Of a stretch of 64,000 nucleotides of DNA, positions 1-64,000 are shown piece by piece. The notes under the pieces were generated by a model. The model worked only from the letters and a program-made list of their open reading frames with translations. It was not told the DNA's origin and did no database searches. Each line of letters begins with the position of its first letter. The first letter of the stretch is position 1. The stretch covers positions 1 to 64,000 of the forward strand of contig JAFYZU010000013.1 of NCBI GenBank assembly GCA_017548565.1, written 5' to 3'. This stretch comes from Treponema sp. Its GTDB lineage: Bacteria > Spirochaetota > Spirochaetia > Treponematales > Treponemataceae. Both the position numbers and the translations under genes were made by a program.

Positions 1-48
1 TCTTTTTTTTTGAAAAAAAAATTAAATTTTTTTTATTTATTTAATCTC

Positions 49-77
49 TTGAATAATTAAGATTCTTTTTCTATCAT
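49..77 (+). promoter_or_regulatory. sigma-70 type promoter for recO-recJ
   Basis: TTGAAT at 49-54 and TATCAT at 72-77 are separated by 17 bases. Transcription would begin near base 84, which rules out the ATG at 83 as the recO start and supports the TTG at 98. Confidence 0.6.
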
Positions 78-97
78 AGTTAATGGGAGGAATTCTT

Positions 98-883
98 TTG
101 CAAAGAAGCTATTGCACATCTGCTCTTATAGTATCAATCAAAGAACAGTCTGAAAATAACTGCACCGTTACTCTCCTTACAGAAGATTCCGGAATCATTT
201 ATGTAACTTTATACGGTGGGCATAAAAGCAGGCTCCGTTCTTTAGTTAATCAATGGAACAGCGGAAAAATATGGCTTTATACAAATCCGGAAAAAAATCA
301 GACAAAAATAAATGATTTTGAAGTTCTAAGCTATCACTCCTCGTTTGCACAGAATCTATTTAAATTATATGCCGCAAATCTCGTAAGTGAAATTGCAATA
401 AAAACAAAATGCGCTGGCAGTGTTCAAAAATGCTTTAAGCTGATTACAGGGTTTCTGGACGGTATGGAGCTTTGTGATGAAGAACAATCCCGCGTAGGTC
501 TTATCCGTTTTTTATGGAGATATATTGAGCTCATGGGAGTGATTCCCGATGCATCGTGCTGCAGTGAATGCGGAAAATCATTTATTTCTGAACAGTTTAC
601 AGCACCGGGAATTTCATACTATAATAATTTTACAAACAGTTTTATCTGTTCAGATTGTTATAAAAATCTTAATACTGAAACCACAAAAATCAATTTTTTC
701 AATATTAAACGTGAAGGATTAATTTATCTTTCGGCAATCACGGTTTTACAGCCATCGGAAGTACGTAAGCTTCAGATTGACAAACAGGCGTATGATCAGA
801 TAAAACAGATAATCTTTATTCTTCTTGAAAAAAACATTGAATCTAAACTGAACTCCATAGAAACCGGGGTGGGAATTTTATAA
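98..883 (+). CDS. recO: DNA repair protein RecO
   Basis: RecO mediates RecA loading in the RecF recombinational repair pathway, working with RecR on SSB-coated DNA. The product has about 261 residues, normal for the family, with an N-terminal OB-like part and a zinc-binding pair of CxxC motifs (about C155/C158 and C184/C187). I chose the TTG at 98 because GGGAGG (85-90) sits 7 bases upstream and the promoter -10 at 72-77 would start transcription after the ATG at 83. recJ follows after 15 bases, so the two repair genes probably form one operon. Confidence 0.9.
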   Translation: MQRSYCTSALIVSIKEQSENNCTVTLLTEDSGIIYVTLYGGHKSRLRSLVNQWNSGKIWLYTNPEKNQTKINDFEVLSYHSSFAQNLFKLYAANLVSEIAIKTKCAGSVQKCFKLITGFLDGMELCDEEQSRVGLIRFLWRYIELMGVIPDASCCSECGKSFISEQFTAPGISYYNNFTNSFICSDCYKNLNTETTKINFFNIKREGLIYLSAITVLQPSEVRKLQIDKQAYDQIKQIIFILLEKNIESKLNSIETGVGIL

Positions 884-898
884 AAAAAGGAAACAGAA

Positions 899-3076
899 TT
901 GGAAAACTGGAATAAACAGAAATTAAACAGTGCAGATATTATAAATCTCAGCGAAAAATATAACTTTACAAAAAAGTTTCAGAATAATCAGACTTTAAGC
1001 AGGATTTTTTCTTCAATACTTCTACGTAAAAATATAACAGAAGGAAAAGACATCCTTTATTATATAGAAGAAGACCTTCGATTTCAGCATAATCCGTTTT
1101 TAATCTACGGTATGGAAGATGCAGTTGAGAGAATATTAAACGCACAGGAAGAAAAGGAAAACGTACTTATTTTCGGTGACAGTGATGTTGACGGAATCTC
1201 AAGTACTGCAATTCTTTATAATCAGCTTAAAAGAATGAACATAAACGTTCAATGGCGGCTTCCTTGTGCTGAAGATGAAGAAGAATGCTTCGGCCTTTCA
1301 AAAAAAGCAGTCGAATACTGTTACAGCAATGACATTTCACTTATAATAACCGTTGACTGCGGAATTTCGAACATTGAAGCTACTGCATTTGCAAATCAGC
1401 TCGGAATTGATGTAATCATAACAGATCATCATAATCCACAGGAAACTTTACCTGATGCAATTGCAGTTATAAATCCAAAACATCCTCAATCGCTTTATCC
1501 TTATCATCTTATCTGCGGTGCTGCTGTTTCCTACAAGCTTGTAAGCGCGCTTCGTTTTGCACAGACGGATTTTTATAATGCAGAAATTTGTTTTTTAAAT
1601 GTAAATGAGAATAAAGAAGAAAACTGTTATGAAATCAATTGTGCAAAAATCAAGAATCTTGTAAAAATCAGGGAATTGAATGAAAAAATTTATCCTTCGA
1701 AAACCTCAATTTATGATTTAAAAACAATCAGTTTCATTCAGAATCAGATTATATATGTCTGGGATGCACAGAAAACAAAAAAAATTCTAAGTGAACTTTT
1801 CGGAAACGGTATAGATTTTAATTTCATTGATTTTTCAAAGGAAGCAGTAATAATTCACCCTTCGTTAAACTCTAAAACGATAGAGGAACTTTCAGAACTT
1901 TCGCTTATAGCAAAATATATTCCTGAAGAAAAAACAATAATCAATTCTCTGGTAAATCTTTATACGACCTACTGTAAAAAAATCATAGAACAAAAGCATA
2001 AAAATCACATACTCCTGGAAAAAGAAGACCTTCAGCTTGTTGCACTTGCCTCTATGGCCGATATTATGCCGATGAAAAATGAAAACAGGATTTTTGTAAA
2101 AAACGGAATCAAGGCTATCAAGGAAAATCCGTGTAATGGATTAAAAGAACTTCTTGCAAAGCTTCAGTTAGATCCGCAGACTTTAACTTCGACAGATTTA
2201 TCGTGGACAGTCATTCCTTGTCTGAATGCAGCAGGAAGATTAAAACAGCCTGATATAGCATTAAACCTGCTTCTTGAAGAAAATCCTTTTGAACGTCAGA
2301 AAATTGCAGAAAAAGTGTATGATTTGAACGAAGAACGAAAGGCGCTTGTTTCTAACAGTGTTTTCAAAATCCATGATGATGCCTTAAAGAGTCTTGAGAA
2401 AAATCAAAATAAAATCTGTGTAGTTTCAAGTAAGGAAATACCGGCCGGACTTACCGGACTAATTGCCAACCGCCTCATGACAGATTTTCAGGTTCCGTCT
2501 ATTGCTGTTTCTGAAGAAGATTCAGATGAAAAAAAATTCAGAGGTTCTATAAGGATTAAAAAGGGTCTTATTGCCACTGAATTCTTAAGTAAATTCGGAA
2601 ATGATTTTTTCAGTGATGTCGGAGGACATGATCTTGCAGCAGGCTTCAGTTTTGAAAGCAGTAAGATTGATTTGTTCTATAAACACATTGAACGTCTTTC
2701 AGGCGAAATTACTCCTCCTGATCAGCATGAACAGAAAAAAATTGATGCAGAAATTCCGCCTGAATACCTGAATCCCGAAATTTTTAAAATAATTGATATT
2801 TTTGAACCATACGGTCATGAAAATCCGGAGTTATTTTTCTGCTCAAACAATCTCATATTGAACGATAAATGTCTTGTCGGAAAAAAAGAACCTTTTCATC
2901 TTAAGCTTACCTTTACATGCGGAAACTGTAAATTTCCTGCAATGTACTGGAAGCATGGAGATGATATTAATAAATTTCAGATAAATTCACCATATAATGT
3001 AATTTTTACTTTAAACCGAAATTATTTTAAAGGAAATATTATTCCACAGATGATAATTCAGGATATAGAAGGATGA
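899..3076 (+). CDS. recJ: single-stranded-DNA-specific exonuclease RecJ
   Basis: RecJ is a 5'-to-3' single-strand DNA exonuclease that acts with RecO/RecF in gap and mismatch repair. The 725-residue product carries the DHH phosphoesterase signature: G-D-S-D-V-D-G at 93-99 and D-H-H at 176-178. Further conserved pieces are the SMADIMP segment, the NAAGRL segment and the GGHDLAAG loop of the DHHA1 domain. It starts with TTG, preceded by AAAGGA. Its TGA stop overlaps the next ATG (ATGA), so translation of the downstream peptidase gene is probably coupled. The length is closer to Gram-positive RecJ than to the 577-residue E. coli enzyme. Confidence 0.92.
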   Translation: MENWNKQKLNSADIINLSEKYNFTKKFQNNQTLSRIFSSILLRKNITEGKDILYYIEEDLRFQHNPFLIYGMEDAVERILNAQEEKENVLIFGDSDVDGISSTAILYNQLKRMNINVQWRLPCAEDEEECFGLSKKAVEYCYSNDISLIITVDCGISNIEATAFANQLGIDVIITDHHNPQETLPDAIAVINPKHPQSLYPYHLICGAAVSYKLVSALRFAQTDFYNAEICFLNVNENKEENCYEINCAKIKNLVKIRELNEKIYPSKTSIYDLKTISFIQNQIIYVWDAQKTKKILSELFGNGIDFNFIDFSKEAVIIHPSLNSKTIEELSELSLIAKYIPEEKTIINSLVNLYTTYCKKIIEQKHKNHILLEKEDLQLVALASMADIMPMKNENRIFVKNGIKAIKENPCNGLKELLAKLQLDPQTLTSTDLSWTVIPCLNAAGRLKQPDIALNLLLEENPFERQKIAEKVYDLNEERKALVSNSVFKIHDDALKSLEKNQNKICVVSSKEIPAGLTGLIANRLMTDFQVPSIAVSEEDSDEKKFRGSIRIKKGLIATEFLSKFGNDFFSDVGGHDLAAGFSFESSKIDLFYKHIERLSGEITPPDQHEQKKIDAEIPPEYLNPEIFKIIDIFEPYGHENPELFFCSNNLILNDKCLVGKKEPFHLKLTFTCGNCKFPAMYWKHGDDINKFQINSPYNVIFTLNRNYFKGNIIPQMIIQDIEG

Positions 3077-4083
3077 ATGCAATGCAAAAAAACATATTGA
3101 TTATTACTGCTTTAATTTTATTTTTTACAGCCAATCTTTGTGCAGAACAGCAGACCGCAAAGTATATCGAAGAGGATTGTGAGGTAAACATTATTTTCAA
3201 TGATGCCTTTACTCCGGGAAATCCTAATTTTGTAAGGATGAGAATAGAGACTCCGAAAAATATCAAAGGTTCACAGGAATTCAACAAAAGTGCTGTTTTA
3301 CGACTTATATTGAATGATAAATCGGTTGAAAAATGCAGCTTTTATAAACCGCTTAAATCAATTCCATATAAAAACAAAAAATATCAGGCAACAGAATTAA
3401 TGGCGGCAACGGCAGGCTCTCCATGGTATGGAAAAGGAAATTACTCGCTTAAAATCACTTTTACATTTGCAGAAAACCAGGAACGCGAAATCATCCTTCC
3501 ATTAACCTACACACCACGTAAATGGAACGAAGAAATCCTTTATTTAGACGAAGTTAATACTGCAATCAAGACCGATAACAGCAAACAGCGTCAGCAGCAG
3601 ATTGAAAAACTAAATGAAATACTTTATACACAGAATACAGAAGATGTTTTTTCCTGCGAAAAATATATATGCCCCACAACTTCTTCACGATATACGGCAT
3701 GGTTCGGAGACCGCCGCACTTACAAATATTCAAACGGAAAATCTTCAACAAGCCTTCATTATGGAAATGATTACGGAATACCAGAGGGTTCTATTGTCCG
3801 TGCCTGTGCAAAAGGAAAGGTTGTGCTTGCAGAATGGAGGAATTCAACCGGCTGGTCAATCGTTATCGAACACCTTCCTGGTTTATATAGTCTTTATTAT
3901 CATCTGTCTGAAATGAAGGTAAAGGAAGGCGATATGGTAAATCAGAACCAGGAAATTGCACTTTCCGGAAAAACAGGTCTTGCTACAGGTCCTCATCTGC
4001 ACTGGGAAATGCGTCTGAACGGTAATGCAGTAATGCCGGAATTCTTCTTTGAAAATTACTCTTTTGAAGATATAGAATACTAA
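3073..4083 (+). CDS. secreted M23-family peptidase (LytM domain)
   Basis: This is a probable periplasmic peptidoglycan endopeptidase or an activator of one. A signal peptide covers about residues 1-24 (hydrophobic stretch ending in LCA). A middle beta-rich region is followed by a LytM/M23 domain at about 205-325. The zinc ligand pattern is complete: HxxxD at 229-233, a histidine at 277 and HLH at 308-310, so it is predicted active rather than a degenerate EnvC-type domain. It overlaps recJ by ATGA. A second in-frame ATG at 3082 is equally possible as the start. Its stop overlaps the convergent ligA stop by 4 bases. Confidence 0.85.
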   Translation: MNAMQKNILIITALILFFTANLCAEQQTAKYIEEDCEVNIIFNDAFTPGNPNFVRMRIETPKNIKGSQEFNKSAVLRLILNDKSVEKCSFYKPLKSIPYKNKKYQATELMAATAGSPWYGKGNYSLKITFTFAENQEREIILPLTYTPRKWNEEILYLDEVNTAIKTDNSKQRQQQIEKLNEILYTQNTEDVFSCEKYICPTTSSRYTAWFGDRRTYKYSNGKSSTSLHYGNDYGIPEGSIVRACAKGKVVLAEWRNSTGWSIVIEHLPGLYSLYYHLSEMKVKEGDMVNQNQEIALSGKTGLATGPHLHWEMRLNGNAVMPEFFFENYSFEDIEY

Positions 4084-6029
4084 TTGTTTTCTGAAAGCAA
4101 TCCGAGAAATTCATCCTCTGTTATGACCTTAATTCCGAATTGTTTTGCTTTCTGATTTTTTGATGAACCGCTGGAAGTATCGTTCGTAACAAGATAACTA
4201 AGGTCTTTTGTAACCGAAGATTTTGTCGTTCCGCCGTTTTTCTTTACAAGCTGTTCGGCATCTGCACGTTTCATTGTATTAAGCTCGCCGGTAAAACAGA
4301 ACGATTTACCCGATAAAATACCGTTTCCTTCACTTTCAAGAATGATAGTTCCGTTTTCTACAAGCGTCTTCATTTCCTCTGCATTTTCTTTCAAGCCGTC
4401 AACAATTGTCTGTGCCATTATTTCTGCAAATCCGTAAACCGATGCAATCCTGTCTACATCTGCATTCAGTAAAGCATCTAAAGAATTAAGACCTGCTGCA
4501 ACAAGCTTTTCTGCTGAAGTTTCACCTATACCTTCAATATCAAATGCACCTATAAACTGAGCAAGCCTCAAATTCCTGTGCGAATGGATTGAATTATATA
4601 CTTTTTCTGCACCAAGTGATTTTTTATCCTGGCCTATGCTTTCTTCATTCAGAAAATATGGGACAAGATCTTCAACGGTAAGCTTATAGAAATCAGAAAC
4701 GCACTGTACTTTCTTAGTATTAAAAAGCTGGGTAATCAGAGTTTCACCAAGATCACGAATATCGACAACCTGCTGATATTTCAACAGCTGATGAAGGACT
4801 CTTTTTGAACAGTTTTTATTCGGACAATAAAGCCTGCTTCCGTTATCTACAAGAGGTGTATGACATGTTTCACAGATTTTTGGAAACTCTACTGGAGCAG
4901 TCTGAATGTCCTGTTCATATACCACGCGTTCAATTTTAGGAATAATTTCACCGCGCTTTACAACTACAACATGACTTCCAATCTGAACATTAAGTGCACG
5001 CATTGTATCAGGATTTGCAAGACTTGCCCTTGAAACCTTTGTCCCGTTTAATTCTACTTCGTCAAAAACTGCTACGGGTGTATAAGTTCCGCCTGAAATG
5101 CTCCATTCAACCTGCCTTAAAACAGAAACTGCTTCTTCAAGACTGAATTTAAATGCAATCTGCCGGTCAGGACGTGCGCGGAAAGCATCATCAAGATTTA
5201 TATTCCGTTCTTTTATTACAAGACCGTCTATATCATATTCAATGGAAGTTTTTCTTTCTTCCATGATTTTTGCACGGTAATCAATTACTTCTTCCGGTGA
5301 CCTGCATATTTCAAGACGCACGGTATTAAAACCGCATTTTTTAAGCCATTTGATTTTTTCTTCTTCATCCTTAAAGAAGACTGTCCCCGTTGTATCAAGC
5401 GCATCATAAGTAATAAGGGAAAGATATTCACTGCCCTCTCCATCCTTTCGTTTCATTATTCCATTGGCCGCATTCCTGCAGTTTGCCTTATCCGAAAAAT
5501 GATTCTTATGAACGGCATGGGTCATTATTACTTCACCACGAATGCCTCCCGTAAAATCAACAGTTTCTCCGTCAACACAGATTACCGCTTTTACACCATC
5601 CATCTTACGTGCATTGTTAGTTATATCATCACCAATAGTTCCGTCGCCTCTGGTAACAGCTCGTTTTAATTCACCTTTTTCATATTGAAGTTCAAGAGAA
5701 GCACCATCAAGTTTATATTCAACGAGATATTCATCATACTTATGCTTTTGAGCCCATGAAAGGAACTGTTCTGGATTTGCCGCTTTTTCCTGACTTCCCA
5801 TCGGCATAACATGCTGAACCTTTTCATACAACGAGGTATCTGCACCAACTTTCTTAAGGATTTTATTTTCAGGATCAAGAACTTTTAATTCATCCCAAAG
5901 CTTATCGAATTCTGCATCAGATATTTCTGCTTCACCATCGTAATAGCTTTTCTGATATTTAGTAATTAAGGCTTCAAGTTCCTTTATCCTGTTTTTATGA
6001 GTTAAAGCTTCAACATCGAATAAATCCAT
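4080..6029 (-). CDS. ligA: NAD-dependent DNA ligase LigA
   Basis: LigA seals nicks during replication and repair using NAD+. The product is 649 residues, near the usual 670. The adenylation site is K106 in the KLDG motif. An OB domain follows, then a four-cysteine zinc finger (CETC...CPNKNC), helix-hairpin-helix repeats around the GIGE motif, and a C-terminal BRCT domain starting near GKSFCFTGEL. It is the last gene of a minus-strand run headed by the gene at 7428-8594, lying 12 bases after trmB. Confidence 0.96.
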   Translation of the reverse strand: MDLFDVEALTHKNRIKELEALITKYQKSYYDGEAEISDAEFDKLWDELKVLDPENKILKKVGADTSLYEKVQHVMPMGSQEKAANPEQFLSWAQKHKYDEYLVEYKLDGASLELQYEKGELKRAVTRGDGTIGDDITNNARKMDGVKAVICVDGETVDFTGGIRGEVIMTHAVHKNHFSDKANCRNAANGIMKRKDGEGSEYLSLITYDALDTTGTVFFKDEEEKIKWLKKCGFNTVRLEICRSPEEVIDYRAKIMEERKTSIEYDIDGLVIKERNINLDDAFRARPDRQIAFKFSLEEAVSVLRQVEWSISGGTYTPVAVFDEVELNGTKVSRASLANPDTMRALNVQIGSHVVVVKRGEIIPKIERVVYEQDIQTAPVEFPKICETCHTPLVDNGSRLYCPNKNCSKRVLHQLLKYQQVVDIRDLGETLITQLFNTKKVQCVSDFYKLTVEDLVPYFLNEESIGQDKKSLGAEKVYNSIHSHRNLRLAQFIGAFDIEGIGETSAEKLVAAGLNSLDALLNADVDRIASVYGFAEIMAQTIVDGLKENAEEMKTLVENGTIILESEGNGILSGKSFCFTGELNTMKRADAEQLVKKNGGTTKSSVTKDLSYLVTNDTSSGSSKNQKAKQFGIKVITEDEFLGLLSENN

Positions 6030-6041
6030 AAAAAAATCCTT

Positions 6042-6770
6042 TTATTTTTTTTCAAAAAGAAGTTCTGTTATCTGACGGTCAGCGTCCATTCCTTTTTTTT
6101 CAAATTTTGTTTGAGTACGCCATTTTTGTGCAGGGGCAAATTTTTCGTATTTATTTTTCAGACCTTTCGTTAAAGTCAATTCTTCGAGTGCAAATTCAGC
6201 ATAATCGGTTATATCAGTAACAAAATAAAGATATCCTTCAGGAGCAAGTTTCTGTGCCATTAAATTAGTGCGGGGGCGTTGAATCATCCTTCGTTTATGA
6301 TGTCGTTTTTTAGGCCATGGATCAGGAAAAAAAATATGAAATCCATTAATGCTGTTATCACCAATCATGTTTTCAAGAACCTCAAGGGCATCATGTTCGA
6401 TAATATAAAGATTTTTTAATTCTAGTTTTTTTATCTGTCCTAAGAGCTTGCCGACTCCCGGTTTATGAACTTCAATTCCAAGATAATTTATATCGGGATT
6501 CTGTCTTGCAATTTCTGCAGTTGCATCACCCATTCCGAATCCAATTTCTACAATAATCGGATTTGTATTTCCAAAAACATCTACAAAATTTAATTTTTTA
6601 TTTTCATAAGGAATGCACCACGACGGAGAAAGCTCATTGTACGAGCGTTCCTGAGCCGATGTCATTCTGCCGATTCTTAATACATAAGTCTTTACTTCCC
6701 GCTTAATCTGGGACGAAGGTTCAAGCGGTTCACTGTCACCCTGCTTTTCTGTTTTTTTCTGTTCGTTCAT
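6042..6770 (-). CDS. trmB: tRNA (guanine-N7-)-methyltransferase TrmB
   Basis: TrmB makes m7G46 in the variable loop of tRNA using S-adenosylmethionine. The SAM-binding loop ([10 protein letters not shown]) and the signature [14 protein letters not shown] are both present. The start at 6770 has AAGGAAG immediately upstream. A longer reading to 6833 would overlap the preceding gene by 55 bases and adds residues unlike the family. The product is about 242 residues. The first 40 or so are charged and low in complexity before the conserved core begins. Confidence 0.93.
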
Positions 6771-6778
6771 ATACTTCC

Positions 6779-7423
6779 TTATTGTATGATATATTCCACC
6801 GGGAACAGACAGACTGCATTTTTCGCAATCCACACTGACCGGTATGAAAAGGCATTGTTGTAATGCTCATAAATTTCTGATCTTGAATCGAGCTCTTCAG
6901 ACCTGTTTCCAAAATATAATATGCGGTTATCTTCGGTATAAATACAGATATTTTCTTCCGCCTGGATTTTCTTAAGCTTCTGCTGCATCTGAGTTAAACG
7001 AAGGTTATAAAGCTCAGTGTCATAATCAACGGTAAAAAATGAATCATGTTCTTCCTGATTTTTATTTATAATTTTAAGTTCATAAAAACCGTTCGGAAAC
7101 TTAGTATTGTCTGCAGAAATAAGATTTGAATATCCTGTATAACTTCTTTCCTTTGTGCTGTATAAAAACGGTTCATCAATCTTCCATTCAAGATTTGATT
7201 CATTATTCTTTATGATGATTGAATCTATGCGTCGTATATCGTCAGTCGTTTCTATATAAACGGCACCTCTTGTTTCAGGAAAATCCTTTGAGTTTACATA
7301 ATCAAAAACGACATAAAAAAAAGAATTATCTATGCGGGTAGAAACCTGTGAACATGAACAAAAAATAACTGATAAAAAAATTAAAAGAGAAATTAAAATT
7401 TTGTTTTTCGCCACACTTTCCAT
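6779..7423 (-). CDS. hypothetical lipoprotein
   Basis: I do not recognise the family. The N-terminus has a basic stretch, a hydrophobic core and a lipobox-like end (SVIFC / FCSC, lipid-bearing Cys near 22-24), so it is probably exported and lipid-anchored. The remaining ~190 residues are polar, beta-rich in the first half and helical around 135-165. The start is uncertain: the ATG at 7423 has no good Shine-Dalgarno, whereas GGAAAG lies before an in-frame GTG four codons later. It lies 4 bases after the upstream gene and 8 bases before trmB, so it is co-transcribed with both. Confidence 0.6.
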
Positions 7424-7427
7424 ATTT

Positions 7428-8594
7428 TTAGAAATTAAAGTTTAACGTAATAACCGTAAGATCACTTGCAGAGAATTGATTTACAAGTGATTCAAATTTT
7501 ACATTAACTTTTTTACAGGCATCATCAAGATAAGAAAGATAATAAAGACCTAAATCTGTTCCTTCCTGACCATCCGGTAATTCACGATAGAAGTCTATAA
7601 GTGTTTTCTTTGCAGTATTTGTAGATTTTGCATTATCGATATGCTCACGAACTTCCTGGAATTCATCATCCTTATTATAAAGTGTAATCGAAAGCCTTCC
7701 CTGTTTACCGATGGATGCAGAACCGCCGCCAAGCTTCCATGAAATGAATACAAGCTCATGCTTTCTCTGCAACTCTTTAACAATTCTTGCCCTTACTTCA
7801 GGATCAAAAATAAGAGAATCAATATCTTCTACACCGTTGTACATGTTTCTTGCTTCTTTACGGATATTTGTATTTTCGTTATTTAAAGCAAGCTCCATTA
7901 CCATTACCGAAATATATTCTGCTACCTTTGATTTTTCCATATATGAGCTCAAAAGATTTCTGATTGCTATGAACATTTCGTTTGCACCGTCTGATTTATG
8001 GAAAAGTGTGATAATATACCAGTTCATTAAACCAAGACGATTCATGAATTTTTCAGACATTAAAAGATATGTGTTTTTCTCTTCATCTGAATAATCCTTG
8101 TTCAGCATAATTGATTTCCATATAGGATCAAGAATATTCTTTCGTGTCTGCTGAATGATATTTTCCTTGCTCTGAAGCACTGTCCTGAGCTGACGTTCAC
8201 TCATCTTTGTTTTTTCATCAATAAGATGTGCAGGATACTGTCTGTTATGCTTACGGACACATTCACACTGAATCAGTGCATTATATACTTCACGGTCAAA
8301 CTGCTTGTAAAGGAGCGAATAAACGACGACCTTCGAAAGATCCATAACCTCCTGTCTTGAAGAAACAAATTCAGACATTGAAATTTCGATCTTCGAAATA
8401 TACTCGAGAAGTATCATGCTTTGAATTGATTGTGGAGAAAATTTATTTAAAGAAATACCGTATTCATCTACATTATCTGCGAGACGGAATCGTAAAAGCT
8501 TTTTATTATGACTGAGAAAATTTGAAGCACCGTCTTCAGTCAAAATTACTTTGAGTGGTAATTCAATTATAAATTTTTTGTCAGCAGAACCCAT
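7428..8594 (-). CDS. conserved hypothetical protein, possible histidine-kinase-like ATPase fold at the C-terminus
   Basis: This is a cytoplasmic protein of 388 residues without signal peptide or membrane segment. Function unknown. The second half has an order that loosely resembles a GHKL/HATPase domain: an N-box-like helix (MVMELALNNENTNIRKEA), a glycine-rich turn (KLGGGSAS), a G-box-like EGTDLGLYYLSYL and a closing beta strand ending the protein. The likeness is by eye only and key residues are not certain. It heads the operon with the lipoprotein, trmB and ligA. AAGGAAA precedes the ATG. Confidence 0.55.
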   Translation of the reverse strand: MGSADKKFIIELPLKVILTEDGASNFLSHNKKLLRFRLADNVDEYGISLNKFSPQSIQSMILLEYISKIEISMSEFVSSRQEVMDLSKVVVYSLLYKQFDREVYNALIQCECVRKHNRQYPAHLIDEKTKMSERQLRTVLQSKENIIQQTRKNILDPIWKSIMLNKDYSDEEKNTYLLMSEKFMNRLGLMNWYIITLFHKSDGANEMFIAIRNLLSSYMEKSKVAEYISVMVMELALNNENTNIRKEARNMYNGVEDIDSLIFDPEVRARIVKELQRKHELVFISWKLGGGSASIGKQGRLSITLYNKDDEFQEVREHIDNAKSTNTAKKTLIDFYRELPDGQEGTDLGLYYLSYLDDACKKVNVKFESLVNQFSASDLTVITLNFNF

Positions 8595-8611
8595 GTTTTC
8601 CTTCTTTTAAA

Positions 8612-8639
8612 ATTATTACATTTTTATATAAATTGTCAA
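8612..8639 (-). promoter_or_regulatory. sigma-70 type promoter for the minus-strand operon
   Basis: On the minus strand TTGACA (8634-8639) is followed after 16 bases by AATAAT (8612-8617), about 20 bases upstream of the start codon at 8594. Confidence 0.5.
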
Positions 8640-8697
8640 TATATATTATACACAAAGCCACTTGCATTGTAAACAATTAAATAATAAACTATATAAT

Positions 8698-10623
8698 ATG
8701 AATTCTGCAAAAAGAACAATTATTGCTATTCTTAGTCTGATCCTTTTCAAAAATACATTTTCTGCAGAATCTAAAGCATTAACCGGTCTTGAATTATGCA
8801 ATAAAACATGGTCTTTATTAAACTCCAGTAAGCTTAAGCCTGTTTCAAATGAAATCGTAAGCAGTTCTGAAAATACATTTCCATATAATATTATCATAAA
8901 TAATAAAAAAAAAGATTCTGATACAAATCTTCTGATTGTTTCTTTTAAAATGGAAGAAGCCTATGAACATAAGGATATTCTTCTTTCTGTAATAAAATAT
9001 CTTTCGCAACAGGATTTTTCTTCTGAAATTTTACTTCTCTATGGCACTGAAAAGCTTTATCCCTCATATATGACTGTAAATTCTGCCGAAACTTATGCAA
9101 GAAATCTTGATACTACTACAAACAACATAGTCCTGAACGTAAAGCTTTCTTCAGAAAAAAATCAGATAATCTGTGGAAGCAGCGGATATATTTCACCGGC
9201 ATGGCTTTTTAAAAATCTATATAGTGCCTATAAAAGCCAGAATCTTACAAAAAACCTTCCGTCAATTTATATAAGTCAATTATACAAATATAAATTCATC
9301 AACAATGAAATTCTATCGGCTTTCCTTAAAAATGAAATTCCTGCAATTAATGCAGATTTTAATGCAGACGAAACTGAACATGAACAAATATGCTCTATCA
9401 TCTGTAATTTCATAGACAGTTATGATTTATGCAAGGATTCTCCGCCTGACTATCATTCAATTATTTTTAATTTCAGAAATAAAACCCTTATAATTTCAGA
9501 AGCCGTTACCGTAACAATAATCATAATCCTTCTGTTCATGAACTGTGCTCTTGTATTTATCCTCGGTTATGTTTATGCGGGAATTAAAAGCAGAATCTGG
9601 AGTGACATAAAAAATGACTGGTACATTCTTCCCGTAACTTTCATCCTTACTCTTGCAGGACTTTATGCCGGCCGGGCATTTTTCATTCTTTTCAACAGGA
9701 ATCTTTCGGAAACTAAAACTGTTTTTTCTGTCGTGCTTATCCAGATTTCCTTTGCCGCAGCCTTTAATTCAATTTTCTATTTGATGGAGATTTTCTTTCA
9801 TAAAAAATTATATACAGCGCATTCGATTGATTTCATCATCCTTATTATGGGATCCATGAACCTTGTTATTTTCTGTCTTTATGATATTTCACTTTTCATA
9901 ATGTTCCTGTTTGTACTTTTAATAAACATTCTCTGTATCATAATGAAAAGAAACTGGTTCCATATTTTCATGTGGTTCATCATGTTCCTGCCCTATCTTC
10001 CATATCTCATTCTTCTTTATAAATACACAGATTCAAATAATCTTCAGCTATTTTTAATTCATAACAGATATGAGAGTGTTACCTTAACTCTAATGCTTAT
10101 TCCTCCATTCCTGATGTTTTTAAGAATCCTTACTGCAGTTAAAAAAAGGTTCGAACGAAAGCTTGTCTTTTCAATCATCATAAGTGTATCTTATATTTTT
10201 ATCATTACATCAGTAATACTTTTTAATTCACTTGCATTTAAAAAACATTCACAGGTAGTTCAGACAAACATTCTTCCTACTGATAACCAGGAGCTTATAG
10301 ATGTAAAATATTATGATAAGAATATTTACGGCGAAAAAGTCAGGACAATAAGAATAAAATCGACAGAAGAGCTTGAGGTCGTTGAAATAAAGATTATAGG
10401 TGAAGAACAGAATCCGGTTTTATATTCTGATTATGATTATGAAACCCTTACAAAAAGTTCATCTGTTTTTATTTTTCCGCCTGATCCCTCGAAAAACCTT
10501 GCCATAACCTTCGGAACGAACAATCTTCCATGTACAATACTTGTCGAGGCATTATATAAAACTGAAAATGAACATGAATTTGTATCATGCAAAAAGTCAA
10601 TACAGATAAAGGATAAATCATGA
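8698..10623 (+). CDS. polytopic membrane protein with N-terminal periplasmic domain
   Basis: Function not recognised. From the ATG at 8698 a signal peptide (hydrophobic IIAILSLILF, then SAES) leads into an exported domain of about 250 residues with alternating strands and helices. It is loosely reminiscent of an M28-peptidase or GPI-transamidase-like fold but shows no clear metal ligands. About eight hydrophobic segments follow between residues 275 and 510, and the protein ends with a ~110-residue soluble beta-rich tail. An upstream reading to 8662 is possible but gives no signal peptide. The sequence TATAAT abuts the ATG directly, so the true promoter is unclear. It is linked to dinB by an ATGA overlap. 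Confidence 0.6.
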   Translation: MNSAKRTIIAILSLILFKNTFSAESKALTGLELCNKTWSLLNSSKLKPVSNEIVSSSENTFPYNIIINNKKKDSDTNLLIVSFKMEEAYEHKDILLSVIKYLSQQDFSSEILLLYGTEKLYPSYMTVNSAETYARNLDTTTNNIVLNVKLSSEKNQIICGSSGYISPAWLFKNLYSAYKSQNLTKNLPSIYISQLYKYKFINNEILSAFLKNEIPAINADFNADETEHEQICSIICNFIDSYDLCKDSPPDYHSIIFNFRNKTLIISEAVTVTIIIILLFMNCALVFILGYVYAGIKSRIWSDIKNDWYILPVTFILTLAGLYAGRAFFILFNRNLSETKTVFSVVLIQISFAAAFNSIFYLMEIFFHKKLYTAHSIDFIILIMGSMNLVIFCLYDISLFIMFLFVLLINILCIIMKRNWFHIFMWFIMFLPYLPYLILLYKYTDSNNLQLFLIHNRYESVTLTLMLIPPFLMFLRILTAVKKRFERKLVFSIIISVSYIFIITSVILFNSLAFKKHSQVVQTNILPTDNQELIDVKYYDKNIYGEKVRTIRIKSTEELEVVEIKIIGEEQNPVLYSDYDYETLTKSSSVFIFPPDPSKNLAITFGTNNLPCTILVEALYKTENEHEFVSCKKSIQIKDKS

Positions 10624-13600
10624 GCGGAACGAACAGCTGGTATATCCATGTTGACCTTGACGCATTTTTCGCTTCAGTAGAACAGCTTGATCATCCGGAA
10701 TATAGAGGAAAACCTGTTATTGTAGGCGGTAAACCGGAAGACAGACGCGGTGTCGTTTCTACTGCATCTTATGAAGCACGTAAATTCGGAGTTCATTCTG
10801 CAATGCCTTCTTTTAAGGCATACCAGCTTTGTCCTCAGGGAATATTCGTTCACGGAAGACATCAGCGGTACAGTGAAATTTCATATCAGATTATGACCAT
10901 TTTAATGGACTATTCTCCTGATGTAGAACAGATGTCTATTGACGAGGCCTTCATTGATTTGACGGGAACAGAACAATTATTCGGCTCTCCTCAGCAAACT
11001 TCTTTGAAAATACAGAAACGTATATTTGATGAAACAGGACTTACGGTTTCCATCGGTCTTGCACGAACAAAATACTTTGCAAAAATGGCATCAGACATCA
11101 ATAAACCAAACGGATTTTATTTTGTTGAACCTGGAAAAGAATCTGAATTTATGCTGAGTCTTCCTGTAAAAAAAATCTGGGGAGTTGGAACGAAAACACA
11201 GGAGCTTTTATATGACAGCGGCATCAAAACAACCCGTGATATTTATGAAAAAGATCTTTCGGTTTTACAGTTTATTGCAGGAAAATCTACAGGACAGTTT
11301 TTATACAACATCGTCAGAGGAATAAGCGACGATGTATTTCAAAAGGAAAGAAAATCACATTCCATAAGCGCCGAAACAACTTTTCCGTATGATGTCGGCG
11401 ATATTTATACGGTTGAAACAACAATACTTGAGCTTTGTCACGACGTAATGTTCAGGCTTTTACGGGAAAACTGTTTTTCAAAAACCGTTATGATAAAAAT
11501 ACGCTATGAAGATTTTACGACGGTTTCAATTCAACAGACTTATGATTCAAATATACTTACACTTGACAGCCTTTATAAATCGGCAAAGGAGCTTTTTGAA
11601 AAAAAATATGATACCTCGCGTAAAGTACGATTGATAGGAACTGGTCTTGAGAACCTTGAAAGCAGCGACAGTCCGTATCAGCAGGATTTATTCGGTAATT
11701 CAAATCAGAAAAAAATGGCAGTTGAAAAAGCTATCCTTAATATGGGAAAAAAACATCCGGAAATAAAAATCAGAAAGGCAAGATTAATCAAAAACCTTAT
11801 GCTTTTTATGATACTTTTATGCGGATTAAAAACAAAAGTTCATTCACAGGATTCAAACCTTCAGATTTCTGGTTTCTGGACTGCCGATGTTACGCAGACA
11901 ATTAACACATCCTTCGGTAACGGTACATCTTTTGCCCATTCGCTTGACTCTCCTGTTTTCAAGCAGCAGATAGATCTTTCTATTTTTTATAAACTGAATC
12001 CCGAATGGTATTTTAACTGTATTTTTGCTGATTCCTTTAATCAGAATACCTTTACATTATGCTTTACAAAAGAATCTACGCTTAAAAAATTCTATCTTTC
12101 AAACAGGGATATTATTTTTCCAAAGGATTATTCGGTAAACAGAAACGGCTTTGGAGTTCCTGGAGGTAACAATCAGTCTCCGGGCTTTTATTTTCATTTT
12201 GAAGATATCAGGGACAAAAAATGGTCTTCGGACATCATGCTGCGTTATGACCTGACAAAATTAAACAGCCGAACCTGGTATGGAAACAGTCTTGTAAATG
12301 ACACCCTCATCAATCCTCAGGATTATTTAAGAAGCAAAATTTTTGTCATTCCATGCGGTTTTATTGATAAAATTCAAGATGTTTATGCAGAAAATCAGAA
12401 CGGATCACATAAAGACAAATATAATATAAAATATAAAAAACTTTCTTCATCAGATTATTTTATTGACAGACAGAAAAATCTTCTTATTATTTCGAACAAT
12501 GCGGCTTTGAACAATGCATGCAATATTTTAATCACGTTTGAAAATCAGACTCATACACAAAGTTTTATCGAATCTATTGGAGATTATTCGTTAAGTAGTA
12601 CTTATTTAGGAGAAATCCAGGAATACTTCAAGGTGCAGATGGGCAGCTACGTCTATGAACTTGAAAACAGGATTGACGGTAAACAATGCGTGATGATTCA
12701 AAACTCAAATCTTTTTTCTCCGTTTCTGTACTCCGCCCTTTATGATTCAGGAATTCAAAACAGCACCGAATTTTCTGTTATCCAGAAAAACAATGAACAA
12801 ATAATTGAAGATTACCGGGTTTTCAGATATGGTGAAGATTTTAATTTTGCAAGAGAAGATTTTTTCTATGATTCACACTTTTATGCACAAATAATCAAAA
12901 CTGATTCATATTCAACAGATTATACATCGCCTCAAATACGTTATCCTTTTGCAAATGCAGATCCATATATATATCTGACAAAAAATAATTATACTGATCT
13001 TGCCTTACGCTGCAGGTTATTCAACGAAACTTCTTATTACGATATCGGTAAAAATGCATCTGAAGGAACTGTATGCGTGTACATAAACGGAAAACAGGAT
13101 TCTCTTGCCTCTTACGATAAAAACTCAGGCTTCATTACCCTTTCAATCCCCGTTACACCGATAGATAAAATCTATATTGTCTGGTCTGAAGAATCAAATC
13201 AGTTTGAGAATGGAACAATTACAGCCGCTGCCGGATTCATGTATAATTTTACTGATTTTCTTAAGGCAGATTCGTCGGTTACCGTAAAATGGCCTCTTTC
13301 TTCTTTTCTTGATTCTGCAACGTACGACAACAGTTTAACAGGCTTTGCTTCAATCAACGGAGGAATAAATTATTCATACAACAATTTCAGCGTTTCAGAT
13401 GCACTTTCTCTGGCTTTTCAGAATCCGAATGTTAAAGGGAAATATAAGGTTGAGCTTCTTACAGGCGATTGCTCAAGAACATATTATTTTGCAAAACAGA
13501 CAGAAGATGCACAGAGTGATTCACAGATTTCAGGCTATCGTATTCCAGTTTCCTGGGATTTTAGCAGTTACGGTATTTCAGAAACGGCAAGAACATACAG

Positions 13601-16088
13601 AGACATTAAGCTTATGAATGGGGAGCTTCTTTTTAAAAGCGATGAGCTTGAAATTGCACTTAAAGCAGATAATATCATGAAGGATTATAAAATATATGTT
13701 CAGCTTGGAATTGATTATGAAAACGAAACACTGCTTTACGATAATCTTCCGGTATGGGAAATTACTTCATTAACAGATACAAAAGTTCTTGAACCGTTTG
13801 ATACGGTTTCGACAGAATGGCAGAAAATTCGCCTAAAAATTTCTGAAAAGGATCGGATAAAGCTTCTTGATCATCATGATTTAAGGATAATCGTAGAAAA
13901 AACAATTTCACAGGATGATGAAAAAACAGGCATACTTTATGCAGGTCCTTATGAACCGAAAATCAGGGGCTGCTATGTGCTTGAAAATGATAAAATCCTT
14001 GTTCAGACTTCAGAGCTGGAGCAAAGTGAAAATAATTTTTTAACTCAAATAAATTTCCATAAGCTTTCGTCAGTTTTAACGGAAAATGAGAAAAAAATAA
14101 AGGCAGTTACGTTTTTTAATGAATCACCCTTCAACGATTATGAAGACATATATTTTAATCTTCAAATAAATTTTGACTGTGATTTTACATATATTCTTGA
14201 TTCAAGAACAGATTATGATTTTATTTTCGATAAAGCACTGGAACTTACGATTTTTACGGAAAAATTAAAATTATACAAAGATCCGCTAAAAGTTCACCAG
14301 GTAAGAATCAATGTAAAAAAACAAAGTGTATTTATTGACGACCAGGAGCTTTCTTCAGAAGATTTTTCACTTTTTGTAAACAGCTCAGTGACTCCTTTCA
14401 GGCAGGTAATTATTCTAAAAACATCAGATGAAGAAACAGGGGGGACAGCCCTCATTGGAAATCTCTTTTACAAAAACAATAAGATTTATTCAATCCTTAA
14501 AAATACAATTGATGCTCAATATAGTTTTTCAAATGAAAACATAGAATCAAAAACAAAGGTTTCTTCAATTCAGAATCTGCAGTCAGATTTTACAGAAACT
14601 GCTGCTTCTGTAAATTTATGGGCAGACACTTCACTTAAAACCAAAGCATTAAATTTTGATGCCGGCTTTGAAATTAAAAACAATCAGCATAATCCTCTTG
14701 ATAATGCAGGTCATTCGATTATTACAAATTATCCGCTGTTTAAATTCCTGAAATTCAGTGAAAAGTTTATTTATGACAGAAAGTCAAGCACCAAAAATGA
14801 TAACGTTTCACTTGATTTTACATCGCTTGATTTTCCTCTCGAAGCCTTGTTTTCAGTAACGGCACAAAACTCAGGCAATTATTCAAGTCAGTCTGAACGT
14901 TCGGATTTGAATTTTACGATAGATTTGAAAAAACTTTCATTTATTTCAAAATCATCGCTTCTTATGAATCAGAAATCCTTTGATTCTTCAAAATTGAATG
15001 AAAATTATTTCATCAACTGGTGGAAAATATCAATGCTTCAGTTTTCTCCCGGCATTGAAGATGCACAGGAACGCTCAATTGATTTTTCAACAATCCTTAA
15101 TCTTGAAATTCCTGATATAAAAACAAAGCCCTTTGTAAAATTTACTCTCTGTGAAAATTTTTCAAATACATTCATCCGCTCATATAAAGACAGCGTTACC
15201 TTTGAGCTTACGATTCCATTTCAAATTTCTTCGGACAGCTTAAGTTTTATCTGGCAAAAAACAGCGGGTGATACGACTGAAAAAGAAGATTATTTTAAAA
15301 ACAATTACTCTGTCGATTTTGAAAACCTGTTCTGCCAGCAGAAAAATTATTCGTATTTTTATTCATCCTTTGTTTTTGCAGATTTGTTTTCAGACATAAG
15401 CAGTAAAATCAAGGGAAAGCAGTTTTATAACGCAAAATACATTCTGAACTACAAACGAAAGCTCAATAATTCACTTTTTGATTTTTTTGTTCCTTATTCT
15501 GTTTCTGCTTCAGTTATACGTGATGTCTATCTCACACAGCAGAAAAATGATTTATATCAGTTCAAAATTTCTGCATCTAACGCATCGGTAAATCTTTTCG
15601 GATCAAATTCAAAATACAAAACATTCAAATGGTATACACAGGATGAATTCCTGATGAATAATTCTTTAATCATCAGACTGCCGGAAAAATCCTTCGACCA
15701 GTTTTCATATCTTTACAATCTTAATACAAGCGCACTATTTTATGTAAACAGTTCAAATACATTAAAATCGGTCGTTAATCTTTTTACCGGTTCTGAACAA
15801 TACCTGAACCTTACGATAACTCAAATATGGAATCATTCAAAAAAATCAAAGCTGTGGTTTACTCAAAATAAAACTGCAGATTATAAACGCAGGGAAATAT
15901 TCAATGTTAATCTAATTAACAAAGATAAGGTTTTCAGTCAGAAATATGAATATATTCACAATCTTGATATTGTCATAAACAAAAACTGGACTGTAAACCT
16001 TAATTCAGATATTTTCTTTTTGCATGAGGAAAATAAATGCAGTAATCTTGGTCTTGAACTGACAGCCGGAGTAAAACTTGAATTCTAA
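10620..16088 (+). CDS. dinB: DNA polymerase IV (DinB) reading in frame into a large secreted outer-membrane protein
   Basis: One uninterrupted 1822-codon frame holds two unrelated proteins. Residues 1-393 are a complete Y-family polymerase: catalytic D12, D108 and E109 (the SIDEAFID motif), a little-finger domain, a beta-clamp binding motif QQDLF at 354-358 and a basic tail. At residues 394-410 a signal peptide begins abruptly, followed by about 1410 exported residues (see the separate entry). A stop is expected near 11810. Removing one T from the T5 run at 11803-11807 would create TGA overlapping the ATG at 11808, the same ATGA junction that joins this gene to its upstream neighbour. The fusion is therefore either a one-base indel, a sequencing error, or real. 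The DinB call itself is firm. Confidence 0.85.
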   Translation: MSGTNSWYIHVDLDAFFASVEQLDHPEYRGKPVIVGGKPEDRRGVVSTASYEARKFGVHSAMPSFKAYQLCPQGIFVHGRHQRYSEISYQIMTILMDYSPDVEQMSIDEAFIDLTGTEQLFGSPQQTSLKIQKRIFDETGLTVSIGLARTKYFAKMASDINKPNGFYFVEPGKESEFMLSLPVKKIWGVGTKTQELLYDSGIKTTRDIYEKDLSVLQFIAGKSTGQFLYNIVRGISDDVFQKERKSHSISAETTFPYDVGDIYTVETTILELCHDVMFRLLRENCFSKTVMIKIRYEDFTTVSIQQTYDSNILTLDSLYKSAKELFEKKYDTSRKVRLIGTGLENLESSDSPYQQDLFGNSNQKKMAVEKAILNMGKKHPEIKIRKARLIKNLMLFMILLCGLKTKVHSQDSNLQISGFWTADVTQTINTSFGNGTSFAHSLDSPVFKQQIDLSIFYKLNPEWYFNCIFADSFNQNTFTLCFTKESTLKKFYLSNRDIIFPKDYSVNRNGFGVPGGNNQSPGFYFHFEDIRDKKWSSDIMLRYDLTKLNSRTWYGNSLVNDTLINPQDYLRSKIFVIPCGFIDKIQDVYAENQNGSHKDKYNIKYKKLSSSDYFIDRQKNLLIISNNAALNNACNILITFENQTHTQSFIESIGDYSLSSTYLGEIQEYFKVQMGSYVYELENRIDGKQCVMIQNSNLFSPFLYSALYDSGIQNSTEFSVIQKNNEQIIEDYRVFRYGEDFNFAREDFFYDSHFYAQIIKTDSYSTDYTSPQIRYPFANADPYIYLTKNNYTDLALRCRLFNETSYYDIGKNASEGTVCVYINGKQDSLASYDKNSGFITLSIPVTPIDKIYIVWSEESNQFENGTITAAAGFMYNFTDFLKADSSVTVKWPLSSFLDSATYDNSLTGFASINGGINYSYNNFSVSDALSLAFQNPNVKGKYKVELLTGDCSRTYYFAKQTEDAQSDSQISGYRIPVSWDFSSYGISETARTYRDIKLMNGELLFKSDELEIALKADNIMKDYKIYVQLGIDYENETLLYDNLPVWEITSLTDTKVLEPFDTVSTEWQKIRLKISEKDRIKLLDHHDLRIIVEKTISQDDEKTGILYAGPYEPKIRGCYVLENDKILVQTSELEQSENNFLTQINFHKLSSVLTENEKKIKAVTFFNESPFNDYEDIYFNLQINFDCDFTYILDSRTDYDFIFDKALELTIFTEKLKLYKDPLKVHQVRINVKKQSVFIDDQELSSEDFSLFVNSSVTPFRQVIILKTSDEETGGTALIGNLFYKNNKIYSILKNTIDAQYSFSNENIESKTKVSSIQNLQSDFTETAASVNLWADTSLKTKALNFDAGFEIKNNQHNPLDNAGHSIITNYPLFKFLKFSEKFIYDRKSSTKNDNVSLDFTSLDFPLEALFSVTAQNSGNYSSQSERSDLNFTIDLKKLSFISKSSLLMNQKSFDSSKLNENYFINWWKISMLQFSPGIEDAQERSIDFSTILNLEIPDIKTKPFVKFTLCENFSNTFIRSYKDSVTFELTIPFQISSDSLSFIWQKTAGDTTEKEDYFKNNYSVDFENLFCQQKNYSYFYSSFVFADLFSDISSKIKGKQFYNAKYILNYKRKLNNSLFDFFVPYSVSASVIRDVYLTQQKNDLYQFKISASNASVNLFGSNSKYKTFKWYTQDEFLMNNSLIIRLPEKSFDQFSYLYNLNTSALFYVNSSNTLKSVVNLFTGSEQYLNLTITQIWNHSKKSKLWFTQNKTADYKRREIFNVNLINKDKVFSQKYEYIHNLDIVINKNWTVNLNSDIFFLHEENKCSNLGLELTAGVKLEF
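11808..16088 (+). other. large outer-membrane beta-barrel-like protein (part of the dinB frame)
   Basis: This section would form its own protein if translation begins at the ATG at 11799 or 11808. A short hydrophobic stretch ending VHSQ looks like a signal peptide. The following ~1400 residues are rich in Asn, Ser, Tyr and Phe with alternating polar/aromatic strands, and the chain ends in LTAGVKLEF. A terminal Phe after alternating hydrophobics is typical of a BamA-recognised barrel strand. There is no good Shine-Dalgarno, so translation would depend on coupling to dinB. Role unknown; a surface or transport protein of the outer membrane is the natural inference. Confidence 0.6.
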
Positions 16089-16091
16089 CAA

Positions 16092-18158
16092 TTACTGCAA
16101 AGGAGCAAAATATCCGCTTTCATCTCTTCCGCTTCTGTTCAATAAATAGACTTCTGCTTCTATCGGCAGGAAATTTTCACCGAAATTTGTCGGTAACGAT
16201 GATACATACTGAAGCTGGTAAACACCCTGAGGTAATTTAACGATATCCTTATAAACATCAGAAAGACCTTCAGGACGGAATACATAATAAAGCTTTCCGT
16301 TTGTATTATCTATGATGTAATTATATTCCTGCGACATCGGAGTTTGCGAAACCTGAACGAATGAAAAGCCTATGCAGTTATTGTTCATGTATGTGCTTAA
16401 ATCAGAAAGATTATATTTTGAAAAGGATGAAAGTCCTGCTTCTCCGTCTGAAATATAAACAATTGCACGTTTTTTTGAACCGCGTATAAGGTCATTTGCC
16501 GCAAGACGAATTGCAAGATCAGCCGAAGCTTCATTTACGACAGGATTCTTTACTGCATCAAGGCTGAAATCACCTATTCTGTCCGGTTTTCCTATATATT
16601 CTGTTACAGGAACAGCCCCTGCTGAAATAAGACGGAGGGTTCCCTGATTTCCCATTGAAGAAGCAATTTCCTTTACTGCAGTTTCAATTTCTGATTTATA
16701 CTGCATTGAAGAAATTGAACGGTCAACGATGATTGTAACATCTGCAAATTTATTGTTTGCCGCACTTCCGATAAATTTAAAATTTTCTATAGGCTGTTTC
16801 TTTTCGGTAAAGAAGAAATTCTCTTCCTGTAAGCCTACTACAGGCTGTCTGTGTCTGTTTTCTACCTTTACTTCAACAGTAACCGTCGGGAATTTCGAAG
16901 CATCGATTTCATCAATCTGTACAAAAAGTCCGCCGACAAGCTCCTGTTTTTTAGACATTACAAAAACAGCATTGCCCGTAAAATCTGCAACAAGCACGTT
17001 ATTGTTTACGTCAGGAACTGCAGTCGTAACTCTGGAGGGCATTTTACCCATATTCATATATTCATAAACAGCACCTGTATCTATATCAACATTTACGATT
17101 CTGTTTTTATCGCAGACAATAAGTGAATTCTGATAATATTTTATTGCTTCCGGCTTTTTAAAAGTCTTTTTTTCTACAAGCTCACGGATGATATTTCCCG
17201 AACGGTCAAATTCATAAATACAGCCTGAATCTTCATCGGCAACGTATACGCTTTCTCCGATAACTGCTATTCCTGTAGGACCTTTCAATCCGTCAAAGCC
17301 TGCCTGTTTACTGCCGAAGAAGTACAGTCCGTTACCGTCCGGATCAAAAACATCAACACGACGGTTACCGTAATCCGTGACATAAATACGACCGAATGAA
17401 TCCTCTGCCGCATATTGAGGACCTACAAGATTACCTGTTCCCCTTCCCTTTGAACCTATATGCTTAAGAAATTTTCCGTTTTCATCTAAAAGTGAAAGTC
17501 TGTCACCTGCGCTCTCGGTTACAAGAAGATTACCGTCATTCAGTCTTATTAAATCAACCGGACGGTCAAAGCCTTCTACGGGCCCCGTAACCCTATTTAA
17601 AACATTACCGTTCAAATTCATCTGCAGAATCTGATTTGAATTATAGGCAACAATCCATAAAGTCCCGTCCATGTTCGGTAAAACTGCAGTAGGACCGCTG
17701 AATATTTCCGTTCCGTTGAAAACACCAGGAAAACCGCCTGCTTCTACCAGCTTCATGTATTTATCGTTCGAATCACCGGTAACGCGTCTTTCACGAACTA
17801 CTTCAATTTTATTTAAAAGAAGAAGTCCGCCGTATCCGTTGTCTGAAGCAATCTGCCAGTAATCAAGCGCATTTCCTTCAAGTCCGGCTTTATAATAAGC
17901 ATTGCCCATCCATTCAAGAATAAGATTGTCATCAGGAAGATAAGAAAGTGCTTTTTCAAATTCAAATATTGCTTCATTATATGCGCCTTTATAAAATGCC
18001 TGAACTCCAAGACGGAATTCTTCACTTGCAAAGCCTTCATCGCTCGATCTTATTCTGTCGGGATGCTTCTGAAGTCCAGCAGTATAGCTTGTATCCTGAG
18101 CGAAACCTGTTAAAAAAAGAACGGCAAGAGCAACAGCAGAAATCAAAACTTTTTTCAT
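16092..18158 (-). CDS. secreted TPR - NHL beta-propeller - VWA domain protein
   Basis: The protein has 688 residues with a clear signal peptide (cleavage after GFAQ). Domains in order: a TPR-like pair at about 45-110; a beta-propeller of NHL-type repeats at about 130-405 (recurring G-x-x-x-P-x-G-I/D-V and V-T-D-Y-G-N-R patterns); and a von Willebrand A domain from about 470 with an intact DxSxS MIDAS motif (IVDRSISS). It is probably a periplasmic or surface scaffold that binds metal and protein partners. The next gene upstream on the same strand, 3 bases away, is a TPR protein, which suggests a shared complex. Confidence 0.75.
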   Translation of the reverse strand: MKKVLISAVALAVLFLTGFAQDTSYTAGLQKHPDRIRSSDEGFASEEFRLGVQAFYKGAYNEAIFEFEKALSYLPDDNLILEWMGNAYYKAGLEGNALDYWQIASDNGYGGLLLLNKIEVVRERRVTGDSNDKYMKLVEAGGFPGVFNGTEIFSGPTAVLPNMDGTLWIVAYNSNQILQMNLNGNVLNRVTGPVEGFDRPVDLIRLNDGNLLVTESAGDRLSLLDENGKFLKHIGSKGRGTGNLVGPQYAAEDSFGRIYVTDYGNRRVDVFDPDGNGLYFFGSKQAGFDGLKGPTGIAVIGESVYVADEDSGCIYEFDRSGNIIRELVEKKTFKKPEAIKYYQNSLIVCDKNRIVNVDIDTGAVYEYMNMGKMPSRVTTAVPDVNNNVLVADFTGNAVFVMSKKQELVGGLFVQIDEIDASKFPTVTVEVKVENRHRQPVVGLQEENFFFTEKKQPIENFKFIGSAANNKFADVTIIVDRSISSMQYKSEIETAVKEIASSMGNQGTLRLISAGAVPVTEYIGKPDRIGDFSLDAVKNPVVNEASADLAIRLAANDLIRGSKKRAIVYISDGEAGLSSFSKYNLSDLSTYMNNNCIGFSFVQVSQTPMSQEYNYIIDNTNGKLYYVFRPEGLSDVYKDIVKLPQGVYQLQYVSSLPTNFGENFLPIEAEVYLLNRSGRDESGYFAPLQ

Positions 18159-18161
18159 AAT

Positions 18162-18839
18162 TTAATAACCTGCCTTTTGTAAAAGCTTAAGATGCTCTTC
18201 AATAATTTCATTATCTGAATCAAGATTCTTAGCTTTTTCAAGATATTTTTTTGAATCTTCAAACATGCCGAGTTTATAATAAACCCAGCCCAGTGAATCA
18301 AGACATGCCGCAGAATCCGGAGCCTGATCAGCAGCCTGCTTACATAATGATAAAGCCCGCGAAAGATCTTTTTCCTGACATGCAAGTACATAACCAAGTC
18401 CGTTCAGCGAGGTTGTATTATCTTTATCTTCCTTAAGGGATGTTTCATAATATTCAAGACATTTATCGGTATCGTTCTGTTCCCACGCTATGAATGCAAT
18501 TGCGGCACATACCGAAGCAGTCATATAGCCTGTTTCTAAAAGCTTGTTCAATTCAAAATCGGCAAGACGTTTTCTTCCTGAAAGCGCATAAATTACTGCA
18601 AGTAAAAAGCGGCACTGGAGAACCCTTTCAAGACGGGTCCCTGAGGTTACGACAATTTCAAGATATGACAATGCATCTTCATATTTACGAAGCTTTGCAT
18701 AACATAATCCAAGATAATAGGAAATATCAATTTTATCTGCCCCGCAGTCATAAGGAAGTGCCAGAAAGAAAGAGAGGGCATCTACATAGGCTTTCTGTTT
18801 ATAAAGTTCAATACCTTCTGATAAGATATTTTCTGTCAT
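18162..18839 (-). CDS. TPR-repeat protein
   Basis: The product has 225 residues, no signal peptide, and at least five tetratricopeptide repeats. Typical pairs such as YLGLCYAKLRKYEDALSYLE and LGWVYYKLGMFEDSKKYLEKA are visible. TPR proteins act as adaptors; no catalytic motif is present. It is the first gene of the pair with the VWA/NHL protein and ends 3 bases before it. Confidence 0.75.
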   Translation of the reverse strand: MTENILSEGIELYKQKAYVDALSFFLALPYDCGADKIDISYYLGLCYAKLRKYEDALSYLEIVVTSGTRLERVLQCRFLLAVIYALSGRKRLADFELNKLLETGYMTASVCAAIAFIAWEQNDTDKCLEYYETSLKEDKDNTTSLNGLGYVLACQEKDLSRALSLCKQAADQAPDSAACLDSLGWVYYKLGMFEDSKKYLEKAKNLDSDNEIIEEHLKLLQKAGY

Positions 18840-18902
18840 TGTTTCCCACCCGAATTTCAGAATATATACTTATATAATACAACTTATTTCACAATTCTAC
18901 AA

Positions 18903-19661
18903 TTAAAATTTTAAAGAATCGTCAATTTGAATGCAATCAGGCATTACTTTAACTAAAGATACGGCTATATATCCGTTCCTGCAGTAATAAAGATCTGTTC
19001 CCTCTTCAATCTTTGAAAGATCTGGTGCATTTCCTATAAATCTCGCTTCATATAAATCATCTTTTGTATTAACAAGTTCAATGCGGTCTTTATAATTACG
19101 TCTGCACAATTTTCCGGTATATTTCACGCCTTTATGACTTTCAACTGCAAGAGCATTAACATTAACGAAAGCTTTTTCTTCTGAGGATTTACAGATTGCG
19201 ATTAATTTTTCAAGATTCTCTGCTGCAAATTCTGCAATTGCATCAAATTTATAATTCTCAACACTCTGTCTTGGAACAAGAGGTTCTGCACTTAGCGCAA
19301 TGGACGGAATGTTACTGTTTGCGCCTTCTCTTGCAACGGCACAGGTGCCTGAATAGATTATATCAGTTCCCATGTTTCCGCCTGAATTAATTCCTGCAAT
19401 AATAACGTCTATTTTATCAAATATGCCGGAAGTTACGCCTGTAAAAATACAGTCAGCGGGGTATCCTGAATGAGAATATGAATTTACATCTTTTTTTATG
19501 AGTGTATTGTTTTTAAACATTGATATATGATTTGAAACTGCCGATCTGTTTGAATCAGGTGCAATGACAAGAATGTTATGTCCATCTTTCTTAAGGCGTT
19601 CTGCGATTATCTTTAATCCCGGTGCATCTATTCCATCGTCATTTGAAATCAATATATTCAT
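18903..19661 (-). CDS. surE: 5'/3'-nucleotidase SurE
   Basis: SurE dephosphorylates nucleoside monophosphates and helps stationary-phase survival. The metal site is visible: NDDGIDAPG at residues 7-15 and NSGGNMGTDIIYSGTVxxA-like sequence (here NSGGNMGTD followed by SGTCAVAREG). At 252 residues the length is standard. It lies 8 bases after the galactokinase-like gene, in the same direction. Confidence 0.93.
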   Translation of the reverse strand: MNILISNDDGIDAPGLKIIAERLKKDGHNILVIAPDSNRSAVSNHISMFKNNTLIKKDVNSYSHSGYPADCIFTGVTSGIFDKIDVIIAGINSGGNMGTDIIYSGTCAVAREGANSNIPSIALSAEPLVPRQSVENYKFDAIAEFAAENLEKLIAICKSSEEKAFVNVNALAVESHKGVKYTGKLCRRNYKDRIELVNTKDDLYEARFIGNAPDLSKIEEGTDLYYCRNGYIAVSLVKVMPDCIQIDDSLKF

Positions 19662-19669
19662 AAAAAATC

Positions 19670-20851
19670 CTAATCTATTACGACAGAAGCACCCTCTGAA
19701 GGAATTACTTCATAACATGCCGTCTGATATCCGAAAATCTTTTCAAATTCGGTAAGCTTTGCCCTGAACTTTTCTTCATCACTTTCGCGGATTATTGCAT
19801 AAAGGCAGCGTCCGAATCCTTTTCCGGTAATTCTTCCACAGGAAACAGGATTTGTAATAAAATCCAGATTAGGTTCAAGTTCACCGACGCGTTTGAGTAT
19901 CCAGTCTATTTCAGGACACGAGATTTCATACATATCGCGCATCGTTTCATGACTTTTATTAACCGCACGGGCAAATTTAAAGAAATCTGATTTTTCAAGT
20001 CCTGTTCTTGCTTCAAGAAGACTATTATGCTCATGCATTATGCTTAAAAGCTTTCGTCTTACATCCTCAGAAACAACAGAAAGCTCCTCGTTAATATCAG
20101 TTACATTGCTGATATACTGCCATCCGCCGTAAACATTCTGTTTTGTTTCCCTTAAATCTCCAAGTAAAAGAGCATATTGAGGTTCAAAAATAGAATCTTC
20201 ATTCCATACAGAAATGCGCGGAACCTTTGTATCGATTAAGAAGATTTTTTTATCATTAAAATTAAAGGGAATATAATCCCATGAATTTTTTGTATGATCT
20301 GTAATTATGAAATTACCTTTTTTTGAGAACAAGGCTGAATAATTATCTGCAATATAGTTATTCTGCTGCAAAAAGATTTTATTGGCACGTTCAAAAACAG
20401 CAAGAAGATCTTCTTCAGAGCAGTCAAACTTAAAAAGATTTTTTATTGCAATAAGTGTAGATGCCTTGATTGCAGTTGTAATTCCAAAACCAGCAGAAGG
20501 AAGAATTTCTGAAAAAACGGTTATGTTCATTCCAGATAAATCGTATCCGCTGCATATATAACCATAAATAATGCATTTTACTGCATTTGCCCACCTGTCT
20601 TCTTTTTTATACTTTACTGAATTAACACTTGCTCTTTTTCTTTCATTCAACTGATGAAAATAAAACTTTATGGAGGTATCCTGACGGCGGCTTACGGCAA
20701 CATATACCGGAAGATTAACTGCCATTGAAAGAGTCTTATCTTTAAAAAACCATGAGTGTTCACCGATAAGATGAAATCGTCCGGGAGCTCTTACGACAAT
20801 CTCTGGTTTCTGTTCATATTCAGATTTATGTGCATCATTTACTGCTTTCAT
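19670..20851 (-). CDS. galK: galactokinase-family GHMP kinase
   Basis: The galactokinase signature is present near the N-terminus (RAPGRFHLIGEHSWF, compare GRVNLIGEHTDY). The GHMP ATP-binding loop is altered (LPSAGFGITTA instead of LPxGSGLSSSA), and motif 3 near the C-terminus reads SGGRITGKGFGRCLYA-like (CGRITGKGFGRC). The substrate is therefore uncertain: galactose is the family default but another sugar is possible. The ATG at 20851 has AGAGGG 7 bases upstream; a GTG six codons earlier is less likely. It is divergent from lnt. Confidence 0.7.
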   Translation of the reverse strand: MKAVNDAHKSEYEQKPEIVVRAPGRFHLIGEHSWFFKDKTLSMAVNLPVYVAVSRRQDTSIKFYFHQLNERKRASVNSVKYKKEDRWANAVKCIIYGYICSGYDLSGMNITVFSEILPSAGFGITTAIKASTLIAIKNLFKFDCSEEDLLAVFERANKIFLQQNNYIADNYSALFSKKGNFIITDHTKNSWDYIPFNFNDKKIFLIDTKVPRISVWNEDSIFEPQYALLLGDLRETKQNVYGGWQYISNVTDINEELSVVSEDVRRKLLSIMHEHNSLLEARTGLEKSDFFKFARAVNKSHETMRDMYEISCPEIDWILKRVGELEPNLDFITNPVSCGRITGKGFGRCLYAIIRESDEEKFRAKLTEFEKIFGYQTACYEVIPSEGASVVID

Positions 20852-20897
20852 AAAAAGCACCCTCTTCACAAAAATATAATATATAGAATATAATATA

Positions 20898-22733
20898 ATG
20901 AAGATGATTTTACAAGTTTTTTATTCATTTTTTTCAGGCATACTTCTTTCTCTTGCACTTCCAAATGAATTATTTTTACTTGGGTGCCCAGTAATATCTT
21001 TTTTTGCCCTCATTCCTTATTATCTTGCAATAAAAAAATGTAAAACCTTCAGACAGGCTTTTGCTTCAGGTTTTATCCAGACAATAACTACACATCTCTG
21101 TTCCAGCTTCTGGCTTGCTTTTTTCAAGGATTTTGCAGTCCTTACACTCGGAGCTTCTGCACTTGCAACAGGAGTCCTCGGCGGAATATTCGGATGTTTC
21201 CTTTTCTTTCCTCAAGCTGACAAATACAACAAACATTTATACATTTATTCACTTTCACGTAAATTTGATGATTCACCGGTTTTCAGGATTATCTGGTTTT
21301 CTACAGTTTATGTCGTTTATGAATTTGCAAAATCAATCGGATTCATAGGTTACCCCTGGGGGACACTTTCGGCCACGATGTTCACATGGAAACCGATCAT
21401 GCAGATTGCAGACATTACCGGAACTTACGGAATTTCATTCATTGCAGTGCTTTTCAATACTCTTTTATGCGAAACAATACTGAATTTTGCCGAAGCAAAG
21501 AAGCTTGTTCCTTCAAGGCGTTTCAGTTATTCAAAAGAAATCATCCATCCGATGTGTTTTTTTGCTTTAATTTTCAGCATTACGCTCATATACGGCCACT
21601 ATCAGCTTAATAAAAAACGTACACCCTTAAAATCACTTAATGCAGTTATACTTCAGCAGAATTCAGATCCGTGGAAAATGGACGATGATGAAGAAATAAT
21701 CTGTGAGCTTCAGAAACTTGCACAGAAAGAAATTGATTCATTAAAACAGAAAAACAAAAATGCACAGCTTCTTATCTTCAGCGAAGGATCTTTAGTTCAT
21801 TCTTTGCCTTCAGGATTTTTCATCTATGAACGGGAGCCTTATCCTGAATCGCTTACCCATTTCCTGCGAAGGAACAATGTACCTCTTTTAACCGGAGCTG
21901 CAGTTACAGAAAAAATTCCTATTGATAATTCAGAAGATGATTATTTGAACAGATATTATAATGCGGCCGTAGTCATAGATACAAATGAAGAACTGAGGGC
22001 ATTTTACGGAAAACTTCATCTTGTTCCTTTTGCAGAATATGTACCGGGCTCCGAAAAACCTTTCATCAGAAAATTGATGAAGAAAATCGTCGGCTTTTCT
22101 GCAGGATGGACAAAAGGAAAAAACATAACCTATTTTGACATTCCGTGTACAAGTCTTGAAGAAAAATCATCTTCTCTAGTAAAGATTGAAGACATTTCAA
22201 TTTCAAAATATGACCAGGAACAGAGAGATAAAAAAACTACAGTAAGGGTTGCAACTCCAATCTGCTTTGACGATGCATTTACCGATGTAATGAGGCCGCT
22301 TTCAAGAAACGGAGCAGAGCTTTTCATTAACCTCACCGATGATTCATGGTCGCTGAAAAAATCCTCTGAATATCAGCATTTCTGTGTTTCTTCTTACCGT
22401 TCGATTGAATACCGCACAACATTCGTGCGCTCGACAAATGCAGGTTATTCTGTAGTTCTTGATCCGTGCGGACGTATAATTGCAGATCTACCTCTATTTG
22501 AACAGGCCGCTTTATCATGTGAAGTTCCGGTCTATACTCCCCAAAAAACAGTTTATTCGTTGTTCGGCAACTGGCTCGTATATTTTATGAAGGTTATCCT
22601 TACCATTTATGCCGTTTACCGGTGGAAAAAATTTACGAAGGATGATTTTATAGCCTCAGAAAGAAAACGGAAAATAAAGGTAAAGACCACAAGATCAAAA
22701 AAATTCTACAAAAAACTCAAGATTGAATTCTAA
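20898..22733 (+). CDS. lnt: apolipoprotein N-acyltransferase Lnt
   Basis: Lnt adds the third acyl chain to lipoproteins in the inner membrane. About six to seven hydrophobic segments fill residues 1-235, then a nitrilase-type domain carries the Glu-Lys-Cys triad: E296 (IFSEGS), K372 (YGKLHLVPF) and C456 (PICFDD). A final membrane segment lies near 565. At 611 residues it is longer than the E. coli enzyme (512), partly through an insert at about 415-447 just before the catalytic cysteine. The several lipoproteins in this window are its expected substrates. Confidence 0.92.
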   Translation: MKMILQVFYSFFSGILLSLALPNELFLLGCPVISFFALIPYYLAIKKCKTFRQAFASGFIQTITTHLCSSFWLAFFKDFAVLTLGASALATGVLGGIFGCFLFFPQADKYNKHLYIYSLSRKFDDSPVFRIIWFSTVYVVYEFAKSIGFIGYPWGTLSATMFTWKPIMQIADITGTYGISFIAVLFNTLLCETILNFAEAKKLVPSRRFSYSKEIIHPMCFFALIFSITLIYGHYQLNKKRTPLKSLNAVILQQNSDPWKMDDDEEIICELQKLAQKEIDSLKQKNKNAQLLIFSEGSLVHSLPSGFFIYEREPYPESLTHFLRRNNVPLLTGAAVTEKIPIDNSEDDYLNRYYNAAVVIDTNEELRAFYGKLHLVPFAEYVPGSEKPFIRKLMKKIVGFSAGWTKGKNITYFDIPCTSLEEKSSSLVKIEDISISKYDQEQRDKKTTVRVATPICFDDAFTDVMRPLSRNGAELFINLTDDSWSLKKSSEYQHFCVSSYRSIEYRTTFVRSTNAGYSVVLDPCGRIIADLPLFEQAALSCEVPVYTPQKTVYSLFGNWLVYFMKVILTIYAVYRWKKFTKDDFIASERKRKIKVKTTRSKKFYKKLKIEF

Positions 22734-22843
22734 AAAATAAAAAAAGTCAATATCAGAGAAGAAATAATTTGACCTAAGCATAAATTTTTTTTTTGTCAAG
22801 AAAAAAAGTTTAAAAAATTTCTTACTTTTTTATTAAATTTCAC

Positions 22844-22872
22844 TTGTTTTAACATATCTAGTGTTATATGAT
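22844..22872 (+). promoter_or_regulatory. promoter and probable NrdR box upstream of nrdR-nrdD
   Basis: TTGTTT (22844-22849) and TATGAT (22867-22872) are 17 bases apart. Between them, 22849-22864 reads TTAACATATCTAGTGT, which agrees with the box at 25601-25616 at 11 of 16 positions and has a perfect right half. NrdR is known to bind such 16-base palindromes, so autoregulation is likely. Only one box is clear here. The rest of the 200-base gap after lnt is A/T-rich with no gene. Confidence 0.5.
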
Positions 22873-22933
22873 AGTATATATACACAAATAAACGCTAAAT
22901 CTAAAACCTAAAATAAAAGGTGTAATTTTAAAA

Positions 22934-23404
22934 ATGCGATGTCCTTATTGCGGCAGTTTAGATGACAAGGTTCTCGAATCCAGAACAATGGTAAACGGCG
23001 AAAGCATACGCAGAAGGCGCGAATGTATTTCCTGCGGCTATCGTTTTACCAGTTATGAACGCATTGATGAAAAACCCTTTATGGTTGTAAAAACAGACGG
23101 AAGAAGACAGCCCTTCGACAGGCAGAAGCTTGAAAAAGGAATTGAACGCGCACTTGAAAAACGTCCGTTTTCTACGACAATGGTCGAACAGATCTGTAAC
23201 GACATTGAAGATTCAGCAATCAAGAAAGCCAAGGAGGAACGGGAAATATCAACATCCCAGCTTGGTGAACTTGTTCTCGAAAAATTATATGAAATTGACA
23301 AAGTTGCCTACATCAGATTTGCGTCTGTTTACAAGCACTTTGAAAATTTAGATGAATTTATTACAGAAGTAAAAAACATAGAAAAGAGGGGAAAAAAACA
23401 ATGA
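22934..23404 (+). CDS. nrdR: transcriptional repressor NrdR
   Basis: NrdR senses ATP/dATP and represses ribonucleotide reductase genes. The N-terminal zinc ribbon (CPYCGS at 3-8 and CISCGYRF further on) and the following ATP-cone (FDRQKLEKGIERAL...) are intact. At 156 residues the length is standard. It overlaps nrdD by ATGA and so is co-translated with the enzyme it is expected to control. Confidence 0.96.
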   Translation: MRCPYCGSLDDKVLESRTMVNGESIRRRRECISCGYRFTSYERIDEKPFMVVKTDGRRQPFDRQKLEKGIERALEKRPFSTTMVEQICNDIEDSAIKKAKEEREISTSQLGELVLEKLYEIDKVAYIRFASVYKHFENLDEFITEVKNIEKRGKKQ

Positions 23405-25515
23405 GTGACCAGTCAATCTTTCCGGAATGGCGTAGTTTCTTAGGAAACAGTTCCGACAATGAAACAAAGGGATTTTTGAAAAACGTCGTAAAGCGTTCGG
23501 GTGAAATCGCAGAATACGACAGACAGAAAATCGAAACTGCTATAAGCAAGGCAATTGAAGCGGTAAAAAAACAGAAGGATCCGGACAGAGCCGCACAATT
23601 AACAGATTTAGTTGAAGAAAAATTAAGGCTTCAGCTCGCAGGAAACAGAGCACATTCAATTCCGGCAATTGAAGAAATTCAGGATCTTGTAGAAACTGTA
23701 CTTATCGAAGAAAAAGAAGTCGAAGTAGCAAAAGCATACATTCTTTACCGTGCAAGACATGAGGCTGTGCGTGATGCAAAAAACCTTATGGTCGACATTA
23801 ATAAGACAATGGACGGATATCTTGGACAGAGTGACTGGCGTGTAAATGAAAATGCAAACGTAAACTTCTCGCTCGGAGGTCTTATTCTCCACAACTCGGG
23901 AACAATCACTGCCAACTACTGGCTCAACAACATATATTCAAAAGAAATCGCAGAAGCACACAAAACTGCTGCTTTCCATATTCATGATCTTTCAATGTTC
24001 TCAGGCTATTGTGCAGGCTGGTCTTTACGTCAGCTTATTGCAGAAGGACTCGGCGGTGTACCTGATAAAATCACTTCAACACCGGCAACACATCTTTCTA
24101 CTCTTGTAAATCAGATTGTAAACTTCCTCGGAATCATGCAGAACGAATGGGCTGGTGCTCAGGCATTCTCTTCTTTCGACACATATCTTGCTCCATTTAT
24201 CCGTGCCGATCATCTTACAGAAAAACAGGTTCGTCAGTGCATCCAGAGTTATATTTACGGTGTAAATACACCAAGCCGATGGGGTTCTCAGGCTCCGTTC
24301 ACAAACATCACTCTTGATCTTGTCTGTCCGAACGATCTAAAAAACAAAAAAGCAATCGTCGGCGGAAAGGAACAGGAATATACATATGGTGACTGTCAAA
24401 AAGAAATGGATATGATAAACAAAGTATTCATTGAGCTTATGATTGAAGGTGATGCAGACGGACGCGGTTTTGCCTACCCTATTCCTACATATAATATTAC
24501 AAGTGACTTTGACTGGGATTCAGAAATTTCAAAGCTTCTGTTTACAATGACTGCACAGTACGGAACACCAAACTTCCAGAATTTCGTAAACTCAGACCTT
24601 GATCCTAGTGATGTACGTTCAATGTGCTGCCGTCTCCAGCTCGATAAGCGTGAACTTCGTCGACGCGGCGGAGGTCTTTTCGGAGCAGATGAATTTACAG
24701 GTTCTATCGGTGTAGTAACTATCAATATGCCTCAGATCGGTTATCTTGCAAACAATGAAGCAGAATTCTACAAGAGACTTGATTATCTTATGGATCTTGC
24801 AAAAGAAAGCCTTTGTACAAAACGAAAGGTAATCCAGAAGCTTTATGACGGCGGATTATTCCCTTACACAAGACGATATCTTAAAACACTCGTAAATCAT
24901 TTTAATACTATCGGGTTGTGCGGTATGAATGAATGCTGCCTCAACTTCATCGGAAAAGACATTACAACTGAAGAAGGAAAAGCATTTGCAGAAAAGGTAC
25001 TCCAGCACATGCGCGAACGAATGCAGGATTATCAGGAACAGACAGGAGATCTTTTCAATCTTGAAGCGACACCTGCAGAATCTACATCATACAGACTTGC
25101 ACGCCACGATAAGGAACAGTTCCCTGACATAATCACAAGCGGAACAAATGAACCGTTCTATACAAACTCTTCACAGCTTCCGGTTGATTATACGGCAGAT
25201 GTATTCGAAGCTCTTGATATGCAGGAATCGCTTCAGACAAAATACACCGGCGGTACAATGTTCCACGTGTTCATGGGCGAAGCATTAAAGGACTGGAAAT
25301 CATGCGCTGATCTTGTACGAACAATTGCAACAAAATACAGGATTCCTTTCTTTACGATTTCTCCTACATATTCTATATGCAAAAAACACGGATACCTCAA
25401 CGGCCAGCAGTTTGAATGTCCTAAATGCAAGGCAGAAAAAGAAAAGGAACTCAAAGACAAGTTAAAGGCATTACAGGAAGAAAAAGAAAAAATTCTTGCA
25501 AAAGCTGCAAATTAA
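23401..25515 (+). CDS. nrdD: anaerobic ribonucleoside-triphosphate reductase NrdD, lacking the C-terminal glycyl-radical segment
   Basis: NrdD reduces NTPs to dNTPs anaerobically. An ATP-cone covers about residues 20-115, followed by the ten-stranded barrel core (NMPQIGYLA, GLCGMNECC). The zinc site appears as CxxH and CPxC near 665-680 (ICKKHGY and ECPKC). In ordinary NrdD the glycyl-radical loop (R-V-x-G-Y) follows this zinc site. Here the chain instead ends in a ~25-residue charged helix (EKEKELKDKLKALQEEKEK). The missing loop is in the next gene at 25680. There is no frameshift signature: the frame ends cleanly and 164 bases separate the two genes. Confidence 0.93.
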   Translation: MSDQSIFPEWRSFLGNSSDNETKGFLKNVVKRSGEIAEYDRQKIETAISKAIEAVKKQKDPDRAAQLTDLVEEKLRLQLAGNRAHSIPAIEEIQDLVETVLIEEKEVEVAKAYILYRARHEAVRDAKNLMVDINKTMDGYLGQSDWRVNENANVNFSLGGLILHNSGTITANYWLNNIYSKEIAEAHKTAAFHIHDLSMFSGYCAGWSLRQLIAEGLGGVPDKITSTPATHLSTLVNQIVNFLGIMQNEWAGAQAFSSFDTYLAPFIRADHLTEKQVRQCIQSYIYGVNTPSRWGSQAPFTNITLDLVCPNDLKNKKAIVGGKEQEYTYGDCQKEMDMINKVFIELMIEGDADGRGFAYPIPTYNITSDFDWDSEISKLLFTMTAQYGTPNFQNFVNSDLDPSDVRSMCCRLQLDKRELRRRGGGLFGADEFTGSIGVVTINMPQIGYLANNEAEFYKRLDYLMDLAKESLCTKRKVIQKLYDGGLFPYTRRYLKTLVNHFNTIGLCGMNECCLNFIGKDITTEEGKAFAEKVLQHMRERMQDYQEQTGDLFNLEATPAESTSYRLARHDKEQFPDIITSGTNEPFYTNSSQLPVDYTADVFEALDMQESLQTKYTGGTMFHVFMGEALKDWKSCADLVRTIATKYRIPFFTISPTYSICKKHGYLNGQQFECPKCKAEKEKELKDKLKALQEEKEKILAKAAN

Positions 25516-25527
25516 TTAGAAAAAATG

Positions 25528-25616
25528 ACACTAAAATTAATGAATTTCAACAAATATTCCGATGTTTTAGTGTCAACGCAGTTGACAAATCATCAAATCT
25601 ACACTATATTTAGTGT
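25528..25616 (+). promoter_or_regulatory. promoter with NrdR boxes for the glycyl-radical/redoxin gene and nrdG
   Basis: TTGACA (25582-25587) and TATATT (25605-25610) have a 17-base spacer. The sequence ACACTATATTTAGTGT at 25601-25616 overlaps the -10 and matches the NrdR box consensus almost perfectly. A second box-like site lies at 25528-25543 (ACACTAAAATTAATGA, 12 of 16 identical to the first), and a right half-site ends at 25573. The -35 is also part of an inverted repeat TGTCAA-N5-TTGACA at 25571-25587. The glycyl-radical gene therefore has its own NrdR-controlled promoter. Confidence 0.8.
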
Positions 25617-25679
25617 GGGTGGAATAAATACAAATCTGTAATTATTACAGATTAAATTATTGGGAGGATATTAAAAAAT

Positions 25680-26207
25680 ATGGAAACAAGAACACTTGCA
25701 CAGGTAGAACAGGAAATTGCAGAAACTCAGGAAGCGCTTAAAGACGTACACGGAACAGAAACTGAAGTATATGCAAGAATCGTAGGTTATTACAGAGCAG
25801 TAAAGCACTGGAATAAAGGAAAGAGAGATGAATTCGATCAGAGAAAAATGTTCACACTTGAAGCAAGTAAAGAATATGATATTACAGAAAGAACAGAATC
25901 AGTATCAGCAAAAGAAACAAAAAAGAATGAACAGCCTGTTATGAATACTCAGAGCGTTTCTTATGAATTATATACAAGAAAGACATGTCCAAACTGTCCT
26001 CCTGTAAAAGAATTTATGTCAAACCTTGACCTTGCAGGAAGAAATATCGATGTAGATACAGAAGAAGGTCTTGCAGAAGCAGCAAACAAAGGTGTATTCG
26101 CATCTCCAACAGTAATTTTCTATAATGAACAGGGCATTGAAACTGCAAGATGCCACAACGTAGAAGAGCTTGAAGCAGTTTTTCATAAAGTAGCCGTTAG
26201 TGCATAA
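25680..26207 (+). CDS. separate glycyl-radical domain of NrdD fused to a NrdH/thioredoxin-like redoxin
   Basis: This 175-residue protein has two parts. Residues ~25-60 match the C-terminal glycyl-radical segment normally found at the end of NrdD: the radical loop RIVGY is at 33-37 with the radical-bearing Gly36, followed by the W-N-K-G-K...EF segment. After a charged linker, residues ~92-175 form a redoxin with a CPNC active site at 103-106 and the cis-proline motif SPT at 142-144. It should complete the truncated NrdD upstream and deliver reducing equivalents to it. The first ~24 residues are predicted helical and could pair with the helix at the end of NrdD. The start has GGGAGG 10 bases upstream. 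nrdG follows after 6 bases. Confidence 0.85.
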   Translation: METRTLAQVEQEIAETQEALKDVHGTETEVYARIVGYYRAVKHWNKGKRDEFDQRKMFTLEASKEYDITERTESVSAKETKKNEQPVMNTQSVSYELYTRKTCPNCPPVKEFMSNLDLAGRNIDVDTEEGLAEAANKGVFASPTVIFYNEQGIETARCHNVEELEAVFHKVAVSA

Positions 26208-26213
26208 GTATTT

Positions 26214-26960
26214 ATGGCTGAATTATCCTTGAACGAACCTGCCGGTGTACTGGTAAAAACCACCTGTGTTGATTACCCTGGAATGCTGGCAGGTTCTTTT
26301 TTTCTCATGGGATGCAATCTTTTCTGCCCCTACTGCTACAATACAGATTTAGTTTACTGCAAAAAAACTTCGGGAATAAATACAATTGGCGAACTTTTCA
26401 GCCACCTGGAAAAACGACAGGGAATCTTAAAGGGACTTGTCATTTCCGGAGGAGAACCTTTGCTCAATCCGTATACTCCCCTTATCATAAAAAAAGCAAG
26501 GGAACTTGGATATAAAATTAAGCTTGATACAAACGGAACTTTATGCGATGAGCTTGAATCGATTTTATCGGACGAACAGCTTAAGCCTGATTTTATTGCA
26601 ATGGACATAAAAACATCGCCTTCAAAATACGCATCTTTAATCGCACGTAAAAAGTCAAAATATGCAGAAAATCCGGAATATTTTGAAAATGCATTAAAGC
26701 GTTCTTCAGAGCTTATATCAGAACTTCCGCCGGACTGCAGGGAGTACAGGACTGTTCTTGTACCGCCGCTTGTTACAAAGAATGATATAAAAGACATGGC
26801 ATGTATTTTACCGGAGGATGCTTCGTGGCAGTTTGCACAGTTTCAGAACGGGAGTTGCCTTGATCCTTCTTACAATGAGCTTACACCTTATACTGATGAT
26901 GAAGTAAATGAACTTATTTCCTATGCAAAATCTTTAAGAAAAGGCGCTCAGCTGCGATGA
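26214..26960 (+). CDS. nrdG: anaerobic ribonucleotide reductase activating protein NrdG (radical SAM)
   Basis: NrdG uses an iron-sulfur cluster and S-adenosylmethionine to create the glycyl radical. The cluster ligands are C34, C38 and C41 in the CNLFCPYC motif, and the SAM-binding GGE motif follows (SGGEPLLNP). The N-terminal sequence VKTTCVDYPG is typical of the longer NrdG class that accompanies thioredoxin-dependent NrdD enzymes. Its true substrate here should be the small glycyl-radical protein encoded 6 bases upstream. Confidence 0.9.
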   Translation: MAELSLNEPAGVLVKTTCVDYPGMLAGSFFLMGCNLFCPYCYNTDLVYCKKTSGINTIGELFSHLEKRQGILKGLVISGGEPLLNPYTPLIIKKARELGYKIKLDTNGTLCDELESILSDEQLKPDFIAMDIKTSPSKYASLIARKKSKYAENPEYFENALKRSSELISELPPDCREYRTVLVPPLVTKNDIKDMACILPEDASWQFAQFQNGSCLDPSYNELTPYTDDEVNELISYAKSLRKGAQLR

Positions 26961-26976
26961 AATATCCGGATAAGCC

Positions 26977-27005
26977 TTGACATACAGTAATAAAATCTAT
27001 ATTAT
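26977..27005 (+). promoter_or_regulatory. sigma-70 promoter for tRNA(CAT)
   Basis: TTGACA (26977-26982) and TATTAT (27000-27005) are spaced by 17 bases and lie 12 bases before the tRNA. Confidence 0.75.
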
Positions 27006-27017
27006 AACTAACATCTT

Positions 27018-27090
27018 GGGGATATAGCTCAGTTGGTAGAGCACACGGCTCATATCCGTGCGGTCATAGGTCCGAGTCCTATTGTCCCTA
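27018..27090 (+). tRNA. tRNA with CAT anticodon (elongator Met, or Ile2)
   Basis: A full cloverleaf can be drawn. The acceptor is GGGGATA (27018-27024) with TGTCCCT (27083-27089), first pair G-U. The anticodon stem is CACGG/CCGTG with loop CTCATAT, and the T stem is ATAGG/CCTAT with loop TCCGAGT. The anticodon CAT is at 27051-27053. It lacks the three G-C pairs of an initiator anticodon stem. Met versus lysidine-modified Ile cannot be settled by eye. CCA is not encoded. Confidence 0.9.
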
Positions 27091-27094
27091 TAAA

Positions 27095-27129
27095 GAACTT
27101 CAGGTGCATCGCTGAGGTTCTTTTTTTTT
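27095..27129 (+). terminator. intrinsic terminator after tRNA(CAT)
   Basis: A 9-base-pair stem, GAACTTCAG (27095-27103) with CTGAGGTTC (27112-27120), is followed by nine T residues. Confidence 0.85.
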
Positions 27130-27219
27130 ATGCAGAAAACGACTATTTTTACCGATATTTAATAAAATAAGTTGTTAAAAAAAATATTTATGTTTATAAT
27201 TAAATTACAGGAGTTACCT

Positions 27220-27663
27220 ATGAAAAAGAATTTACTTACATTACTCTTTTTATCTCTTTTAGCCGGTTCACTTTTTGCTCAGAGTAAAACAAATGGTCTA
27301 GCACCGGAAAAACATGAAGAAAACTGGAGTGACATGACCTATTTTACGGTCCCTATTTTAAAAGTTCTTGAATCAAAGGAAGCTTATGTCGTTTTCTATC
27401 TTAAAAATAATGACAGAACTGATACTACTGTAATTCCAAAAACATGGGCAAAAGGAAACGTTGAAAATCCACGTAAATTAAAATTCAGAAACATCAAAAA
27501 CCCGGGTGCTTCATATATGACAATCGTCAGCAAGAATGGTGAATTTTACCGTGTAATCCTTACTTTACCGTTACGTAAAAACAATGATCTTTGGGGCGTA
27601 GTCGATTACGGAACAAAGATTCCTGATTTAGACAAACAGAATCTCGACGACGTAAAACAGTAA
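27220..27663 (+). CDS. small secreted protein of unknown function
   Basis: The ATG at 27220 has GGAG upstream and opens a classical signal peptide (LLTLLFLSLLAGSLFAQ), giving a mature domain of about 127 residues. The domain is rich in beta strands, with VYL/IVS/VIL-type alternations and many Lys/Asn. No motif or known family is recognised. It lies 4 bases before nrnA. Confidence 0.7.
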   Translation: MKKNLLTLLFLSLLAGSLFAQSKTNGLAPEKHEENWSDMTYFTVPILKVLESKEAYVVFYLKNNDRTDTTVIPKTWAKGNVENPRKLKFRNIKNPGASYMTIVSKNGEFYRVILTLPLRKNNDLWGVVDYGTKIPDLDKQNLDDVKQ

Positions 27664-27667
27664 AAAA

Positions 27668-28663
27668 ATGGAAATCATTGAACAAAAATATTTTGACTCA
27701 TTCAAATCCTTCGTGAACAGTCATGAATTCTTTTTCATAGCAGGTCACAAGGAACCGGATGGAGACTGCATTGCATCCTGTCTTGGAATTGCCGCAATTC
27801 TTGATAAATTCGATAAACCGTATCAGCTTTTATCTGCAGGTCCTTTTAAAAGAAATGAAGTAAATGCCTTTGAATCAAAATTTTCACAGAAGATGAAATT
27901 TCAGGATATAAACGAAAGAAAAACAACAGGATTAATCATTACCGACTGTTCCGAAATTTCACGCCTGGGTGAAATCGACGGGGATTTTAAAGATCTTGAT
28001 ACTTATATAATTGATCATCATAAAACATCTGAGTTAAGTGATATTTCCAAAGGATATATAAACCCTTCATCCCCTTCCTGCGCATATCTTGTACAGCTTT
28101 TTTATGAAAATCTGATTGGTGAAGTTCCTCAGGAAACAGCAAAAATTTTATTTTTCGGAATCTGTACCGACACAGGATTCTTCCGTTTTCTTTCTTCGAC
28201 AGATGAAGCATCTGATTTAATGAATGCATGTTCAAGACTTATTAAATACGGAGCCGATCCTAAAGTTACCTATAATCAGATTAATAACGGAAAACCCTAT
28301 TCAACAAGAAAGCTTCTGGGTATTCTTCTTTCAAAAACAGAATTGTACTTTAACGGTAGACTTGCCGTAACTTACGAATCTCTTGAAGATACAAGAAAAT
28401 TCGGTCTTGAAGGACGCGATACAGATTCTTTATATCAGCTTCTTCTTTCTGCAAAAGGTGTTGAAGCAGCAGTCTTTTTACGTCAGGATACACCAACTAC
28501 ATGTACCGGCGGATTCAGATCTCAGGATAAAATAGATGTTTCGGTCGTTGCTTCTAAATTCGGAGGCGGCGGGCATAAAAATGCTTCAGGGATGAGCTGT
28601 AACGGTCAGGTTGAAAAACTTTTACCTTTAGTTATTAAGGAATTTGCAAAAATTATGAATTAA
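27668..28663 (+). CDS. nrnA: DHH/DHHA1 phosphoesterase, NrnA-like oligoribonuclease / pAp phosphatase
   Basis: NrnA-type enzymes degrade nano-RNA and 3'-phosphoadenosine 5'-phosphate. The metal-binding motifs are present in order: GHKEPDGDC near residue 23, ITDCS near 97, YIIDHHK near 113 and the DHHA1 substrate loop GGGGHKNASG near 303. The length of 331 is standard. The cyclic-dinucleotide phosphodiesterase subgroup of this family cannot be excluded from sequence alone. Confidence 0.85.
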   Translation: MEIIEQKYFDSFKSFVNSHEFFFIAGHKEPDGDCIASCLGIAAILDKFDKPYQLLSAGPFKRNEVNAFESKFSQKMKFQDINERKTTGLIITDCSEISRLGEIDGDFKDLDTYIIDHHKTSELSDISKGYINPSSPSCAYLVQLFYENLIGEVPQETAKILFFGICTDTGFFRFLSSTDEASDLMNACSRLIKYGADPKVTYNQINNGKPYSTRKLLGILLSKTELYFNGRLAVTYESLEDTRKFGLEGRDTDSLYQLLLSAKGVEAAVFLRQDTPTTCTGGFRSQDKIDVSVVASKFGGGGHKNASGMSCNGQVEKLLPLVIKEFAKIMN

Positions 28664-28727
28664 CGACTGTTTTTTCAATAAAACTTCCGTGAATAAATAT
28701 ATATTTCATATTTTTCAGGAGGTCTAT

Positions 28728-29717
28728 ATGAAAACAGTAACAGTCAGTGAAATCAATGAAATTCCTAAACTGCTTGCTCAAAAGAAAATCACTTCAAAAC
28801 AGGCCATGGATTATCTTTCATTGTATTTTCTGCAAAATTACAGACTTTTTAAGTCGGGTGTTCTTTCAAAAGATTTTCAAACCGAAATCATCATCACTCT
28901 GCTGGAAAACAGGGAAATCTTTTTCGAAAAGTACAACTATCACAAGGGTTGCTTTTACACATATTATTTCAACTATATTAAAAATCTGATCCTCAACAAA
29001 AAACGAAAATACATCATGCAGAATATAAAGGAAGAGTTGTTTATTGAAGACAGCATTGCAGATTTTGAATCGATTCAGAATGCCTATGAAAACATAAACT
29101 ATTCGGAATTCGATTTTCCAAAGGCCCCTTACAGTTATAAAATCAATGAAAAAAATTTTACTCTTGCCTGCTCCAACGAAATTTATACCTTCAGAAAATT
29201 CATTAATGAAAATAATGAAGAAGTTTATTCAAAACTAAAAAACAATCTTAAAAAAGTACATCCGAAGCTTGGTTCAAAAATTCTCATTATCCTTGCATTA
29301 AAATCAGCTTTTTATATTACTGATTTTCAGATTGAAACAATATGTAAAATATGCTCGATAAATCCCGATTCCTTACGCGAACTGATTCAGATCATTAAGG
29401 AAAAGCTTGAAATGCGGGCAATTACTAAACAACGTTATGAAATGAGACGAAACCGGGCTTATATGAATCATAAAAAATACAGAAGGGGAATTGAGTTTTT
29501 TGAAGAAGAACAATCTGATTCACATTATTATACGGAAGCCTATAAAAGAAAATACAGACGGAACACAATCTGCTGGAACAACTTAAATTCATCTCTTCAG
29601 ACAGGATTTCTTCATCTGCGCCCTTCCAATAAAATGATTGCAGAAATACTTGGGATATGCGAAAGGCAGGTAAGCTACTACCTGAGGCATGCAAGAGAGC
29701 TTGGAATTAAAATATAA
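28728..29717 (+). CDS. putative divergent sigma-70-like / HTH regulatory protein
   Basis: The ATG at 28728 has a strong AGGAGGT, and the product is 329 residues. An early segment (about residues 55-90 from this start: YNYHKGCFYTYYFNYIKNLILNKKRK in part) resembles sigma region 2, where an aromatic-rich helix ends in an Asn-Lys-rich turn. The C-terminus (NKMIAEILGICERQVSYYLRHAREL) looks like the helix-turn-helix of region 4. The middle is long and Lys/Asn-rich. It could be a lineage-specific sigma factor or an unrelated HTH regulator; promoter targets are unknown. Confidence 0.5.
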   Translation: MKTVTVSEINEIPKLLAQKKITSKQAMDYLSLYFLQNYRLFKSGVLSKDFQTEIIITLLENREIFFEKYNYHKGCFYTYYFNYIKNLILNKKRKYIMQNIKEELFIEDSIADFESIQNAYENINYSEFDFPKAPYSYKINEKNFTLACSNEIYTFRKFINENNEEVYSKLKNNLKKVHPKLGSKILIILALKSAFYITDFQIETICKICSINPDSLRELIQIIKEKLEMRAITKQRYEMRRNRAYMNHKKYRRGIEFFEEEQSDSHYYTEAYKRKYRRNTICWNNLNSSLQTGFLHLRPSNKMIAEILGICERQVSYYLRHARELGIKI

Positions 29718-29757
29718 TCTTATTGCGAAGCATCCTGATTTTTATTAAAATACTTAT

Positions 29758-30411
29758 ATGAAAATTTATTTAGCAACAGGAAATAAAAATAAAAAACGAG
29801 AGATGATCCAGCTTTTACCGGAGCATGAAATTGTAATTCCTTCAGATGAAAACATTAACTTTGATCCTGACGAAACAGGAACTACATTTTATGAAAACAG
29901 TCTTATCAAAGCAAAAGCTTTATATGATATAGTACACTGCCCTGTAATCGCCGACGATTCAGGAATATGCGTAGACGCCTTGGGTGGAGCGCCTGGCATT
30001 TATTCTTCAAGATATGCCGGTCCATCTTTCATGAAAGGAAAACCGGACGGAACAAAAATATCACAGGAAGAACAGAATGCATTTCTTATCGCCCAGCTTA
30101 ATGATGTAATTAAAAGGGGAAATCTGCCTGATGCACAGTATCTTCACAAAGAACGTTCATGTCATTACACCTGCGCAATGGTTCTTTATCTTGGTCCTGA
30201 CCGTCTTTTTGTAGCTCAGGAAACATTTGAAGGAACCTTAATAAACAGAATTGAAGATTCATGCGGTGACGGCGGATTCGGATATGATCCTATTGTATTT
30301 CTTCCTGAATACAATAAAACAGTTGCTCAGATTTCTGCAGAAGAAAAAAATTCTATCTCGCATAGAGGAAAAGCAGTCAGAGTTATACAAAAAATCATTG
30401 AAAATCTGTAA
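29758..30411 (+). CDS. rdgB: non-canonical purine NTP pyrophosphatase (RdgB/HAM1)
   Basis: The enzyme removes ITP, XTP and dITP from nucleotide pools. The family motifs are all visible: ATGNKNKKRE at the N-terminus, ADDSGICVDALGG, GGFGYDPIVF and SHRGKA. At 217 residues it is slightly longer than the usual ~200 because of an insert around residue 100 (EEQNAFLIAQ...). Confidence 0.94.
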   Translation: MKIYLATGNKNKKREMIQLLPEHEIVIPSDENINFDPDETGTTFYENSLIKAKALYDIVHCPVIADDSGICVDALGGAPGIYSSRYAGPSFMKGKPDGTKISQEEQNAFLIAQLNDVIKRGNLPDAQYLHKERSCHYTCAMVLYLGPDRLFVAQETFEGTLINRIEDSCGDGGFGYDPIVFLPEYNKTVAQISAEEKNSISHRGKAVRVIQKIIENL

Positions 30412-30469
30412 ATTTTGACAAAATTCTTCAAAAAAAGTAAAAAAAATGCATTTTTTTTTATTTTTTTCC

Positions 30470-30497
30470 TAAAGTTTTATTAATACCGTGCCGATAA
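30470..30497 (+). promoter_or_regulatory. sigma-28 (FliA) type promoter for the first flagellin
   Basis: TAAAGTTT (30470-30477) is followed after 12 bases by GCCGATAA (30490-30497), a near-perfect match to the FliA consensus TAAAGTTT-N11-GCCGATAA. The start of transcription would leave a leader of about 150 bases. Confidence 0.9.
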
Positions 30498-30612
30498 AAT
30501 GATTGAACCGCTATGAGTGGATCGACTTCGAAGAAGCAGCATTCAGGTGGTTTTGGCAAAAGTGTGTAGATGTAGCCTTGTAAACGTTTGCACATTTTTG
30601 CATCTTTCCAAA

Positions 30613-30652
30613 CAGAAGAAAGGATTCTTCTGCCCACATTTCCAAGGAGGAA
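30613..30652 (+). promoter_or_regulatory. candidate CsrA-binding hairpin and GGA Shine-Dalgarno of the first flagellin
   Basis: A perfect 8-base-pair hairpin (30613-30620 with 30625-30632) presents AGGA as its tetraloop. 24 bases further on, the ribosome binding site AAGGAGG also contains GGA. GGA in a hairpin loop plus GGA at the Shine-Dalgarno is the arrangement CsrA uses to repress flagellin in other bacteria. csrA and fliW lie 8 kb away in this window. Confidence 0.6.
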
Positions 30653-30655
30653 ACT

Positions 30656-31516
30656 ATGGTTATCAACCACAACATGTCGGCAATGTTTGCCAATCGTCAA
30701 TTAGGTATTACTGGTCTGGGTCTTAACAAAGACATGGAAAAACTCTCATCTGGTGAAAAAATCAACCGCGCTGGTGATGATGCATCAGGACTTGCAGTAT
30801 CTGAAAAGATGCGCAGTCAGATCAGAGGTTTGAACAAGGCTTCTCAGAACGCAGCAAACGGAATCAGCTTCATTCAGACAACAGAAGGTTATCTGCAGGA
30901 AACAACTGATATCATGCAGCGTATTCGTGAGCTTGCAATTCAGGCTTCAAACGGTATTTACTCAGATGAAGACCGCATGATGATTCAGGTAGAAGTTTCT
31001 GCCCTCGTATCAGAAGTTGACAGAATTGCATCTGCAGCTCAGTTCAACGGTATGAACATGCTTACAGGTCGTTTTGCAAGACCATTGGGAGACAATGCAG
31101 TTACTTCATCTATGTGGTTCCATATCGGAGCAAACATGGATCAGAGAACTCAGGTATTCATCGGTACTATGACAGCAACAGCTCTTGGAGTACGCGAAAT
31201 GTCTACTGAAGCTAAACTCTCTCTCTCTACTCCAGAAGAAGCAAACCGCGCTATCGGTACTATTGATGAAGCTCTCAAGAAAATCAACAAACAGCGTGCT
31301 GATCTTGGTGCTTATCAGAACCGTCTTGAACTTACAATCAAAGGTCTTGACATCGGTGCTGAAAACCTCCAGGCTTCTGAAAGCCGTATCCGTGATACAG
31401 ACATGGCTCATCAGATGGTTGAATTCACAAAGAATTCAATTTTACAGCAGGCCGGTACTGCTATGCTGGCACAGGCAAATTCTCAGTCTCAAAATGTCTT
31501 GTCTTTGCTCAGATAG
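30656..31516 (+). CDS. flaB: flagellin FlaB (first copy)
   Basis: This is a core filament protein of the periplasmic flagella. The 286 residues begin [11 protein letters not shown] and contain the conserved D0/D1 segments ([20 protein letters not shown] near residue 25; [10 protein letters not shown] and [22 protein letters not shown] at the end). The variable central domain of enteric flagellins is absent, as in other spirochaete core flagellins. It carries the [12 protein letters not shown] segment typical of T. pallidum FlaB1/FlaB3-like proteins. It is preceded by a sigma-28 promoter and AAGGAGG. Confidence 0.95.
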
Positions 31517-31528
31517 TGTAATATAATA

Positions 31529-31558
31529 TATATGAAGGTATTAAAGTACCTTCATATA
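31529..31558 (+). repeat. 12-base-pair hairpin after the first flagellin
   Basis: TATATGAAGGTA (31529-31540) pairs perfectly with TACCTTCATATA (31547-31558) around a 6-base loop. No T tract follows, so it may be an mRNA stabilising or pausing element rather than a terminator. Confidence 0.6.
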
Positions 31559-31565
31559 ATTGCAC

Positions 31566-31835
31566 AAATCTGAAAAGCAATTCAGACTTTGAGCTAAATT
31601 ACTGTACAAAATGAGTTGTGAAATATATATGTTCTTTCAGAAACATATTGTTCTTTGAAATAAGTGCAAGCTGTGTTTTTGCAGGTGAACAGCAGAAACA
31701 GTCAGATTAATTTACTTATTCTGTCTGTTCCTGCTGTAAAAGGTCTGAAACTAAATCAGGGGCGCAAAACTGGTTTAGCCTTTCACCTGCGGGACTTGAA
31801 GCATGAGGCTTTAAGTTTTTAAGTAAACATGGAGG
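31566..31835 (+). promoter_or_regulatory. long structured leader of the second flagellin (multi-stem RNA)
   Basis: The 325 bases between the flagellins hold no gene but a chain of stems. Simple hairpins lie at 31566-31589 and 31627-31648. A closing stem at 31681-31689 / 31782-31790 (9 pairs) then encloses two hairpins: 31690-31706 / 31720-31736 (15 of 17 pairs) and 31751-31759 / 31770-31778 (9 pairs). This gives a three-way junction. A further 9-pair hairpin follows at 31794-31802 / 31808-31816, then GGAGG at 31831-31835. ACATGGAGG at the ribosome binding site also resembles a CsrA site. I found no sigma-28 promoter here. Confidence 0.6.
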
Positions 31836-31841
31836 CACAAT

Positions 31842-32690
31842 ATGATTATTAATCACAATATGAGTTCGCTCTATGCTGATCGTGTGTTGAACATTTCTAA
31901 TGACAACATCATGAAAAACATGGAAAAGCTCTCATCTGGTGAACGCATCAATCGCGCCGGAGACGATGCATCTGGACTTGCAGTATCTGAAAAGATGCGA
32001 AGTCAGATCCGTGGACTTAATCAAGCTTCTAAGAACATAATGAATGGAGTTTCATTCATTCAGACAACAGAAGGATATTTGAACGAAACAACAGATATTC
32101 TTCAGCGTGTTCGCGAACTTGCCATACAGTCTGCAAATGGTATTTACAGCGATGAAGATCGTATGCAGATTCAGGTAGAAGTTTCACAGTTGGTTGCTGA
32201 AGTAGATCGCATTGCAAGTTCTGCTCAGTTCAATGGTATGAATATGTTGACTGGTCGTTTCTCTGAAACAGGAGATAGAATCATGCAGATTCACGTTGGT
32301 GCGAATATGGACCAGAACACAAGAATGTACATCGGTACAATGACAGCTACTGCTCTTGGATTAAAGGGTGGCGCTGCAAACGATGAACAGATTTCTATTG
32401 CTACACCTGAAACAGCAAATACTGTAATCGGCACTATTGATGAAGCACTTAAGAATGTAAACAAACAACGAGCCGATCTGGGTGCATATCAAAATCGTTT
32501 TGAGATTGCTGCAAAGGGCGTAAACATTGCTGCAGAAAATACTCAGGCAGCAGAAAGCCGTATCCGTGATACAGACATGGCTACTGAAATGGTTGAGTAT
32601 ACTAAGAACCAGATTCTCACACAAGCTGGTACTGCAATGCTCGCACAAGCTAACTCACAGTCTCAAACTGTTTTGGCTTTGTTGCAATAG
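31842..32690 (+). CDS. flaB: flagellin FlaB (second copy)
   Basis: This second core flagellin has 282 residues and starts [16 protein letters not shown]. It shares most of the D0/D1 sequence with the first copy ([27 protein letters not shown]) but diverges in residues 8-23 and in the middle, where [12 protein letters not shown] replaces the MWFH form and resembles FlaB2-type proteins. Spirochaete filaments contain several FlaB isoforms in one sheath. Its expression is probably governed by the structured leader described above. Confidence 0.94.
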
Positions 32691-32742
32691 TATAAAAAAT
32701 ATTGTTATAGAGATTTCTGGATGTCATCTTTATGACAATGTT

Positions 32743-32777
32743 AATCAGAAGAGGTGCGCCCCTCCTCTGATTATTTT
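32743..32777 (+). terminator. probable terminator after the second flagellin
   Basis: AATCAGA-A-GAGG (32743-32754) pairs with CCTC-C-TCTGATT (ending 32772), an 11-pair stem with one mismatch, followed by a short ATTTT. The T tract is weak. A smaller perfect hairpin lies just upstream at 32722-32737. Confidence 0.5.
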
Positions 32778-32830
32778 GAAAAATAAATTTTCAAGGATTT
32801 GAAAATTTTTATCTATAAGGAGGAGAACCT

Positions 32831-33211
32831 ATGAATACAATTAACAATTCAATGGTTCATGTGGCAATGGATGGCCAGTCTCTCTATACAAGTGCAGCAG
32901 GTGCAGGCAGACCTCTGTATACACCGCCGCAGGTACAGTTATCTACTCCGACTGGAGCAGAAGTTGCACACAATATTGAGCAGAATCTTGCTGAAATGAA
33001 GCAGAATTCTCAAGAACTTCAGAAGATATCTGATATGATTGACGGCAGAAAATTACAATTCAACGTTAACAAAGAACTTGGAAGCGTTGTTGTAAAAATC
33101 GTTGATACTACTACTAACCAGGTATTAAAGGAGATTCCATCTGAAGATATGCAGAAATTAAAACTTCGTCTTAGAAAAGCCATCGGCAATATTATAGACG
33201 ATATAGTTTAA
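32831..33211 (+). CDS. flaG: FlaG-family protein
   Basis: FlaG is a small cytoplasmic or secreted protein that influences filament length. The 126-residue product has a disordered N-terminal half and the conserved FlaG C-terminal half (LQFNVNKELGSVVVKIVDTTT followed by VLKEIPSEDMQKL). AAGGAGGAG precedes the ATG. Its position between flagellin and fliD is the usual one. Confidence 0.85.
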   Translation: MNTINNSMVHVAMDGQSLYTSAAGAGRPLYTPPQVQLSTPTGAEVAHNIEQNLAEMKQNSQELQKISDMIDGRKLQFNVNKELGSVVVKIVDTTTNQVLKEIPSEDMQKLKLRLRKAIGNIIDDIV

Positions 33212-33236
33212 TTAATGATATTTTCGGTGAAAAAAC

Positions 33237-35297
33237 ATGGCTGGACTAAATATTCCAGGTGTTACTGATCAGTATAAGACAAATGAAACTGTCGAAAAAC
33301 TTATGCAGATCGAGCGTGCTCCGTTGACAAGGGAACAGAAGCAGCTCGATCAGTATAAGGCTGAAAAGGATGCCTGGAGAGAAGTTAATACGCAACTCAA
33401 CTCACTTCGTGAGAGTATAAAAACCTTATACTCTTACGAAAATCCTTTTAACAACAAGATATGTTCTTCTTCAGATGAATATGCAATTACTGCACAGGCA
33501 ACAAGAAGCGCCGAAGATCAGACTTTTAAAATCGATGTAATCCAGAAAGCAACATCAGACAGATTTTTAACTGATGAGCTTCCATCAGACTATCAGGTTC
33601 CTGCAGGTAACTATATTTTTAAAGTTGGAACAAAACAGGTCTCAATCAACTGGAAAGGCGGAACCTTAAAGAGTTTTTCAGACGCCATAAATAAACGTGG
33701 AAACAATGTAGTCAAATCAATGGTAATCGGAGCAAGTTCTAATAAAAAAACTCTGCTCATTGAAGCCGTTGAGACAGGTAAAGAAAATAAACTGATTTTT
33801 GAAGGGAAAGCGAAGGATTTTGCATTCAGCTCAGGAATGATAAGCGCTGCCACCTCTTCAAAAAATCAAACCTTCGGAACAAATCCGAATGAACTGCAGA
33901 ATGTATATCAGCAGTCAGATAATGCAAAAATTCCTGCCCTTTCTACGACAAAAACAAAAATCACAAACGGAGTAATTCACGTAGAACCAAGAGGTGCATT
34001 TCAGGTTGCAATTCCAGACAATGTAAAGAACGGAAGAAGCAATCATATTACTTTTACAATCAATGCAAATAAAGTTGAAGATATAACTGAAGCAATAAAT
34101 AAAGCCGATGAATCTCCCGTAATTCCCGATGCAGGCTTTGCAGAATACGAAGGAATCATCGTACGAAACAGTCCGTCAGACTCACAATATCAGCCGCCGG
34201 TAGTTGAAAATACAACTACAGAACCTGTTTTAAGCAGAAATATTCTTTATGCAGTAATGAGTGACGGTTCTGAAAAATTAATTTCTACTCCTGATATTTT
34301 AAGCAAGGGAGAATCAAGTTTTGACCTTTCAATTGCCGAATACGAAGGAATTACAGGCATAAAAATAAAAAATGAAAATACCGGCTACAGCTTTGATGTT
34401 TCAGCATTTTCTGTTTATGACACAGCATCAAATCTCGGATATACTCCAAACCATCCTATTGAAGAAAGCGGTGACTGCATCATAAAGTATGAAGGAATTA
34501 CAATAGTCCGACCTACAAATGATATTGATGATGTAGTTCCGGAAATCACATTGAATGTTCACGAAAGAACTGAACGCACAGCAACAATCACCGTAAAACC
34601 TGACAAGGAAGCTTCTAAAAATGCACTTATAGAATTTGTCGGTAAATATAATCAGGTTGTAGCAAAAATAAATGTTCTTTCCCAGAATAAGCCTGAAATT
34701 ATAGATGAGCTTGATTATCTTAGTGATTCAGAAAGGGAAAAATTAAAATCTCAGCTTGGAATGTTCAATTCCGATTTTTCGTTAACAAGCATTAAAAGCA
34801 ACATGCAGTCAATAATGTCTACAAACTATAAATTTACTGAATATTCAACTATAACGCTTCTTGCTCAGATTGGAATTGCTACTAATGCGACCGGATATTC
34901 AGGAAGTTATTCTCAAAGCCGATTACGCGGTTATCTTGAAATTGATGAAAAAAAGCTTGATGCAGCACTTGAAAATAATCTTGATGAAATTAAAATGCTT
35001 TTCGGATATGATACAGACGGAGATTTGATTATTGATAATGGAATTGCATTTAAACTGGACAAACAGCTCAGCGCCTATACACAGACCGGTGGAATTATTG
35101 CACTGAAGGTTTCTACACTCGATACTAAGATAAAATCTTCGGAAAAAAATATTTCGAAGCTGGAAGATCAGCTTAATGCAAAAGAAGCGGAATTACGAAG
35201 AAAATACAGTCAGATGGAAGGCTCTCTGAACAGTCTTGAAGGACAGCAGACAACAATCAATAACTTTAACAGGCGAAACAATAATAACAATTACTAG
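33237..35297 (+). CDS. fliD: flagellar filament cap protein FliD (HAP2)
   Basis: FliD caps the filament tip and helps flagellin fold into place. The 686 residues show the FliD N-terminal segment (GLNIPGVTDQYKTNETVEKLMQIERAPL), a mid region with EYEGI repeats around 300 and 375, and a C-terminal coiled coil (SSEKNISKLEDQLNAKEAELRRKYSQME). The chain ends in an Asn-rich tail. It lies 25 bases after flaG. Confidence 0.92.
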   Translation: MAGLNIPGVTDQYKTNETVEKLMQIERAPLTREQKQLDQYKAEKDAWREVNTQLNSLRESIKTLYSYENPFNNKICSSSDEYAITAQATRSAEDQTFKIDVIQKATSDRFLTDELPSDYQVPAGNYIFKVGTKQVSINWKGGTLKSFSDAINKRGNNVVKSMVIGASSNKKTLLIEAVETGKENKLIFEGKAKDFAFSSGMISAATSSKNQTFGTNPNELQNVYQQSDNAKIPALSTTKTKITNGVIHVEPRGAFQVAIPDNVKNGRSNHITFTINANKVEDITEAINKADESPVIPDAGFAEYEGIIVRNSPSDSQYQPPVVENTTTEPVLSRNILYAVMSDGSEKLISTPDILSKGESSFDLSIAEYEGITGIKIKNENTGYSFDVSAFSVYDTASNLGYTPNHPIEESGDCIIKYEGITIVRPTNDIDDVVPEITLNVHERTERTATITVKPDKEASKNALIEFVGKYNQVVAKINVLSQNKPEIIDELDYLSDSEREKLKSQLGMFNSDFSLTSIKSNMQSIMSTNYKFTEYSTITLLAQIGIATNATGYSGSYSQSRLRGYLEIDEKKLDAALENNLDEIKMLFGYDTDGDLIIDNGIAFKLDKQLSAYTQTGGIIALKVSTLDTKIKSSEKNISKLEDQLNAKEAELRRKYSQMEGSLNSLEGQQTTINNFNRRNNNNNY

Positions 35298-35305
35298 AGG
35301 AAAAT

Positions 35306-35899
35306 ATGGTAAAGGTATACGTAAACGGACAGGATTCACAGGCAACTCTCGAGCAGGAACAGACAATCGGTGATGTCCTTAAATCCTTTGAACTCACATG
35401 CGAACAGAATAATGCTGCCGTAATTGGAATTACAGTTGATGATAGAATCATAACACCTGAGATTTTTGATGAAGAAGCAGTAAAGCCTTTAGGTAAAGAT
35501 ACAAAGTTTGAATTTTCCGTTATTACTGAACAGACTGTAAAAGAATCTTTTCTCAAACTTTCTGAATATTTTGACAATCTTTCGGCAAAAATGGAAGAGA
35601 TTCCTGTTGCAATTCAAAAGGTAAACAACAAGGAAGTAATAGAATCTATCAATACGCTTGCAGACGGAATAGATGAATTCTGTCATGTTGCGGCATGGGC
35701 ATCTCTTTTTCCAAATACATTTAAACAGACTAAAATTGACGGAAAAGATTTCAAGGATTTTTTCAATGAATTTTCACCGGTTCTCCTTGATTTTGAACAG
35801 GCAATTAAGAACAATGACCTTGTTTCTATCGGTGATCTTTCTGAATACGAAATATGTCCAAGGCTTCAGTCAATATCACAGGCATTAAAACAGATGTAG
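35306..35899 (+). CDS. conserved hypothetical protein downstream of fliD
   Basis: The protein has 197 residues, is cytoplasmic and acidic. The first 75 residues look like a small beta-grasp-type domain (VKVYVNGQDSQATLEQEQTIGDVL). The rest is helical and could be a chaperone-like bundle. It corresponds in position to a conserved unknown gene after fliD in T. pallidum, as I recall the order. A role as an export chaperone or flagellar assembly factor is an inference from position only. Confidence 0.65.
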   Translation: MVKVYVNGQDSQATLEQEQTIGDVLKSFELTCEQNNAAVIGITVDDRIITPEIFDEEAVKPLGKDTKFEFSVITEQTVKESFLKLSEYFDNLSAKMEEIPVAIQKVNNKEVIESINTLADGIDEFCHVAAWASLFPNTFKQTKIDGKDFKDFFNEFSPVLLDFEQAIKNNDLVSIGDLSEYEICPRLQSISQALKQM

Positions 35900-35908
35900 G
35901 AGAGAAAA

Positions 35909-36859
35909 ATGGAAAGCACAGACCAGCAGAATTCACAAAGTGAAAAATTGACTTCAAAAAAAGATATTAAATATCTGAAAAAACAATATAAGCTTTCTTC
36001 GAAACATGCAAAACTACTGTGGTCAATCTGTAAAAGAAATCAGGTTCCCCAGATTACAAAATATCTTCGTGATTTCAACAAAATCCAGCAGATTTTTAAA
36101 AATGCCTATGAATATTACAGGGAATCGAACGCGAATGATGAGCAGATAAATGATTTTTATAAGCTCCTTTACAAAATGGAACAGATTTCTACAGAATCAC
36201 GAAAACTTCCTTCCACAAGATCAATTCCGCTTTCGACTATCCTTTTTTATATAACACCGGAATATGAGCAGTATCCGCTTTTCTTAATAGAAAACAGGGA
36301 AAATTTTTACTGCCTTGAACTGCCTGATTTTATTTATAAAACAAGTGTCCGTCCTCAGCCGCTTTCTAGACTCAAATTCATGATGAAAACAAAAGACGGT
36401 GTAAGTTATTTCTTTATTTCACGCTTATTAAGATACGAAATTGTACCGGGCGAAGACATTAAAATGGTACTTTCTCATACACAAAAGCTTGAAGTTCAGA
36501 TGCAGCGTCATTATCACCGTGAAACCTTTGACGCATCGTGTTCGTTTTCACCAGTACATGTTACCGTATCAGGTAAAAATGACAATACAACTTTTACAAT
36601 TTCTGACAAGGAATATGACGGAAGAATAACAAACATTTCCGGCGGCGGTGCCTGTATAAAAACAATGCTTCCTATCCGCGAAGGACAATATATGGCACTT
36701 CATTTACGGGATTTGAAAATTAATGAGCCGATTATAGGAATTATCAAACGCACAAGAAAACTGACTGACCAGAGCTTTGCACTTCACGTTCAATTCATAA
36801 GCTTCTCACTTCATTCACAAAATACAATTTTAGGATATGTTTACAAATACGAGCTGTAA
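35909..36859 (+). CDS. PilZ-domain protein (cyclic-di-GMP receptor)
   Basis: A helical N-terminal half is followed by a C-terminal PilZ domain with both ligand motifs: RxxxR (R200-HYH-R204) and NxSxxG (NISGGG, 242-247). Such proteins bind cyclic di-GMP and in spirochaetes influence motility. The location in a flagellar operon, 9 bases after its neighbour, agrees with a motility role. The product has 316 residues and no membrane segment. Confidence 0.85.
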   Translation: MESTDQQNSQSEKLTSKKDIKYLKKQYKLSSKHAKLLWSICKRNQVPQITKYLRDFNKIQQIFKNAYEYYRESNANDEQINDFYKLLYKMEQISTESRKLPSTRSIPLSTILFYITPEYEQYPLFLIENRENFYCLELPDFIYKTSVRPQPLSRLKFMMKTKDGVSYFFISRLLRYEIVPGEDIKMVLSHTQKLEVQMQRHYHRETFDASCSFSPVHVTVSGKNDNTTFTISDKEYDGRITNISGGGACIKTMLPIREGQYMALHLRDLKINEPIIGIIKRTRKLTDQSFALHVQFISFSLHSQNTILGYVYKYEL

Positions 36860-36880
36860 TAATACAGACTTTAGTCAGAC

Positions 36881-36909
36881 TTGAAAACACACGGAATTTA
36901 GGGTATTCT
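36881..36909 (+). promoter_or_regulatory. sigma-70 promoter before the 87-residue gene, tsaE and tsaB
   Basis: TTGAAA (36881-36886) and TATTCT (36904-36909) are 17 bases apart, 8 bases before the ATG at 36918, implying a very short leader. Confidence 0.6.
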
Positions 36910-36917
36910 ATAACATA

Positions 36918-37181
36918 ATGAGAGTCTTAGGGATAGAAAATTTACAGCGTTCGGACAGCCAGATATTTTACATCAGACGTTATTCGGGCATTGCTAAAAT
37001 TGAACTTCCAAAATCAGTTGAAGATACTCCAATCAGTTTTTCCATAGAGATGGATTGTCTTGGAAATAAATCTGTATGCCTTGATATCCAGAAACAGATT
37101 GACTATCCCCTTCTCCCGTTAAAAAAAGGCTTGATTGAATTTATTATATCTGAAGATCGAGAAGGCAGGCTCCCTTGCTGA
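36918..37181 (+). CDS. small conserved hypothetical protein
   Basis: The 87-residue soluble protein (starts MRVLGIENLQRSD) has two beta-rich stretches and a charged end. No motif is recognised. Its stop overlaps the TTG start of tsaE, so the two are likely translated together. Confidence 0.6.
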   Translation: MRVLGIENLQRSDSQIFYIRRYSGIAKIELPKSVEDTPISFSIEMDCLGNKSVCLDIQKQIDYPLLPLKKGLIEFIISEDREGRLPC

Positions 37182-37609
37182 CATTTACGACAAAATCTAC
37201 AAAAGAAACAATTGAACTTGGCCGTAAAATTGGCAGACTTCTTAAAAAAGGTGATATAATCGCAATGCAGGGAACTCTTGCTGCAGGCAAAACTACGATT
37301 ACAAAAGGAATTGCTCAGGCTCTTGATATAAAGGATACAATTACAAGTCCAACCTTCTGTTTAATAAGCGAATATTCCGGAAAAATGCCTCTTTATCATA
37401 TGGATGTTTACCGTCTTGAAGGAACTGAAGATTTCATAAATCTTGGAACTGATGATATGCTTTATGGAGATGGTATATGCATCATTGAATGGAGCGAAAA
37501 AATAATGGACGAGCTTCCAGAAAAAACAATAATCCTTCGCATAACTCCAAACGATGATGGTTCACGATTGATTGAAATTGATAACTGGCAGAACGGACCT
37601 GTTGAATAA
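37175..37609 (+). CDS. tsaE: tRNA threonylcarbamoyladenosine biosynthesis ATPase TsaE
   Basis: TsaE drives the TsaB-TsaD complex that makes t6A37 in ANN-decoding tRNAs. The P-loop G-x4-G-K-T is at residues 33-40, and the family motifs SPTFCLISEY, HMDVYRL and IIEWSEK are present. Start is TTG at 37175, overlapping the previous stop, with GAAGGCAGG upstream. The 144-residue length is standard. tsaB follows; TsaC and TsaD are not in this window. Confidence 0.92.
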   Translation: MLTFTTKSTKETIELGRKIGRLLKKGDIIAMQGTLAAGKTTITKGIAQALDIKDTITSPTFCLISEYSGKMPLYHMDVYRLEGTEDFINLGTDDMLYGDGICIIEWSEKIMDELPEKTIILRITPNDDGSRLIEIDNWQNGPVE

Positions 37610-37622
37610 AAGGAATATAAAA

Positions 37623-38309
37623 ATGAAAGCATTAAGTATAGACGGTGCAATAAGCAGAATGACTATTGCCGCAAAAAATGATGATAAGGTATTTACTTCA
37701 ATTTATGATATAGGCATGAAACAATCTGAATCTATTGTTCCTGCAATTGAAAAAGTTTTACAGAAGGTTTGTCTTGAACCAAAAGAACTTGATTATACGG
37801 TAATGTCCATAGGACCTGGAAGCTTTACAGGTCTTCGTCTTGCAATATCCGCATTAAAGGCATTCCAACTTGCATATAATATTCCTGTTTACGGAATTTC
37901 AACTTTAGAAATGTATGAATATCCTTTTTTGAATTTCAATCTTCCTGTCTTAAGTGCAATAGATGCAAATAAGGATAGATTTTATGCACGATTAATCAAC
38001 GATAATAAAACGATTTTAGAAGACGGTGACTGGGAAATTTCAAAACTTACTGATGTTACAAAAAAACTGAAATCGGTAATTCTTGCAGGACCAGATTGTA
38101 AAAAGCTTGAACAGTTTATAAAAGAAAAAAACAGAAAAATCAATGTTTTATATTCAAAAACTCAAATGGTAACTACTGATTCACTGTTTGCACTTGCAGA
38201 AAAAAATATAGCCGACGATAATCCCCCGTTAAGAGATTTCGACGGCCCTGTATATCTTCGTGCAAGTGAAGCAGAAATAAAGTTTAATTCTACTTCTTCA
38301 AAAGCTTAG
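37623..38309 (+). CDS. tsaB: tRNA threonylcarbamoyladenosine biosynthesis protein TsaB
   Basis: TsaB is the non-catalytic ASKHA-fold partner of TsaD in t6A synthesis. The motif [21 protein letters not shown] is diagnostic. The ATG at 37623 follows AAAGGA and gives 228 residues; an upstream in-frame ATG inside tsaE is unlikely. Its last 20 bases overlap the 3' end of the convergent csrA gene. Confidence 0.92.
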
Positions 38310-38538
38310 ACAGTGCGCTTACTGCATCACGTGCAATAGCATTATCCTTTTGTTCCTGAACGACTGCTGCCTTGTTTTCATTCTGAATAGCATCATAAAC
38401 TTCCTGTCTGAAAACCTTTATTGTTTTAGGAGCTTCAACTCCAATTTTTACCTGATCCCCGTGAACATCAATAAGAGTAATGACGATATCTTCGCCGATT
38501 CTTATTTTTTCATCGATTTTTCTTGAAAGAATAAGCAT
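38290..38538 (-). CDS. csrA: carbon storage regulator CsrA
   Basis: CsrA is an RNA-binding dimer that blocks ribosome access to GGA-containing leaders. The core is intact ([34 protein letters not shown]). It has an extra helical tail, 82 residues against the usual 60-75; such tails form part of the FliW-binding surface in Bacillus-type CsrA. It is last in the flgN-flgK-flgL-fliW-csrA operon. Its 3' end overlaps tsaB by 20 bases. Confidence 0.95.
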
Positions 38539-38981
38539 TATGCATCTCCTTTCGAATTTAAAGCTTCGATGATATTTACTTTAGTAGTCCAACGGTTATC
38601 GTTAATGATTACCTGCATGCATTTTTTGTTTTCCTTGTTGATTACCAGTGGACCCATAAAATTTGCAGTAATAGGAGAACCATCCTGAGGAACAGTTACA
38701 ATCGTCATGATTATAATATCTTCAGGCTTCTTTATATCAATTTTTGAAAGAAGTTCGTCGTCAATATCTGTTTCATAATCGTGACAGATTAAAAAAGGAT
38801 CTACGATTAGAAACGCGAGATTTTTTTCTTCGGTTGACTGAAGCCACAAAAAAGGTTCATATTCTGAATCTACAAGAGCAAATTTTGTATATTCTTCAAA
38901 ACCGAATAAACCTTCAGGAATTTCAAGCAGCTGGTCTTCAGAAATATTGATTGTTCCGCGGGCTTTTGTTACAAGTTCCAT
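38538..38981 (-). CDS. fliW: flagellar assembly factor FliW
   Basis: FliW binds flagellin and, when free, sequesters CsrA, forming a partner-switch that sets flagellin translation. Family features: [34 protein letters not shown] and [17 protein letters not shown]. The 147 residues are normal length. The stop overlaps the csrA start, giving tight co-translation. Confidence 0.93.
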
Positions 38982-38990
38982 TTTTTACTC

Positions 38991-40235
38991 CTAGCGCATA
39001 TAGTTGAGCAAAGTGCTGCTGTAAATTTTTCCAGCCTGACTTAAAGTTGCCTGATTTGTATAATCAAGCATTTTAAGATCTGTTATTGCTTTTGTATAAT
39101 CAATATCACCTTCGCGTGAAACTAATTGAGTTACATCTACAATCTGTTTTGAGTTACGCATTACGTTCTGCTGTGCACGTTCATATTCTGAACCTGATTT
39201 TGCAAGTCTTGTCGTAAGCGCATTGATTCCCTGATCAAGTGAACCAAGCACGCGACCGCCTACTGCTTCCTGATCTCCGCTTAACAACGCATTTCTGAAT
39301 GCTATTACTGCATCAAACATTGAACCGCCTGCAACACGTACTCCATCCTGATAATTATATGGAGGGAACTGACTTTTATCCTTTATAATACCAAGATCCT
39401 GCAATGCGGTTCCGTTCACATCCTGAATCCAGAGCTGACGTGCATCTGTCGTAGAAAGATTAAGTGCATTTCTTACAGGATCAATGCTTGCTTTAACTGC
39501 AGCCGCACTGTCATTAATTTTTGCTATAAGGGCATAAACATTATCACCCCGTGAAATCTGAATTTCAACACCATCGATGCTTACCGAACAGTCTTCGTTT
39601 GCCTGCCATTGAGAAGCATCTCTTGCTCCGAACAGCTGCTGGTTTTCTGCCCAGAAGGTTTTATTACCGGCATTGTCATTTATAAGATATTTATTTTCAT
39701 CAATTTCGACATGATTTACATCGATATTTCCACGGTAACGTACATTCTGAATAAGAGGAACTGCAGAACCTGCTACATTTCCCATATCAATATCGAAAGC
39801 AGTAGTTTTTGTATTAGTGCCTGCAAACAAGGAATTTCCGTCTGCGCTGATTGCGTTTGCATTCTGGATTAGCTGCTTTAATAACTCATCAACCTCGCCT
39901 GCCATATTTTTCAAATCATCCTGATTGTAGATTCCGTTAGCGCCTTCTACTGCAAGCTCACGAATTCTCTGCATTATATCAAGTGAATCAGACATATATC
40001 CTTCGCGTAACGCAAAATTATCGGAAAGTGTCTGGGCATTTTTTTCAAAAGTCTTTACTCTGTTAAGATATGATTCATAGCGGACAAGATGACCTGCAGC
40101 AATAGGATCATCACGAAGCTGCTGGATTTTCTGCTGAGATGATATCTGATTATTTACCTTATTTAATCTGGATTCCTGAAGCCTTAAATTAGACTGAGTA
40201 TCCATGTTATTCATCTGACTGCTTATTCTACGCAT
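38991..40235 (-). CDS. flgL: flagellar hook-associated protein FlgL (HAP3)
   Basis: FlgL joins hook and filament. The product has 414 residues, with flagellin-like N-terminal (RRISSQMNNMDTQSNLRLQESRLNKV) and C-terminal helices (YTKAITDLKMLDYTNQATLSQAGKI). The PLIQNVRYRGN region marks the central domain. AGGAGG precedes the ATG. Confidence 0.92.
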   Translation of the reverse strand: MRRISSQMNNMDTQSNLRLQESRLNKVNNQISSQQKIQQLRDDPIAAGHLVRYESYLNRVKTFEKNAQTLSDNFALREGYMSDSLDIMQRIRELAVEGANGIYNQDDLKNMAGEVDELLKQLIQNANAISADGNSLFAGTNTKTTAFDIDMGNVAGSAVPLIQNVRYRGNIDVNHVEIDENKYLINDNAGNKTFWAENQQLFGARDASQWQANEDCSVSIDGVEIQISRGDNVYALIAKINDSAAAVKASIDPVRNALNLSTTDARQLWIQDVNGTALQDLGIIKDKSQFPPYNYQDGVRVAGGSMFDAVIAFRNALLSGDQEAVGGRVLGSLDQGINALTTRLAKSGSEYERAQQNVMRNSKQIVDVTQLVSREGDIDYTKAITDLKMLDYTNQATLSQAGKIYSSTLLNYMR

Positions 40236-40258
40236 AATAATTACCTCCTTTTAAATTG

Positions 40259-42133
40259 TTATACGCCAAGTCTGTTGATTACTGTATCAATTAAAGAATC
40301 CCATACGGTAATGAATTTTGCTGCAGCATTATAACCATGCTGGAATTTCATTACATCTGCAAGCTCTTCATCAATGTTAACACCGCTGATTGATTCCCTT
40401 AAATCACGTAAATCGCCCATGATTGCATTCTGGCTTAAAAGATTTGTTTCTGCCTGCTCGCCTTTCAATCCGACATTTGTTACGGCATCTGCAAAATAAT
40501 CGTCAAAGGTTTTCATTCCGCCGACCATTATTTTTGTATTTCTGATTGATGCAATTTCTACCGCTGCCCTTCCGTCTCCAAGATTTACGTTTCCTGAAGC
40601 ATCAAGATATGCAGCAGCAACACTCATTACATCATTTTTGATTGATTTATTTACTTCGATGTATGCCGAAGGATTGATGTAAGGGCTAACCGAGAACTGG
40701 GCATTTTCTACAAGTGCATTAACACTGTCGACTTGTGCGAAATCATAAGCATTGTCGGCACCGTTTCCGCGTAAAATTCCTGAATATCCGCTTAAGAAGA
40801 AACCTGAATCTTCAACATGACGTATTACAAAATCAGGATTATCAAGGCTTTGAGAAGTTGTTGCTTTAAGTACAAGATGATTATTTCTGTCAAGATATGC
40901 CTTTACTTCACTTGCAGAATCATTGATTCTATTAATGATTACTTCAACAGTATCTGTATGATGATATACAATTTCAACATTACCTTCTGTTCCGCTTAAT
41001 GTAATTGTACCTTCAATACCAACCTGCTGCTGCATATCAAGGGCATTTGTACCGGTAAATCTGAAAACATAAGACGTATCAAGTTCACCGTCTCCATCTC
41101 TGTCATAATTACCGTTTACATTTTCAACAAAAGGATGTTCAACAAAGAAATCAAGACCGGTAACTCTGTTAGCACCAACTGCATTTCTATGTACATCGTT
41201 TACAAGATCTGCAAAATTCATTGTAAGTGTATTAAGATTCTGAACTTCATTACGGATATCAACATCACGAAGCTCAAGCAATGCACCAAGCTTACCGCCT
41301 GAGAAAAACGCATCATCCTGTGTATCCTTCCATACGACCTTATTAAAACCAGTGTCATCAAAACGAGGAACAAGCTCATACTGACGTGCAATGATTCCCT
41401 GAACAAAAACCTTTCCGTCAACATGTACCATAAATTCATCAGGATCACGCTGATCTGTAGTAATGTTTATTAATTTAGAAAGCTTGTCTACAAGAAGATC
41501 ACGTCTGTCTAAAAGATCATTTGGATTATCACCCATTCCTCGTACACGGACAATTTCGCCGTTTATAGCCGCAATCTGATTCGCAAGATCATTTACCTGT
41601 TTTACGGTTGCTTCAATATCACCGTTTATAATCTGTGTAATACCATCGAGACTTTCCCATCTCTGCTGGATTGAATCTGTTAAAGTTTCACCTCTAGTAA
41701 CAACTGCCTGTCTTGCAGCCTGACTTTCAGGATTTACAGAAAGCTCCTGCCATGCTTCCCAGAATTTATCCATATTTGAACGAACTGAAATATCGTATGG
41801 TTCGTTATAAATCTGTTCAAGCATGGTATAGTAATTACTTCTTGTTTCCCAGTAAGTTTCAACATTTGCCTGGGCAACAATTCTTTTATCAAGAAGCTCA
41901 TCACGGATTCTGTTTATAGAAAGTGTATCTACACCCTGACCAATCTGTCCAGGGCGTTCCGGGCGTTCAAGATCCGGTTTATAAAGAGGATCGAATTCCT
42001 TTATCTGAACTCTCTGACGTGAATATCCTTCTGTATTTGCATTTGAAATATTATGACCGGCTGTTGTAATGGCATCTGTATGTGCCATTATGCTTCTTTT
42101 ACCAAGTTCTATTCCCGAAAATGTAGATCCCAT
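40259..42133 (-). CDS. flgK: flagellar hook-associated protein FlgK (HAP1)
   Basis: FlgK is the hook-proximal junction protein. The 624 residues begin with the rod/hook signature (ALxTxxxNIxNAxTxGYSRQxV form: DAITTAGHNISNANTEGYSRQRV) and end with the conserved helix (GVNIDEELADVMKFQHGYNAAAKFI). The order flgK-flgL is the usual one. Confidence 0.94.
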   Translation of the reverse strand: MGSTFSGIELGKRSIMAHTDAITTAGHNISNANTEGYSRQRVQIKEFDPLYKPDLERPERPGQIGQGVDTLSINRIRDELLDKRIVAQANVETYWETRSNYYTMLEQIYNEPYDISVRSNMDKFWEAWQELSVNPESQAARQAVVTRGETLTDSIQQRWESLDGITQIINGDIEATVKQVNDLANQIAAINGEIVRVRGMGDNPNDLLDRRDLLVDKLSKLINITTDQRDPDEFMVHVDGKVFVQGIIARQYELVPRFDDTGFNKVVWKDTQDDAFFSGGKLGALLELRDVDIRNEVQNLNTLTMNFADLVNDVHRNAVGANRVTGLDFFVEHPFVENVNGNYDRDGDGELDTSYVFRFTGTNALDMQQQVGIEGTITLSGTEGNVEIVYHHTDTVEVIINRINDSASEVKAYLDRNNHLVLKATTSQSLDNPDFVIRHVEDSGFFLSGYSGILRGNGADNAYDFAQVDSVNALVENAQFSVSPYINPSAYIEVNKSIKNDVMSVAAAYLDASGNVNLGDGRAAVEIASIRNTKIMVGGMKTFDDYFADAVTNVGLKGEQAETNLLSQNAIMGDLRDLRESISGVNIDEELADVMKFQHGYNAAAKFITVWDSLIDTVINRLGV

Positions 42134-42157
42134 ATTCTTTTCTCCTGACTGAAAACC

Positions 42158-42604
42158 TTAAAAATCAAGACTGACAACAACACTCTGCGGCTGCGGTTGA
42201 ACAATCTTTCCTTTACTTGAATACACTTTACTTCTTGACTGAGGAAGTGCGTTTTCTATAATACTCTGAATGAATTCTTTAGTAATATTTACATATTTAT
42301 TCAAAACCTGATTTTCTACCTTACACTTAAAGAGCTTTGAACGCAGAAGACCGATTTTTTCAAAATAAGGCTTTAAATCGCTTACTTTGATTGTTTCCTG
42401 AATCAATTCACGCTCTGAATCTACCTGAACGAAATTTTCAGTGATTGCATTTGCTTCATGAATTGTTCTAGTTAATTCTTCCCAGTTTTTATTATGAACA
42501 GCAGTTTTCATTTCGGCTTGAATTGAAATCATCTGATTTAAAAGTTTATCTTCTTCATTGAGAATTTCTTCAAAATCCTTAAGATTAATGCTTTTATCGT
42601 TCAT
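42158..42604 (-). CDS. flgN: FlgN-like chaperone for FlgK/FlgL
   Basis: The protein is 148 residues and almost wholly helical, with heptad patterns through residues 5-115 and a disordered Gln/Ser tail. Size, composition and position immediately upstream of flgK match the FlgN export chaperone family, although sequence conservation in this family is low. It is the first gene after the sigma-28 promoter at 42649-42675. Confidence 0.75.
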   Translation of the reverse strand: MNDKSINLKDFEEILNEEDKLLNQMISIQAEMKTAVHNKNWEELTRTIHEANAITENFVQVDSERELIQETIKVSDLKPYFEKIGLLRSKLFKCKVENQVLNKYVNITKEFIQSIIENALPQSRSKVYSSKGKIVQPQPQSVVVSLDF

Positions 42605-42648
42605 AGTTTTCTCCTTAATGTAAGAAAAAATTACAGATTTTCATTTAT

Positions 42649-42675
42649 TTATCGGATTCGTAAAAATTTACTTTA
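42649..42675 (-). promoter_or_regulatory. sigma-28 (FliA) type promoter for flgN-flgK-flgL-fliW-csrA
   Basis: Read on the minus strand, TAAA (42672-42675) is followed after 15 bases by TCCGATAA (42649-42656), one base off the FliA -10. This puts csrA and fliW under the same sigma factor as the flagellin. Confidence 0.8.
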
Positions 42676-42731
42676 GAAAAAACGGATTAAATTATTTATG
42701 GAAAATAAAGGATTTTAAACTGTAAAATTAA

Positions 42732-42760
42732 TTGACTAGGAATGTTGTTTTTGTTATATT
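42732..42760 (+). promoter_or_regulatory. sigma-70 promoter for tRNA-His and tRNA-Arg
   Basis: TTGACT (42732-42737) and TATATT (42755-42760) are 17 bases apart, 12 bases before tRNA-His. Confidence 0.75.
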
Positions 42761-42772
42761 ATTGAATATTAC

Positions 42773-42845
42773 GGTGCCTATAGTTCAGCGGTAGAGCGCC
42801 AGATTGTGGATCTGGTTGTCGTGGGTTCGATCCCCACTAGGCACC
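42773..42845 (+). tRNA. tRNA-His (GTG)
   Basis: The cloverleaf is complete: acceptor GTGCCTA with TAGGCAC, the extra G at 42773 facing C at 42845 as expected for tRNA-His, anticodon GTG in loop ATTGTGGAT, T loop TTCGATC. A T10 tract follows directly, but the next tRNA is only 14 bases away. Confidence 0.95.
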
Positions 42846-42859
42846 CCTTTTTTTTTAAC

Positions 42860-42933
42860 GCGCCTGTAGCTCATCTGGATAGAGCACCGGACTTCGAATC
42901 CGGTGGTAGGAGGTTCGAATCCTCTCAGACGCA
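42860..42933 (+). tRNA. tRNA-Arg (TCG)
   Basis: The anticodon stem is CCGGA/TCCGG with loop CTTCGAA (anticodon TCG). The acceptor GCGCCTG pairs with CAGACGC except for one C-A mismatch at the fourth pair (42863 and 42929). The discriminator base is A. The last 22 bases are repeated at 43039-43060. Confidence 0.92.
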
Positions 42934-43060
42934 TAGAGATGATTCTATAACTAAAAATCGTCTAACGGGGACTCAGCGCCGTCCCCGTTGCCCCCTGCTA
43001 ATAGGGTGAAGCCGCATAAGCGGCTTCGGATTGGAGCTGGTTCGAATCCTCTCAGACGCA
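42912..43060 (+). repeat. duplicated tRNA-Arg 3' end flanking GC-rich hairpins (att-like scar)
   Basis: A perfect 22-base direct repeat occurs at 42912-42933 (inside tRNA-Arg) and 43039-43060, 127 bases apart. The interval holds two perfect 8-pair hairpins (42965-42972 / 42981-42988, and 43008-43015 / 43020-43027) and is much richer in G+C than its surroundings. Duplication of a tRNA 3' end is the footprint of site-specific integration. No integrase is nearby, so this looks like a scar or a very small element. Confidence 0.7.
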
Positions 43061-43091
43061 AACACAATTTTTATTTTCTGGAGGAATTTTT

Positions 43092-43664
43092 ATGAAAAAG
43101 CTTATTACAATTCTTTCTGCTTTTTTTATTGCAGGAATTTTATTTACCGGTTGTAAAGAATCTATTGACATTCCGGTTACCAAAGATGATATAAATCTTA
43201 CAGACGGAACATGGAAAGCTACAGTAAAAGAGAAAGAAAACCGAACAAAGAAAGATACATACAATTCAACTGATTATTATTATTCATATTATAGTGATAG
43301 TAAATCCACTATATTATTAACTATAGAAAACGGATTAATTTTAGACATCTGTTATTCGGCGGATTTATATTATACAGTTACTTTTACAGAAGACACGCCG
43401 GAAGGGGCAATAACTGATTATATAAAAAGTTATAAAGATTCTTACTGGACAAGAAACGGGTATATACTTAAACATGAAATTCATGAAAAAGACTCTCATG
43501 ACAGTGATATTACGGGCTGTAAGGCAAGTGATTATATTTCAGCAGTTATTGAAGATGGTTTAAATGTTTATACAAATAAAAATAAAACAAAATACAAGAT
43601 AACATCAAATGGGAAAGAAGGCTATAGTCTGTACAATTTAAACTATATGCTGGAATTACAATAG
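43092..43664 (+). CDS. small lipoprotein of unknown function between tRNA clusters
   Basis: The start has CTGGAGG upstream. A signal peptide with lipobox LFTGC (Cys21) predicts a lipid-anchored protein of about 170 mature residues, rich in Tyr, Lys, Asp and Thr (DYYYSYYSDSKS). No family is recognised. It sits directly after the tRNA-Arg 3' duplication and before a second tRNA cluster, so it may be a late arrival at an integration hotspot. Confidence 0.7.
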   Translation: MKKLITILSAFFIAGILFTGCKESIDIPVTKDDINLTDGTWKATVKEKENRTKKDTYNSTDYYYSYYSDSKSTILLTIENGLILDICYSADLYYTVTFTEDTPEGAITDYIKSYKDSYWTRNGYILKHEIHEKDSHDSDITGCKASDYISAVIEDGLNVYTNKNKTKYKITSNGKEGYSLYNLNYMLELQ

Positions 43665-43700
43665 GTATGTATTTTATCTTAAGATAATTCATTTTATGTC

Positions 43701-43729
43701 TTGAAATGTTTTTATCTTTCTGATATATT
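43701..43729 (+). promoter_or_regulatory. sigma-70 promoter for the second tRNA cluster
   Basis: TTGAAA (43701-43706) and TATATT (43724-43729) have a 17-base spacer, upstream of tRNA-Lys. A 12-base palindrome TATCTTAAGATA lies just before it. Confidence 0.7.
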
Positions 43730-43757
43730 ATTTTTGTTAAACGCAAATGTTTAATTC

Positions 43758-43830
43758 GGGCCATTAGCTCAGCTGGTAGAGCAACAGACTCTTAATCTGT
43801 GGGTTGCAAGTTCGATCCTTGCATGGCTCA
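43758..43830 (+). tRNA. tRNA-Lys (CTT)
   Basis: Acceptor GGGCCAT pairs with ATGGCTC (one G-U). The anticodon stem ACAGA/TCTGT has loop CTCTTAA with anticodon CTT, and the T loop is TTCGATC. The discriminator base is A. Confidence 0.95.
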
Positions 43831-43875
43831 AATAAAAGCTTAAAAGTAGTTTTAAGTCAAAAGCAGGATTTCTAA

Positions 43876-43955
43876 GCGAGAGTGGTGAAATTGGCATACA
43901 CGCTAGACTTAGGATCTAGTGCTTCGGCGTGAGGGTTCAAGTCCCTCCTCTCGCA
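43876..43955 (+). tRNA. tRNA-Leu (TAG)
   Basis: Acceptor GCGAGAG pairs with CTCTCGC. The anticodon stem CTAGA/TCTAG has loop CTTAGGA with anticodon TAG, and a long variable arm is present as expected for class II. Length 80. Confidence 0.94.
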
Positions 43956-43988
43956 AAACACTTTTAATCTTTAAATAACAATTTATCT

Positions 43989-44060
43989 GCGGGAATAGCA
44001 CAGTGGTAGTGCGCCACCTTGCCAAGGTGGATGTCGTGGGTTCGATCCCCATTTCCCGCT
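43989..44060 (+). tRNA. tRNA-Gly (GCC), copy 1
   Basis: Acceptor GCGGGAA pairs with TTCCCGC, the anticodon loop TTGCCAA gives GCC, and the T loop is TTCGATC. It is identical to the copy 101 bases downstream. Confidence 0.95.
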
Positions 44061-44089
44061 CTATTGCAGATCTAATGCAAGAAAAATCT

Positions 44090-44161
44090 GCGGGAATAGC
44101 ACAGTGGTAGTGCGCCACCTTGCCAAGGTGGATGTCGTGGGTTCGATCCCCATTTCCCGCT
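44090..44161 (+). tRNA. tRNA-Gly (GCC), copy 2
   Basis: This is an exact 72-base duplicate of the preceding tRNA-Gly. Short flanking stretches are also shared (ATCTG before, CTCTA-like after), pointing to recent tandem duplication. Confidence 0.95.
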
Positions 44162-44171
44162 CTAAAGCAAG

Positions 44172-44205
44172 GCGATTTGGACTTAATCTGAATCGCTTTT
44201 TTTTT
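44172..44205 (+). terminator. intrinsic terminator of the tRNA cluster
   Basis: GCGATTTGG (44172-44180) pairs with CTGAATCGC (44188-44196), nine pairs including two wobbles, followed by nine T residues. Confidence 0.8.
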
Positions 44206-44236
44206 AATAATTTTCTTTTTATCAGGTAGGAATTAA

Positions 44237-45589
44237 ATGAAACTTTCAAAAGAATTTACAAAATTAGAAAAATCAGCAGTAAAGCTTACTGTAACTATCA
44301 GCAAAAGTGATGTAAACGAAACTTACACAGCAATCACAGGCAAGTATGTAAAAAGCGCACAAATTCCAGGCTTCAGAAAAGGTCATGTTCCGGTAAAAAT
44401 CCTTGAACAGAAATACGGTGATGCATTAAAAGCCGATACTTTCAGCGAGCTTATTGATAAATCACTTAATGAAATTTTTGAAAACGAAACAGAAAACAGA
44501 CCTCTTCCTTATGCTCAGCCGGTGCTTGAAAAAATGCCGGAGCTTGATTTAGGAAAGGATCTTGTATTCACTGTAACTTACGATACATTCCCTTCTGTAA
44601 AAGTTACTGAATTCGGAGGAATTAACGTAAAAGAACCTCAGGTAACAATCGGTGAAGCAGAAATAAAAGAAGAATTAAAATCAATGCAGGAAAGAAATGC
44701 AATTGTAATGGATAAAAAAGATGCAGTTGTTGCAAAAGATGATATCGTAACAATCAATTACTGCGAGCTTGATGAAAACGGAAAAGAAATAAAAGATTCA
44801 AAACGCGAGGATTTCGTATTTACTGTCGGCAGCGGTGAAAACATCTATAAAATCGACGATGAAATTATCGGCATGAAAAAAGATGAAACAAAAGAAATCA
44901 CAAAGAAATATTCAAAAGATGATGCAGATCCAGACCTTGCAGGAAAAACAAAGAAAATCAGCGTAACTGTAAAAGCAGTTAAAATTCGTGATTTACCGAA
45001 AATCGACGATGATTTTGCACAGGACTGCAATGAAAAATACAAGACTCTTGCAGACATGAAGGCAGATATTCAGCTTAACATGGAAAGAGCCAAAAACAGA
45101 AAAATCAAGGAACTTAAGAACAATTCCCTTCTTTCACAGCTCGTTGAAAAAAATCCTTTTGAGCTTCCACAGTCAATGCTTGATGCAGAGCTTCAGGGAC
45201 GATGGAATATGATGGCTCAGCAGTTCCAGACAAGTCCTGAACAGCTTGAAAAAATGATAACTGCAAGCGGTCAGTCAAAGGAAACAATGCTCAAAGAATG
45301 GACCGGTGACAGTGAAAAAATGCTTAAATCAAGAATCATTGTTGACTCGCTTATCCGCGAACGAAATATCAGCGTTACTCCTGAAGAAATCGAAGCAGAA
45401 TATGCAAAAATTGCTGAAGAAGGCGGCATCACTGTAGAAGAAGTTAAAAAGCATTATGAAGATCCACGTTCTAAAGAATATCTTATTGATGATGCAAAAG
45501 AAAACAAGCTTTATGATCAGCTTTATAAAGAAGTAAAGGTTTCTAAGGGTGACAAGGTTTCATTCAAGGACTTATTTGCTCTTAAATAA
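44237..45589 (+). CDS. tig: trigger factor (ribosome-associated chaperone / peptidyl-prolyl isomerase)
   Basis: Trigger factor binds the ribosomal exit tunnel and shields nascent chains. The ribosome-binding signature is present (GFRKGHVPVKILEQKYG, residues ~47-63). The FKBP-type domain covers about 155-240 and the helical C-terminal chaperone domain extends to residue 450. The position before clpP-clpX is widely conserved. AGGTAGG precedes the ATG. Confidence 0.95.
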   Translation: MKLSKEFTKLEKSAVKLTVTISKSDVNETYTAITGKYVKSAQIPGFRKGHVPVKILEQKYGDALKADTFSELIDKSLNEIFENETENRPLPYAQPVLEKMPELDLGKDLVFTVTYDTFPSVKVTEFGGINVKEPQVTIGEAEIKEELKSMQERNAIVMDKKDAVVAKDDIVTINYCELDENGKEIKDSKREDFVFTVGSGENIYKIDDEIIGMKKDETKEITKKYSKDDADPDLAGKTKKISVTVKAVKIRDLPKIDDDFAQDCNEKYKTLADMKADIQLNMERAKNRKIKELKNNSLLSQLVEKNPFELPQSMLDAELQGRWNMMAQQFQTSPEQLEKMITASGQSKETMLKEWTGDSEKMLKSRIIVDSLIRERNISVTPEEIEAEYAKIAEEGGITVEEVKKHYEDPRSKEYLIDDAKENKLYDQLYKEVKVSKGDKVSFKDLFALK

Positions 45590-45604
45590 AAAAATTCAAT
45601 ATAT

Positions 45605-45640
45605 AGTTTAAAATCAATTTTATTGTTTTCTTTTTAAACT
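45605..45640 (+). repeat. A/T-rich inverted repeat between tig and clpP
   Basis: AGTTTAAAA (45605-45613) pairs with TTTTAAACT (45632-45640) around an 18-base loop. It could act as a weak attenuator or processing site between tig and clpP. Confidence 0.4.
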
Positions 45641-45676
45641 AAAATTATTATATTTATAGTAAAGGATTGAAATATT

Positions 45677-46267
45677 ATGAGCATCTATAATTTACCATAC
45701 GTTATTGAAAGAACAGGCAACGGCGAAAGGACTACCGATATTTATTCACGCTTACTTAGAGACAGAATTGTTTTTATAAACGGCGAAATAAATGATGATA
45801 CTGCTGATCTTGCAATTGCACAGATTCTTTTCCTTGAATCTGAAAATCCTGAAAAGGATATAAGCATTTACATTAACTCTCCGGGTGGTTCTGTAACGGC
45901 AGGACTTGCACTTTATGATACGATGCAATATGTAAAATGCGACATTCAGACTATATGTATGGGTCAGGCAGCAAGCATGGCGGCTATCCTTCTTGCAGCC
46001 GGAACTGAAGGTAAACGATATGCTCTTCCTTCTTCACGTGTAATGATTCATCAGCCGAGAGGCGGAGTTGAAGGACAGGAAAGCGATATTTCAATTCTTG
46101 CAAAAGAAATTATCCGTTTAAAAAAATTATCAATTGAATATCTTGCTAAGCATACTAAAAAACCATTTGAACAGGTTGCAGAAGATATTGAACGCGATTT
46201 TTATATGACTGCCGAAGATGCAAAAAAATACGGTGTTATCGATCATGTAATGCCCGCCAGAAAATAA
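45677..46267 (+). CDS. clpP: ATP-dependent Clp protease proteolytic subunit ClpP
   Basis: ClpP is the serine protease barrel of the ClpXP complex. The catalytic triad is visible: S100 (GQAASMAA), H125 (MIHQPRGG) and D174. The 196 residues are the normal length. It is followed by its partner clpX after 11 bases. Confidence 0.96.
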
Positions 46268-46278
46268 GGACGTAAAGG

Positions 46279-47550
46279 ATGAGACGATTTAATAATTCAA
46301 ACTGCTACTGTTTTTTCTGCGGAAAACCTGCGGATACAAACAGAAAATTAATTGCAAGCCCTACCGGTGCATTTATCTGTGACCGATGCATTACGGTATG
46401 TCAGGAAAAACTTGATCTTGAATCAGCAGACCTTTCCCCGATTGAATTAGACAATGTCCCTACCCCGCGTGAGCTTAAAGAATATCTTGACAGTTATGTA
46501 GTCGGTCAGGATGAAGCAAAAAAAGTTCTTTCTGTCGCCGTTTACAATCACTATAAAAGAATGTCCAGCGAAAACATCAGTTCAATGGCAGATGAAGATG
46601 CAGTTGTAATTGAAAAATCAAATGTTCTTTTAATAGGACCTACCGGAAGCGGAAAGACTCATCTTGCAAAAACACTGGCACAAAAATTAAAGGTTCCGTT
46701 TGCTATTGCCGATGCGACAACCCTCACAGAAGCAGGATACGTCGGTGAAGATGTTGAAAACGTACTTTTGAAGCTCATCAATGCAGCCGACGGAAATATT
46801 GAAGCGGCACAGCGTGGAATTATTTTTATTGATGAAATAGATAAAATCTCAAGAAAAAGCGAAAACACTTCAATTACAAGAGATGTAAGTGGTGAAGGCG
46901 TACAGCAGGCTTTGTTAAAAATCATCGAAGGTACTATTGCAAGCGTTCCACCACAGGGCGGAAGAAAACATCCTAATCAGGAAATGCTCCAGATTGATAC
47001 TTCAAACATTCTTTTCATTCTTGGCGGTGCATTTGTCGGTCTTGATAAAATCATTGAACAGAGAACTAATGAACGTTCTATGGGCTTTGGTTCTAATGCA
47101 GGTCAGCTTACCGAAGAAGAAAAAATGAATCTTTTGAATCAGACAACTCCTGACGATCTGGTAAAATTCGGTCTTATTCCTGAGTTAATCGGACGTATGC
47201 CTATTACAGTTGCATTAAAAGAACTTACAAAGGATGATCTTGTAATGATTCTTACAGAACCAAAAAATGCAATTACAAAGCAGTTCCAGGCTTCTTTTGC
47301 ACTTGATGATGTAGATCTTACTTTTGATAAGGATGCAATTGAAGAAATTGCAAATGAAGCAATCAGACAGAAAACCGGAGCACGAGGATTACGTACAATC
47401 GTTGAAAAAATGCTCATGGATATCATGTATGAAATACCTGACATTCAGGGCAAACGACAGATTAACATTTCAAAGGATATCGTAAAACAGAAGAATCACA
47501 AGAATATAAATCAGCTTCTGAAGCCGTTGCTTGAAGATAAAATCAGTTAA
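46279..47550 (+). CDS. clpX: ATP-dependent Clp protease ATPase subunit ClpX
   Basis: ClpX unfolds substrates and feeds them to ClpP. The N-terminal zinc finger is at C11/C14 and C34/C37. Walker A is GPTGSGKT, the pore loop is GYVG, Walker B is IIFIDEIDK, and a sensor-2 arginine is in the [10 protein letters not shown] motif. 423 residues. The stop overlaps the convergent glycosyltransferase stop by 4 bases, so no terminator separates them. Confidence 0.96.
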
Positions 47551-48662
47551 TCGTTTAAAAGATTATTTATACTGCGCAGTGTTTCCTGTACTGTATAATC
47601 CCAGCTGAATTTTTTTGAACGTTCCAGACCCTCTGCGATCTTTTTTTTGCAGAGGGTTTCGTTTTTCTGAACCTGTTCAAGACAGTCTGCAATCTGAACA
47701 AGATTATCTGAATCAAAATAAAAAGGAACATCTGCCCCGATTTCCTTCAAAGCACCTTCCGAAGAACAGCAGATTGGTATTCCGCACGCCATTGCCTCTA
47801 AAATCGGAAGGCCTACTCCTTCATTTATCGACGGAAATACACATGCCGAGGCGCCTGAATTAATCTGTGCAAAACTTTCATGAGGTATATAACCTGTGAT
47901 GAATATATCGCACGAATATTTTGAATTATAAGCGGCCTTATGGACAATTTCAGAATAATCTCCGTCATTACCCGAAATTACAAGCCTATGCGGTGCATTT
48001 GTCCTGTCCTTGAAAATTTCAAATGCCTTTATTAACTGAATATGTTTTTTTTCTTCGCTTGATAAAGATGAACCGTAAACAAAATACGGCTTCTTGATGG
48101 CAAACGGTTTTATTTCAACAAATTCAGACTCAAGATCAAGTGACGGGAAAAATTTCTTATGGTCTATTCCGTTATGAATTACTTTGATTTTATTTTCAGG
48201 AATATCATTTTTAATTAAATCATTCTTTAAAAAGTCAGAAGCAGCAATGATTAAATCTGCATTTAAAAGACCCTTTTTAATTTTCCTGAAAGCTCTTTTA
48301 CCGTTCTGCTTAATGACATTTGAAAAAATAGAATTAACAACTGCAACACTTTTTGTCTTGAATTTTACGGGGAAGACATTTTCAATAGCAGGATAAATCA
48401 CAAGATCATATTTCTGTTTCTTTACGAAAGAATGAATTTTATGTTTGTGCCATCGCTTTTCTGCACGAAGGGAATCGTCTATATCGATTGATGTAAAATT
48501 AAATTCCTTAAGTGATTTATAAGTATAACGGTCAAGCTCCGAGCCGAATAATTCAAAATCAAAAGGAACATTTTCCGGAATATGAGATATAAAATTTATG
48601 AGATAGGAACCGAATCCTGATTTTCCATGTTCACAGCCAAAAGTATCTACAGCTATTTTCAT
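47547..48662 (-). CDS. glycosyltransferase family 4-like protein
   Basis: This is a GT-B fold glycosyltransferase, 371 residues. The C-terminal donor-binding half carries the E-x7-E type motif ([17 protein letters not shown]) and a preceding [22 protein letters not shown] segment. The N-terminus has the glycine-rich acceptor loop ([12 protein letters not shown]). Acceptor and donor sugars are unknown; it probably builds a surface glycan or glycolipid. It stands alone on the minus strand. Confidence 0.82.
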
Positions 48663-48726
48663 AATAGTCCTTTTTATTACCTTTATATTATAGCAGATTT
48701 TTGTTCAGTATGCTATATTTATTATT

Positions 48727-49845
48727 ATGCAGTCAAATTCATTTACAATTCTAGATAATTCTTTACAGGAAAAGCTTAAAGCCCTGAATATAAATCAACC
48801 GACAAACGTTCAGGAAAAGGTCATTCCCCAGATTGCAGCAGGGAAAAATATTCTTTTTCAATCTGAAACAGGAACCGGAAAAACATTCGCATATCTTTTA
48901 CCCCTCGTAAACAAAATGGAAAAAGAACAGGATTCAAAGCTTCGTCTTCTGATAATTGCCCCTACCTTTGAGCTTGCATCCCAGATAAACACAGCCGCAA
49001 AATCAATCACACAAAGAAAAACAGCACTATTAATCGGTGGTTCTCCGATCAAACGACAGATAGAAACACTCAAGGAAAAGCCTCAGATTGTGTGCGGGAC
49101 TGCGGCAAGACTTGTAGAACTTATAAGACTCAAAAAGCTTAAGATACAGGATTTAACTGCATGTGTTTTTGACGAATGCGACAGACTCATTAAAAAAGAA
49201 TCTTTCCCGGATACAGAGGAATTAAGAAGTCTTCTTCCGAAAGAAACACAGCTTATAGGATGTTCTGCAACTATAAATAAATCATGCAGACTGTTTTTCA
49301 ACAATGTAGAAACAATCATGCTGCCGAATGAACATATCCTTTCAAAAAACATAACGCATTGGGCAATCTACAGTGAAAAAAGAGATAAAATCGATACTCT
49401 GAGGAAATTTCTTTACGCTGAAAAACCTTCAAAAGCACTCATTTTTACTTCCCGTGCTGATGAAGTTGAAAACATATATACTAAGCTTAAATATAAAAAA
49501 ATTGAATGTACTGCCCTTCATGCAAAAGCAGAAAAACAGGTACGTAAATCGGCAATAGATAAATTCAGAAGCGGAAAAATAAATATCCTTATAACAAGCG
49601 ATTTATGTGCCCGTGGACTTGATATAACAAATGTTTCTCACATTATACAGATGGATTTACCAAACGATGATGATTTTTTCATTCACAGAAGCGGACGTAC
49701 TGCACGGGCAGGAAAAAACGGAATAAATGTTGTTATCGGTGATGAATTTGAAATGAACCATTATGCAGAGCTTGAAAAAAAACTTGGACTCACTGTTTAT
49801 CCGAAAGAAATCAGAAACGGACAGATTTGTGAACCGGTTCTTTAA
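48727..49845 (+). CDS. DEAD-box family RNA helicase
   Basis: The core helicase has 372 residues and little beyond the two RecA-like domains. Motifs in order: Q motif region (INQPTNVQEKVIPQIAAGKN), motif I SETGTGKT, motif II DECD (in place of DEAD), motif III SAT, and motif VI HRSGRTARAG. The lack of a C-terminal extension means no specific RNA-binding module is visible. A role in ribosome assembly or RNA decay is typical. Confidence 0.88.
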   Translation: MQSNSFTILDNSLQEKLKALNINQPTNVQEKVIPQIAAGKNILFQSETGTGKTFAYLLPLVNKMEKEQDSKLRLLIIAPTFELASQINTAAKSITQRKTALLIGGSPIKRQIETLKEKPQIVCGTAARLVELIRLKKLKIQDLTACVFDECDRLIKKESFPDTEELRSLLPKETQLIGCSATINKSCRLFFNNVETIMLPNEHILSKNITHWAIYSEKRDKIDTLRKFLYAEKPSKALIFTSRADEVENIYTKLKYKKIECTALHAKAEKQVRKSAIDKFRSGKINILITSDLCARGLDITNVSHIIQMDLPNDDDFFIHRSGRTARAGKNGINVVIGDEFEMNHYAELEKKLGLTVYPKEIRNGQICEPVL

Positions 49846-49893
49846 TACAGACGTAATTCTGAAAACTGATTTATTTTACCAGAAAAATATACA

Positions 49894-49922
49894 TTGAAAA
49901 ATCCTTCTATAATCATTATAAT
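49894..49922 (+). promoter_or_regulatory. sigma-70 promoter for smc
   Basis: TTGAAA (49894-49899) and TATAAT (49917-49922) are 17 bases apart, 43 bases before the smc start. Confidence 0.75.
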
Positions 49923-49965
49923 GGAAAAATAAATAATTTGTTATGATTAGTAGCGGGAAATACAG

Positions 49966-52923
49966 ATGTTTCTAAAAAGTCTTGACATATACGGTTTTAA
50001 ATCATTCGCAGATAAGACTCATATTGATTTTGCAGAAGGAATTACAGCATTATTGGGACCTAATGGCTGCGGGAAAAGTAATGTCGTAGATTCAATTAAA
50101 TGGGTTCTTGCCGAAAACCGTTCAAAAAATCTTCGTGCCGAAAAGATGGAAGATGTTATTTTCAACGGAACAGAACGACGTCCCGCCTTAAATGCCGCAG
50201 AAGTTACCCTAACCCTTTCAAATGAAAACGGTCTTTTACAGATAGCAGATCCAGAAATTGCAATTACAAGAAGGCTTTATCGTTCCGGTGACCAGGAATA
50301 TTTTATTAACAAAAGGCCTGCCGGTCCTACAGAAATCCGTAAGCTTTTTATGGATACAGGTGTCGGTAAAGCGGCATACTCTGTTATGGAACAGGGAAAA
50401 ATCGATCAGATTCTTTCATCCAAACCTGAAGACAGACGCTATCTTTTTGAAGAAGCCGCCGGAATCAATAAAAGCAAGGCAGATTGTCTGGAAGCAGAAA
50501 GAAAATGTGAACAGACACGATTGAACATGCAGCAGACTGAAATTTCATTAACTGAAATCAAACGTCAGTATGATACGTTAAAGGTACAGTCTGAAAAAAC
50601 AATCAAATGGAGAAAGTTCAAGGACGAAATCGAACAGTATGAGCTTGACCTTAATCTTCTTAAATTAAAAAGCTTTGTTCAGGATAAGGCAAGGCGTGAA
50701 GAAGAACTCAAAAACGTTCAGGAAAAACGCGATAAAGTACGCCAGGAAATTGAAGAAATAAACAACACGATTTCTGAAAACATGGATAAAGTCAAATCCA
50801 TGCAGGAAATTCTTTATAATAAGCAGGCTGAACTTTTAAGTATAGGTCAGGAAAAAAACGGTAAGCTCGAGCTCATAAAGCAGCAGAATCAGCAGGCATT
50901 GATATTAAAGGAAAAAATCAATTCCCTTGAAGGACGAAAAAGAACAATTCAGGAACGAATCGACAATCTTCAGGATGAAATTGATGAACACAATGCAAAC
51001 CTTCACGCAAAGACAAAACAGCTCAATGACATTAAAACAAACATTGAATCCTTCAATAATAATATTGAGGTTTCTGCCTCTCAGATTACAGATAATGACC
51101 GTCACACAGATACTTTAAGAATACAGATTGCAAAAAAAGAAGAAGAACGCAATGAACTTCAAAAAGAACTTGCCGCAATAACAGAGGATATAGTTTCAAA
51201 ACTTGACGAAAAACTAAAATCAGCCGGTTTCAGTGAAAAATCAATGAAGAATGCAAAGGAAGATCTTGATACAAAACTCAGTAAAATCAAAATCTTCATA
51301 AACGGTCGTAAAAATATATTCTCTGATTTTCTTAAACAGAAAAAAGATTCTGAAGCAGTAATCAAAGAAGCCGTAGAAGCATTCAGCGAAGCAGACAGAC
51401 AGCTTTCAGAACTTGAAAATGCTTATGCAAACTATATAAAATCTTCACCTGCTTTCATCATGGAATTCCTTTCACCTCAGGGTATAATGACAAAAAAACG
51501 CTCTGTAGATGAAAAAATCAGTGAAAACATCACTCACACACAGAATCTTACAAAACAGATTGGTGAGCTTAAGGAAGCTAACGATGAGCTTTCTGAAAAG
51601 ATTGAAGAATATAAAGAACTGCTCAACAAATTTAAAGTAAATGAAGTTCAGATGCAGGAACAGATTAAAGCCGCCCAGGATCAGACATCTACCCTTAACC
51701 GGCAGCTTGCAAGTGAACAGGCAATGCTTCAGGAAAACGAGGATGAACTCTTTACTGAAAACAAACGCGCTCAGGAAATTACAGATCAGATTAATACCTA
51801 TCAGGATGAACTTGCAGAGATAGAATACCGCGGACAGAAGCTGGCACAGGAAATGTCAAAGCTCGATGAAGATATTGCAAAAGCAAATGACAGTGTAAGC
51901 GGAAAGAATGATAAGCTTGAAAGAAAGCGTGAAGATCAGAACAGATATCAGGAACAGTATGAAAAGCTTACATTAACTCTCAATTCAGCAGAAAATGACA
52001 TTAAGAACATCAAGCAGAATTTCCAGGATCAGCATTCCATTGATCTTATGCAGCATGAAGAAAGGATGTATAAAATCACTACTCCTGTTTCTGAATTACG
52101 TGACAAGCTTTTTGCCGCTAAAAAAGATTTCCAGGGTCTTGGTACTGTAAACCTCATGGCTCCGGAAGAATTTAATGAAGTAAAAGACAGATACGAAAAG
52201 ATGAATAAAAACTACATGGATATCCAGAAATCACTGGAAAATTTAATCCGTGTAAATGAGGAAATCAAATCAAAATCTGCAGAAATGTTCCTTGAAACGT
52301 ATAATCAGATTAAGAAAAATTTCCACAATATGTTCCGACGACTTTTCAACGGTGGACGTGCAGAGCTTAAACTTGCAGATCCACAGAATATTTTACAGTC
52401 AGGAATTGATATTTATGCCCAGCCGCCTGGAAAAAAACTTGAAAATATTTCACTTCTTTCCGGTGGTGAAAAAACAATGACCGCAGTTGCCCTTCTGTTT
52501 GCAACTTATCAGGTAAGACCAAGTCCATTCTGTCTCCTCGACGAAATTGATGCAGCCCTTGACGATAAAAACGTATCGAGCTTCGTAACAACACTTGAAA
52601 GCTTTGCGAATGTAAGCCAGTATATCATCATTACACATAACAAAAAGACTGTAATGGGTGCTTCTACAATGCTCGGAATTACAATGGAAGAATCAGGTGT
52701 AAGTAAAATTATTGCGCTCAAGCTTGGACAGGAAATTACAAAAGAAAAGATAGAACCGGTTCAGGACTTTAAAGAAGAGGATGTCCCTGAAGAAGAAGGA
52801 ATTGTAGTTCCACAAAGACCTCCTAAACGAATACATAATCCGGACGGAACAATTACTGATCCTGTAATCGAAAATCATAATAAAGAAATATCTCAAAAGG
52901 AACCGGAAAAAGAAAATAAATAA
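49966..52923 (+). CDS. smc: chromosome segregation ATPase SMC, short form without clear hinge
   Basis: SMC condenses and separates chromosomes. The ATPase head is complete: Walker A GPNGCGKS at 31-38, signature LSGGEK near 830 and Walker B LLDEIDAALDD near 860. Between them lie two long coiled coils. At 985 residues it is about 200 shorter than typical bacterial SMC. In place of the ~150-residue hinge I see only a short non-coiled stretch near 490-515 (KSSPAFIMEFLSPQG). The frame is continuous, so this is not a broken gene. Downstream genes at +7 and overlapping suggest an operon. Confidence 0.9.
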   Translation: MFLKSLDIYGFKSFADKTHIDFAEGITALLGPNGCGKSNVVDSIKWVLAENRSKNLRAEKMEDVIFNGTERRPALNAAEVTLTLSNENGLLQIADPEIAITRRLYRSGDQEYFINKRPAGPTEIRKLFMDTGVGKAAYSVMEQGKIDQILSSKPEDRRYLFEEAAGINKSKADCLEAERKCEQTRLNMQQTEISLTEIKRQYDTLKVQSEKTIKWRKFKDEIEQYELDLNLLKLKSFVQDKARREEELKNVQEKRDKVRQEIEEINNTISENMDKVKSMQEILYNKQAELLSIGQEKNGKLELIKQQNQQALILKEKINSLEGRKRTIQERIDNLQDEIDEHNANLHAKTKQLNDIKTNIESFNNNIEVSASQITDNDRHTDTLRIQIAKKEEERNELQKELAAITEDIVSKLDEKLKSAGFSEKSMKNAKEDLDTKLSKIKIFINGRKNIFSDFLKQKKDSEAVIKEAVEAFSEADRQLSELENAYANYIKSSPAFIMEFLSPQGIMTKKRSVDEKISENITHTQNLTKQIGELKEANDELSEKIEEYKELLNKFKVNEVQMQEQIKAAQDQTSTLNRQLASEQAMLQENEDELFTENKRAQEITDQINTYQDELAEIEYRGQKLAQEMSKLDEDIAKANDSVSGKNDKLERKREDQNRYQEQYEKLTLTLNSAENDIKNIKQNFQDQHSIDLMQHEERMYKITTPVSELRDKLFAAKKDFQGLGTVNLMAPEEFNEVKDRYEKMNKNYMDIQKSLENLIRVNEEIKSKSAEMFLETYNQIKKNFHNMFRRLFNGGRAELKLADPQNILQSGIDIYAQPPGKKLENISLLSGGEKTMTAVALLFATYQVRPSPFCLLDEIDAALDDKNVSSFVTTLESFANVSQYIIITHNKKTVMGASTMLGITMEESGVSKIIALKLGQEITKEKIEPVQDFKEEDVPEEEGIVVPQRPPKRIHNPDGTITDPVIENHNKEISQKEPEKENK

Positions 52924-52929
52924 CAGCTT

Positions 52930-53274
52930 ATGCAGATTAAGGAATTCGTAATAAAAAATAAAATAAAAATAATGCTCATTACTCTAGGCGTATTAATTTT
53001 ACTGCTTGCCATTACGATTATCTGCGTTATTTCATCGGGTGGAAAAAAAGAAAAGCCTGATTATTCAAGAAAAAAAATCGTATTGACACAGGAACAGCTT
53101 ATTCCGGATGGACCCGAAGTTCAGAGAGATTACAACATAACTAGAAAAGAAAAAGATAAATGGTCAAAAGAAGAAATTGAGGAATGGTTTACCGTACCTA
53201 ATGCAAATGACATTAAATCACTTCAGACAGCCGATGATAATCTCATTTCTCAGATTCTGGGAGTGGCACCATGA
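52930..53274 (+). CDS. small single-pass membrane protein
   Basis: The 114-residue protein has one N-terminal transmembrane helix (about residues 14-36: IMLITLGVLILLLAITIICV) and a charged, Lys/Glu-rich outer part. No family is recognised. It begins 6 bases after smc and overlaps the next lipoprotein gene by ATGA. Confidence 0.65.
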   Translation: MQIKEFVIKNKIKIMLITLGVLILLLAITIICVISSGGKKEKPDYSRKKIVLTQEQLIPDGPEVQRDYNITRKEKDKWSKEEIEEWFTVPNANDIKSLQTADDNLISQILGVAP

Positions 53275-54860
53275 AAAAGATTTTTTATTTACTGTTAATT
53301 TCAATTCTTTTTATATCATGTGTTTCTAACTGGTTCGGTAAAAATAAAAATGATGACAATAACAGCGAAGAACAAAAAGAAAATATTCCTGTATCATCCA
53401 TCGAAATACCTCATGCTCCGGCCGAAATTGAAGAACCTCTTGTACGTGATCTGGAAACAGAAGAGACGCAGCTTTCAGCAAAAAGCAATAACGGGAAAAC
53501 AAAAGATAATAATACTGCTGCTTCAAATACAAATGATTACAGAACAAACACTGGAACAAATGACAGCAAAGTTCCGCAGATAACAGCAGCTGAAAACAAA
53601 ACAAATACTGCAAAAACGAATGAAAGCAGGCAGACAACAACAAAGACATCAGACAACAAATCACCTGCTTCGAAAACAAATGAAACTAAGACCGGTACAT
53701 TAAAATCAGATAATACAAAATCAACAGGTACCGTAAAATCAAATGATACAAAAACAACAGATACTAAAACAAGTAATAAACCCGATTATGCAAATCTGAA
53801 TAACAGGAAAACTCAGACCGGGACATCTGAAAGTAATGCAAAAACACCGTCAGTTTCAAACACAAAGGCATCAAATTCATCAGCATTAAATAACGCATCA
53901 TCTTCAAATACCGGTTCTGCATCAAATACCGACAATGACAGTTATACAAAGATGACCGGAAAGGATGAGCAAAAATCAAAAGGCAATGCAGAATATCCCG
54001 GCTTTGTAAAGGATGATATTGAACCACAGGAAGACGAGATGAACTATACCGAAATAAAGGAAGCAGATGATTCTGCAGTTCCGTCAAGATCGGTTACCTT
54101 AAAGCGTGGTGAACTTTTACAGGTCGTTTATCCCGGCTCCGGATGGATATATCTTGGTTCTTTATCTGAATATAACAATCTTGAAAGCCGAGGAAGAAAA
54201 GTCGGCGATACTCAGACAATCTACACTCTTTATGCAAAAGATAAGGGAACACAGCTTCATCATTTTTATAAAACAGATAATCTCACGGGAAACTACATCG
54301 ATGACTATCTTGAAGTTACAGTTCTTGATATAAAAGGTTCAATAACTACAAGCGTAAAGGCTCCTGATTATACAGGCTTTGTCCCGAAACAGCCTGCACG
54401 ACCGGCAATCGCTTCTACAAAAATAACAGCAGATGAAGAAAAACCAAAGGATGATGAAATTGAAATCATAAATGCAAATAAAAATGAAATTCCTGATATC
54501 TCTCAGCTTATTGATGAACAGACTCAAAATGAGTCAATTCTTGAACAGCCTGCACAGATAAATCAGGAAGAACTCTCTGCTGATCAGCTTTTAAAACTTA
54601 CCAGAGAATATATTTCAAACAAAGATTATATCAATGCAAATAAAACAGTAAATCTGTTCTTAACAAAAGCAACAGACAAAACTGACGAAGGATTATTTCT
54701 AAAAGGACAGATTCTCGAGGCAAACAGCAGCCTTAAGGATATAAAATCTGCTATTGCAACATACGAGGATCTTGTTCATAATTATCCTTCAAGCGCATTC
54801 TGGGAAGATGCCGGAAAACGGATAAAATATTTGAAAAGATTTTATATAGATATTTATTAA
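53271..54860 (+). CDS. lipoprotein with long Thr/Asn/Lys/Ser-rich linker and C-terminal TPR-like domain
   Basis: A lipobox (LFISC, Cys17) predicts a lipid-anchored protein. Residues ~60-235 are low-complexity with irregular repeats of the type T-x-N-T/S-K-T, probably a flexible stalk. Residues ~275-350 form a beta-rich domain (LKRGELLQVVYPGSGWIYLG). The last ~100 contain a TPR-like pair similar to YbgF/BamD-type proteins (TYEDLVHNYPSSAFWEDAGKRI). It may connect the membrane to the cell wall; the partner is unknown. Confidence 0.7.
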   Translation: MKKIFYLLLISILFISCVSNWFGKNKNDDNNSEEQKENIPVSSIEIPHAPAEIEEPLVRDLETEETQLSAKSNNGKTKDNNTAASNTNDYRTNTGTNDSKVPQITAAENKTNTAKTNESRQTTTKTSDNKSPASKTNETKTGTLKSDNTKSTGTVKSNDTKTTDTKTSNKPDYANLNNRKTQTGTSESNAKTPSVSNTKASNSSALNNASSSNTGSASNTDNDSYTKMTGKDEQKSKGNAEYPGFVKDDIEPQEDEMNYTEIKEADDSAVPSRSVTLKRGELLQVVYPGSGWIYLGSLSEYNNLESRGRKVGDTQTIYTLYAKDKGTQLHHFYKTDNLTGNYIDDYLEVTVLDIKGSITTSVKAPDYTGFVPKQPARPAIASTKITADEEKPKDDEIEIINANKNEIPDISQLIDEQTQNESILEQPAQINQEELSADQLLKLTREYISNKDYINANKTVNLFLTKATDKTDEGLFLKGQILEANSSLKDIKSAIATYEDLVHNYPSSAFWEDAGKRIKYLKRFYIDIY

Positions 54861-54884
54861 TCTGTCTAATTAAAGGGGGCAACT

Positions 54885-56165
54885 ATGTTAGACTATAAAT
54901 TCATAAAAGATAATCTTGATGCTGTTAAACAGAATATCATCAACAGAAATATGACAGCCGATGCAGATGCAGTCGTAAAACTTTATGATAAAAGAACAGA
55001 GCTTGTTACTAAACTTCAGGGACTTCAGCAGAAAAGAAATGAAAATGCAAATGCAATGAAACAGAAGCTTGATAATGATAAAAGACAGGAACTTATTGCT
55101 GCAGGAAAAGCAATAAAGGATGAAATTTCGGCAGTTGAAGCAGAAACAAAGGAAACAGAAGCAGCACTTGAAGAAGCAGCACGACAGATTCCAAATATGG
55201 TTCATCCGGATGTTCCTGTTGGAAAGCTTGACACAGAAAATCTTGAAGTAAAGGTTGTCGGAACTCCAAGAAAATTTGATTTTGAACCAAAGGATCATGT
55301 TGAACTTGGCGAAACTCTTGATATAATCGATTTTGACAGAGGCACGAAGGTTTCAGGACCAAAATTCTATTATCTTAAAAACGAAGCGGTATTCCTTGAA
55401 CAGGCTTTGATTATGTATGCATTAAATACATTAAGAAAGCATAATTTCAATATGTTCATCACACCGGACGTTGCAAAAGAAGATGTTCTCAAGGGAATCG
55501 GATTTAATCCGCGCGGAAATGAAAGCAATGTTTATTCAATCGAAGAAGAAGGAACCTGTCTTGTTGCAACAGCAGAAATAACTTTAGGCGGTTATCATCA
55601 GGATGAAATTCTTGATAAATCAAAGCTTCCTCTTTTATACGGAGGATTAAGTCATTGTTTCAGACGTGAAGCAGGAGCCGCAGGACAGTTCTCAAAGGGG
55701 CTTTACCGCGTACATCAGTTTGATAAAGTTGAAATGTTTGCCTACTCTACTCCGGAACAGTCTGATGAAATTCATGAAAAACTGCGCCAGATAGAAGAAG
55801 AAATATTTACAGGACTTGGACTCCCATTCCACGTTGTAGATACATGTACCGGTGATCTTGGTGCACCTGCTTACAGAAAATGGGATCTTGAAGCATGGAT
55901 GCCTGGTCGAAACGGCGGAGAATATGGAGAGGTAACTTCTACATCTAACTGTACAGATTACCAGGCACGACGTCTAAACATTAAATATAAGGATGATGAC
56001 GGAAAAAATAAATATGTTCACACGCTGAACGGAACAGCAATTGCAGTTGGACGAGCGATGCTTGCAATTCTTGAAAATTATCAGAATGCAGACGGCTCTG
56101 TAACAATACCACCGGTTCTCGTTCCATTCTGTGGATTTGAATCTATAAAACCGAAGAAGCATTAA
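54885..56165 (+). CDS. serS: seryl-tRNA synthetase
   Basis: This class II synthetase charges tRNA-Ser. An N-terminal antiparallel coiled coil (about 30-105) is followed by the catalytic domain with motif 2 (HCFRREAGAAGQFSKGLYRVHQFDKVE) and motif 3 (NGTAIAVGRAMLAILEN). The 426 residues are typical length. AAAGGGGG precedes the ATG. Its stop overlaps the convergent gene by 4 bases. Confidence 0.96.
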   Translation: MLDYKFIKDNLDAVKQNIINRNMTADADAVVKLYDKRTELVTKLQGLQQKRNENANAMKQKLDNDKRQELIAAGKAIKDEISAVEAETKETEAALEEAARQIPNMVHPDVPVGKLDTENLEVKVVGTPRKFDFEPKDHVELGETLDIIDFDRGTKVSGPKFYYLKNEAVFLEQALIMYALNTLRKHNFNMFITPDVAKEDVLKGIGFNPRGNESNVYSIEEEGTCLVATAEITLGGYHQDEILDKSKLPLLYGGLSHCFRREAGAAGQFSKGLYRVHQFDKVEMFAYSTPEQSDEIHEKLRQIEEEIFTGLGLPFHVVDTCTGDLGAPAYRKWDLEAWMPGRNGGEYGEVTSTSNCTDYQARRLNIKYKDDDGKNKYVHTLNGTAIAVGRAMLAILENYQNADGSVTIPPVLVPFCGFESIKPKKH

Positions 56166-57082
56166 ACAAAAAGACGTTTTGTTGCTTTTTCAAAAATATA
56201 GCGCAGATCTTCTTCCTGAAGCGTAGTATAAATGAAGTCAAAAGCCTTTCGTTTGTTATCTGAATCTGAATAAACCTTATTTACGATACAGGTAACATAA
56301 ATATCACGCGAAAGGACAGGACTGTTTTTAATTGAAAAACTGAGCTTTAATCCATATTCATGACCAGGTTCGAAATTATCCGATTCATTATCCGAAGATA
56401 AAACAATTCTTTCATGATCCACGTAAAGAATAGTAAGGGGCATCACTCTGTTTTCGAGCGATGAAATTTTTTTCGTTTCGTTAAAGGTAAGATAATTGCA
56501 TACCGGAATAAGCTGAATTCCTGTTCCGGCATTTTTTTCTTTTTTAGCCGATTCTACGAATTTTTCAAGATAATCCTTTGCTTTTTTCTGATTGTCGAGT
56601 GGAATTGATTTCCACACAGGTCGTAAAAAAAGAATTTCATGTTCCCAGGGAATGCACAATCTGTTTATGTCTTTTTTAGAATTATATTCAAAATAAAGAA
56701 CTGCTGAAAAATCATAATCGATTTCTTCTTCTTCATCCTTGATTCTGTCAATCTTATCAGGTAAAAGAAGAACAAGATTATCCTTTTCTGATTTCAATTC
56801 CGAGATAAAAAACAATCCTACATGATTAAAATAAAATTCAACTTTAACTGTTTTGTTTTTATATCCCTTTACAATCTGCGGAGGATTTTCAAGATATATC
56901 TTACCGTTTTTGTTTACCTTAAGATGTTCTGCTTTTAATGCAACAGGAAAAATCTGCGATGAAACAGAATGAATTTCATTTTTATCTTCATCTGCAGGAG
57001 TAATAGTTACCGGAACATTACCGTCCATTAAGTATTGTAAAACAAGTTCCCTTTCAATTCCCGAAAGTTTTTCATTCTGCAT
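56162..57082 (-). CDS. conserved hypothetical protein, possibly YcgR/PilZ-like
   Basis: The protein has about 306 residues, all soluble. The first ~140 residues are beta-rich (GKIYLENPP, KTVKVEFYFNHVGLFFIS), reminiscent of the N-terminal domain of flagellar-brake YcgR proteins. The C-terminal ~110 residues could be a degenerate PilZ fold, but I cannot find RxxxR or D/NxSxxG, so cyclic-di-GMP binding is not supported. The ATG at 57082 has GTGGGA upstream and follows the preceding stop by 2 bases; the longer GTG reading at 57094 is less likely. Confidence 0.55.
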   Translation of the reverse strand: MQNEKLSGIERELVLQYLMDGNVPVTITPADEDKNEIHSVSSQIFPVALKAEHLKVNKNGKIYLENPPQIVKGYKNKTVKVEFYFNHVGLFFISELKSEKDNLVLLLPDKIDRIKDEEEEIDYDFSAVLYFEYNSKKDINRLCIPWEHEILFLRPVWKSIPLDNQKKAKDYLEKFVESAKKEKNAGTGIQLIPVCNYLTFNETKKISSLENRVMPLTILYVDHERIVLSSDNESDNFEPGHEYGLKLSFSIKNSPVLSRDIYVTCIVNKVYSDSDNKRKAFDFIYTTLQEEDLRYIFEKATKRLFV

Positions 57083-57084
57083 GC

Positions 57085-57696
57085 TTATTCCCACCTTAAA
57101 ATATCAATCTGTTCAAAAAGATAATCAAAATCCCTTCTGGCAGAAATTTCGATATCAACATAAAAACCATCACCCGTTAAACGAACAGGCACCTGAATTA
57201 AATCAAAGCTTTCATCAAAATTTCCGATTATATATGATTTGTATCCCTTCTCTTTCTGTATATCAATCAGATTCTGCCTGAAAAAAACTGCATTAAACTT
57301 ATATGAATCAATAAAAACATTTTCCGGAATATAATCAATGCCTTTACAAAGTTCCTTGCATAAACTGTTGATATTAGTTATCAGCTTCTGCGGAATTTTA
57401 GAAACATCAAGATTTGCAAAACCGGGAATTGAAGGATAAACCGGAAGCTGGGAATCATTGATTATAGAAAGAAGCGGAGGTGTAACGGTAATTTCATTCT
57501 GTACACTTGATAAAGCCGGAACAGGATTTTTTAAAATTTCAGGATTAATTTCCTTTGACCAGATGACACTTTTGCTTCTTTCTTCAAGCGCTGCTTTAAG
57601 AGTAGAGTTTTCATCAAATGTAATTATTTTCTTGTCAGTTGAATTTTTACAGGAGATAAGCAGAAAAACAAGAAAAATATAACCCGTTTTTTTCAC
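57085..57696 (-). CDS. hypothetical lipoprotein
   Basis: A signal peptide with lipobox LLISC (Cys16) starts a 203-residue protein. No domain is recognised. The C-terminal ~90 residues are well ordered in appearance, with mixed helix and strand (NVFIDSYKFNAVFFRQNLIDIQ). It is the first gene of a pair with 56162-57082. Confidence 0.6.
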   Translation of the reverse strand: MKKTGYIFLVFLLISCKNSTDKKIITFDENSTLKAALEERSKSVIWSKEINPEILKNPVPALSSVQNEITVTPPLLSIINDSQLPVYPSIPGFANLDVSKIPQKLITNINSLCKELCKGIDYIPENVFIDSYKFNAVFFRQNLIDIQKEKGYKSYIIGNFDESFDLIQVPVRLTGDGFYVDIEISARRDFDYLFEQIDILRWE

Positions 57697-57750
57697 TATG
57701 TACTAATTATATATATAAAAATCATATTGTCAAATAGATAAAAAAAAAGA

Positions 57751-57802
57751 CTTGATGTAATCAAGCCTTTTATGGGCAGTGAGAGGATCGAACTCCCGAC
57801 AT
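57751..57802 (-). repeat. tRNA 3'-end fragment plus terminator, copy 1 (att-like)
   Basis: On the minus strand this is a tRNA 3' end (T arm with TTCGATC, acceptor CTGCCC and discriminator A) followed by a terminator (CTTGAT/ATCAAG stem, then a T tract at 57741-57748). No D arm or anticodon arm lies upstream, so it is a fragment. It is 51 of 52 identical to the copy at 57945-57996. Confidence 0.85.
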
Positions 57803-57944
57803 ACTCTTATTGGAAATCCGTTAAAAAAAATTGCGTCAGCAATTTTTTAGGATTATCCTTCAATCTGTTCCGCACGAGCGGCAGCGAGTAAGGTCGTAGA
57901 ATGTCGGGAGTGCATTTAACGATATATGTTTAAAACAAAAAAAG
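57803..57944. other. 142-base non-coding spacer between tandem att-like copies
   Basis: No gene is seen. It holds a 10-pair A/T-rich hairpin (57825-57834 / 57839-57848) and, at 57901-57911, an 11-base inverted copy of the repeat edge (ATGTCGGGAGT against ACTCCCGACAT). It looks like the remnant of an earlier integration at the same tRNA site. Confidence 0.5.
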
Positions 57945-57996
57945 CTTGATATAATCAAGCCTTTTATGGGCAGTGAGAGGATCGAACTCCCGACAT
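57945..57996 (-). repeat. tRNA 3'-end fragment plus terminator, copy 2 (left boundary of the mobile element)
   Basis: This is the second copy of the 52-base tRNA 3' end with its own CTTGAT/ATCAAG terminator stem and T7 tract (minus strand). Homology to copy 1 stops exactly after CGACAT. Since the tRNA reads on the minus strand, an element inserted here would extend to the right, with the restored full tRNA at its far end. Confidence 0.8.
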
Positions 57997-58029
57997 TCTG
58001 GGTGTAAACGGCATATATGTATATTTTGT

Positions 58030-58141
58030 TATGTTTTGTCGCAATATGTTGCCTAAAACATACACTGTCTGCCATTTTATGTCAATATTTTGTTATTGTT
58101 TGTTGAAAATATTAACAATTCATTAACAATCTATTAACAAT
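58030..58141. repeat. palindrome and three 11-base direct repeats beside the att-like copy
   Basis: A 33-base imperfect palindrome (58030-58062: TATGTTTT..GCAA / TTGC..AAAACATA) is followed by ATTAACAAT repeated at 58111, 58122 and 58133, a strict 11-base period. The last copy runs to the stop codon of the adjacent HTH gene. Such phased repeats next to a core site resemble integrase or excisionase arm sites; this is an inference. Confidence 0.55.
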
Positions 58142-58830
58142 TATACAAAAGCATTTTCATCAAAATTAGGATTTTCAAATGGATCCCAATCCTGACTAAA
58201 AATTGGATTATCTTTCTCTTTTTGATGTTTAATATATTCTTCTTTAATGAATGTTGCATAATTATGTTCATAAACATTCTTTCTGCCTGATGGAGACAAT
58301 AATCTATTATATTTTAATAAATAATCTTCTTGTTCATTTCTAGCATAGTTTTTTGTTTCATTCGGATCTTTTGGATTTCTATTAGCTAATAGTATGTCCA
58401 GGCTGATACCTATTTTCTCAGAAATATCTATTAATGATTCCAAATCAATTCTTTGATATCCTTCTTTCCAAAAAAATAGTTTAGTAGCATATTCTTCATT
58501 ATCTAATGGCTTATAGAATAAATCATCATTAGTATCATTTATTTCTGTTAAATATTGTAATTGATTGTAAATTTTACTAACTATGATTGATTGAGCTGCA
58601 TTATTGGAAGAATTGCAGTCTGTTTTACCAAATATTAACCATTCTGGTAATACATCTAAATACTGTGCCAGGATTAATACTGTTTCACCTGAAGGAATAT
58701 TATTTTTTTTCCAATATTGGACAGTACTTTTGGCAAGATGTAAATCTTGATAAAAAGTAACAAGTGCGATTTGTTTAATCTTCAAAATATAAAGAATTCT
58801 TTCATAAAAAGTTTTAGGAACTGTATTCAT
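58141..58830 (-). CDS. XRE-type HTH protein, probable element repressor
   Basis: The ATG at 58830 follows GAGGAAG; an in-frame TTG at 58848 is less likely. About 229 residues. A helix-turn-helix lies at about residues 10-60 (LVTFYQDLHLAKSTVQYWKKNNIPSGETVLILAQYLDV), followed by a second, similar stretch near 115-140 (LESLIDISEKIGISLDILL) that may be a second HTH-like domain. The C-terminus is acidic and disordered. Divergent orientation from the early genes and a palindrome between them fit a lysogeny-type repressor. There is no peptidase domain, so control would not be by LexA-like self-cleavage. Confidence 0.7.
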   Translation of the reverse strand: MNTVPKTFYERILYILKIKQIALVTFYQDLHLAKSTVQYWKKNNIPSGETVLILAQYLDVLPEWLIFGKTDCNSSNNAAQSIIVSKIYNQLQYLTEINDTNDDLFYKPLDNEEYATKLFFWKEGYQRIDLESLIDISEKIGISLDILLANRNPKDPNETKNYARNEQEDYLLKYNRLLSPSGRKNVYEHNYATFIKEEYIKHQKEKDNPIFSQDWDPFENPNFDENAFV

Positions 58831-58892
58831 TTTATAAAACTTCCTCAAATTTTATAAAAAACATAAAATTTTGCATTTTTAAGTATTATTTT

Positions 58893-58921
58893 TCGTACTT
58901 TAGTACGATATTTAGTTGACA
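58893..58921 (+). promoter_or_regulatory. palindromic operator and rightward promoter -35
   Basis: TCGTACT-TT-AGTACGA at 58893-58908 is a perfect 7+7 palindrome, and TTGACA follows at 58916-58921. The -10 is unclear in an A/T-rich stretch (58932-58948). The placement suggests the HTH protein represses both directions. Confidence 0.6.
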
Positions 58922-58985
58922 AAGCAAAATTTATATTTTAATCTATATACACAATACAACAAAGACTTACAAAGGTCTATACCGA

Positions 58986-59034
58986 CTGACATCTGGGGTG
59001 GCTACAATACCAGCATACGTGAGCCACAAGTCAG
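58986..59034 (+). promoter_or_regulatory. nested stem-loop in the leader of the early genes
   Basis: CTGAC (58986-58990) pairs with GTCAG (59030-59034), and inside it GTGGCT (58998-59003) pairs with AGCCAC (59022-59027). An A9 run and GGGAGG precede the first start codon. It may be an attenuator or a protein-binding RNA. Confidence 0.45.
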
Positions 59035-59061
59035 AAAAAAAAATATTATGGGAGGTCATCA

Positions 59062-59454
59062 ATGAATAATGATGAACTAATTATTTCTCGAATGAATGAA
59101 CTTGAAAGTCTCATTCTTCAGTTACGGCGTGAGGTAAAAGAAGTTAAAACTACTAATAACGATTCCTTACCTCATCAGAAATACTATACTTTAAAAGAAG
59201 CTTGTGCTTGGAAATTTGGGAAGGACACATCTTATTCCACTTGCTCTACAAACTATCTTTTAATGCCTTGCTGTAATACCAACTACGAAATAATTGCAGG
59301 TGTTCGTAGATGGGAGAGCAAATACATCAAAGAATGGTTAGAAATAACCGACAAGGATATAATTGCTTATGCAGAAAAATATCATGTACCACTTACTGGT
59401 CGTATTGGTGAAAAGTATTTAAAAAAATATGGAAAAAAGGAGGTTTCAGTATGA
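59062..59454 (+). CDS. small putative DNA-binding protein of the element
   Basis: The protein has 130 residues. The N-terminal ~30 residues form a heptad helix (ISRMNELESLILQLRREVKEV). A segment starting YYTLKEACAWKFGKD then resembles the winged-helix entry of excisionase/AlpA-type proteins, but with an insert containing three cysteines (STCS...MPCC). It could be a directionality factor or an early regulator. GGGAGG precedes the ATG. Confidence 0.5.
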   Translation: MNNDELIISRMNELESLILQLRREVKEVKTTNNDSLPHQKYYTLKEACAWKFGKDTSYSTCSTNYLLMPCCNTNYEIIAGVRRWESKYIKEWLEITDKDIIAYAEKYHVPLTGRIGEKYLKKYGKKEVSV

Positions 59455-59639
59455 CCAAAAACAAAAAAGTGCCTCTGAATTGCAGTTCAGAAGGCACCAG
59501 CAAATTGTTAATGATTGGCGTCAAAAACAAAAATGCAATTTCTTTATACACCAAAAAAGCTTTTAATTCTAGTCATGGTTCAAAGTATTGCATTCCTTAT
59601 CGTATACCAAGGAGTTCAGCATGGCTAGAAGTCGAATGA
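59451..59639 (+). CDS. possible 62-residue protein
   Basis: The ATG overlaps the previous stop (ATGA) and has AAGGAGG upstream, both good signs. The coding part, however, contains a strong hairpin (59469-59479 / 59486-59497, 11 pairs with one bulge). The frame ends 19 bases inside the next gene, and the peptide shows no motif. It may be a real small protein or a translated leader. Confidence 0.4.
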   Translation: MTKNKKVPLNCSSEGTSKLLMIGVKNKNAISLYTKKAFNSSHGSKYCIPYRIPRSSAWLEVE

Positions 59640-60064
59640 TCAATAAAGCTCTCATCAGCAAAGATTGCTTTCTGCAATTATCCTGTGCTACACAGCTGTT
59701 GTATTTTCATTTGTGTCTCAATGCCGATGACGATGGATTTGTTGATAATGCAATTACTCTTATCAAGCAATTACCTGTTACCGCTGCAGATTTAAAGACA
59801 TTAATTGAAAAAGGTTATGTGATACTGCTTGAGGATTATCTTTATGTCATTACACATTGGCGAATGCATAATAGGATTGATAAGAATCATTATACAGGTA
59901 CAGCTTATATTGACTATATGAAGAAGCTTTTTCTGGATGATAACAACGTATACTCATTATCTAAAGGTACAAACCTTTTTGATTTTCAGAGGAAACGAGG
60001 TTTCATCAAGGAATTAGAAGCTTCAAAACCTGAACTTATTGAGGATGAAGTAAAAAAAAACTGA
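59621..60064 (+). CDS. phage-type replication initiator, N-terminal part
   Basis: From the ATG at 59621 (AAGGAG upstream) the 147 residues resemble the N-terminal DNA-binding domain of phage replisome-organiser proteins: MARSRMINKALISKD, an LxCxxQLLYFHLCLNADDDGFV helix and THWRMHNRID. The frame stops at TGA right after an A9 run (60052-60060). A -1 slip on that run continues in frame into the next coding region, giving a ~354-residue protein of normal architecture. The two halves are therefore probably one gene, joined by frameshifting or broken by an indel. Confidence 0.65.
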   Translation: MARSRMINKALISKDCFLQLSCATQLLYFHLCLNADDDGFVDNAITLIKQLPVTAADLKTLIEKGYVILLEDYLYVITHWRMHNRIDKNHYTGTAYIDYMKKLFLDDNNVYSLSKGTNLFDFQRKRGFIKELEASKPELIEDEVKKN

Positions 60065-60067
60065 CAT

Positions 60068-60151
60068 CAAATTGTTCACAAAATGAGTTCAAAAAGAGCA
60101 CAAAATGTTCTCAAAATGTGCTCAAAAAGAACACAGAATGTGAACAAAAAG
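60068..60151. repeat. eight phased 11-base repeats inside the replication gene (candidate iterons)
   Basis: The heptamer CAAAATG/CAAAAAG, or a one-base variant, occurs at 60068, 60079, 60090, 60101, 60112, 60123, 60134 and 60145, exactly 11 bases apart each time. Eleven is not a multiple of three, so the period is set at DNA level and not by a protein repeat. Phased A tracts also predict curved DNA. A stretch of GTAAG/GTAAA-like short repeats follows at 60160-60216. Confidence 0.75.
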
Positions 60152-60687
60152 AGCCACAGTTAAGTAAAGGTAAGGTAAGTATAGGTAAGGATAGTAAAGT
60201 AAAGTTAAGTAAAGAAGACCAGACAATCCGTGCTTTCTTAGATTCTCATAATCTAAGTACAATTGATTCTCGTTACGAGAAAAAACTTTACAACTTGTTT
60301 AGAGAGAAAAATAAAGATACAGCGGATTGTGTTGGTTATTGCCAATACGTTTATGACTACCTTCATACCAGTCATAAATCTGTAGATGCTAAACTTTTCT
60401 TTACGGTAAGTCTTAAGCCAGATGTTTTAATAAGATTTCTGAATAATAAAAATGTTAAAAATCAAAAAAGAAGTGATTATTGGGATGTTTGGCCAGATAA
60501 ATGCCCTGTATGTGGAAAAAATCATTTCAAGAATCAACCAAATGGTGATTGTCCTCTTGATATGTCGAAAGAAAATTCAGCAGAAACTATAGAAGCTGCT
60601 AAAAAGATTTATGAGAAAGCTCAAGCAGAAGCAATTAGAACACTTGACTCATTTTCAAGAAATCTTAAAAAAGGAGTAATATCGTGA
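60118..60687 (+). CDS. phage-type replication initiator, C-terminal part
   Basis: If translated alone it would start at GTG 60118 with no good ribosome binding site; its frame is open upstream to the A9 run. The region has a Lys-rich linker over the iterons, a helical domain (TIRAFLDSHNLSTIDSRYEKKLYNLF...) and a possible zinc site (CPVCGKNHF...C). I regard it as the C-terminal half of the gene starting at 59621. Its stop overlaps the GTG of the next gene. Confidence 0.55.
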   Translation: MLKKNTECEQKEPQLSKGKVSIGKDSKVKLSKEDQTIRAFLDSHNLSTIDSRYEKKLYNLFREKNKDTADCVGYCQYVYDYLHTSHKSVDAKLFFTVSLKPDVLIRFLNNKNVKNQKRSDYWDVWPDKCPVCGKNHFKNQPNGDCPLDMSKENSAETIEAAKKIYEKAQAEAIRTLDSFSRNLKKGVIS

Positions 60688-61649
60688 AACATGGAATTAT
60701 TTATAACTTCTTCAAAAATTACAAAGAAGGAGACATAATAAAAATCAATCCGGCGGAAATCAAAAAGATTCCAGAATTACAGAATGTATTCAGAATTGAT
60801 TTGGATGTCAAAGACAGAATTAAAGATGATATGGCTGTTAATGGATTTTCAAAAGCTCATCCTGTCCATGTCTTCAAATGGGTGATTGCTGGGAAAGAAG
60901 TCCTTGTGCTTTGTGACGGATACACGAGGTTTACAGCAGCAACCGAACTAAATCTTGATAAGATTTACGCTCAGGTACATACATTCAAATCCATTAATGA
61001 AGCTGTGCTCTACTCTATGAAGGAGGAATTTAATAGGCGCCATACTCTGGACTGTGAATTATTCAAAAAATTCGAATTTCTTCGTCAGCAGGAAATTGAC
61101 GGACGAAAACTTACTGCAGCAGAAATGAGTGAAAGACTTAAAAAGTCTAAACGCCACATTTTTAAGCTTCAGGAAGTTTTTGCTAAATCTTCAAAAGAAC
61201 AGCTCAAAGCAATTCGTAATGGAGAAGCTTCGATTAATCAGATCTACAACCAAATTAAGAATCAGGAAAATCTTGAAGCAGAAAAACATGAAGAAGAAGC
61301 TTTGAAAATTGAAAAAGAAGAAACAGAAATTGCTGCTACCAATCTTACTGAAGAACCAACTGAATCAGACATTGAACAGAATATTCAGGAAAGGATGCAA
61401 AGTGAACTTCAGAAAAAACATCGTGAATTACAGGACAAAGAATTGGAATTAAAGCAGAAAGAAGCATTAGCATCAACAAAACTTTCTGATAAACAGATTC
61501 TTTTGATTGGTGCGAAATGTGCCTTAATACTCCAGGCTCGTGGAAAGACCACAGCCGAAATTCTTTCTGGTAATTCTTTTTCAGATTCAGTTAAAGCTTC
61601 TGAGATAAAATTCAAAGATGAAGATCTTGCATTGCTGCAAGCAATCTAA
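60684..61649 (+). CDS. ParB/Srx-fold protein
   Basis: It starts with GTG overlapping the previous stop (GTGA). The ParB-N type motif lies at residues 75-90 (LVLCDGYTRFTAATELN, with D78, G79 and R82). An HTH-like segment follows (LTAAEMSERLKKSKRHIFKLQEVF), then a long Glu/Lys coiled coil at 200-260 and a short globular end. It could serve in partition, in regulation or as a replication accessory. No ParA is visible nearby in the window. Confidence 0.7.
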   Translation: MKHGIIYNFFKNYKEGDIIKINPAEIKKIPELQNVFRIDLDVKDRIKDDMAVNGFSKAHPVHVFKWVIAGKEVLVLCDGYTRFTAATELNLDKIYAQVHTFKSINEAVLYSMKEEFNRRHTLDCELFKKFEFLRQQEIDGRKLTAAEMSERLKKSKRHIFKLQEVFAKSSKEQLKAIRNGEASINQIYNQIKNQENLEAEKHEEEALKIEKEETEIAATNLTEEPTESDIEQNIQERMQSELQKKHRELQDKELELKQKEALASTKLSDKQILLIGAKCALILQARGKTTAEILSGNSFSDSVKASEIKFKDEDLALLQAI

Positions 61650-61721
61650 TTCACATTTCACACAAAGGTAGGAGTTCAAACTTCTGCCTTTTCATTTTTA
61701 TAAAAATAAAGAGGTATAAAT

Positions 61722-63803
61722 ATGACAGATAATTTTGAAGGCTGGAGAGTTACAGCTTTAATGCGTCCAAAATATAGTTTTGGGCATAATCTTAGGTTAC
61801 CAGATTATGTTGAAACTCAAAAACATATTGATCCTACAAGACCACATGGTATTGTTTTTCATATGGGAGACGAAAGGGAAACTTTTAATAAAATCTTTGA
61901 AGATGCCATAAAGGAATACAATAATGGAAAACGTAAAGACAGACAAATAAAAGATTATTACCAAAAAGTCCTTGATGATGAGCGATGTGGTAAACATAAA
62001 AATCCAAAAGCTAATTCTAAAAGGCAGCCATTTTATGAATTTCAATATTACATTGGTCGAAGAGAATCTCATTGTCCAGATGAAAAAGCAAAAAAAGTTT
62101 TAAATATTTACCTTACCAAAATCTTTCCAAAAAGATTTCCGAATTTTATTATAACAAGTCTTGCATGGCATAATGATGAATACTCCTTCAATAGAAAAGG
62201 TGAAAGATTAGAAAGCCCATTACACTTTCATGCCCCTGGTATATTTGTTGCACATGCCCTTACTCCAGAAGAACTAAAAGAGGAAATGGAATATCGAAGA
62301 AAATGTAAAGAAATAAAAAAAGCAGAATTGGAAGCAAAAGGGATTGCATGGGATGAAGAAAAATGGAAGGAAAAAGACTGGCGAAAAGGAATGATAGAAC
62401 GCTGGGGAAAAGCACTTGAGAGAGGAATGTCATTACAAACTTCTATGTCAGCTGCTTGTAATGAAATGGGATTCTTTACAGAAAAAGGCAAAGGTACTGC
62501 TCAACAGCAGTTTGAAGAAGCTGTACGTCATGATTTGATGGATTTCTGTGAAGAAATGGGAATTAAAATAAATCGCACTAAGGGGCATAAACACAGTCAT
62601 CAGTCAAAAGAAGATTATGTTTATGAACAGAACAATATCGAATGGGATGCAGAACTTAAAGAAAAGCAGAAGGTACTCGAAGCAAAAGAGATTGCCCTTG
62701 CTAATCAGATTGATGATTTTGATTACAGAATAGAGCATCTGGAAGAAAAGGAGCAGGAACTTGAAAAGACAAAAAAGAATCTTAAGCAACAAGAAGAACA
62801 GTTAAAAAATGATTCTGATAAAATCACTGAGAGAGAACAACAGCTTGAATCAGATAAAATAAAACTTGGATTAAAAGAAAAGCAGTTAGATTCTAAGCAG
62901 AAGCTCCAGTTGGAAAAAGAAACTTATCTTTCTAATAAGGAAGAATATCTTAAAAAATTAAAAACACAACTTGATGAACAGGATTCAAAACAATCTGAAC
63001 GTGAAAAAAGAATTCAACAAGGAGAAGCCCCTCTTCTTAAAAAAGAAATGGAACTTTCCGATAGAGAGGATTCTATCACTCAGAGAGAGCTTTCTTTACA
63101 GATAGATGAAAACAAAATTAAAAATCGTGAAAAACTTGCTGATGAAAAGCTTGAATCTGCTAATAAAAAAGAAACTCATGCAGTTGAAACTTTGAATCAG
63201 GCACAGAAAGAAAAAAGTGATGCCGTTAATGCTCAGAATCAAATGCAACAACTCTTAGATGAGAACCAGAAACAAATAGATATTTTCAATTTAGAAAACC
63301 GTTCAAAAATAACTGAAATTGAAAACTGGAAGGAAGCATCTGAACAAATCAAAGATAGTGATTCCTGGATTAAAACTTCATTTGAAGAGTACAACTCTAA
63401 TCGTCATAAACCAAATGCTATAGTAGAGTTATATAATAAAGTCAAAAAAGGAATTACCGCTGTAATTACAAAAGTTAAACAAGCATATGATAAGAAACTT
63501 GATGAATTAAATGAAAGACTTTTTGGGCATAAACGCTTTTATTCTGAAGGAAGAAACATCGTTTGTGAATACAATTATGGCGAAAGTGATTTTGCAGATA
63601 TGCTTAGAGATACTCCAGTTGATAATATTCAAAAAGCCATAGACGAAACCAAGAAGCTGGGTAAAAAAACTTTTTCCGAAGTTGCAAATACAAAAGAAAA
63701 CAAGTTCGAGTTTTATGAACGATATTTTGATAAAGCTAAAACACTTACAAGAGAACGTATGTTAGAACTCGAACGTAGAAGAGAACGAGCAATAACAAGA
63801 TAA
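61722..63803 (+). CDS. MobV-type relaxase (Mob/Pre family)
   Basis: The relaxase nicks oriT and leads DNA transfer. The metal-binding motif of the MobV class is recognisable: H150-N-D-E153, then PLHFH with H168 and H170. The HIDPTRPHGIVFH segment at 35-47 matches the N-terminal family motif. Residues ~305-530 form a very long Glu/Lys/Gln coiled coil, and a further domain ends the 693-residue chain. AAGAGG lies upstream of the ATG. No coupling protein is in view, so the element probably relies on another element's transfer machinery. Confidence 0.75.
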   Translation: MTDNFEGWRVTALMRPKYSFGHNLRLPDYVETQKHIDPTRPHGIVFHMGDERETFNKIFEDAIKEYNNGKRKDRQIKDYYQKVLDDERCGKHKNPKANSKRQPFYEFQYYIGRRESHCPDEKAKKVLNIYLTKIFPKRFPNFIITSLAWHNDEYSFNRKGERLESPLHFHAPGIFVAHALTPEELKEEMEYRRKCKEIKKAELEAKGIAWDEEKWKEKDWRKGMIERWGKALERGMSLQTSMSAACNEMGFFTEKGKGTAQQQFEEAVRHDLMDFCEEMGIKINRTKGHKHSHQSKEDYVYEQNNIEWDAELKEKQKVLEAKEIALANQIDDFDYRIEHLEEKEQELEKTKKNLKQQEEQLKNDSDKITEREQQLESDKIKLGLKEKQLDSKQKLQLEKETYLSNKEEYLKKLKTQLDEQDSKQSEREKRIQQGEAPLLKKEMELSDREDSITQRELSLQIDENKIKNREKLADEKLESANKKETHAVETLNQAQKEKSDAVNAQNQMQQLLDENQKQIDIFNLENRSKITEIENWKEASEQIKDSDSWIKTSFEEYNSNRHKPNAIVELYNKVKKGITAVITKVKQAYDKKLDELNERLFGHKRFYSEGRNIVCEYNYGESDFADMLRDTPVDNIQKAIDETKKLGKKTFSEVANTKENKFEFYERYFDKAKTLTRERMLELERRRERAITR

Positions 63804-64000
63804 CAAAATCCATCGGAGGGAGTTTGGAAGCTTTTTACATGCTCGTTCTGAAGGGGTGAAAAAAATGCATAAATTGTACTGCCATTTTGTCCGCCTTTTG
63901 AGGCGTGACTGGCAGTGCAACGTTGCATTTTTTGAGGGGGCAACCAAAATGCCCCCTCTAGGAAAGTCCAGAAAACGTAGTTTTTTGCCCGAACGCAGTG
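63804..64000. promoter_or_regulatory. non-coding, strongly folded region after the relaxase gene (candidate oriT or origin)
   Basis: Structures in order: ACTGCCA (63878-63884) with TGGCAGT (63910-63916), enclosing CGCCT-TTTG-AGGCG (63892-63905); a perfect 12-base palindrome TGCAACGTTGCA (63916-63927); and a 9-pair G/C hairpin GAGGGGGCA / TGCCCCCTC (63934-63942 / 63950-63958). There is no T tract, so it is not a plain terminator. The window ends shortly after. Confidence 0.5.

Follow-up and report, generated by a model that had tools for sequence, protein, structure and literature searches.

The tandem flagellin locus and its promoters

Two flagellin genes lie in tandem in the window, by which is meant the whole 64,000-nucleotide stretch of Treponema DNA that was analysed. 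They are flaB1 and a second flagellin gene, separated by a gap of 325 nt and followed on the same strand by flaG and fliD. The gap contains a folded leader, the parts of which are collected in Table 1. A strong hairpin (32743–32772) followed by ATTTTG after the second flagellin may be a leaky terminator before flaG-fliD. The minus strand carries a csrA-fliW-flgL-flgK-flgN cluster at 38290–42604, at a distance of 6.5 kb from the element; csrA (38290–38538) and fliW (38538–38981) were assigned by Pfam, while flgL, flgK and flgN were named by eye from the translations. One tRNA gene is found at 27018–27090 and five to six more are clustered at 42774–44161.

Table 1. Genes, promoter and RNA features of the tandem flagellin locus, in window coordinates
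Feature	Position	Strand	Remarks
flaB1, first tandem flagellin	30656–31516		Flagellin_N/C domains
Sigma70-type promoter over the flaB1 end	31499–31527	+	-35 TTGTCT (31499–31504), 17 bp, -10 TATAAT (31522–31527); 10/12 matches
Hairpin after the flaB1 end, near the 5' end of the promoter-derived transcript	31529–31558	+	terminator-like with T run in a GC-rich clade
Upstream stem, outside the modelled element	31566–31590	+	position comparable to a variable upstream helix of relatives
Hairpin A, boxB-like position	31627–31648	+	loop UUUCAGA 31635–31641; 7/7 pairs with double changes
boxA GTTCTTTGAAA, putative NusB/S10 site	31650–31660	+	conservation; rRNA-leader parallel
P1 5' strand (GTGC...CTGTGTTT), anti-SD	31664–31678	+	covariation; rebuilt in other families
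P2, closes the P3/P4 three-way junction	31681–31790 (31681–31687 with 31784–31790)	+	covariation, window fold
P3, long hairpin	31689–31737	+	14/15 pairs with double changes
P4 hairpin	31741–31781	+	bulge UCUGAAA 31744–31750; conserved loop GGGCGCAAAA 31760–31769
P5 hairpin, ANGAN pentaloop	31794–31816	+	alignment of relatives
P1 3' strand AAACATGGAGGCAC with SD GGAGG (31831–31835)	31825–31838	+	covariation, SD accessibility, window fold
Second flagellin, gene controlled by the leader	31842–32690	+	Flagellin_N/C domains

The end of flaB1 carries a sigma70-type promoter, from which transcription is predicted to start near 31534. TTGTCT or TTGTCA stands in the last flaB1 codons, at -18 and with 17-bp spacing, in 68 of 99 relatives, and the -10 sequences of relatives (TATAAT/TATACT-like) fall at +6 to +11 after the flaB1 stop codon; at the 3' end of the second flagellin, which served as control, the promoter signal was much weaker. 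In a GC-rich clade a terminator-like hairpin is followed by TTGACA-17-TAAAAT directly before hairpin A. The flaB1 gene itself has a sigma28-type promoter (TAAA...GCCGATAA; 30470–30497), with 10–12 of 12 matches in most relatives, and the first-flagellin leader which follows it (30498–30655) is also structured (z = -3.3) and contains no boxA. A sigma28 promoter in the gap was rejected, the signal not being above shuffles and the sigma28 sites sitting in the flaB1 leader, as was an intrinsic terminator made of P5 and a U run, since the U run is not conserved.

Fold, distribution and covariation of the leader

RNA folding of positions 31500–31860 gave -115.4 kcal/mol (z = -8.01 versus shuffles) and of the core, 31623–31844, -74.8 kcal/mol (z = -6.35). 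The reverse strand of the leader folds too (z = -5.5), and the direction of the element was therefore taken from gene context and strand-specific conserved motifs, not from energy. The element (approximately 31623–31841) consists, in order, of hairpin A, boxA, the P1 5' strand, P2, P3, P4, P5 and the P1 3' strand. When the window sequence is folded by itself, its minimum-energy structure has a rearranged 5' part (hairpin A and the P1 5' strand), with the SD still largely paired; the assignment of P1 in the window is supported by its relatives and not by the window's own minimum-energy fold.

An earlier note on this DNA, made from the letters alone, had described a structured leader of the second flagellin with at least six stems in the 325-nt gap, a three-way junction and a last hairpin ahead of the ribosome binding site. 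The folded leader is real and strongly conserved; the window fold bears out the number of stems, P2 does enclose P3 and P4, and the last hairpin is P5. The span of 31566–31835 given there was off, the conserved element extending from about 31623 to the start codon with the stem at 31566–31590 outside it. The pairing of the SD, boxA, the loop-bulge pseudoknot and the promoter had been missed. The upstream stem holds UCUGAAA and UUCAGA, the letters of the kissing pair described below, and could compete with the kiss; in relatives this position is taken by a helix of CGGUG/CACCG-type pairs whose loop is rich in pyrimidines (CTACYC in 23 of 99).

The distribution of the element was investigated in two ways. 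BLASTN with the leader matched 22 of 98 related genomes, every one of the 22 belonging to the same genus, and a covariance model (R1), built from 21 leaders (alignment A1), detected the element in 170 of 196 genus genomes overall and in 88 of the 89 that are at least 90% complete, as a rule in one copy per genome. Among named species it occurs in T. socranskii, T. ruminis and Ca. T. equifaecale. The element is directly upstream of a flagellin start codon in all 101 aligned members, and in approximately 99 of these a flagellin stop codon is found 3–320 nt upstream of it. Genome G002 possesses two copies in a row (L122, L200), each before its own flagellin, and one 38-bit match to R1 (L189) has a degenerate-looking 5' side. 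The usual single copy, the fixed position and the lack of a phage match speak against a mobile or phage-borne RNA.

Among 97 distinct sequences, changes on both sides were seen in 48 of 55 pairs, 93% of cells were paired and the covariation score was 0.648, compared with 0.229 for shuffled and 0.07–0.13 for slid partners. These counts ignore kinship, and the alignment was made to fit the structure; for the first 21 sequences, whose alignment did not use the model, the scores were 0.369 versus 0.173. Compensatory change in homologous leaders is thus abundant, and the leader is not refuted on the point that the earlier note had singled out.

boxA, the pseudoknot and pairing of the Shine-Dalgarno sequence

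A boxA is the NusB/S10 site of rRNA leaders, an antitermination signal normally carried on ribosomal RNA. Directly after hairpin A, G.TCTTTGA.A was present in 101 of 101 relatives, the invariant form being GNTCTTTGAMA. In three genomes of the genus the rRNA leaders show the same hairpin-boxA order (GATTCTTTGACA, GATCTTTGAAA and the variant GCTGTTTGACA), and the second base is variable in both the flagellin and the rRNA leaders of the genus. Compared with the gammaproteobacterial consensus, GYTCTTTAANA (PMC5725501), the window boxA has G for A at one position, as in the rRNA boxA of the genus. Genome-wide, GNTCTTTGAMA yielded 17 matches versus 19 for the reversed control, which is chance level; the argument for boxA therefore rests on conservation, position and the rRNA parallel, and boxA as a genome-wide mRNA signal was rejected. 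A nusB gene is present. No precedent for an rRNA-type boxA in a flagellin mRNA was found in the literature searched. A leader boxA in Escherichia coli suhB represses translation by way of the complete Nus complex, even at a distance of 100 nt from the SD; similar behaviour is described for the lambda N leader (PMC5725501).

P1 is made up of GUGC/GCAC, which covaries, and CCAUGU/ACAUGG, the 3' side of which is held fixed by the SD. Comparison of the relatives shows that this closing helix pairs with the second-flagellin SD and would thereby hide it. The SD is predicted to be unpaired with a probability of 0.16; shuffling of the upstream part raises this to 0.31, and the flaB1 SD in these genomes has 0.53. 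R1 also gave three weak matches (31–33 bits) in two other families of the order, each of them preceding the second of two tandem flagellins. At one homologous locus (L267) the strand after boxA differs in sequence yet is complementary to the SD (ACCCUCC with GGAGGGU), and at another (L268) a 12-bp helix of new sequence forms between the strand after boxA and the SD. This rebuilding of P1 with new sequence in other families is the best evidence that hiding of the SD is likely to be a selected feature.

On a plainer account the boxA-like sequence would be conserved only as a part of the fold, or would resemble an anti-SD, and the leader would be an SD-occluding regulator that CsrA, together with FliW, recognises as in Bacillus hag. 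Both genes are in the window, the second-flagellin SD contains AUGGA, the P3 loops of some clades read ACAAGG(A), which is near the CsrA consensus, and CsrA sites have been reported near the flaB1 and flaB2 SDs of T. denticola (PMC9481697). The GGA at the SD is near-universal but paired, and is present in any SD; in the P3 loop AAGG occurs in just 21 of 101 and ANGGA in 9 of 101, making the loop GGA lineage-specific, and a CsrA site in the P3 loop was accordingly rejected as the core function. CsrA targets have no need of 200 nt of conserved structure, and the match to the rRNA-leader boxA in position and variation is left unexplained by this account, which seems unlikely; CsrA/FliW control of the leader is in itself possible. 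P3 loops of the GUACAAGGA type, resembling the CsrA consensus, were seen in several clades (L147, L136, L135 and L137).

In the window the hairpin A loop, UUUCAGA, is the complement of the P4 bulge, UCUGAAA, and the pair covaries, being UUUUAGC/GCUAAAA, UUUCAACC/GGUUGAAA, AUUUAGAC/GUCUAAAU or GUCAAAU/AUUUGAC in relatives. Kissing pairs of at least 7 bp occur in 86 of 101 members, versus a mean of 42 and a maximum of 52 in 500 permutations, and the kiss is present too in another spirochaete MAG (L154). Comparison thus shows a predicted pseudoknot in which hairpin A and P4 kiss across boxA. The P3 3' strand can, in addition, pair with the segment before P5 (UCCUGC/GCAGGA, UCCCG/CGGGA, UUCCCA/UGGGAA). 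This alternative helix reaches at least 6 bp in 38 cases, a modest excess over the permuted maximum of 31; the pairing competes with P3 and a two-state switch was therefore kept as a reading.

Invariant unpaired loops, a pseudoknot and an alternative helix before P5 which is like the outer helix of the Termite-flg model might also be found in a ligand-sensing riboswitch, with the P4 loop GGCGCA, the P5 loop and the kissing junction as a small-molecule pocket and P1 as the expression platform. Riboswitches usually recur upstream of several genes, and this element is confined to one gene context. There is no Rfam riboswitch match, and the support for the alternative helix is modest. In the ratings of Weinberg et al. 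(2010, PMC2864571), Termite-flg is certainly an RNA, is probably cis-regulatory and is probably no riboswitch. A riboswitch is, on these grounds, quite improbable.

Proposed control of the second flagellin

The reading which we favour, at a probability of roughly 0.6, is that the leader is a cis-acting translational control element of the second flagellin, the complete form of Termite-flg RNA, which would combine Nus-modified transcription with default repression. The interpretation of the earlier note is supported in part, and strongly so with regard to a structured leader acting in cis on the second flagellin. The sigma70-type promoter at the flaB1 end, flaB1 read-through, or both, would produce an untranslated leader of about 300 nt. 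As this emerges boxA would recruit NusB-S10 and an rRNA-type Nus complex to RNA polymerase, and we infer that the polymerase would stay Rho-resistant over the untranslated structured leader, so that flaG-fliD downstream would still be transcribed. The boxA-bound complex may also keep the P1 5' strand near the polymerase, where it would capture the SD once this is made; translation would for that reason be low by default, and the second flagellin a minor component which rises when the fold is opened. The fold may be opened by loss of Nus binding, by CsrA/FliW or by P3 3'-strand exchange. The SD-hiding helix is consistent with a control of relative flagellin synthesis.

In T. denticola FlaB3 is a minor flagellin, present at 0.18 relative to FlaA and rising approximately 5-fold, to 0.94, without FlaB1 (PMC9481697), in a flaB1 deletion made with a cassette that may itself alter downstream expression. 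By analogy, a minor FlaB3 is consistent with default repression of the second flagellin. The published forward primer for T. denticola flaB3 had no close match among the element-carrying loci.

The higher FlaB3 level in that deletion (PMC9481697) and the hairpin near the predicted 5' end could also point to feedback by flagellin or a flagellar chaperone at this site, or to an mRNA-stability element, with boxA acting only against Rho. The SD pairing is specifically conserved, which argues against such a role. We know of no RNA-binding flagellin, and this explanation appears very unlikely.

A tentative and less probable extension of the favoured translational control is a two-state Nus-gated switch, with co-transcriptional folding steered by the boxA-bound rRNA-type complex. 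In one state P1 would hide the SD; in the other the SD would be released by the kiss between hairpin A and P4 together with strand exchange, in which the P3 3' strand pairs with GCAGGA ahead of P5. The flagellin ratio might in this manner be tied to the ribosome-synthesis machinery across the spirochete order. In existing laboratory systems the element could be used to examine directly what determines the proportions of the several spirochete flagellins, and whether mRNAs outside the proteobacteria are also subject to Nus factors.

Relation to Termite-flg RNA and other known systems

Screening of the window against Rfam matched no family, nor any riboswitch class. With the Termite-flg model (RF01729), for which membership is set at 40 bits or more, there was no match in the window at gathering or at E 10, and none in its own genome or in any genus genome listed. 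The sister-family homologue L268, which is matched by R1 too, matches RF01729 at 43.8 bits. The statement in the earlier note that the leader belongs to no known class consequently holds for the window and fails for its sister-family homologues, which are Termite-flg RNA. Across the order RF01729 was found in 32 of 149 genomes searched, and almost all of the 32 belong to one family. Of the 26 Termite-flg loci that could be read, 24 have a boxA, or a sequence close to it, 179–224 nt before the SD and followed by an anti-SD, the remaining two being cut by contig ends; the anti-SD helix averages 7.3 bp versus 4.7 when shuffled. Judged from these sequences, the RF01729 model therefore covers the 3' half of the Treponema flagellin-leader element, and the window element is a related, divergent and complete form of Termite-flg RNA and not a formal member.

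Both RNAs lie upstream of the second tandem flagellin, the present element before a flagellin in 101 of 101 members and most Termite-flg loci likewise. Both have a P4 with a GGCGC loop, and may share a subsequent hairpin with a GCA-purine loop before the SD; the GGCGC(G/A)AA loop of Termite-flg is matched by the P4 loop GGGCGCAAAA. The P5 loop is ANGAN here and of the GCA-AGGAU-AGC type in the Termite-flg model, which (106 nt) is without hairpin A, boxA, P1 and the P3 5' strand, and whose outer helix appears to use the P3 3' strand and the segment before P5. Termite-flg was described from the termite hindgut only, whereas the window form is general in Treponema. An orphan motif thereby becomes a full element which almost all of the Treponema genomes examined possess, and to which a definite gene, a promoter, a predicted RBS-hiding helix and a pseudoknot belong.

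With CsrA/FliW acting on hag-type flagellin leaders the element would share post-transcriptional control at the SD, and both genes lie in the window, but its fold is much larger and the GGA loops are not conserved. The leaders of E. coli suhB and lambda N (PMC5725501) likewise have an mRNA-leader boxA upstream of the SD; the flagellin element differs in having no known link to Nus genes, in a boxA-SD distance of about 180 nt and in a large conserved fold which would hide the SD by pairing. The boxB-boxA region of rRNA leaders (rrn nut-like) shows the same arrangement, with a hairpin and, within a few nucleotides of it, boxA, close to where a long untranslated RNA begins, and the strand after its boxA pairs with a distant 3' strand to form the leader-trailer helix (PMC10250234). 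In the flagellin element, in contrast, the RNA is an mRNA, the hairpin loop pairs with P4 and the distant strand is the SD.
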